Below are positions 1 through 32,375 of a stretch of DNA of 32,375 bases, piece after piece (position 1 is the first letter of the stretch; each line of letters begins with the position of its first letter). The notes under the pieces are model-generated. The model worked only from the letters and a program-made list of their open reading frames with translations. It had not been told where the DNA came from and ran no database searches. The position numbers and the translations under genes are program-made. The DNA is from Deltaproteobacteria bacterium. Its GTDB lineage: Bacteria > Desulfobacterota > Dissulfuribacteria > Dissulfuribacterales > QOAL01. The stretch is from the NCBI GenBank assembly GCA_024275145.1, contig JAJRZR010000038.1, positions 1-32,375 on the forward strand. Direction: 5' to 3'.

Positions 1-7
1 AATCTTC

Positions 8-835
8 ATGCTCTGTAAGTGCCCGGCCAAGATAAACCTTTTTTTGATCATAACGGGTAGAAGGGAGGATGGTTACCACCTGATCCAGACCCTGTACCAG
101 AAGATCTCCCTGTATGATGAGTTGGAGATGCTGGTGTCCGAGGGGAAACAGGACATACATATTACCTGCCCGGATACCATTCCTTCCGGGGAGGGAAACC
201 TGGTCTACAGGGCCGCTCTACTGTTCAAGGCAGAGACGGGAATAGAATTTGGTCTCAGGGTCAGGATCAGGAAGGCTATCCCGCCGGGTGGAGGTCTAGG
301 TGGCGGAAGCAGCGATGGTGCCGCTGTTTTGGCGGGTTTGAACAGGGAACTTGGATCGCCGTTGACAACAGAGGATCTTGTGGCATTAGGGGGCAGATTG
401 GGGGCCGATGTCCCTTTTTTCCTTCTCGATGCCGCTGCTGCCATAGGAAGTGGAATTGGCACCACGTTGACCCCCTGGCCTGCACATGTCGGATGGTATG
501 TGCTTGTACTCCCGAATTTTTCCGTAAGTACCCGCTGGGCCTATGAGAATTTCGTGTTGACAAGGGTTGACGAGGACACTATTTTTGACGGCCGAAAGAT
601 AATTGAGGGCCTTTTGTGGCAAAATGACCTGGAACGACCGGTCATTGGCAGGTATCCTGAGATAGGACACCTGAAGAAGCTACTTGTTACCCTGGGGGCC
701 GAGGCAGCCATGATGTCAGGCAGCGGCTCCACGGTGTTTGGCTGGTTCACCACTGAGTCCAAGGCCGTGAAGGCATGTGACATCCTCAGGCACCGGTATG
801 GCTACAGGGCCGTAATCACAAAGGGGCTCGAGTAG
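8..835 (+). CDS. ispE: 4-diphosphocytidyl-2-C-methyl-D-erythritol kinase (IspE)
   Basis: A GHMP-family kinase that phosphorylates the 2-hydroxyl of CDP-methylerythritol with ATP in the cytoplasmic MEP pathway for isoprenoid precursors. The 275-residue protein has the usual family length. It begins with the PAKINL motif (residues 6-11, Lys8 catalytic by family knowledge), followed by the DGYH motif. The glycine-rich ATP loop is at about 92-105 (PPGGGLGGGSSDGA), GADVPFF at 132-138 contains the catalytic Asp, and a C-terminal MSGSGST motif is present. The ATG at 8 lies near the window edge, so its ribosome binding site cannot be judged fully. It heads the ispE, tRNA-Gln, prs, rplY, pth order, which is common in deltaproteobacteria. 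Confidence 0.96.
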   Translation: MLCKCPAKINLFLIITGRREDGYHLIQTLYQKISLYDELEMLVSEGKQDIHITCPDTIPSGEGNLVYRAALLFKAETGIEFGLRVRIRKAIPPGGGLGGGSSDGAAVLAGLNRELGSPLTTEDLVALGGRLGADVPFFLLDAAAAIGSGIGTTLTPWPAHVGWYVLVLPNFSVSTRWAYENFVLTRVDEDTIFDGRKIIEGLLWQNDLERPVIGRYPEIGHLKKLLVTLGAEAAMMSGSGSTVFGWFTTESKAVKACDILRHRYGYRAVITKGLE

Positions 836-877
836 GTGCTGTTTTCCGGTGGTTTGAAGGTGCGGGAGCCCAGGTTG

Positions 878-926
878 CCCACTTCATTTGCATCCTGGCT
901 AAACGTGCGGGCTGCATGATTTTGGA
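878..926 (+). repeat. Degenerate copy of the dispersed intergenic repeat
   Basis: The stretch between ispE and tRNA-Gln contains CACTTCATTTGCATCC followed by GCGGGCTGCATGATTTTGG. These match the head and tail of the repeat seen better preserved at 3730-3774 and 12279-12488. It is noncoding and degenerate, so the boundaries are approximate. Confidence 0.45.
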
Positions 927-993
927 TGATCTAAGGCGGGAAGCAGTTCTTCTTCACACAGGTATCTTCGGATAAAAGTTTTGGTCTTTTCGT

Positions 994-1068
994 TGGGGCG
1001 TCGTCAAGCGGTAAGACACGGGTCTTTGGAACCCGCATTCGGAGGTTCGAATCCTCCCGCCCCAGCCA
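994..1068 (+). tRNA. tRNA-Gln (anticodon TTG)
   Basis: A complete cloverleaf can be drawn. Acceptor TGGGGCG pairs with CGCCCCA (1058-1064), with discriminator G and an encoded CCA at 1066-1068. The anticodon stem CGGGT/ACCCG closes a seven-base loop CTTTGGA, giving anticodon TTG at 1026-1028. The T arm is GGAGG-TTCGAAT-CCTCC. It is 75 nt long and matches the bacterial glutamine tRNA pattern closely. It sits between ispE and prs, as in many deltaproteobacteria. No clear sigma-70 promoter was found just upstream, so it may be transcribed with ispE. Confidence 0.97.
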
Positions 1069-1206
1069 TTGTTTCAGTGGTTTTTTCCGGCAAGGCATAT
1101 GCTTCGTGGATGACATCGCCCCTCTTTGTAACAGGGTGTCATCACGATCTTTATGTGAACTTGTCAGGCACTAAATCGAAGTATAGGCGGGGGATCGACA
1201 TAGGCA

Positions 1207-2151
1207 ATGCCTGTTAACAAAATCAAGATATTTAGCGGTAACGCACACACCAAACTTGCACAGGAAATATGTGACTACCTGAGTATGCCCCTAGGCAGGG
1301 CATCCGTACGCACGTTCAGTGACGGTGAAATTTTCGTGGAGATAGGGGAGAACGTCCGCGGGGCAGACGTATTCGTAATTCAACCCACATGTCCACCAGT
1401 AAACCACAATTTGATGGAACTTCTAATAATGGTTGATGCCCTCAGAAGGGCATCATCCCGGAGGATAACCGCGGTAATGCCTTATTATGGTTATGCCCGC
1501 CAGGATCGTAAGGCCGCTCCGAGGGTGCCGATCTCAGCCAAGCTTGTGGCAGACATAATAACCACCGCAGGGGCCCGGAGGGTCCTGGCCATGGATCTGC
1601 ACGCGGGGCAGATACAAGGCTTTTTCAGTATCCCTGTAGATCATCTCTTTGCTGCCCCCATTCTGCTCGAGAGCCTGAAGGATTTCGACAAGGACGGCCT
1701 CGTCATGGTCTCTCCTGACGCAGGCGGAGTGGAAAGGACGAGGGCCTTCGCAAAGAGGTTGGGCGCAGGCCTTGCAATCATAGACAAGCGTCGTGAAAAG
1801 GCGAACGAATCCCAGGTAATGAATCTGATCGGTAACGTGGAGGGAAAGACCACGGTGATCCTGGACGACATGGTAGATACCGCTGGCACATTGTGCAAGG
1901 CCGCATTGGCCCTCAAGGAACATGGTGCCAGAGAGGTGCATGCCTGCGCTACACATCCGGTGCTTTCAGGGCCGGCAGTGGAACGGTTGCGCAAATCCGA
2001 GCTGGAATCGCTGATCGTGACGGACACTATCCCCCTGAGGGAGGATGCGAAGGCCCTTGAAAAGATAAAGGTCAAATCCGTAGCAGGCCTTTTGGGTGAA
2101 GCTATCAAGAGGATACATGACGACGATTCTGTAAGCTCGTTGTTCGTATAA
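1207..2151 (+). CDS. prs: Ribose-phosphate pyrophosphokinase (PRPP synthetase)
   Basis: Makes PRPP from ribose 5-phosphate and ATP for nucleotide, His, Trp and NAD synthesis, in the cytoplasm. At 314 residues it has the length of class I enzymes. Visible motifs are the ATP-site region [10 protein letters not shown] (93-102), [11 protein letters not shown] (130-140) with the conserved His132, the flexible catalytic loop KRREKANES (194-202), and the PRPP/ribose-5-phosphate loop DDMVDTAGT (220-228). The ATG at 1207 follows a purine-rich GGGGGA stretch. It is 54 bp upstream of rplY and probably cotranscribed with it. pyrE, a PRPP consumer, is also in this window but not in the same operon. Confidence 0.97.
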
Positions 2152-2205
2152 CACGAGAATCAAAAGGGGCCGAGGGGCCTTTAAAATAAAAGAGGAGTTT
2201 TTGAG

Positions 2206-2829
2206 ATGAAACAGTTATCCCTGGATGCCCAGGTCAGGAATGAAACAGGTAAGGGAGTAGCCCGCAAGCTGCGCAAGGCAGGGCGCCTGCCCGGCGTATT
2301 GTATGGTCCAAAGAGCGATCCTGTCCCCCTGTCGGTAGATATGCACCTATTCAACAAGGCCCTTATAGCAGGAAAGGGTGAACAAATATTGTTCAACCTG
2401 ACCTTGAGGGACAACGGTCAGACAGGGGAAAGGCTCGCTCTTGTCAAGGAACTCCAGCTCCATCCCGTTAACGATCAGGTCCGCCATGTGGATTTTTACG
2501 AGGTCCATGTGGGTGAAAAGGTACAGGTCGACGTACCGATAAGGATAACCGGCAAGGCAGTGGGCGTGGACGTCTCGAAGGGCGTTTTGGAGATAATCCA
2601 GAGGAGCGTGCGTATCGCCTGTCTGCCCATGACCATTCCGAATGAGATAGACGTGGATGTAACCAATCTGGATGTAGGTGACGCATTGCATATCGCAGAC
2701 GTAAAGCCACCCGATGGGGTCGAATTCCTCGATGATCCAAAAACGACCCTGGTAACGGTAGTAGGCTCGACCGTCCAGGAAGAAGCAGCCGAGGAGGAGG
2801 AAGAGGAGATCGAGGAGGAAACCGAGTAG
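2206..2829 (+). CDS. rplY: 50S ribosomal protein L25 / general stress protein Ctc
   Basis: A 5S rRNA-binding protein of the large ribosomal subunit. The 207-residue protein is the long (Ctc/TL5) form. It has an N-terminal L25 beta-barrel (about 1-95, with the typical ETGKGVARKLRKAG and PGVLYG segments), then a C-terminal TL5 domain (about 100-190), and ends in a strongly acidic Glu-rich tail. An AGGAG ribosome binding site lies about 10 nt before the ATG. It follows prs and precedes pth, a conserved arrangement of translation-linked genes. Confidence 0.95.
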   Translation: MKQLSLDAQVRNETGKGVARKLRKAGRLPGVLYGPKSDPVPLSVDMHLFNKALIAGKGEQILFNLTLRDNGQTGERLALVKELQLHPVNDQVRHVDFYEVHVGEKVQVDVPIRITGKAVGVDVSKGVLEIIQRSVRIACLPMTIPNEIDVDVTNLDVGDALHIADVKPPDGVEFLDDPKTTLVTVVGSTVQEEAAEEEEEEIEEETE

Positions 2830-2972
2830 CTTCCTGGTCTTCAGGACATTCCCTCATACCTTTAAGTCACTTGTTTTTGACTTTTCCTTCAGGGGATTAC
2901 AGAATAAACCCAGATATCTCCTGGAACTGGTAAACGCCGGTTCCAGGCAGAACCTTTTCTCACTATTCAACC

Positions 2973-3554
2973 TTGTCCAAGTTTCTCATCGTCGGCCTGG
3001 GAAATCCGGGCCGCAAATATACAACAACCCGCCACAATATCGGCTTCATGGTCCTGGATCGGTTTGCTTCCATGGCAGGGAAAGTATTTACTGTTACCAC
3101 AAAAAGGCCACCCTACGAACTGGCCGACTTCAGGTTCCAAGGACACAGGCTCTTCCTGCTCAAGCCCTTGACCTATATGAACAAAAGTGGAGAGGCAGTA
3201 TCAAGGGTAGCGCACTTTTACAGGCTTTCTCCCGAGGAGATACTGGTCGTACACGATGATATCGACATGCCACTGGGCAGATTGAAATTTGTCAAGGATG
3301 GAGGGGCAGGAGGACACAACGGGGTACGTTCCGTGATAGCACTACTGGGCACGAAGAATTTTGTGCGGTTGAAGGTCGGGATCGGCCGCCCCGTGGATGA
3401 TATGCCTGTGGACGCCTATGTCCTTTCACCATTTGCCCAGTCGGAGCGAACCATTGTGGAAAGGGTCATCATAAAGGCGACAGAGGCCCTATCATGCTTT
3501 CTCACGGAAGGCATGGATACTGCAATGAATCGGTTTAACGGTATGATGATATAG
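2973..3554 (+). CDS. pth: Peptidyl-tRNA hydrolase
   Basis: Cleaves peptidyl-tRNA released prematurely from ribosomes and recycles the tRNA. The 193-residue protein starts at a TTG; the protein motif begins at once (KFLIVGLGNPG), so no later start fits. The RHNIGF motif carries catalytic His21, HDDIDMPLGR (94-103) contains the conserved Asp, and GGAGGHNGVRS contains the substrate-binding Asn. There is no strong Shine-Dalgarno sequence before the TTG. It lies 143 bp after rplY, probably in the same transcription unit. Confidence 0.95.
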   Translation: MSKFLIVGLGNPGRKYTTTRHNIGFMVLDRFASMAGKVFTVTTKRPPYELADFRFQGHRLFLLKPLTYMNKSGEAVSRVAHFYRLSPEEILVVHDDIDMPLGRLKFVKDGGAGGHNGVRSVIALLGTKNFVRLKVGIGRPVDDMPVDAYVLSPFAQSERTIVERVIIKATEALSCFLTEGMDTAMNRFNGMMI

Positions 3555-3729
3555 GGTTTCCATACCCCGTATTGTCCTGATCGTACACCTGAAAACCGAA
3601 CGAACCGGGCATCTTGAGGTTTCGGCCTACGAGTTTTACGTTGCCTTGGGCCTTGTGTTTTTGTTATTGTTTATTTATGCACCCGGATGTAACTACCACA
3701 TGGGTAAGTCGCGGGCGTATCCAGATATG

Positions 3730-3774
3730 ACCCCAAATCATTCGCTTCAAACTACGGGCTGCATAATTCGGGTT
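3730..3774 (+). repeat. Short hairpin copy of the dispersed repeat
   Basis: A 45-bp imperfect inverted repeat. ACCCCAAATCATTCGC (3730-3745) partly pairs with GGGCTGCATAATTCGGGTT (3756-3774). The ends match those of the 210-bp element at 12279-12488, so this looks like a minimal copy in which only the two ends remain. It lies just upstream of the M23 peptidase gene. Confidence 0.6.
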
Positions 3775-3811
3775 CATAGTATACCTTGGATGCTGAAGGA
3801 GATTTGTCAAA

Positions 3812-5176
3812 TTGAAGAAGGTACTGAATTCCTTGATTATCCTTTCACTGGTGATCCTGGTGGGCGCAGGGGTCTACGCCGGCCTATTCCTCCTGGAAGG
3901 CAGCCCCCCTGTCATAAGTAAAGAAAAGGTGCCCAAGATCCTGGGCCGTGATTCCAGGGTAAGCTTCAAGGTCGAAGATGACAAATCCGGCATCAGGGCC
4001 GTGTACGCCGAACTCGAACAGAATGGAAAGAGCGTGCTCCTTGGCTCGAAATCTGTACCGGTGCCGGAATGGTGGAAGGGTTCAGGGGTGAAGGAACTCG
4101 AGGTTTCCTGGAATGTACGCCCCCTTGCCGAGGGCCTCAAGGATGGGAAGGCCATCCTGAAGATTCGTGCCTATGATGCCTCCTTGAGGCGGGGGTTGAA
4201 GGGAAATGAGTCCATAATGGAGATTCCCATTACGATTGATCTTTCCCCGCCCCGAATAATACCCGTCAGCACCGTTCACAATATCAGTACCGGAGGCAGC
4301 GGTCTGGTATCGTTCAGGGTAAACGAAGATGTGGAAAAAGCCGGTGTGTGGGTAGGCAAGCTATTCTTTCCTGCGTACAAGCTTACGGACGCCGGGCAGG
4401 ATGCCTTCGCAGCCATGATAGCCCTTCCGTTCAATGCGAAAAAATCGATCCCCGTGCGTATAGAAGCAGTGGATAAGGCGGGCAACTCCGCCAAATCTAT
4501 CGTTTCGTGCCGCATCATGAAGAAACAACCCAGGGTGGATAGGATAAGGATCACCGATGGTTTCCTAGAAAGAAAGATGCCGGATTTCATGGCCCGTTAT
4601 CCTGATCTCAAGGGTTCGCTCCTCCAGGTATTTCTGGAGGTAAATACCAGGATGAGACAGGATGACAACGATCAAATAAGGAAAATATGCAGTGCAGGGG
4701 CCGGAAGTCCGCAAATTATGTGGCATGGGGCATTCAAGAGGATGCCAGGTGCCCTGAGGGCGGGTTTTGCCGATTACAGGCATTACTTTTACAAGGGAAA
4801 GGAGATCGGCCAGGCCTATCATATGGGGGTAGACATAGCCTCCGTGGCCCATGCCCCGGTGCCAGCAGCAAATGAAGGGCAGGTAGTCTTTGCCGATTAT
4901 CTGGGTATATATGGAAATACCATAATAATTGATCATGGCCTGGGATTATTCAGCATGTATTCCCACCTGAGTGCTATGCGGGTTTCCAAGGGTGACAGGG
5001 TCAGAAAGGGGGATACGATCGGAAACACCGACATGACCGGCTTGGCTGGTGGTGATCATCTCCATTACGGAATGCTTGTGAATGGTGTTTTCGTCAATCC
5101 AAAGGAATGGTGGGATAAGAGGTGGATAAAGGATCATATAACGGCAAACCTGCCCGGTAGCTCTACGGATGACTAA
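3812..5176 (+). CDS. M23-family peptidoglycan endopeptidase, membrane-anchored
   Basis: A probable cell-wall metallo-endopeptidase cutting peptide cross-links in the periplasm. The 454-residue protein starts at TTG 3812, with GAAGGAG about 12 nt upstream. An N-terminal hydrophobic segment (about 6-28) acts as anchor or uncleaved signal. The middle (about 35-230) is beta-rich and Ig-like, with repeated phrases such as DDKSGIRAVYAEL and AVDKAGNS. The C-terminal LytM/M23 domain has HMGVD (zinc ligands His337 and Asp341) and DHLH (415-418), so the catalytic set looks complete and the enzyme is predicted to be active, unlike EnvC/NlpD-type activators. Its specific substrate is unknown. Confidence 0.88.
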   Translation: MKKVLNSLIILSLVILVGAGVYAGLFLLEGSPPVISKEKVPKILGRDSRVSFKVEDDKSGIRAVYAELEQNGKSVLLGSKSVPVPEWWKGSGVKELEVSWNVRPLAEGLKDGKAILKIRAYDASLRRGLKGNESIMEIPITIDLSPPRIIPVSTVHNISTGGSGLVSFRVNEDVEKAGVWVGKLFFPAYKLTDAGQDAFAAMIALPFNAKKSIPVRIEAVDKAGNSAKSIVSCRIMKKQPRVDRIRITDGFLERKMPDFMARYPDLKGSLLQVFLEVNTRMRQDDNDQIRKICSAGAGSPQIMWHGAFKRMPGALRAGFADYRHYFYKGKEIGQAYHMGVDIASVAHAPVPAANEGQVVFADYLGIYGNTIIIDHGLGLFSMYSHLSAMRVSKGDRVRKGDTIGNTDMTGLAGGDHLHYGMLVNGVFVNPKEWWDKRWIKDHITANLPGSSTDD

Positions 5177-5246
5177 CCTTCTCCCCCCGCTCCTTTAGGA
5201 AAGGATATGAGCCGCGTTAGAGTCAGAGGTTGGTGATTAGAGATCC

Positions 5247-5882
5247 ATGGCCAGACAGACCTGCATTTTGATACTCGCATGCTCCTGTCTTTTCTGCTCA
5301 GGTTTCACCTTGCCCGCGCCCAAGGCCCTCAAGAAGGACATATTGACGGAACTGAACAAGATACAGGAAACTACACCAAGTGCAAGAGAGAGGGCCAAGT
5401 GGCGTAGACTGCGTGAAAAGGCCCGTTCGGTACTGGAGCAGGCCGAGCTCGACGGGGCCGACAGATATGCGCCAGGTCCATGGAATGATGCCCTAGGCCT
5501 TTTTGCAAGGGCAAAACAGTACGCCGCGATGCGTTCATATCGTAAGGCATCGTATCTTGCAGAAAAGGCAATAGAAAATGCCAGCCAGGCCTCTAGGAAA
5601 GCAAGAACGGAATACGATAAAAGGGCCAAGGCGGCAAGGAGGAAACTTGCACGCTTGAAAAAGGCCGTTGATTGTGCCGTTGCTGCCTCCAGGGGCCGTG
5701 TGCATGACAGTAATGGGACATCATCGCTCATCCGTGCCAGGTTGTCCCTGAAACTGGATGATCTCAATAACGCGGTGGCGCTCGGGCAGTTCAAGGATTT
5801 CGAAAACGGCCTGAGACATCTGGAATCCTTTATAAACACAAGGTTCCCCGATTGTGCGAGGCCTGTGCCTGAAAAGAGGTAA
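5247..5882 (+). CDS. Exported alpha-helical protein of unknown function (DUF4398-like)
   Basis: I do not recognise a defined family with certainty. The 211-residue protein has an N-terminal signal-like hydrophobic stretch (about 6-22, Cys-rich, no convincing lipobox). The rest is highly charged and helical. The middle part, with DRYAPGPWNDAL and SYRKASYLAEKAIENA, resembles the helical hairpin of DUF4398/OmpA-associated periplasmic proteins in which ageing-type A..yA..lA repeats recur; this is inference from pattern only. It lies 70 bp after the M23 peptidase gene and just before the prmA-like gene, so it may share a cell-envelope transcript with the peptidase. Confidence 0.75.
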   Translation: MARQTCILILACSCLFCSGFTLPAPKALKKDILTELNKIQETTPSARERAKWRRLREKARSVLEQAELDGADRYAPGPWNDALGLFARAKQYAAMRSYRKASYLAEKAIENASQASRKARTEYDKRAKAARRKLARLKKAVDCAVAASRGRVHDSNGTSSLIRARLSLKLDDLNNAVALGQFKDFENGLRHLESFINTRFPDCARPVPEKR

Positions 5883-5895
5883 AAAAGAGAAGGGG

Positions 5896-6828
5896 GTGCC
5901 AGAGCGAATCAGTCCATGCCTTCTGGCGAATGTAAGGGGTGATGAGGCCTTTGTTGGCAGGCTCATACGGCTTAGGTGCCTCATTGAAAGGGGTTGGTTT
6001 CCAATCAAGGGAGGAGGCCTTGTCAAAGGTGGCCGTCATGAGGCCACGTTGTGGAACGAATCGCCCCGTGGCGAATGGGATGGTTTGATCCTGCATTTTG
6101 ACGCCTTGGCATCAAAGCTACTGGCCTCCATGGACCACAGGTCTTTGACATGTGAATGGTGTTTTGCGTCCACGGATTTCTTCCCCGACATCCTTCATGA
6201 TAGAATCTGCCTGCCGGTCACCTCGCGGGTCAGATTGCACTTTCCGGGGCAGGTACACTCCCTGACAAGAGGCGACCTGTCCGGTTCAGGGGTCGTAGAA
6301 CTGGCCATGCATCCGGGTTGGGCCTTTGGCACCGGGAATCATCCCAGTACCAAAGGTTGCCTAAAGGCCCTCGAGTGGTTGAGTTCCCAGGGTCTTTTGA
6401 CAGGACGAACCGTTCTTGACATTGGAACAGGAACCGGCATTCTTTCGCTGGTCGCTGTACGTTTCGGGGCAAAAACTGCCCTTGGCATAGACATAGATCC
6501 AGAGGCATTGGCAGTTGCAAGGACCAATGTCGAGAGGAATGGCCTTGAGGACCGGGTAATAATTTCAGATGACCGCCTGGGGGATCTGGACCACGGTTTC
6601 GACCTGGTCCTGGCAAACCTGACGCCTTCGGTCCTCGTGGGGCTGCTGCCCGATATCATAAGGCTGGCCGGCAACGGTGGGCTGTTTGTCCTTGGAGGTT
6701 GCCGCAAAAAGGCCATGTCCGACATATTGAAAGGTCTCGCAAAATGCGCAGGGATCATATGGCAGGATTCTGTTGATACATGGGAAACCAGAATATTCAA
6801 GGTCCTTTCCCATGGGGGCATGGATTGA
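5896..6828 (+). CDS. prmA: Ribosomal protein L11 methyltransferase-like SAM enzyme (PrmA family)
   Basis: A SAM-dependent methyltransferase most like PrmA, which methylates ribosomal protein L11. The start is uncertain. GTG 5896 (310 residues, 13 bp after the previous stop, preceded by AGAAGG) is preferred over GTG 5854, which would overlap the upstream gene by 29 bp. Motifs seen are HPGWAFGTGNHPST (typical PrmA entry to the Rossmann fold), SAM loop LDIGTGTGILS, acidic GIDIDPEAL, and NLTPSVL where PrmA usually has a NILA-type motif. That last difference leaves open another protein-lysine methyltransferase of the same family. The N-terminal substrate-recognition domain is divergent. Confidence 0.82.
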   Translation: MPERISPCLLANVRGDEAFVGRLIRLRCLIERGWFPIKGGGLVKGGRHEATLWNESPRGEWDGLILHFDALASKLLASMDHRSLTCEWCFASTDFFPDILHDRICLPVTSRVRLHFPGQVHSLTRGDLSGSGVVELAMHPGWAFGTGNHPSTKGCLKALEWLSSQGLLTGRTVLDIGTGTGILSLVAVRFGAKTALGIDIDPEALAVARTNVERNGLEDRVIISDDRLGDLDHGFDLVLANLTPSVLVGLLPDIIRLAGNGGLFVLGGCRKKAMSDILKGLAKCAGIIWQDSVDTWETRIFKVLSHGGMD

Positions 6829-6909
6829 GCGGGGAAATGCCCTTGGGGGCAGGATCTCTCAGTTAGTAATATGTATGGGAAAAATCAATTTCTTTAATGG
6901 GGAATATTC

Positions 6910-7377
6910 ATGAACATTTCATTGGCCCTTGTGCCGGTCGATTTTTCTGATTGTGCACTGAATGCATTGAAATATGCCGCGGATTTGGTCTCGAACAAGG
7001 GGGCGGAGCTGGTCCTGCTTCATGTCATAGATGACCGGGAGGCTGCAAAGATAGCCAACTACACAAAGGATGATCTGGATCAGGTCAAAGGCCGATTGGC
7101 CAACCAGGCCAAGCAGCTCTTCAGGAAATTTTTAAAACAGTGGGACAGAGATAGCCTGGTAAAAGAGACCATTGTCTCCTTTGGATCACCTTTCCAGGAA
7201 ATAGCCATAAAGGCCAAGGAATTGCAGGTCGATATCATCGTAATGGGTGGCTATGGCAGCAGGGGTAAAGGCCAGATAGATGAAATATTTTTTGGCAGCA
7301 CGGTGGAAAAGGTGATTCGTCTGCTACCCTGCCCGGTGTTATGTGTCCCTGTAGGGTGGCCGGGAAACATGGATTAG
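6910..7377 (+). CDS. Universal stress protein, UspA family
   Basis: A single-domain, 155-residue cytoplasmic Usp. It starts SLALVPVDFSDCALNALKYA and has the nucleotide-binding signature G-2X-G-9X-G-S, seen as GSRG then nine residues then GS near residue 125. It ends in the typical KVIRLLPCPVLCVPV strand, so it belongs to the ATP-binding UspFG-type subgroup. The gene is preceded by an 81-bp gap and is convergent with greA. Its target process cannot be told from context. Confidence 0.92.
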   Translation: MNISLALVPVDFSDCALNALKYAADLVSNKGAELVLLHVIDDREAAKIANYTKDDLDQVKGRLANQAKQLFRKFLKQWDRDSLVKETIVSFGSPFQEIAIKAKELQVDIIVMGGYGSRGKGQIDEIFFGSTVEKVIRLLPCPVLCVPVGWPGNMD

Positions 7378-7431
7378 TCGACGCAGGCTATACCCCTCCT
7401 GCCGCCTGGCCAATTGAGGCTTGAGGGGATA

Positions 7432-7902
7432 TCACACAAAGATTTCCAGTACCTCATAGGTCTTCAAACCGGAAGGTGAACGGAATTCCACTTCGTCCCC
7501 CTCGGACTTACCCAAAAGTGCCTGGCCAAGGGGGGAGCGTATGGATATCTTGCCCTGCTTTATATCGGATTCATCCGGGCCAACCAGTTGGTAGACCACC
7601 TCTTCACCAGAATCGATATTTTCAAGCCGCACCTTTACCCCAAAGACAACCCGTTCACAGCTCTGGTTTTCACAGTCTATGATATCTGCATTCGCCAGTT
7701 TGCTGCTGAGATATTGGATGCGTGCCTCAAGATGTCCTTGCCTTTCCTTGGCGGCATGATATTCGGCATTCTCGGAAAGATCACCGTGGGCCCTGGCCTC
7801 TTCTATGGCCTTGATCACCTTGTATCTTTCCACCTTTTCAAGATTTTCGAGTTCTTCCTTGAGCTTTCGATAACCTTCTGCTGTAAATGGAGTCCGCTCC
7901 AT
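7432..7902 (-). CDS. greA: Transcription elongation factor GreA
   Basis: Binds in the RNA polymerase secondary channel and stimulates cleavage of backtracked transcripts. It is 156 residues, the usual length. The N-terminal coiled coil carries the acidic tip motif ARAHGDLSENAEYHAAKE (about 36-53, with the catalytic Asp and Glu). The C-terminal FKBP-like domain holds the VGPDESD and SIRSPLGQALLGKSEGDEV motifs. The gene reads toward the usp gene and ends 55 bp from it. Upstream (7903 onward) lies a 600-bp noncoding stretch containing an inverted-repeat element. Confidence 0.97.
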   Translation of the reverse strand: MERTPFTAEGYRKLKEELENLEKVERYKVIKAIEEARAHGDLSENAEYHAAKERQGHLEARIQYLSSKLANADIIDCENQSCERVVFGVKVRLENIDSGEEVVYQLVGPDESDIKQGKISIRSPLGQALLGKSEGDEVEFRSPSGLKTYEVLEIFV

Positions 7903-8029
7903 GTCCTTACTGTCCTTTGTCCCCTATAATTCTAAAGATTTTTGAAAGAAACCCTTTTGCCAGATGGCTGTTTGCCCCAACGCCAACGGTATCCGCACTA
8001 TATATTTTCCAACTGGCGCAGGACAATTC

Positions 8030-8041
8030 CACCCTAGGGTG
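8030..8041. promoter_or_regulatory. Perfect 12-bp palindrome CACCCTAGGGTG
   Basis: A perfect dyad CACCCTAGGGTG, found identically at 9193-9204. The two copies flank pyrE. Function is unknown; a dimeric regulator binding site is possible. It lies in the noncoding stretch between greA and the 239-bp element. Confidence 0.35.
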
Positions 8042-8191
8042 CATCCATACGCCAACAAATTTTTCCGCATTAGAAACCGCAATGGGCTGTTATCTTACCG
8101 AACTGCTACCGTGCACCAGTGGATCGAAATACCTGTAAGTAATCTGTGTCCCTTCCGCCTTACATTTTCGGCAAATCTGCGGCTGTAATCT

Positions 8192-8430
8192 CTACCTTGA
8201 AAATACATTTCAGTGCAGGGACGTAAGTGGTGTTGGATCATGTGGCTTACGTTGCAATTCGGAAGCGTTGTTACAGAACACACGGGTTCAATTTTCTGTA
8301 AAGAGGATAACAAAAACATGGTCTGCCGCAAGCCTTTTATCCCAAACCTTCATACGTCCCGTATCTTTGATGCCACACCACATCAGGACGTAGAAAACAC
8401 GGCCAGGGGCAGGATGTATTTTCAAGGTAG
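8192..8430. mobile_element. 239-bp MITE-like element with 17-bp perfect terminal inverted repeats
   Basis: CTACCTTGAAAATACAT at 8192-8208 is the exact reverse complement of the sequence at 8414-8430. No convincing gene lies inside. The interior has a second dyad, ACGTAAG (8221-8227) with CTTACGT (8246-8252). The right end contains the hairpin motif beginning GAAAACACGGCC (8393), which recurs at 21565-21597. No clear target-site duplication is visible. It may be a non-autonomous transposon or a composite of two repeat units in opposite orientation. The rest of the 7903-8506 gap shows nothing else convincing beyond the palindrome at 8030. Confidence 0.6.
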
Positions 8431-8506
8431 CAGCCCTTTGGGCCTGCCCAAGATGCTGGAAAACAATCTTGTCGTACATTCCAAATGCATATCCAGGTTT
8501 ATCTGA

Positions 8507-9136
8507 TCATTTTATAGGATCAAATGCAGGCGATTTCTCCACTGTTGTTTTTTGGGCACGTATTTCTTTGTAGATTGGCATTATTTCCGATCTCTTTATG
8601 AGGGCTACTGCTGGTTTTCCTCCTATTTCCCGCTGGACCTTTTCCATGCCGTGGAATTCTTCCCTATCGACCAAGACGGCTACACCTTCTATTTCCAGGC
8701 CATCTTCCCGACACCTCCTGATTGCCTTTATTACAGATCCTCCCGTGGTCACCACATCATCCAAGACCAGGACAGGATCGCCAGGCTTCACATTTCCTTC
8801 AATCCATTTTATGGCACCATGTCCTTTCAATTCCTTTCGGACTATGAAGTGCAGTACCTGCTTGCCATGAAACCATGCGTGATGCATCAGGGCAGCCCCC
8901 ATTGGATCCGCTCCAAGGGTCAAACCACCTGCCCCAATTATGTGGGGGAATCTTTTATTGACAAGAGACAGCAAAAGCTCCCCGATCAAGGCTGAACCCT
9001 CCGGATCGAGGGTGGTCTTCTTACAATCGAAATAGAATTGACTCTTTTCTCCAGAGGACAGAGTAAATGAGGCATCTTCGCGATATTCAAAGGATTTTTC
9101 CAGAATTATCCTCTTAAGACGTTCAAGTTTTTCCAT
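8507..9136 (-). CDS. pyrE: Orotate phosphoribosyltransferase
   Basis: Converts orotate and PRPP to orotidine 5'-phosphate in pyrimidine synthesis. It is 209 residues, within the family range. Motifs are YFDCKKTTLDPEG near the N-terminus, RKELKGHG (100-107, catalytic flexible loop with Lys) and the PRPP loop VLVLDDVVTTGGS (122-134). The start codon follows AAAAAGG on the - strand. It stands alone here, with no other pyr genes in the window. Two short ORFs lie directly upstream on the same strand, and identical CACCCTAGGGTG palindromes lie on either side. Confidence 0.95.
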   Translation of the reverse strand: MEKLERLKRIILEKSFEYREDASFTLSSGEKSQFYFDCKKTTLDPEGSALIGELLLSLVNKRFPHIIGAGGLTLGADPMGAALMHHAWFHGKQVLHFIVRKELKGHGAIKWIEGNVKPGDPVLVLDDVVTTGGSVIKAIRRCREDGLEIEGVAVLVDREEFHGMEKVQREIGGKPAVALIKRSEIMPIYKEIRAQKTTVEKSPAFDPIK

Positions 9137-9155
9137 TTTTTGCCTTTTTAAATTT

Positions 9156-9368
9156 TTATTGTGAAATGTATCTTACTTGGACCCTGTTTTCACACCCTAG
9201 GGTGGCTGCCTCAGAGACACGTGGGGTATGAAGCTTTGTAACCACCCAGGGGGGTGGATTCACAGGAATTGCCATGCCTCGAGAATATTTCCAGATTGTA
9301 TCCGTTATTGTAGCATACATATTTTGACACATTCTTTGGCCGATGAGCAGGCTTTCGGGTGGTGCCAT
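9156..9368 (-). CDS. Small hypothetical protein upstream of pyrE (70 aa), doubtful
   Basis: A 70-residue ORF ends 19 bp before the pyrE start. No family is recognised. Composition is protein-like, with a segment rich in Pro (AIPVNPPPWVV), but no Shine-Dalgarno sequence stands before its ATG. It is in the same frame as the short ORF at 9384-9485, separated by a TAA and four codons, so the two could be parts of one broken gene of about 109 codons. The 9193-9204 palindrome lies inside it. It may be noncoding. Confidence 0.3.
   Translation of the reverse strand: MAPPESLLIGQRMCQNMYATITDTIWKYSRGMAIPVNPPPWVVTKLHTPRVSEAATLGCENRVQVRYISQ
9193..9204. promoter_or_regulatory. Second perfect 12-bp palindrome CACCCTAGGGTG
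   Basis: Identical to 8030-8041 and about 60 bp upstream of the pyrE start codon. A nearby hairpin, CCACCC-AGGG-GGGTGG (9242-9257), adds further dyad symmetry in this leader. This is a candidate operator or transcript structure controlling pyrE. It is an inference only, because the transcription start is not identified. Confidence 0.35.
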
Positions 9369-9383
9369 GTAAACAGGAATTTT

Positions 9384-9485
9384 TTATAGGATCAGCTCAA
9401 AATATAATAATAGGTAATCCCGGAACTCAAGTGTTTTCTCAACCAGTGGGTCGACTTGACGTGAATTGTTTCTAGCATTTCCCAT
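9384..9485 (-). CDS. 33-codon small ORF with very strong ribosome binding site
   Basis: On the - strand AAAAGGAGGGGG stands about 8 nt before an ATG (9485), which opens a 33-residue peptide (MGNARNNSRQVDPL... ending YFELIL). The Shine-Dalgarno sequence is among the strongest in the window. No family is recognised. After the TAA the same frame continues into the 70-codon ORF at 9156-9368. It may be a small protein, a leader peptide for the pyrE transcript, or the 5' end of a gene with a nonsense mutation. Confidence 0.35.
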   Translation of the reverse strand: MGNARNNSRQVDPLVEKTLEFRDYLLLYFELIL

Positions 9486-9825
9486 AATTGGCTCCCCCTC
9501 CTTTTACTATTTTTAGCCTGGGAAACATCTCAATTTTAACTGAACAACGTACCAGCGAAGAAATTTACCGGGTAGAGATTTGAATGCTACTTACCCACAT
9601 CCCGGGTCAGATTTGCGGAAATAAATTAGATAGAGGGAAGTTTCGTTATAAAAGATTGTCTCAAGATTAATTGAACCGTGTCTCAATTTATATTTAGTTT
9701 GACAGGCTGATCACGAAATTTCGGACCGCTTCGGGCAGGAATCATACTTCGCCGTTAGAGCCAAATCAGCCAAGGGGGTTAAAGTATATTGAGGAACCTT
9801 CTATTTTCGTTCCCCTTAAGCCCTG
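9486..9825. other. Intergenic stretch without recognised genes
   Basis: About 340 bp of AT-rich sequence between the small ORF upstream of pyrE and the tRNA-Lys terminator. I see no convincing reading frame, tRNA or long repeat. It presumably contains the promoter for the pyrE transcript, but no clear -35/-10 pair could be chosen. Confidence 0.5.
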
Positions 9826-9868
9826 AAAAAAACCAAAAGGGGTAGGGTGATATCACCCGACCCCTTGA
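9826..9868 (-). terminator. Rho-independent terminator of tRNA-Lys
   Basis: On the - strand a long nearly perfect stem, AAGGGGT-C-GGGTGAT / ATCACCC-T-ACCCCTT (9837-9866), is followed by a T-rich run (TTGGTTTTTTT). It begins 8 bp after the tRNA-Lys CCA end. Confidence 0.88.
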
Positions 9869-9874
9869 TTTTCC

Positions 9875-9950
9875 TGGTGGGCCGTCAGGGTCTCGAACCC
9901 CGAACCTACTGATTAAGAGTCAGTTGCTCTACCAATTGAGCTAACGGCCC
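9875..9950 (-). tRNA. tRNA-Lys (anticodon CTT)
   Basis: Read on the - strand, acceptor GGGCCGT pairs with ACGGCCC, followed by discriminator A and encoded CCA. The anticodon stem ACTGA/TCAGT encloses loop CTCTTAA, giving anticodon CTT. The T arm is GGGGTTCGAGACCC-like. It is 76 nt and complete. A TTGACA-N16-TAAAGA promoter stands upstream and a strong hairpin terminator follows, so it is a single-gene transcription unit. Confidence 0.97.
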
Positions 9951-9965
9951 CGTAACGGCCCTCTT

Positions 9966-9993
9966 TCTTTACCACAAATGTTTGAACTGTCAA
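9966..9993 (-). promoter_or_regulatory. Sigma-70-type promoter for tRNA-Lys
   Basis: On the - strand, TTGACA (9993-9988), a 16-nt spacer and TAAAGA (9971-9966) precede the tRNA start at 9950 by 15 nt. The -35 is perfect and the -10 is moderate. Confidence 0.7.
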
Positions 9994-10049
9994 GTAGAAC
10001 CGTTGCATATCCGAAATTTTATTCCAGGATGAATTCTAAAACATTGGGG

Positions 10050-10078
10050 TTGACAGACGATCTAGTCGTTGTTATTAT
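10050..10078 (+). promoter_or_regulatory. Sigma-70-type promoter for tRNA-Gly
   Basis: TTGACA (10050-10055), a 17-nt spacer and TATTAT (10073-10078) lie 14 nt before the tRNA-Gly start. This is a near-consensus housekeeping promoter, as expected for a stable RNA. Confidence 0.8.
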
Positions 10079-10092
10079 TTCCGTCACCTTAA

Positions 10093-10167
<75 letters not shown>

Positions 10168-10177
10168 ACCGGAGACG

Positions 10178-10208
10178 AAAGGGGCAGTATGAACTGCCCC
10201 TTTTTATT
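10178..10208 (+). terminator. Rho-independent terminator after tRNA-Gly
   Basis: AAAGGGGCAGT-ATGA-ACTGCCCCTTT followed by TTATTT: a perfect GC-rich stem with a four-base loop and a T run. It lies 10 bp after the tRNA and only about 20 bp before the cytochrome start codon, so the cytochrome must depend on read-through or on a promoter not recognised here. Confidence 0.9.
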
Positions 10209-10225
10209 TGAGCAAGCCTTTAAAG

Positions 10226-12130
10226 ATGCCATTAAGATCTTTACTCACCCTAAGTTACGGCTTCTTTTTAACAATAATCGTTACATGTGCATGTCTTTTC
10301 AGTGCCTCCCCTGCTAATTCAACCAAAAACAGGGTGGACAGGGTCACTACCACCGTAAACGGCAGGATCGATCTATGTCTTTCATGCCACGATGAACGAC
10401 CGGACAAGGCCCATGCGAGAGAGATATTGGGTTGCGCCATATGTCATAAGGGCAATCCCTTGGCAGGTGACGAACTGCGAGCCCACAGGGGCATGGTCCT
10501 GAACCCCGGAGAATTACAATATGCAGATGAGACCTGCGGCCAAACCGGATGTCACCCAAGGGAGGTAAAATGGGTAAAGAACTCGCTCATGGCAACGAAC
10601 CGGGGCATCATAAGCACCCTGAGATATTACTGGGGCGAGACCGATGATCACAACGAATCCATATCGGTTGCAAGAATAAGGGCCGGACACATGAAATCCC
10701 CCGCCCTTGACTACTATAGAAAGATGTGCGGAAGCTGCCATCTCTCCATGAAAAGGCATAGCCTGCCAGGTTTTCTGGCAGAAAAAGGGGGGGGATGTAC
10801 GGCCTGCCACCTCCGCAAACCCCCTGTAGGCCAGAACAAAAAAGGGGTGGCCCATATACAGATTACACGTAACATCCCCATGTCAAACTGTATCAAATGC
10901 CATAACAGGAGTGGAAGGATAGGTCTTTCATATCAAGGGAAATTTGAAAGTGAGGGCTACGGGACCCCCTACCAGGATGGCGGCCTCAGCCATCTCGAAC
11001 TTATCGATGGCCGCTTCTTCCAAAAAATGCAACCTGACATCCATTACGAGAAGGGCCTCATATGTATAGATTGTCATACACAAAAGGAGGTCATGGGTAA
11101 CGGAACATCGTATCCACATTTCGAAGACCAGCTACAGGTAAAATGTATCTCTTGCCATACCAATAACAAGAACCTTGAAATACTGGCGAGGCAACGCGCC
11201 ACTAGAACGAACAGATCATGGACCCCTGACATGACGGCACCGCCTCTTTTGAATATAAAAAAGACAATGGAAAATGCGTTCGTGCTGGAAGGCAAAAGGG
11301 ATAAAAGGCCTTACCCCCTCAAACCGCCTGATCCCACCTCTTGCAAAAATCCGGTTCACAAAAGACTTTCGTGCCAGGCATGCCACAGCCGCTGGGTTCC
11401 ACAATGCTATGGCTGCCATGTAAGGGACGACAGGAGCCAGTATCAACTGGACAAGTTGGACAACATCGAGACACCCGGTAGATGGCAGGAATACAGGTCG
11501 TTTATGCGATTTGAAAGCCCTGCCCTGGGTGTTCTCAAGGAAAAAAATACGGCAGGAGAAGAAATTGTCCTGCTCGTACCCGGTTGACAGGATTTTGTAT
11601 CCTTTCTGGACGAAAGGGGAAAATGGATCAGGGACTTCAAAAGGCTTACGGTTTCATGGATGGATCCCCATTCCACCTCTATCAGGGGACGCACCTGCCC
11701 GGATTGCCACCAGAATCCAAAGACATTGGGGCTGGGAGAAGGGAACCTGTGGAATGCCGACGGCAGATGGTATTTTTCTGCCTCCAGCAGGACAGTCGAG
11801 GCAACGGTCACCGGGACCTTGTCATTGATATCCGGTCGTGCGAGAGACCATGCCGCCATATTAAATAATGATAGGCATGCAACCGGTCAAAAATCCCCCG
11901 CAAACAACCATCCCCTTGACGCCTTCGTGGACATCGATGGAAATGCCCTAGTCCACACATCCAGAAAAGGGCTGAGGCCCTTTGACAAAAAGGAAATCGA
12001 CCGCATCCTGTACGTCGGGCTCTGTCTTAACTGTCACCGGGATTTTAAAGACCCGGTCATGAAAAACTGGCAGCCGGGACATGCTCCAAGGCCTTGTAAG
12101 AACCTGGTTGGATGTATTCCCACGCAATAA
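10226..12130 (+). CDS. Probable selenocysteine-containing periplasmic multiheme c-type cytochrome (in-frame TGA at 11585-11587)
   Basis: Read through one TGA, this is a 634-residue exported cytochrome. ATG 10226 starts a signal peptide (about 1-30, ending SASPA); TTG 10208 is a weaker choice because it abuts the upstream terminator. Neither has a clear Shine-Dalgarno sequence. Eleven CXXCH haem sites are visible, starting at residues 51, 70, 168, 191, 222, 280, 307, 383, 394, 491 and 600, plus one CX4CH at 104-110. The TGA is codon 454, in the context LLVPG-TGA-QDF. The same frame stays open beyond it for 180 codons that hold two haem sites, so the downstream part is clearly coding. A SECIS-like hairpin starts 12 nt after the TGA. 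The likely role is periplasmic electron transfer; donor and acceptor are unknown. A nonsense mutation is the main alternative, in which case the product would stop at residue 453. Confidence 0.85.
11585..11619 (+). promoter_or_regulatory. Candidate bacterial SECIS element with its UGA codon
   Basis: The TGA at 11585-11587 is followed by a hairpin TCCTTTC-TGGAC-GAAAGGG (11600-11618). It has seven pairs including one G-U, with apical loop UGGAC. The loop begins 20 nt (19 intervening nt) after the UGA and has G in its first two positions. This spacing and loop fit the known bacterial SECIS pattern bound by SelB (upper stem of 4 or more pairs, loop about 16-37 nt from UGA). The fit is by eye, not scored. 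Confidence 0.65.
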
Positions 12131-12278
12131 TTGCCCCCCAGAACAGGCCCTGTTACTATTTCATTTCTTCCCCGAGCCTACCGATAATTAAAGAAACACC
12201 CCTGGAAAAAGTTGCCTTGCATGTAAGGCCAACAGTATTGACACAGGTCGAAAAGGGGTTCCAAGGCCGCTTGGTATA

Positions 12279-12488
12279 AACCCAAATTATGCACTTCAGA
12301 TATCGAACGAAGACACTTCTTTTTTTATTTAAAGCAGTTATGACTACTTTGAGGCACCTAAACATTCACTCAAAGGATGCTTTAAAATCAGACCAAAGCT
12401 GTTCGGCATTTGAAGCCATAATGGGCTTGCAATTTCGGCAAATCTGCCTTGCATCCTTGGCAAACTTGCAAGCTGCATAATTTGGGTT
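12279..12488. mobile_element. 210-bp MITE-like element with 15-bp perfect terminal inverted repeats
   Basis: AACCCAAATTATGCA (12279-12293) is the exact reverse complement of 12474-12488. The interior is noncoding, with TTTGAAGCCATAATGGGCTTGC (12409-12430) and AAACTTGCAAGC next to the right end. These inner blocks recur at 21648-21780, 28647-28673 and 32341-32359. Its right end lies 22 bp before the start codon of the REC/HD-GYP gene, inside that gene's leader. The remainder of the 12131-12510 gap shows no gene. No transposase is present, so mobility would need help in trans. Confidence 0.6.
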
Positions 12489-12510
12489 AAAGGAAGGGAG
12501 CACAGAAATC

Positions 12511-14046
12511 TTGCTGGATGAAAACCACAACGGGACCAATACCCCTCTGACATATTCACCGACCGCGCCTATACTGCCTAATCTCGCCAAGTGGAAGGTA
12601 CTAGTCGTCGAGGACGAGGAACTTGCAAGGGAATTTTTGCAGGCTCATCTCACCCATTGGGGTCTCAACGCCGTTACAGCAGGAGACGGCAAAGAGGCCA
12701 TGGCCATACTGCTTGACGATCCAGGCATCCGCCTGCTTATAACCGATCTACACATGCCGGGTATCGATGGCCTGACACTTCTCAAAAGAATCAGGGATAT
12801 GGGCCGGACGAAACTCTACTGCATAGTCCTTAGCGGCATTCAAAACCGGCAAACCCTGGTCAATGCCCTGAGCGCCGGGGCCTCTGACTATCTTATAAAG
12901 CCTTGTCATCCGGAACAAATCTTTGCCCGCCTAGCAGTCATGGACAAGCTTATCAACCTGGAAGAAAACTATGAGACCCTGATAAAGGATCTGTTTGACG
13001 TCATGGGTGAGATGCTGGGAAGCCGGGACAACTATACCCTGGTCCATAGCTTGAGGGTGGCGGCCCTGTCGAGGCGCATGGGATCACTGCTAGGGCTCAA
13101 CCCCGAAGAGTTGAACACACTGGAAATAGGATGCAGGATCCATGACATAGGAAAAATTGCCATACCCGATGACATCCTGTTGAAGCCGGGCAAATTTGAC
13201 AACCTTGACAAAAAAATCATGGACATGCACCCAACCATAGGGGCACGTTTTATAGCATCCAGGTACCCTGACGACAGGATAACCGAAATAGTGCTAAAGC
13301 ACCACGAACGCCTGGACGGCAGTGGTTATCCGGCAGGCATAAAGGGAGACGAGATAAGCCTAATGGTACGGATAGTGTCCGTAGCAGACGTCTATGAGGC
13401 ACTCATTGCAAAGAGACCTTACAAGAAACCCATCTCCAGGGACAAGGCACTAGACATCCTCGATAAAGAAGTAAGGCTCAAACGGATAGATGAGAATGTA
13501 GTAAAGGCATTGGAGGAAGTAGTGGCACATTGGGACCCGCTTTGCATAGAACCAAGGTGCTATGAAGACACCTCTATACTTGAATCCTTCAGGGAGATAA
13601 CCTACTTTCGTGAACCCCTCTGCAGTTTCTATAATTACCGCTATCTTCTGGCCCTGGACAAACAAAGGGATCTCGGTATTCTGGGCGATGAATATCACAT
13701 GTTTTTCATTGTGATCAAGGGATTAAGGGATATGAACCAAAGGCTCGGATTCATAAAAACCGACCAGATCCTCGATGAGCTAGGTGAAAGCATCCAGAGT
13801 GAGCTAAAGAAATTTTGTAAGGGTCATAATAATTGCAAGGGTGAAAATATCATATTCAGAAAGGGAACCGACTACCTGCTATTCGTGTCGTACCCCCGAC
13901 AGGTCATCGGACAGATCGAGGACATACTCACACGGCAACTGGATCGATATCGACAAAAGTGGCAACTCAAGGCAACCATAAGTTGCCGTTCCTTCCCTGC
14001 TGAATGCAGCTTGGACAAGGCGCTCAATCAATTTCTGGAAATCTGA
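12511..14046 (+). CDS. Response regulator: REC, HD-GYP c-di-GMP phosphodiesterase, degenerate GGDEF
   Basis: A 511-residue cytoplasmic regulator predicted to hydrolyse cyclic di-GMP. It starts at TTG 12511 behind AAGGAAGGGAG. A receiver domain (about 28-145) carries phospho-acceptor Asp79 in ITDLHMPG and Lys130 in the usual LIKP motif. The HD-GYP domain (about 155-345) keeps HDIGK (211-215) and HHERLDGSGYP (264-274), so the metal and substrate residues look intact. The C-terminal part (about 366-511) is not a standard tail: FYNYRYLLALD, then MFFIVIKGLRDMNQRLG, then FRKGTDYLLF follows the GGDEF fold order, with KGTDY replacing GGDEF. It is probably a catalytically dead sensory or docking domain. 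A diguanylate cyclase gene follows 15 bp downstream. No kinase is adjacent on this strand. Confidence 0.93.
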   Translation: MLDENHNGTNTPLTYSPTAPILPNLAKWKVLVVEDEELAREFLQAHLTHWGLNAVTAGDGKEAMAILLDDPGIRLLITDLHMPGIDGLTLLKRIRDMGRTKLYCIVLSGIQNRQTLVNALSAGASDYLIKPCHPEQIFARLAVMDKLINLEENYETLIKDLFDVMGEMLGSRDNYTLVHSLRVAALSRRMGSLLGLNPEELNTLEIGCRIHDIGKIAIPDDILLKPGKFDNLDKKIMDMHPTIGARFIASRYPDDRITEIVLKHHERLDGSGYPAGIKGDEISLMVRIVSVADVYEALIAKRPYKKPISRDKALDILDKEVRLKRIDENVVKALEEVVAHWDPLCIEPRCYEDTSILESFREITYFREPLCSFYNYRYLLALDKQRDLGILGDEYHMFFIVIKGLRDMNQRLGFIKTDQILDELGESIQSELKKFCKGHNNCKGENIIFRKGTDYLLFVSYPRQVIGQIEDILTRQLDRYRQKWQLKATISCRSFPAECSLDKALNQFLEI

Positions 14047-14061
14047 CAGGTTGAAGGTACC

Positions 14062-15027
14062 ATGCAAGAAGGACAGAAGAACCAAAAGGCTGAAAGATTG
14101 GCCGTCCATGTTACAGAGACAGCCAGGCAGGCCCTTAAGAACGTCGTGGTCAAGGGAACACTCCCTTGGCCCCAGACCTATTCAGAGGAATTCTGGTCAG
14201 TGGCAAGGGCGTGTGGATACGATGATATATTGTTCAAGAAGACAAGACCGCCAGAGGTATCCGTCCAGGCGGTCGACGGATTCCTTGAGCAAGCAGACCG
14301 TATCCTGAGCGGGGTAAGCGATACGGTCCACTCCTTTGTGACCGGTAGCAAGGTCTGCCGGGAAGGCATGGCCGAGACCATCCATTCAATAGATAAGCAA
14401 ACCAGTGACTCCAGCCCTGTAAACAAGGAGATACAACGTTTAATAGCCATAAACAAGGAACTGGAAGAGCACACTGCCAGGACTGAGGAGCAACTGAAGA
14501 GCCAACAGGAGCTCATCAAGGATCTTCAAGCCAAGCTGAAGATAGACCCACTCACGAAGCTATTTAACCGGAGATCGCTCGAAGTGGATCTTAAAAAGGA
14601 GCTGGCCAAGGCAAGAAGGTACAACTATCCCCTTTCCCTCATTATGGCCGACCTGGATAAATTCAAGGAGATCAACGATAGCCATGGTCACCAGATTGGA
14701 GATAGGGTCCTGCAGAAGATTGCAAGGATGATCCGCGACTGTGCCAGGGAAGTTGACACGGTTTACAGGTATGGAGGGGAAGAATTCCTGATCATGTTAC
14801 CGCATACCACAGGAGTGGATGCGGTAAACCTGGCCGAGCGCGTAAGGCTCAAGGTGGCCAGGCATATATTTACAGACCGCAAGGCATGTCTCAAACTAAA
14901 CATCACGCTTTCCCTTGGGGTGGCACAATTTGTTCCCGGAGATTCAGTAGATGACCTCGTACTCAGGGCGGACAAGGCCCTGTATAAGGCCAAGGCCACC
15001 GGACGAAACAAGGTGGTAAGAATCTAG
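14062..15027 (+). CDS. Diguanylate cyclase (GGDEF domain)
   Basis: Makes cyclic di-GMP from two GTP. The 321-residue protein starts at ATG 14062 after GAAGG. Residues 1-115 are of unknown fold, and about 120-160 form a coiled coil leading into the GGDEF domain (about 160-321). This has DPLTKLFNRR, DLDKFKEIND and an intact GGEEF (238-242). The inhibitory I-site RxxD is present as REVD (229-232), five residues before GGEEF, so product feedback inhibition is expected. There is no membrane segment. It sits 15 bp after the HD-GYP regulator, so enzymes making and breaking c-di-GMP are cotranscribed; regulation of one by the other is inferred. Confidence 0.93.
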   Translation: MQEGQKNQKAERLAVHVTETARQALKNVVVKGTLPWPQTYSEEFWSVARACGYDDILFKKTRPPEVSVQAVDGFLEQADRILSGVSDTVHSFVTGSKVCREGMAETIHSIDKQTSDSSPVNKEIQRLIAINKELEEHTARTEEQLKSQQELIKDLQAKLKIDPLTKLFNRRSLEVDLKKELAKARRYNYPLSLIMADLDKFKEINDSHGHQIGDRVLQKIARMIRDCAREVDTVYRYGGEEFLIMLPHTTGVDAVNLAERVRLKVARHIFTDRKACLKLNITLSLGVAQFVPGDSVDDLVLRADKALYKAKATGRNKVVRI

Positions 15028-15355
15028 GGATATCGAAATATCTATTCACCGAAAACGGGGAATGCGCCCATCAGGGATAAATTCCTGCCCGCCCGGCTTG
15101 ACCTTCCGACTACACCGTAGTAGTAGCATATGCCACTCCTGTATAGCCATCCGCTGTGCCAGGAGTAGCATCCCTACTGAGACCGGCATGCAAATCAAGA
15201 GGTGCCGAATCCACTTCAAAAACGACTTGTTTGTTCGATAGAATGCGCCATACAAGTGAAAAAATTGCAATACGCATGTAGCCAACGGCACAATTACCGG
15301 GTGGATTTGGCCTCGTAGGAAACTTTTACCCACTGACCGAACAGGAAACATTTGA
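15028..15355. other. Intergenic stretch without recognised genes
   Basis: A 328-bp gap between the cyclase and the DUF1015 gene. A short - strand frame exists here (see rejected items), but nothing convincing was found: no tRNA, terminator or clear repeat. An AGGA ribosome binding site for the downstream gene lies at its right end. Confidence 0.45.
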
Positions 15356-16675
15356 ATGGCATTGATCACACCCTTCAAAGGACTCAGATACGACACGAAA
15401 TTCGCTGGCCCGATGACCAGCCTTGTAGCACCACCCTACGATGTAGTGAACCAAAAATACAGGGACAAACTCGTATCCAAAAATCCCTACAACGTCTTCT
15501 CACTGGAACTTACAGAAGCAAGGGCATGCGTTCCTGAGAAAATCGACAAATACCATTGTGCCGGCAAGCTGCTGTCTAATTGGATGAGATCGGGCATACT
15601 GAAAAGGGACCCGGAGCCTGCCATTTATCCCTACGAAATAGATTTCTCTGTAAACAGTGCCTGGTTTCGCAGAAAGGGTTTTATCGCCCTCGTCAGGATA
15701 GAGGAATGGAAAGACAGAATAATCCTTCCCCACGAAAGGACCTTTGACAAGGTTACCAGGGACAGGTACAGGCTCCTCGAAGCTACCCAGGCACAGTTCA
15801 GCCAGATCTTCATGTTATACAGACACAACGATCAAGCGGCAGAGGCACTGGAAGATCTGGATGGACAGGAACTCTATGCAGTAGAAGACGATATTGGAAA
15901 TACCCACCGGCTTTTCAGGGTTACAGGGCCTGAAAGTATAAAATCCCTCACCCACAGCCTTGAAAAGGCCTGCCTTTACATCGCCGATGGGCACCATAGG
16001 TATACGACAGCACTACGCTACCGCAACGCAATGAGGAAATTGTACGGCGACGATCCCAGTCTCCCGTTCAATTTCCTGATGACCTACCTGGTGGACTCCG
16101 AGGATCAGGGTCTCATCGTTCTTCCAACGCACAGGATACTCAAATTGCCAAACCAGGCCCTTTCCCCGGGCTCCATGGAAAAGCTAGCAGAATTCTTCGA
16201 CATTGAACGGCTGGATACAGACAACATTGGGCCTGACAGCCTCCTGGCAAGGCTTGAGGCAAGGTTCGAGGGCTCTCCTGACAGGCAGGGGATTGGAGTG
16301 ATCTGGCAGGGTGGTGAACAGGCCCAGATATGGTGGTGCAACGAGGCCCTAAGAAAGAGGCTCCGGGGAAAGGGGGTTCCAAGGCCCCTTGACGAACTGG
16401 ATGTAGTCGCATTGGACGATATCATAATACGACAATTACTCGGGCTTGACCCCGACAGGCTAGAAAACGGAAGGGATATACGATACACGGCCGATGGCAA
16501 TGAGGCCTTGAAAAATCTCATGGAGGATGAAATCCTTTTCTTCCTGAGGCCAACCCCTGTAGAACAGGTACTGGACACGGCAGATGCCGGGCTCACGATG
16601 CCTCATAAGTCCACCTTCTTTTATCCAAAGATCCTGACAGGGCTGGTCATGAACTCCTTGCACATGGAAAAATAA
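15356..16675 (+). CDS. DUF1015 family protein
   Basis: The function of this family is not established. The 439-residue protein covers the full family length. It begins with the typical PFKGLRYD segment and APPYDVV (25-31), has NPYNVFSLEL, and the strongly conserved ADGHHRYTTALRYR motif with paired His213/His214. These His residues and the flanking Asp suggest a catalytic or metal-binding site, which is inference. It has no signal peptide or membrane segment. ATG 15356 follows CAGGAAACATTTGA. It stands alone, convergent with the sigma-54 regulator, and its 3' flank contains a repeat copy. Confidence 0.9.
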   Translation: MALITPFKGLRYDTKFAGPMTSLVAPPYDVVNQKYRDKLVSKNPYNVFSLELTEARACVPEKIDKYHCAGKLLSNWMRSGILKRDPEPAIYPYEIDFSVNSAWFRRKGFIALVRIEEWKDRIILPHERTFDKVTRDRYRLLEATQAQFSQIFMLYRHNDQAAEALEDLDGQELYAVEDDIGNTHRLFRVTGPESIKSLTHSLEKACLYIADGHHRYTTALRYRNAMRKLYGDDPSLPFNFLMTYLVDSEDQGLIVLPTHRILKLPNQALSPGSMEKLAEFFDIERLDTDNIGPDSLLARLEARFEGSPDRQGIGVIWQGGEQAQIWWCNEALRKRLRGKGVPRPLDELDVVALDDIIIRQLLGLDPDRLENGRDIRYTADGNEALKNLMEDEILFFLRPTPVEQVLDTADAGLTMPHKSTFFYPKILTGLVMNSLHMEK

Positions 16676-16676
16676 T

Positions 16677-16763
16677 ACCCAATTATTATGTACTTCAAAT
16701 TCCCGACAAACTTCCTTCATCGGAATGCGGCGTCAAAGTACGGGCCGCATGAAGGTTTATACC
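16677..16763. repeat. Dispersed repeat copy between convergent genes
   Basis: The left end, TACCCAATTATTATGTACTTCAAATTCCCGA, resembles AACCCAAATTATGCACTTCA at 12279. The right end, GTACGGGCCGCATGAAGGTTTATACC (16738-16763), is nearly the reverse complement of 32105-32132. It is noncoding and an imperfect copy lying between the DUF1015 and response regulator stop codons. Confidence 0.5.
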
Positions 16764-16790
16764 GGAAGTGTTTCCACCACATGCAGGCCT

Positions 16791-18161
16791 TTATTTCGCT
16801 CCCTCATAACTGCGAAGCTTTCTTCTAAGGGTATTGAGACCGATGCCAAGTTGCCTCGCTGTCTTGGCCTTGTTCTTACCCGTCATGGAATAAACCTTGA
16901 GGATATATTCGCGTTCTATATCTGCAAGGGGCCTTATTTCGGTAAAATCCCCCTTTGTAACAGGCGCCTTTACTACCCTCCGTACATTGCGGGGCAGATG
17001 GCATGCCCTTATAGGCCCTCCCTGGGCGAGGTTGACAGCCGATTCTATCATGGCCTTGAGTTCCCTGACATTTCCAGGAAAGTCATAACCCATCAATGCA
17101 TCGATTGCATCCTCACCAAGCTCTGCCAGATTGGCATCACGACTTACCCCCCTCAAGAAGGCCTTCGCAAGAAGGGGAATATCATCCCTCCGTTCCCTCA
17201 ATGGAGGAAGATGTATCCATGCGCCGTTCAGCCGGTAATAGAAGTCCTTCCTGAAGGCCCCCTGTTGCATAAGTGCCTCCAGATCCGCATTCGTCGCGGC
17301 GACAAATCGGCAATCTGTCTTTTTGGGCCTGTTGACCCCAAGCTTTATGAACTCCTTTTCCTGGAGGACGCGGAGAAGCTTGGCCTGCTGGGAAAGTGGA
17401 ATACTGCCTATTTCATCAAGGAAAAGTGTACCCCTGCCAACCGATTCTATAAAGCCTTTGCGGTCGGTCTGGGCACCGGTAAATGCTCCCTTTGCATGGC
17501 CAAAGAATTCCGCATCGAAAATCGAATCTGTCAAGGAGGCCATGTTTATTGGCAGGAAGGGATACTTGGATCTTGGGCTGGCCAGGTGAATTGCCCTTGC
17601 TACCAGCTCCTTGCCGGTCCCACTTTCACCGGTTATCAATACGGGGACACAACTGCGGGCATGAAGTTCTGCCTCCTTCAACACCCTCAACATCCTCGGG
17701 GACTTGGCAAGTATATGGGAAAAGGCAGCCTGGTTATCTATCTTCGGAACCCCTACCCGTCTTTCCATATCGAGTATCTTTGCAAAATTGACCCGTTCAA
17801 GCGCCCTCTTGACCGCAAGCGCAAGGTCATCAGGGGTGATGGGTTTCACCAGATAGTCATACGCCCCCCTCTTCAGGCATTCCACTGCAAGTTGTGCGTC
17901 GTTGAGGGCCGTTACCATTATACATTCCGTGTAAGGACAATTGTCCCTGATAACCTTGAGTAATTCAAGGCCATCCATGTAAGGCATGGCCACGTCTATA
18001 AGTGCCACATCAACCTGATTGGCGGTATCAAGAAAGAATTCAGCGGCCCTTCTGGGGTCGTTTTCAATTCTGCAATCCGGAAAACCCGCGTGAATCAGGC
18101 CACGTCTTATACTATCGAGAAAGGGCTTCTCGTCATCGATCGCTATTACAGTATAGTGCAT
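16791..18161 (-). CDS. Sigma-54-dependent two-component response regulator (NtrC family)
   Basis: An activator of RpoN promoters. The 456-residue protein has a receiver domain (1-125, phospho-acceptor Asp56 in VALIDVAMPYMDG), and an AAA+ domain (about 145-385) with Walker A GESGTGKE, the sigma-54 contact loop GAFTGA and Walker B LFLDEIG. A C-terminal Fis-type helix-turn-helix ends in KNKAKTARQLGIGLNTLRRKLRSY. All elements needed for sigma-54 activation are present. The histidine kinase gene lies upstream on the same strand, with a 319-bp gap, and is the likely partner. Its target promoters are not identifiable here. Confidence 0.95.
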   Translation of the reverse strand: MHYTVIAIDDEKPFLDSIRRGLIHAGFPDCRIENDPRRAAEFFLDTANQVDVALIDVAMPYMDGLELLKVIRDNCPYTECIMVTALNDAQLAVECLKRGAYDYLVKPITPDDLALAVKRALERVNFAKILDMERRVGVPKIDNQAAFSHILAKSPRMLRVLKEAELHARSCVPVLITGESGTGKELVARAIHLASPRSKYPFLPINMASLTDSIFDAEFFGHAKGAFTGAQTDRKGFIESVGRGTLFLDEIGSIPLSQQAKLLRVLQEKEFIKLGVNRPKKTDCRFVAATNADLEALMQQGAFRKDFYYRLNGAWIHLPPLRERRDDIPLLAKAFLRGVSRDANLAELGEDAIDALMGYDFPGNVRELKAMIESAVNLAQGGPIRACHLPRNVRRVVKAPVTKGDFTEIRPLADIEREYILKVYSMTGKNKAKTARQLGIGLNTLRRKLRSYEGAK

Positions 18162-18480
18162 TACCTTCGAAATACCTCTAAAGCCGACCAGGGACCTGTA
18201 TACCGGTCACCTTCGACGGTCAGGTCAGTCGACGGAATCATCCACCCATGCCTGTTACAACATGCGCATAAACTGGCAGGGGAATAATCTCGATTGGTTA
18301 CCGTGAAAACACATCCATTTCCGAACGGTCTTTTCGTACCCAGGAATACGGCATAGGGAGCGGGACGACACGAAAGTTCGGATAAAAATGATATGTCAAT
18401 ATATTGCTATTATTATCTTTTCCAGCATCCAGATTCGTATTGTGATCAAGGGGTTGGCTTATATTACCTTGGACGACCAG
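18162..18480. other. Gap between histidine kinase and response regulator genes
   Basis: 319 bp with no firm gene. On the - strand a stop-free frame of 81 codons (18406-18161) runs directly into the regulator. Its TAA overlaps the regulator ATG as TAATG, but it contains no ATG until its 56th codon. It may be leader RNA or chance. A TTGACA without a matching -10 is present near 18402. No repeat copy was recognised. Confidence 0.4.
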
Positions 18481-21348
18481 TCACTCTACGGGAAGCATTA
18501 TACTAAATTTGCTGCCCTCTCCAAGTTTACTTTCAACCCTTATCTGCCCGCCCATTGCCTCGATAATATTGTTTGAGACATAAAGTCCAAGCCCGCTGCC
18601 CATGTCGTGGGCCTTGGTGGTATAAAAGGGCTTGAATATCATGTTGAGCGCCTCCTCACTCATACCACACCCATTATCACTCACTTCGATAACAAGTTGT
18701 CTCCTCTTTCCTCTCCTCAGCCTAGCATCGATGCTGATTGAGGAGTTGGCCTTGTCCGTGGATTGAACGGCGTTGATTATGATATTCACCAGCACCTGCT
18801 CGAGGGCCTGTTCGTTTATACGGATATTTGGCAAGTCCTCCTGGCACCTTATCTTAAGGTTCCTAAGCCTCCTTTTGAATCTTATCCTGCAGAGTGCGAC
18901 CGCCTTCTGTATGACCGATTCGACATCTATGCTATCCTTAAATTGGGGGTCACCGGGCATGGAGTAGTCCCTCAGCCGATGTATTATATCCGTGATGCGT
19001 TTTGAGCCATGTTCCATGTTGTCCAGGAGCTTGTCCAGATCCTGGACGAACTCGTCGAAGGGCATCCCGCAGAAATCCATGTCCGGGTGATCAGCAGCAT
19101 AACTTTCGAGGATTGGCATGATCTCATCCACGTATTCCTTGAGAATAGGGATATTGAACAGGATGAAATTGTTGGGGTTGTTTATTTCATGGGCCATGCC
19201 TGCGGACAGAAGCCCTATTGCTGAAAGCCTCTCGCTGTGCATAAGCTCTCTTTCAAGATTCTTTTCGTTCGTTATGTCCCGTATCTGGACTATCGCCCCC
19301 TCAACCCCTTTCTTTTCATTGGTGAAATAATATGCCCTTACCTCCTCGACATTTCCTGGAACCTTCGCGCTCTGCCTTTCCATCCTGACGTATGGTGGGT
19401 TCTTCTTTGCCTCACGACAGAAACATGGCTCACAGGGCCTATCCTTTCCCATCAACACCTCGTAACATGAAGCGCCTATGACCTCGTCATAGGAGACTTC
19501 AAAGTATTTCGAAGCAGCGCTGTTAAGCATATTGACCCTCAGGTCATCACCAATCATGAGCATGGGATCTGAGAGTCCATCAAAGACCGCCTGCAACAGG
19601 ATCTTACTCTTCAACACGGCATTCCTAGCAGTGACCTCTTCCGTAACATCCCTGTTGGTGGCCTTTATTATCTGCACCTTGTCTGATGTGGATAACCGGA
19701 CATGGACATGTTCGATCCAACGCTCCTGACCGTCTTTCCTCACGATTCGAAACAAAAAGGGGTCACTCCCCTGGCCTGGTACACCGTACCGGCAACCCTT
19801 CCAGGCCTCACGATCCTCTGGATGGATGATTTCCTCCAACAGTCCTGGATCACGATAAAAATCCCTGGGCGAATACCCGGTTATCCTTTCAGCGGATGGT
19901 GATACATACTTGAAACGGCCGTCATCCAGTCTCCAGTACTCCCAATCAATGGAGATATCCATCATCTGCTGAAGAAACCGCTCCTGAGAACTCAGCCTTT
20001 CATGGAGTTGGCTGTTCCTAAGGGCCAACGCCACGGTATTCGCCAGGGTCCCGAGAAATCCTGCATCCCTGCTGAAGTCCCTTGGCGTCCTTGATGCAAG
20101 GGCCAAAAGCCCAAGTTTTTCTCCCTTGGCCAACAGCGGGATGGCAGCAAAGGATTTATATCCCAGCATTCTGCATTCATCCCTGGTAACTCTTTCATCC
20201 CTTGATACGTCTTGGGAAAAAAGGGACTTTCTTGTCCTGAGCGCCCATCCGCACAGGCATTCCTCCTTATGAACGGGAATATTGCGCCAGACAGACCCCA
20301 GGTGTCCGGGTGCTATGCCCTTGAGATGAAGTTCCTCCCCGCTGCACAAAAAAAGCAACACCAAATCTGCCGCGGTTATCCGGTGGATCTCGTCTACCGC
20401 ATTTTTAATGACCGCACCAAGTGATATTTGTTCCTGAAGCCCCTTGGAAACGGCATATAGGCTCTCAAGCTCACCCAATTTTTGACGCAGCCTCTGTTGA
20501 GCATCAAACGAATCCGTCATATCCTCGATGATTCCGAGTAGGCCTGTCACATTGCCATCCTGATCCTTGAGGCATACCTTGTTGAATATTACGTGACGCA
20601 ACCCGCTACCCGCCCATCTCTTCCTGAATTTATATCTCTGAAAACCACCATGCCTCATGAGCTCAATATCACGATCGTGATAGACCCTGGCGTCCTCGAC
20701 TGGCCAACATTCGAAAACGGTTTTACCCAGAAGCTCATTGGCGTTCCTTCTGGTAAATTCCAGATATTTTTGATTGAGGAAGGTATAGCGGCCGTGTTTA
20801 TCCCTTACATATACGGGAAGCGGGATCGCTTTTAGTAACATCTGGAGCTCATAAAGGCTAAAGGCGGCCTTTTCACGCATCCCTTCAAGCTTCTCCAGGC
20901 GAAAGGCATTCGAAAGGGCGATCCCTATCGTGTCTCCCAATGCGAGCAGGGTTTTTTCCAAATTTGCAGAAGAAACGGGCCACCTCCTTTTGTGACAAAG
21001 AATAGCCAAGCCCGAAATCGCCTCTTCTGCGGTTAAAGGTATCGAAATCAACCGGTCCATACCTTGGTCGGGCAAAAAATTCTTCAAGACCCCATCTACA
21101 GACCCGGCCGGTTTGGCATCTCTCCCGTGGAGGGTCCATTTATTCGCCCCATGTAGCAGATCTTCTCCTGAAAACGCCTCCCCCAGCGCGGACAAGGTTT
21201 CCTCATCCATTCCATACCCTGCAATCAGTTGGAGATGATCCCCCCTGGCATCGTGTAAAAATATTCCACCGGCATCGGCACTGGAGCAACAGGCCAAGGT
21301 CTCCAAACCTTTTTTGGCTACAATTTGCACCCCTTTGGAATCATACAT
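18481..21348 (-). CDS. Multi-sensor histidine kinase (GAF-PAS-GAF-PAS-PAS-HisKA-HATPase)
   Basis: A soluble sensor kinase of 955 residues, with no membrane segments, so it should sense cytoplasmic signals. Domains by eye are GAF (about 5-150), PAS (165-285), GAF (300-455), PAS (465-580) and PAS (585-700, with a Cys-rich CEPCFC). These are followed by the HisKA H-box GLLSAGMAHEINNPNNF and the ATPase domain with N box NIIINAVQ, DNGCGM, FKPFYTTK and GSGLGL. All catalytic boxes are intact. The Cys cluster might bind a metal or respond to redox, but similar short Cys motifs are common in PAS kinases. The likely partner is the sigma-54 regulator downstream. An upstream repeat cluster separates it from the divergent rtcA. 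Confidence 0.93.
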   Translation of the reverse strand: MYDSKGVQIVAKKGLETLACCSSADAGGIFLHDARGDHLQLIAGYGMDEETLSALGEAFSGEDLLHGANKWTLHGRDAKPAGSVDGVLKNFLPDQGMDRLISIPLTAEEAISGLAILCHKRRWPVSSANLEKTLLALGDTIGIALSNAFRLEKLEGMREKAAFSLYELQMLLKAIPLPVYVRDKHGRYTFLNQKYLEFTRRNANELLGKTVFECWPVEDARVYHDRDIELMRHGGFQRYKFRKRWAGSGLRHVIFNKVCLKDQDGNVTGLLGIIEDMTDSFDAQQRLRQKLGELESLYAVSKGLQEQISLGAVIKNAVDEIHRITAADLVLLFLCSGEELHLKGIAPGHLGSVWRNIPVHKEECLCGWALRTRKSLFSQDVSRDERVTRDECRMLGYKSFAAIPLLAKGEKLGLLALASRTPRDFSRDAGFLGTLANTVALALRNSQLHERLSSQERFLQQMMDISIDWEYWRLDDGRFKYVSPSAERITGYSPRDFYRDPGLLEEIIHPEDREAWKGCRYGVPGQGSDPFLFRIVRKDGQERWIEHVHVRLSTSDKVQIIKATNRDVTEEVTARNAVLKSKILLQAVFDGLSDPMLMIGDDLRVNMLNSAASKYFEVSYDEVIGASCYEVLMGKDRPCEPCFCREAKKNPPYVRMERQSAKVPGNVEEVRAYYFTNEKKGVEGAIVQIRDITNEKNLERELMHSERLSAIGLLSAGMAHEINNPNNFILFNIPILKEYVDEIMPILESYAADHPDMDFCGMPFDEFVQDLDKLLDNMEHGSKRITDIIHRLRDYSMPGDPQFKDSIDVESVIQKAVALCRIRFKRRLRNLKIRCQEDLPNIRINEQALEQVLVNIIINAVQSTDKANSSISIDARLRRGKRRQLVIEVSDNGCGMSEEALNMIFKPFYTTKAHDMGSGLGLYVSNNIIEAMGGQIRVESKLGEGSKFSIMLPVE

Positions 21349-21419
21349 TTTTGTAAACCTTCAACAGGTTCCAACCAACCTGCTTCACTACTGATCCGCT
21401 GTGAAAATCTCGGCATGGA

Positions 21420-21850
21420 GCTGATCGATCACAGGGTTGTTGCTGAAAGTCGCGAAAATTTCCTGAAAGGACCTTATTGAATTCCTGGACTGCTCATCGG
21501 CAAAAACACCCAACAACCAAAATCTTCTGCAGCCTGTAACCTTCAGGCCGCGCCACTGGAGCATGAAAACACGGCCCAAGGGCAGGATGTATTTTCACGA
21601 CAAATGAAATAAGATACTTCGAAAGCCGATCAAATTTGCTAGCGTTTGAAGCCGCAAGGGGCTCGCAGGTTTGCCAAAGATGCAAGGCTGAGGACACGCA
21701 GACGTACTTGTGTACTTCAACTGCCTGACAAGGCAGCAAATTCGACAAACTTGCGAGCTGTATAATACAGGATTAAAGCCGCACCGAGATAATATGGAAA
21801 ACACGGCCCGGGGCGGCTGCGTGAACGGTCACAGGGTTATTGCTGAAGGG
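21420..21850. repeat. Mosaic of intergenic repeats between kinase and rtcA
   Basis: This noncoding stretch holds several repeat units. TCACAGGGTTGTTGCTGAA (21429-21447) recurs with one change at 21829-21847. A palindromic unit beginning TGAAAACACGGCCC (21564-21597) is shared with 8393-8424. GAAGCCGCAAGGGGCTCGC (21648-21666) is identical to 32341-32359. The unit continues with CGCAGACGTACTTGTG and ends GCGAGCTGTATAATACAGG (21753-21771), a relative of the tail GCAAGCTGCATAATTTGGG at 12468-12486. It is a composite of at least three elements. Confidence 0.6.
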
Positions 21851-21906
21851 CGCCCCTGAAGATTGAAAAACTTCCTGGTCAGTACGCGGTTACAAGGTCT
21901 TTGATC

Positions 21907-22935
21907 ATGATCGAAATCGACGGCGCCTACGGTAAAGGCGGAGGCCAAATTCTGAGGACTGCCCTTACCCTGTCCATGATCCGGCAAGAGCCCATAAGGA
22001 TAGGGTCCATCCGGGCCAACCGTAAGAGGCCGGGACTGAGACCCCAGCACCTTGCATGTGCAAAGGCGGCGGCTGCCATCAGCAACGCAAGGATCACAGG
22101 GGCGGAAATCGGCTCGAAGACGCTTACCTTTATTCCTTCGAGGGTGCGACCTGGCACTTACCGGTTCGACATAGGAACAGCAGGTTCGGTAATGCTGCTC
22201 CTCCAGACGATCCTGATCCCCCTTTGCCTTGCCCGTAGGCCCTCCCGCCTGATTCTAACCGGAGGCACGCACGTACCATGGAGCCCATGCTTTCACTACA
22301 TAGACAGGGTGTTCAGGCCAGCTGTCTGCCTGACAGGGATTAATTTTGAGCTTGAGCTCAAAAGATGGGGATGGTATCCGAAGGGTGGCGGAATAGTAGA
22401 GGCCAGGATATTTCCATCCAGGATACAAGGCATCTTTTGCCCAGTGGCATCGGGCAAAGGGTCCCTGGGAGCACTATCTGCAAGCTCCATGCTTCCTGCC
22501 CACGTAAGGTTCAGGCAGGCCAAGATCCTCGACGACATACTCGGAACCAGTGGAATGGAATTACACCTTGAAGCGAAGGATGTACCTGCCGATTCCCCCG
22601 GAAGCCTGGCCTTTTGCTGGCTTGAAGGGAATGGCAGGTTTGCGGGTTATGCCTCCCTGGGTGCCAGGGGCAAACCAGCAGAAAAGGTGGCAGAGGAAGC
22701 GGCCTATGGATTGACAGGCTTCCTCGCATCGAAGGCGCTTTGTGATGAGCATCTATCGGATCAAATAATGTTACCCGCCTTTATAGCAACAGGAAGAAGC
22801 CACTGGACCACCAATGAGGCGACCCAGCATATGCATACCAATGCATGGATCTGTAAAAAATTCTACCCTGGCAAGAAGGTTCTCATAGAAAGACAAAAGG
22901 ATTTGTTCGCTATAGAGGTAAGGGAGGCATCGTAA
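21907..22935 (+). CDS. rtcA: RNA 3'-terminal phosphate cyclase
   Basis: Converts RNA 3'-phosphates to 2',3'-cyclic phosphates through an adenylated enzyme. From ATG 21907 it is 342 residues; an in-frame TTG at 21901 is an alternative start. The N-terminus, IEIDGAYGKGGGQILRTAL, is the classic RtcA signature, with GTAGSVMLLLQTILI and GGTHVPWSPCFHY following. The adenylated His of the family corresponds to His282 in EHLSDQIMLPAF, and the WTTNEATQHMHTN block near the C-terminus is conserved. No rtcB ligase or rtcR regulator gene is present in the window, so the usual rtc operon is not seen here. Confidence 0.95.
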   Translation: MIEIDGAYGKGGGQILRTALTLSMIRQEPIRIGSIRANRKRPGLRPQHLACAKAAAAISNARITGAEIGSKTLTFIPSRVRPGTYRFDIGTAGSVMLLLQTILIPLCLARRPSRLILTGGTHVPWSPCFHYIDRVFRPAVCLTGINFELELKRWGWYPKGGGIVEARIFPSRIQGIFCPVASGKGSLGALSASSMLPAHVRFRQAKILDDILGTSGMELHLEAKDVPADSPGSLAFCWLEGNGRFAGYASLGARGKPAEKVAEEAAYGLTGFLASKALCDEHLSDQIMLPAFIATGRSHWTTNEATQHMHTNAWICKKFYPGKKVLIERQKDLFAIEVREAS

Positions 22936-23054
22936 TCATAGGACACCACAAACCGGAAACGAACCGCGGACCCGGTAGATCCGAGGAGAATATTTCCTGT
23001 TCATCCCTACCAGGGCCGACGTGATCTTCTCCCAGCCGGAAACATCCACAGGAT

Positions 23055-23489
23055 TTAAGCACCTTCCCAGAATGTCTTCAACTGGCGGGGCAACTCCGCC
23101 TCTATATCCTGCACCTCCCCATCGGAAACATGCCTTTTGATCACACGAAATACGGCCCTTACCGCCTCTGCCGCATCCTCTTCATCCCTGAAATCCCGCT
23201 GGGCCTTCCTGGCATCCTGTTTCATGACCTCTTTTATGAATTCATCCACGTGCTTGATCTTCTGGGGAGACCTGGAAAGCCTCCACCCGTCCACATAGAT
23301 TGCCTTGATACACATGGGAAGCTGGGCAAGCAGATGCATGGATTCCTCGTGAGTCAGCCGATTTCTGAACGCCCTTAAAACAGAGCGGAGCACCCTGCCT
23401 GCCTTCGCCCTGTCTTCAGGATCTCCAAGCTCTTGTGCCAAATCCTTTAAAAAGATGTTTCCCTTCTGGACGTACTTTTCAAAGTTCAT
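23055..23489 (-). CDS. DUF2267 family protein
   Basis: A 144-residue soluble, mostly helical protein with the two-lobed DUF2267 pattern: AGRVLRSVLRAFRNRLTHEESMHLLAQLP, then DEEDAAEAVRAVFRVIKRHVSDGEVQDIEAELP. The repeated halves (residues about 28-60 and 103-135) are internally similar. A near-consensus AAGGAGGTGACCC stands right before the ATG, so translation should be strong. The function of the family is unknown. It follows hemW and a doubtful ORF on the same strand. Confidence 0.88.
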   Translation of the reverse strand: MNFEKYVQKGNIFLKDLAQELGDPEDRAKAGRVLRSVLRAFRNRLTHEESMHLLAQLPMCIKAIYVDGWRLSRSPQKIKHVDEFIKEVMKQDARKAQRDFRDEEDAAEAVRAVFRVIKRHVSDGEVQDIEAELPRQLKTFWEGA

Positions 23490-23748
23490 GGGTCACCTCC
23501 TTTATCAAATATTGATACGCTACGGCGTCCTCCCTGGATAGGGAAGAAACTGTTTGAGGACCAGTTCGGCCTCTTTCTGAACCTCCATCCCTAACCTCTT
23601 TGTAGCCCATGCCCTGATGCCTCGCCTCACCCTCCAGGTACGAAAACGCAACATAGTGATAAAAAAAATAGCCATGCTTTATAAAATTTAAGAAATCCAC
23701 CATCCAGGTCAACCAGGGATCAGAAGGGTCCGCAACCCGTAAGCACAT
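23479..23748 (-). CDS. Hypothetical 89-residue protein, doubtful
   Basis: The ORF starts 7 bp after the hemW stop and overlaps the DUF2267 start by 11 bp. No Shine-Dalgarno sequence precedes its ATG. The N-terminal part, VDFLNFIKHGYFFYHYVAF, has a protein-like aromatic pattern; from memory only, it recalls short hypothetical proteins of deltaproteobacteria. The C-terminal half is low in pattern and merely contains the ribosome binding site of the next gene. It could be a decayed gene fragment. Confidence 0.35.
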   Translation of the reverse strand: MCLRVADPSDPWLTWMVDFLNFIKHGYFFYHYVAFSYLEGEARHQGMGYKEVRDGGSERGRTGPQTVSSLSREDAVAYQYLIKEVTHEL

Positions 23749-23755
23749 GGATTAC

Positions 23756-24901
23756 TCACACCAAGGCGCTGAGCACGAGGTTGGCCAAGCGACGCCCCTT
23801 TCTGGTAAGAAAGATATTTTCCGCGGAAACATCTATCAAACCCTTGTCCATCAAGTCAGGCAGGATACGGGCATAGTACCTGACGGGATCAAAGCCCCAG
23901 CGTTTCCTGAACATATCGATATCGATTCCGGAAATGGTTCTGAGGCCAAGGATGACGGATTCTCGAAACCGTTCTTCCTTGCCCAACATCTCCTGCCATT
24001 CCAACGGAAGCATACCCTTTTCCAAGCATGCCAGATACCGTTCGAGATTGGCGGTATTGCCGTATCTCCTGCCGCCTATAAAGGAGACAGCGGCACAACC
24101 CATTCCAAGATATGGGCCGTTTTCCCAGTAATTAAGATTGTGAAGGCACTGCATGCCAGGACGGGCAAAATTGGATATCTCGCATTGACGGTAACCATGA
24201 CCCTCCAGGAACGATTCAGCCAGATCCGTCATCTCAAGGACAAGATCCTCGTCAGGCATCCTTATATTGCCCTTTTCCACGGCCTCCTTGAATGCGGTTC
24301 CAGGCTCAGGTGTAAGCTCGTAACATGACACATGATCCGGTCCAAGATCCACAACCCCCTCGAGGGTCTTCTGCAAATCCTTGAGCCCCTGTCCCGGGAT
24401 GGCGTACATGATATCGATACTGACATTACGGAAGCCGACGTCCCTTGCAATGTGAAATGCGTCCAGTGCCTTGGCAGTGTCATGGGAACGTCCAATAGCC
24501 TCGAGCCCGCTGGATGTCAGGTCTTGTATCCCTATGCTCAGACGGTTTAGGCCGGCATCCAGATAACGGCACAGTTTTTCCATTGTCACCGACTCTGGAT
24601 TCACCTCTATCGTGGCCTCAAAATCATGGCGGCCCCAAGTAAAAACGTGTAAGAGCCTCGCCATGATCCTTTCGATATGGCTGGCCGGAAGGCATGAAGG
24701 CGTACCGCCCCCGATATACAGGGTGTCAAAAGAGATAGATGACAGGTCGCCCGATCCTGCAACGAGCTCCATCTCACTTAGCAGGCCCTCTATGTAATCT
24801 TCCTTCGTGGAGAGATCTGCGGGCCAGGAAACAAAATCACAATAGGGACACTTTCTGGAACAGAAGGGTATATGTATGTACAGACCCGCCACTTCAGACA
24901 C
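23756..24901 (-). CDS. hemW: Radical SAM haem chaperone HemW (HemN-like)
   Basis: A 381-residue radical SAM protein of the oxygen-independent coproporphyrinogen oxidase-like family. The [4Fe-4S] motif is HIPFCSRKCPYCDF (Cys14, 18 and 21), and GGGTPSCLP and NPESVT follow in the TIM-barrel core. The short HemW-type C-terminus and lack of an N-terminal extension favour HemW (haem delivery) over HemN (haem synthesis). A haem chaperone is in keeping with the multiheme cytochrome in this window but is not near it. It is 53 bp downstream of ptsI on the same strand. Confidence 0.93.
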   Translation of the reverse strand: MSEVAGLYIHIPFCSRKCPYCDFVSWPADLSTKEDYIEGLLSEMELVAGSGDLSSISFDTLYIGGGTPSCLPASHIERIMARLLHVFTWGRHDFEATIEVNPESVTMEKLCRYLDAGLNRLSIGIQDLTSSGLEAIGRSHDTAKALDAFHIARDVGFRNVSIDIMYAIPGQGLKDLQKTLEGVVDLGPDHVSCYELTPEPGTAFKEAVEKGNIRMPDEDLVLEMTDLAESFLEGHGYRQCEISNFARPGMQCLHNLNYWENGPYLGMGCAAVSFIGGRRYGNTANLERYLACLEKGMLPLEWQEMLGKEERFRESVILGLRTISGIDIDMFRKRWGFDPVRYYARILPDLMDKGLIDVSAENIFLTRKGRRLANLVLSALV

Positions 24902-24954
24902 ATGCCACCGATGCAGATCTGCACGGGTGAGCGGAAGGATGGGGAAGATCCATG

Positions 24955-26739
24955 CTAGGGGGAATCGACCTTTTCCAGGTCGACTGCCATATTATAGACA
25001 GGATCAAATTCCTCTGGAAGTTTATCCCGCAAAAACTCCCTCAGCCTCTGCTTGATCTCATCGGCCGTAGAGCTGTCAAGGATATGGCGGGTAAGTTCCG
25101 CGCAGTCATCCTGCCTGCACCTTCTGACCACCCTTTTCACCTTGGGTATGGCCATGGCGTTCATGCTCAACTCGTCGAGTCCAAGGCCTAAAAGTATGGG
25201 CACGTACCTCGGCTCTCCTGCCATCTCACCGCACATAGCCACCTCTATGCCTGCGGCATGGGCGGCCTCTACCGTACGATGGAGCATTCTGACGACCCCT
25301 GGATGCAAAGGCTCATACAGATGGGCAACATGTTCGTTAATACGGTCGATTGCCAGGGAATACTGTATCAGGTCGTTTGTACCTATGCTGAAAAAATCGA
25401 CCTCCTTGGCAAGGACGTCTGCTACCAAGACAGCGGTGGGAACCTCTATCATGATCCCCATCCTTATATCCTTGTCAAACTCGATCCCCTCAACCCTCAG
25501 TTCCTCCTTGGTTTCTTCAAGGATCTCCTTGACCTCAAGGATCTCCATTCTGCCTGATATGAGAGGAAAGAGGATACGCACATCCCCATAGGCACTGGCC
25601 CGCAAAATTGCCCTCAACTGGTCCCTGAATAGCGGTCGCTCCTTGAGACAGAGCCGTATTGCCCTGAGGCCGAGTGCAGGATTGATCTCCTCGTCAAGCG
25701 AAACCGACGATACGAACTTATCCCCTCCGATATCAAGGGTGCGTACCGTTACCGGATAGGGGGACAACCTTTCAGCAACCTCCTTGTATGCATGGAAGAG
25801 GGTCTCCTCATCGGGCAACTCCTTCTGGGCAAGATAGAGGAATTCCGTCCTGAAAAGGCCGACACCTTCTGCCCCATGGGAAATCAATGACGGGATCTCG
25901 TCCAGAAGTTCCATATTGGCCTTGATCTTGACCCGGTAGCCGTCCCTGGTCTCTGCCGGAAGGTTACTGTTGTGAATCACCTCGAGACGGTATTTTATGT
26001 AGCCTTGTTGCTTTTCCTCGTAATCCTTGAGGAGAACATCGTCAGGATCGACGACCACCTCGCCCTTCAGGCCATCGACCACCAGAAGCTCACCAGAAAG
26101 TATGGCGGAGGTGGCATTCTCAAGCCCAACCACGGCAGGTATCCCAAGCGATCTGGCCAAGATGGCCGTGTGTGACGTCTTGCTACCCATTTCGGTTACG
26201 AAGGCCAGGATCTTTTCCCGGCTCATCTGGACGGTATCTGCGGGGGATAAATCGTGGGCAACCAATACTACCGGGAATTCAAGGGAGGAAAAATCGAGGG
26301 ATGAGGGACTTCCCGCCAGAATACCCTGCACACTCTGTATGACATACTCTATGTCACCCATGCGCTCCCTGATATAGGGGTCCTTGATCTCCTTGAAAAG
26401 GGACCTGACATAATCCAGGGTTTCGTTGAGTGCCCATTCGGCATTGATCGACTTGGATTCGATGGTCTTCAATGTGCGATCAAACACCATTGGATCTTTT
26501 AACATCATCAAATGGGACTTCAGTATCCCGCTATGATCCCTCAATTCCTCTGGAATGTCATTAAGAAGCGCACTTATCTCCTTTTCCGCGCCAGAGACCG
26601 CTTCCATGAAACGTCTCTTTTCCCCTTCCAACTCTTCTTCAGCCAGCCGTCTCCTGATGACCTTGACCTTCTGTGAGTCCAGCAAAAAGGCCGGGCCTAT
26701 GGCGATTCCAGGAGAGGCACTCACCCCTTTCAATATCAC
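24955..26739 (-). CDS. ptsI: Phosphoenolpyruvate-protein phosphotransferase (PTS enzyme I)
   Basis: Transfers phosphate from PEP to HPr. The 594-residue protein has full length. The N-terminal HPr-binding and phosphohistidine domain has GSKTSHTAILARSLGIPAVVG, with active His190. The C-terminal PEP-binding TIM barrel has GVGLFRTEFLY, FSIGTNDLIQYSLAIDR and the conserved Cys in VAMCGEMAG. The first codon is ATG 26739, 33 bp after the ptsH stop. No PTS permease gene is seen, so the pair may serve regulation rather than sugar uptake. Confidence 0.96.
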   Translation of the reverse strand: MILKGVSASPGIAIGPAFLLDSQKVKVIRRRLAEEELEGEKRRFMEAVSGAEKEISALLNDIPEELRDHSGILKSHLMMLKDPMVFDRTLKTIESKSINAEWALNETLDYVRSLFKEIKDPYIRERMGDIEYVIQSVQGILAGSPSSLDFSSLEFPVVLVAHDLSPADTVQMSREKILAFVTEMGSKTSHTAILARSLGIPAVVGLENATSAILSGELLVVDGLKGEVVVDPDDVLLKDYEEKQQGYIKYRLEVIHNSNLPAETRDGYRVKIKANMELLDEIPSLISHGAEGVGLFRTEFLYLAQKELPDEETLFHAYKEVAERLSPYPVTVRTLDIGGDKFVSSVSLDEEINPALGLRAIRLCLKERPLFRDQLRAILRASAYGDVRILFPLISGRMEILEVKEILEETKEELRVEGIEFDKDIRMGIMIEVPTAVLVADVLAKEVDFFSIGTNDLIQYSLAIDRINEHVAHLYEPLHPGVVRMLHRTVEAAHAAGIEVAMCGEMAGEPRYVPILLGLGLDELSMNAMAIPKVKRVVRRCRQDDCAELTRHILDSSTADEIKQRLREFLRDKLPEEFDPVYNMAVDLEKVDSP

Positions 26740-26772
26740 CGATTACACCCCTTGGAATAAATTTTTCCCCAA

Positions 26773-27045
26773 CTAGTCGATTTCCCCAAAACGGTCTTCA
26801 ACCAACCTCTTGAGCGACCTTACCGCCTCCTGTGAATCTGATCCCTCTGCCCTTACGGTCAAGACACTGCCCTTTGGACAGGCGATGGTAAGTATCTCAA
26901 GGATACTCTTACCGTCTACTGCCTTGCCGTCACGCATTAGCCAAATCTCCGATTCAAACCCCCCTGCCACCTGTGCGAACCTAGATGCAGGCCTGGCATG
27001 TAGGCCCAACCTGTTCCTGATCACCACCTCTACTTCACATCTCAT
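26773..27045 (-). CDS. ptsH: Phosphocarrier protein HPr
   Basis: A 90-residue HPr. The active-site His16 lies in LGLHARPAS. The regulatory serine is present as Ser47 in GKSILEIL, so control by an HPr kinase is possible if one exists elsewhere. An AGGAAGGAAG ribosome binding site precedes the ATG. It is the first gene of the ptsH-ptsI pair; the terminator of the upstream MgtC-like gene lies 43 bp ahead, so a promoter must lie in this short space. Confidence 0.95.
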   Translation of the reverse strand: MRCEVEVVIRNRLGLHARPASRFAQVAGGFESEIWLMRDGKAVDGKSILEILTIACPKGSVLTVRAEGSDSQEAVRSLKRLVEDRFGEID

Positions 27046-27088
27046 ATCAGCAATAACTTCCTTCCTGGATCCATTTTTATGATAGCAT

Positions 27089-27120
27089 ATAAAAAAGAAG
27101 CAGGCGACCTTGCCGCCTGT
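27089..27120 (-). terminator. Rho-independent terminator after the MgtC/DUF4010 gene
   Basis: On the - strand, ACAGGCG-GCAAGGT-CGCCTGC (27120-27100) is followed by TTCTTTTTTATA. A six- to seven-pair stem with a T run lies 15 bp after the stop codon. Confidence 0.82.
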
Positions 27121-27134
27121 CCGTCACTGTTGTC

Positions 27135-28388
27135 TCACCAGAGGACCATGGCCCCAAGGCCTGCAAGCAGCACCACCATGAAACCGAGCCCTACCCGCTT
27201 TATCATCTCCGGCCCACCTATGAATATGGCCATTCCACCCTTTACGATGGTATTGACAATCGCTGCCAGTATTATCCCATGAGATGCAATCTGGTGTGAC
27301 AGCTCGGAGCGTGCCATCCTGGAAAGCGACAGGGTGATGGCATCCACATCGGAAATCCCGGAAAATGCCGCCAGTGAATATACACCTGAGTTACCGAACC
27401 AGTTCTTGAGGGCATTTGCAAGGACCATGACCACGGCCAAAAATGCGCCGAACTTTATGGCAGTCGCAAGTTCCACTGGATTTTCAAGATTCAGTGGCTC
27501 TGATTTCTTCCCGTTTCTTGAAACGTACCAGAGAATGAAGGCCACGGCATAGGCCACAACGGTCATTACCATCATGGGGGCCAATATGGAACGGACCATC
27601 GCATCGTTGACCACTGCCACCTCAAGTACGATCCTTGGAAACATGGTTGCCGATGCGGCCACTATCCCGGCTGCCATGAGACTTGATGAACCGGGATGTC
27701 GCCTTGCCGCCCTGGAAAGGTCAAGGGTTACAGCGGTAGAGGAAACGAGGCCACCGGATATGGCGGTAAGAAGCACACCGAACCTGGGACCGGTTATCTT
27801 GATGGCAAAATAGCCAATGAAGGATATAGAGGCCACCAGTACCACCATCCACCAGATTTCATAGGGATTAAGGCTATTCCATGGCCCGTAGCCATTGTTG
27901 GGCAGGATGGGCAGCATGACCACCGAGATGAAAAGCAGTTTCACTGCTGCCTCCAGTTCGTTGGCCTCTAGGGTACGAAGCCAGCCGTGCAACGTCGGTT
28001 TCATCTCAAGCAGGAACACCGCCACTACTGCCCCTGAAATTGCGATCCTGGGATAGCCGGCACCGGCCAGGGCACCAAGTGAAAACGTCAGCAGTGCAGC
28101 CACCTCTGTAGTAAGACCGAGGTCCTTGCCCACGGCCTTCGCACTGATCATGTAGCTTGACGCCAGCAACAGGGCTACCCCAACAAATCCCAACCCAAAG
28201 GCCATGATACCAAAGCCATGCGCCATGACACCCGTAACCCCACCAAGAAATCCAAAAAGGCCGAAGGTCCTGATCCCTGCCACCCTGCTGCCTTCTTCCA
28301 TCGCCCTTTCCTTCCAACCACGTTCAGTACCTACCAGGAGACCCACTATTAGGGCGGCGGCCAGGCGTTTTGTGAGTTCCAATTCCAT
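27135..28388 (-). CDS. MgtC/SapB-type integral membrane protein with DUF4010 domain
   Basis: A 417-residue polytopic membrane protein of unknown function. The N-terminal MgtC-like part has GLLVGTERGWKER and AGIRTFGLFGFLGG. The C-terminal DUF4010 part has SGGLVSSTAVTLDLSR and SGISDVDAITLSLSRMA. About 11-12 hydrophobic segments can be counted. MgtC relatives act in magnesium stress and membrane energetics, but no such role can be assigned here. It is monocistronic, with its own terminator, and divergent from mobB across a 519-bp gap. Confidence 0.9.
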   Translation of the reverse strand: MELELTKRLAAALIVGLLVGTERGWKERAMEEGSRVAGIRTFGLFGFLGGVTGVMAHGFGIMAFGLGFVGVALLLASSYMISAKAVGKDLGLTTEVAALLTFSLGALAGAGYPRIAISGAVVAVFLLEMKPTLHGWLRTLEANELEAAVKLLFISVVMLPILPNNGYGPWNSLNPYEIWWMVVLVASISFIGYFAIKITGPRFGVLLTAISGGLVSSTAVTLDLSRAARRHPGSSSLMAAGIVAASATMFPRIVLEVAVVNDAMVRSILAPMMVMTVVAYAVAFILWYVSRNGKKSEPLNLENPVELATAIKFGAFLAVVMVLANALKNWFGNSGVYSLAAFSGISDVDAITLSLSRMARSELSHQIASHGIILAAIVNTIVKGGMAIFIGGPEMIKRVGLGFMVVLLAGLGAMVLW

Positions 28389-28907
28389 ATAAACTTATCC
28401 GTTCGTATGCAGTCACCGGGTTTGATCTACTGCGTTGCCAGGCACTTGGATACAGAGGGGTACGCCTGCGTGCCTTTCACCCCGTATCCGCGTACCATGT
28501 TACTGCACATCAATCATGAACCTTTCACAATCTCCAGCAACAAGCATGTGATCGGTTACAACTTGATCCGGTTTCTATCAAGGCCTGTTTTTAGCGGCGC
28601 CAAGACATGGACCGCATGCAGGTTTCGGTTAAGATTTCTACCACATAAGCCGGGATCATGCAGCTTGCAAGTTCCTTCATACAAGGATACGCAGACACGT
28701 AAAGGGAACATCACCAAGATGCTGGATGCGCCATGAGAATCCATGGCACTTGGAAGCCCGGGGTGTTATGCTAGCATCCCTCAGGCCCTCGTGTGCCTGC
28801 CGCCCGATCCGGAGGCGGTACCCTGGCATGGAATATAGCCTGGAGGGGGCTGTATTTTCAGGACAAGGCCGATTGTACCTGCGGCCAGAATATACCAGGA
28901 GGTCTTT
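28389..28907. other. Intergenic stretch with repeat fragments
   Basis: 519 bp without a convincing gene. It contains a reverse-oriented repeat tail (28647-28673), a GACACGTAAAGG-like remnant next to it, and TGTATTTTCAGGACAAGG near 28851, which resembles the palindromic unit at 21590. It must also contain the start signals for the divergent MgtC-like and mobB genes. Confidence 0.5.
28647..28673 (-). repeat. Reverse copy of the dispersed repeat tail
   Basis: The reverse complement of this segment contains ACTTGCAAGCTGCATGATCC, which matches ACTTGCAAGCTGCATAATTT at 12465-12484 except near its end. It is noncoding. Confidence 0.55.
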
Positions 28908-29564
28908 ATGATCCCTATTGTAACATTTGTAGGGTGGCATAATTCGGGGAAAACCACCTTCATAAGGAAGGTGATCAAGGAAATAATGAACCGGGGCTAT
29001 AGGGTAGCGGTATTCAAGTCCAGCAAGCATGAATCCGTTCAATTCGATCGCCCGGGTAAAGACAGCTACAACTACAGGGCAGATGGCGCAGACCCTGTAT
29101 TGTTTCTCTCACCGGACCAGTTGGCACTCTTTTCTGCAAATAGTGGCAGATCCATCCCGAAGCTTGCTTTCCATCACTGTCCAGATGCCGACATTGTGAT
29201 ATGCGAAGGATTCAAACATGCCAGTGGCATCCCAAAGATTGAGATCAGGAGGGACACCCTGTCCGGCGAACTCATGGAAACAAATCTCAAGGGGATTGTG
29301 GCAGTAGTCACAGACAAGGAGTCCAACGCACCAAACCATTTCGGATACGATGAGCATGCAGGTGTCGCCGATTTCATCGAAAGCAGGTACATAAAACCGG
29401 CCAGGGAGAAATCCGCCGATGTAACCCTTTTTGTAAACGGCAAAAGAATTCCCTTGAAGGATTTTGTGCAGGAATCCCTGTACGGAACGCTCATGGGCTT
29501 CATAGGCGCCTTAAAATTCACAGAGGGGGCCAAGGAGGTGGAACTTAGAATAAGACAACGCTGA
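28908..29564 (+). CDS. mobB: Molybdopterin-guanine dinucleotide biosynthesis protein B
   Basis: A GTP-binding accessory protein for bis-MGD cofactor maturation. The 218-residue protein has Walker A GWHNSGKTT (9-17), followed by KSSKHE, RADGADPVLFLSP and VICEGFKHASGIPKIEI, all typical of MobB. The first ~170 residues cover the usual domain. A further ~45 residues (VTLFVNGKRIPLKDFVQESLYGTL and on) form a C-terminal extension absent from enterobacterial MobB. An AGGAGG ribosome binding site lies 6 nt before ATG 28908. No mobA or molybdoenzyme gene is adjacent. It suggests molybdenum or tungsten oxidoreductases in the organism. Confidence 0.94.
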   Translation: MIPIVTFVGWHNSGKTTFIRKVIKEIMNRGYRVAVFKSSKHESVQFDRPGKDSYNYRADGADPVLFLSPDQLALFSANSGRSIPKLAFHHCPDADIVICEGFKHASGIPKIEIRRDTLSGELMETNLKGIVAVVTDKESNAPNHFGYDEHAGVADFIESRYIKPAREKSADVTLFVNGKRIPLKDFVQESLYGTLMGFIGALKFTEGAKEVELRIRQR

Positions 29565-29582
29565 GCCTCCTTCATCCCAAAA

Positions 29583-29623
29583 TTTCATGCCTGCCATTGT
29601 ACAGGCAGCCTCTGGGCATGAAA
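29583..29623. terminator. Stem-loop between convergent mobB and MscS genes, possible terminator
   Basis: TTTCATGC (29583-29590) pairs with GCATGAAA (29616-29623), with an inner stem CTGCC/GGCAG (29591-29608) and an asymmetric bulge. On the - strand it is followed by TTTTGGG, a weak T run. It may stop transcription of the channel gene. Confidence 0.4.
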
Positions 29624-29702
29624 ATAGGGCACTGATGCACTTATCACGGCAAACAATACATTACCTGTCACATGATAGCCGCCAGATATATATCCTGTAG
29701 CA

Positions 29703-32102
29703 TCATTGCGGGTTCGTGCTGTCTCTTCTCATCCCCGGACCGGCATCGGATACAGGACAATGGCCACCTGAATGTCCAGATTCAGACCCCTTCTTTCCCA
29801 AGACCTCCATAACCTTTGGAGAAATACCCTTTAGATGTATGTCTCGCTGGGGGAAGGGAATCTCTATGCCCGCCTTCTTGAATTCCCTGAAAAGGGCAAA
29901 GTAGTAGTCGCTGGTAAAGCCATGTAGACTTCGAAGCTCTGTCATCCGTATCCACACCTTGAGATAGAAGTTCAGGCTATTATCTCCAAAGCCCTGGAAA
30001 CGGATCAAGAGCGGATGTAACGGATCCTCTACCGTGGATGGGACTCCCCTTGCCGCCTCCAGTGCTATACTGGCCACCATATCAGGGTCGGAATCATAAG
30101 ATACACCAAAGGGGATCGTGAGCCGGCGCCAGTTGTCACTGTAGGTCCATGTACGTACGCGCCCGGACACGAATTCCGAATTGGGGACGATGATCTCCTC
30201 CTGATCCTGTGTCCGTATGATGGCCGATCTCATGGTAATCTCCCTCACCTCACCTATGAGGCCATCACCAAGTTCTATGAAATCCCCCATCTTTATGGAA
30301 CGGTCGATCAACAGGATAAGCCCGCTCACGAAATTATTGGCAATGGTTTGAAGACCGAAGCCGATACCAACTCCCAGGGCACCAAGTATTATGCTCAACT
30401 GGCTGAGGTTTATACCGGCTGTTGAGAGGGCGATGAGTATCACCAGGGCAACGAGCCCGTAATAGACAAGCGTAGTAATGGAATTGACCGTTCCATAGGA
30501 CAACCTGGTCTTTTGAAAAAGCAGCTTGTTCAGCTTGTTGCGGATGATACGAAGGGATATGATACCTGCAAACAGCAGGAATAATATCTTTAGGATGCTG
30601 TTCAGCGTGACCGAGGTATCCCCAAAGGTCAAGAGCGGATAATACAAGACAGCCTTTATCTCTTCCCAGGTGTTGGCGAAATGTATAGCACTCCACACCC
30701 TCAGTCTTTCGTACCAACTTGCCTTTTCTTCTATTAGACCCAGGACGAGGTTGATCCTCTTTTCAAGCCGGTCTATGGAGGCCTCGTTTCTGTTCAAATC
30801 AGCGATGAGGGAGATTATATCCCTTTGGGCTTGTTCCAGATTCGACTTGGCATCCAGGGAGGAGGTATTCTTTTCCGTGCCATTCCCGTGTATCTTGGCA
30901 ACCTTATGAAAGGAAGATAGCTGTTGTACCAGGTCGGACTTCATCACCTTGGCATCAGCAGTTGCCTGGGTAAGCCCGGCGTGATACCTGGCCAGTTCGT
31001 CTAGCTTCTTGGACCATTCCCGTATCAGCACATCCAGGCCTACGGCCCCTGGAAGGTGGGCATAGCTGGATATCCAGTCATACCTGAACCGGCTTCCTAT
31101 CGTTTCTAGCTTGAGGGCCAGCTTCTGCTGGCGAATCCTTTTTATTTTAATCTCGTAGAGCTTGATTCGGGTCTCCAGGTATTTCTGCCTCTTCTGGAAA
31201 AAGGCGCTGCTCTTATTGGCAGAGCTGAGATCCTTGATCCTGGCAAGGGTATAGTTGAGTTTTATCTCCAGGTTGATTATCCTCCTGGTATATCTCAATC
31301 TTTCCTTGTCAAGTTGCTCCATGCGATCGTTGGAGTCACCAAGCACCTCCCTGTATTCATTTTTTGTCCCAACAATGTCATGCCTCGTGATCTTGAGGCC
31401 TCCGAATACCTTTCTAAGGAGCATCGAGCATTCCGACTCTAGTTTCTCCAGGTGCCCGATCAGGCTTTGTATCTTCGATTCTTCTATCTTGAGAAGGGCG
31501 TACTCACATTGCAGGCTCATTATCTGGCCCAGCTTCAAGTATGATCCAACGCTTATAGGTGTCTGGGTCCTCAATTTTATATAATCCGCCAGGAGAGACT
31601 TAAGGTCGTCCTCGATATCAGACAATTTCCCCTGGTACAGCCCTGCCTTCCGCTCGTAGATATCAAGCTGCCCGCCCAGGTTTTGAAGAAAGGAAACCAG
31701 CTTGTCAAAGGCAGGCAGTCCATAGGGCGGGGAACCAACATCGGGGACATGCAGGCCCATGTCTACCGGGGAATTCAACTGGGATTGGATCTGTACGAAC
31801 TGAAGGGATAGGCCCTGGAACAACTCAAGGGCATCCTCCAGAACCGATCTCGACACACTGTCCGTTTCCTTGGCAAGGAGTGTGTTTATTCGCGAGTCTA
31901 TCCCCTTGACAAGGGCCTCACGTTTTTTGATAAATGCCCTTATGTCATCAGGCTGCCCCTGATAAAGCCTCGTCTCCACCGCATGCTGAATCACCGGAAG
32001 CGGTTCCTGGGCAAACACTAAATGCCCTGCACCAAGGCATATAAAAAACACGAGCCAAGCCAGAAAATCACCTGGTATTGTCCTGTTGTCCCTTTCTTTC
32101 AT
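29703..32102 (-). CDS. MscS-family mechanosensitive channel with long periplasmic coiled coil
   Basis: An inner-membrane channel of 799 residues. An N-terminal signal peptide (about 12-32) ends at VFAQ. About 35-470 is a long, charged, helical, coiled-coil periplasmic region. Three hydrophobic segments follow (about 505-530, 545-570 and 575-605). The last carries the MscS pore-lining motif, LGALGVGIGFGLQTIANNFVSG, then SIKMGDFI and the cytoplasmic beta domain with EEIIVPNSEFVSG. It is longer than E. coli MscS (286) but has fewer transmembrane helices than MscK, so it is a distinct large MscS class. It opens to the periplasm under tension and probably protects against osmotic down-shock. Confidence 0.92.
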   Translation of the reverse strand: MKERDNRTIPGDFLAWLVFFICLGAGHLVFAQEPLPVIQHAVETRLYQGQPDDIRAFIKKREALVKGIDSRINTLLAKETDSVSRSVLEDALELFQGLSLQFVQIQSQLNSPVDMGLHVPDVGSPPYGLPAFDKLVSFLQNLGGQLDIYERKAGLYQGKLSDIEDDLKSLLADYIKLRTQTPISVGSYLKLGQIMSLQCEYALLKIEESKIQSLIGHLEKLESECSMLLRKVFGGLKITRHDIVGTKNEYREVLGDSNDRMEQLDKERLRYTRRIINLEIKLNYTLARIKDLSSANKSSAFFQKRQKYLETRIKLYEIKIKRIRQQKLALKLETIGSRFRYDWISSYAHLPGAVGLDVLIREWSKKLDELARYHAGLTQATADAKVMKSDLVQQLSSFHKVAKIHGNGTEKNTSSLDAKSNLEQAQRDIISLIADLNRNEASIDRLEKRINLVLGLIEEKASWYERLRVWSAIHFANTWEEIKAVLYYPLLTFGDTSVTLNSILKILFLLFAGIISLRIIRNKLNKLLFQKTRLSYGTVNSITTLVYYGLVALVILIALSTAGINLSQLSIILGALGVGIGFGLQTIANNFVSGLILLIDRSIKMGDFIELGDGLIGEVREITMRSAIIRTQDQEEIIVPNSEFVSGRVRTWTYSDNWRRLTIPFGVSYDSDPDMVASIALEAARGVPSTVEDPLHPLLIRFQGFGDNSLNFYLKVWIRMTELRSLHGFTSDYYFALFREFKKAGIEIPFPQRDIHLKGISPKVMEVLGKKGSESGHSGGHCPVSDAGPGMRRDSTNPQ

Positions 32103-32104
32103 CT

Positions 32105-32132
32105 AACCTTTATACCTTCATGCGGCCCGTAC
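32105..32132 (-). repeat. Reverse copy of the repeat tail seen at 16738
   Basis: AACCTTTATACCTTCATGCGG and the following CCCGTAC read on the other strand as GTACGGGCCGCATGAAGG, which is identical to 16738-16755. It lies just upstream of the MscS-type gene. Confidence 0.6.
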
Positions 32133-32207
32133 CTTGGCGCGCCACTTACAATTTTCGATAACAACTCCATTTACAGCATACCCGATAACGCTACGTGGAT
32201 CACGATA

Positions 32208-32375
32208 AACCCAGATTATGCACTTCAAATGCCCGAGAAGAAGATTTTGTCTGAACAATTCGATGGTTAACTGCAATTTATCCGACAAACCTGTTCACCC
32301 AAAAGGTGCGACTTCATCCAGTTTTATATCTCAGGCACTTGAAGCCGCAAGGGGCTCGCGAATTTACTGAATCTG
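32208..32375 (+). repeat. Left part of a dispersed repeat element, cut by the window end
   Basis: It begins AACCCAGATTATGCACTTCA (one mismatch to the left end at 12279, allowing for the trailing bases) and contains GAAGCCGCAAGGGGCTCGC (32341-32359), identical to 21648-21666. By analogy with 12279-12488, a GCATAATTTGGGTT-like right end should lie beyond the window. Confidence 0.6.

Follow-up and report, generated by a model that had tools for sequence, protein, structure and literature searches.

A reading frame in a 32,375-nucleotide stretch of deltaproteobacterial DNA (hereafter the window, meaning the whole stretch that was analyzed) is interrupted by a TGA that, at a probability of about 0.96, encodes selenocysteine (Sec), and we are nearly as confident that this residue lies within a functional, full-length cytochrome with 12 heme sites. 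As far as the sources consulted here go, the protein founds a new selenoprotein family, a Sec variant of the ExtM-like multiheme cytochromes. A sequence-only reading of the window had already called a selenoprotein at this site, and that call is supported by a codon column occupied only by TGA or Cys, by the presence of the sel genes, by a hairpin detected comparatively, and by purifying selection. The features discussed below are as follows, in window coordinates.

10093 to 10167, plus strand: tRNA-Gly(GCC), directly upstream of the cytochrome gene, an arrangement kept in most of the order
10177 to 10204, plus strand: strong terminator-like hairpin with a U-rich stretch, between the tRNA-Gly gene and the start codon (z = −4.1)
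10226 to 12130, plus strand: coding sequence of the 634-amino-acid, 12-heme cytochrome, with TGA-454 taken as selenocysteine and a TAA stop
10376 to 11419, plus strand: ten heme sites 5′ of the TGA (nine CXXCH and one CX4CH, the latter at residues 104 to 110)
11342 to 11344, plus strand: Cys373, a candidate redox partner of Sec454, proposed from its invariance
11585 to 11587, plus strand: in-frame TGA at codon 454 (predicted Sec), a position with a TGA or Cys codon in 78 of 78 homologues
11600 to 11618, plus strand: bacterial-SECIS-type hairpin, found comparatively, with a 7-bp stem (11600 to 11606 paired with 11612 to 11618) and the loop UGGAC (11607 to 11611)
11696 to 12037, plus strand: two CXXCH heme sites 3′ of the TGA (residues 491 to 495 and 600 to 604), missing from a truncated product

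When the TGA is read through, translation of 10226 to 12130 gives 634 amino acids with a single in-frame TGA, which falls within the motif LVPG-U-QDF, and ends at the TAA. This confirms the open frame across codon 454 that the sequence-only reading had described, together with its observation that two further CXXCH sites lie beyond the TGA and would be lost on truncation. In total, the protein carries 11 CXXCH sites and one CX4CH site (CGQTGCH); the earlier placement of the TGA between the tenth and eleventh heme sites is correct provided that the CX4CH site is counted. Automatic annotation had been expected to split the gene, and standard open reading frame (ORF) calling does cut it in two (10208 to 11587 and 11660 to 12130). 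The N terminus is hydrophobic and, judged by eye, signal-peptide-like, and the cytochrome is probably exported or periplasmic. Its Pfam matches are to cytochrome c3/c7-type domains; a sequence search against solved structures returned no match, and AlphaFold modeling on five sequences gave a mean pLDDT of 32.

The order comprises 46 genomes, 40 of which encode an orthologue (E ≤ 1e-100). Thirty-seven of these contain one in-frame TGA, two have a TGT Cys codon (L029 in genome G027 and L034 in genome G032), and the remaining one (G025) reaches a contig end before the TGA site. Thirteen further TGA orthologues were found in other families among 395 genomes sampled from the phylum. That 37 of the 40 orthologues within the order and 13 from other families share the exact place puts the TGA position far beyond chance. 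The sequence-only reading had named Cys, or a TGA at the aligned position, in relatives as support for its call; when 78 homologues are aligned, the codon-454 column indeed holds TGA in 50 sequences, TGC or TGT in 28, and no other codon. The named relatives are metagenome-assembled genomes of Thermodesulfobacteriota/Deltaproteobacteria, and the column is also TGA in the closed chromosome of Dissulfurimicrobium hydrothermale (G023). PG-U/C-Q is a motif in most of the 12-heme cytochrome family, and its U/C column is invariant even in paralogues, which suggests that residue 454 matters throughout the family. Purifying selection acts on the codons beyond the TGA, as seen in nine close pairs with dN/dS of about 0.05 to 0.4; for the pair within the window's own genus, dN is 0.18 and dS is 1.08 over the codons 3′ of the TGA.

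In a maximum-likelihood tree (quick search, with SH-aLRT as the only support measure), all 50 Sec proteins and two Cys proteins form one clade of 52 members (support, 96). Most simply, this topology suggests that Sec was gained once, on the branch leading to the clade, and was then replaced by Cys in two reversions. The two Cys members (L029 and L034) are nested within the Sec clade, and both of their genomes still encode selB and selD. These reversions offer natural controls for a comparison of Sec with Cys.

The genome from which the window derives (G000) encodes all four components of the selenocysteine machinery that the sequence-only reading had proposed as a check on its call: selA (contig C39; E = 1.6e-159), selB (contig C9), selC (C111:26716-26809, with anticodon UCA and a score of 73.3 bits against the tRNA-Sec model), and selD (contig C57), which has an in-frame TGA of its own. 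In the proposed mechanism, SelB with Sec-tRNA(UCA) would bind the hairpin located just 3′ of the UGA, leading to insertion of Sec at position 454.

The comparative evidence for this hairpin, whose loop begins 19 nt past the UGA in the window, comes from the TGA genes as a group. Among the 37 orthologues in the order that have the TGA, 87% of cells at the stem positions hold standard pairs, compared with 46 to 74% in slid controls, and some pairs are altered on both sides; 34 of the 37 have UGGAU or UGGAC as their loop. An initial test, which scored a fixed stretch by its minimum free energy, gave a weak signal (mean z = −1.24; median P = 0.09), and a second test for hairpins of SECIS form (−4 kcal/mol or better) was designed after that result had been seen. 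By the second test, 48 of 50 TGA genes contain such a hairpin versus 3 of 21 Cys orthologues, and z, measured against synonymous recodings of each gene, averages −1.66 among TGA genes and 0.00 among Cys orthologues; the associated P values are about 1e-7, a figure that overstates independence among related sequences. Taken by itself and compared with shuffles, the window's hairpin is not significant (z = −0.64). The two reverted Cys genes within the Sec clade have no hairpin excess (z of about 0.1), which fits a hairpin that is there for the UGA rather than for the protein.

Other explanations of the TGA have to be weighed against these results. The window's assembly spans 120 contigs, and a sequencing or assembly error at codon 454, or a pseudogene broken there, might be suspected in such a genome; however, an identical TGA occurs in 50 separate genomes from many families, including one closed chromosome, and selection continues to act on the codons beyond it. 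The shared codon excludes an error of the kind that resequencing would correct, which the sequence-only reading had named as a possible refutation, and we regard this explanation as having almost no chance of being correct. Translation of the TGA as another amino acid (e.g., Trp), by general stop readthrough or by an altered genetic code, would look the same in a single genome, namely, as an open frame over a stop. Against it, relatives have Cys at this position and never Trp or any other residue, the Sec machinery is complete, and the hairpin vanishes in the Cys forms. In addition, TGA is an ordinary stop for several other ORFs in the window, including that for GreA. This account is therefore very improbable, and we give equally little credence to the idea that the locus encodes two separate proteins, a 10-heme cytochrome that ends at the TGA and a small 2-heme protein that starts at 11660. 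The ORF from 11660 to 12130 does begin with ATG, but Cys relatives encode a single unbroken frame, and the stretch between the TGA and this ATG is conserved as protein (QDFxSFLD...). We thus favor selenocysteine within one full-length cytochrome.

Of 33 loci examined within the order, 23 have a tRNA-Gly(GCC) gene directly upstream of the cytochrome gene and in the same orientation, and in the window the terminator-like hairpin that follows it ends about 20 nt ahead of the cytochrome start codon. Apart from the tRNA-Gly gene and a few shared neighbors, we found no conserved operon around the cytochrome gene within the order; in most of the order, including the window's genome, it is solitary and has no linkage to genes for a Rieske protein or cytochrome b. 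Adjoining it in the window are genes for an HD-domain response regulator and then a GGDEF protein (12511 to 15027), likely a cyclic-di-GMP signaling pair. Farther along, an ORF at 21901 to 22935 matches RNA 3′-terminal phosphate cyclase (Pfam RTC; E = 7e-77).

In seven relatives (G305, G413, G243, G285, G073, G109, and G400), genes for a Rieske protein and then a cytochrome b lie directly upstream of the cytochrome gene, and an eighth relative, G021, has the same arrangement within the order. The identity of these neighbors was checked with Pfam in G305, G413, and G400. The linked cytochrome is the Cys form in G400 and the Sec form in the other seven. Based on gene order in these eight relatives, we think it reasonably probable that the 12-heme cytochrome is the c-type subunit of a Rieske/cytochrome b complex. 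Such a complex, as suggested by the same gene order, would connect the quinone pool, by electron transfer, with periplasmic partners in sulfur metabolism. Alternatively, the selenoprotein could act outside any Rieske/cytochrome b complex, as a stand-alone periplasmic reductase (with selenite, polysulfide, or metals as example substrates) or as a relay in extracellular electron transfer. That the gene stands alone behind tRNA-Gly in most of the order, including the window's genome, is consistent with this alternative, as is the origin of the closest named family in a selenite/tellurite ext cluster; however, the ext cluster itself encodes a Rieske protein and a cytochrome b (PMC5877670), and direct linkage to these genes recurs in several families. 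Moreover, the window's genome retains both genes, as a pair on contig C45 apart from the cytochrome gene, and a cytochrome b gene is present in 44 of the 47 genomes searched. We consider the stand-alone role a credible but less probable proposal than membership in a Rieske/cytochrome b complex.

What Sec454 does in the protein can be addressed only tentatively. It would stand in for a Cys that is invariant across the wider ExtM-like family, probably for redox chemistry. The Sec clade and the nearest Cys sister clade together have 63 members, and Cys373 is present in every one of them but missing from distant Cys orthologues and from paralogues, a distribution that makes it a candidate selenenylsulfide partner of Sec454. 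For its 12 hemes, the family has only seven well-conserved histidines outside CXXCH sites, plus Met122 and Met290, so that Sec or Cys may also serve as an axial ligand. The sequence-only reading had held, from its place outside a CXXCH site, that residue 454 is not a heme ligand thiol. Residue 454 is indeed not a thioether cysteine, but an axial (sixth-ligand) role is possible given the small number of conserved histidines. Sec454 would thus either form a reversible selenenylsulfide by pairing with Cys373 or act at a heme, and our confidence in either chemical role is low. The more specific proposal, in which Sec454 is a functional group of the heme array (an axial selenolate ligand of one heme, or one half of a selenenylsulfide with Cys373 in electron exchange with a heme) within a Rieske/cytochrome b complex of sulfur disproportionation, is unlikely on present evidence; if true, it would represent a new kind of redox center.

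The novelty of the family was assessed against several sources. A review dated May 2026 catalogs 119 families and subfamilies of prokaryotic selenoproteins; the cytochromes among them are ExtKL and OTR, GSU2204 is listed as a CXXCH-containing outer-membrane protein, and none of the 119 is ExtM-like. No NCBIfam 20.0 model covers the 12-heme cytochrome at its cutoff, and a search limited to published open-access papers found no report of this cytochrome as a selenoprotein. One carrier of the family, D. hydrothermale, is in culture and is an obligate sulfur disproportionator; the combination of 12 hemes with a predicted Sec at a TGA codon is conserved across sulfur-metabolizing bacteria, and Sec appears to have been kept beside a heme array along a whole lineage. 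As ORF calling splits the gene, annotation-based marker searches for sulfur disproportionation would tend to miss the family.

Among known systems, the best NCBIfam match is ExtM (NF040943; 262.4 bits; E = 7e-78). This score is below the curated cutoff of 800, and by sequence the protein is thus a distant homologue of ExtM and not an equivalog. ExtM has 12 hemes and belongs to the Geobacter extHIJKLMNOPQS selenite/tellurite cluster, which encodes it with the Rieske protein ExtO and the cytochrome b ExtP (PMC5877670). The two proteins share homology over most of their length, the number of hemes, and, in the eight relatives described above, Rieske and cytochrome b neighbors; they differ in the predicted Sec in place of Cys, and the window's gene is solitary, without an ext cluster around it. 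ExtKL (NF040886, from Geobacter) was first proposed computationally (PMC1914089) and is likewise a multiheme c-type cytochrome with an in-frame TGA in Desulfobacterota-type bacteria. ExtKL belongs to a different family, however, and has 5 hemes, all ahead of the Sec, whereas the protein described here has 12, two of which lie beyond it. OTR, the tetrathionate reductase-family octaheme cytochrome (TIGR04315), is a multiheme cytochrome that also has a Sec form, but it carries 8 hemes rather than 12. The 12-heme cytochrome matched neither NF040886 nor TIGR04315 at E values of up to 1. Finally, the order of genes in the eight Rieske-linked relatives (Rieske, cytochrome b, cytochrome c) resembles that of bc1- and b6f-type complexes, with the differences that the cytochrome b of these relatives is a short type of about 277 amino acids and that a 12-heme cytochrome, predicted to contain Sec in seven of the eight, replaces the cytochrome c1 or f subunit.
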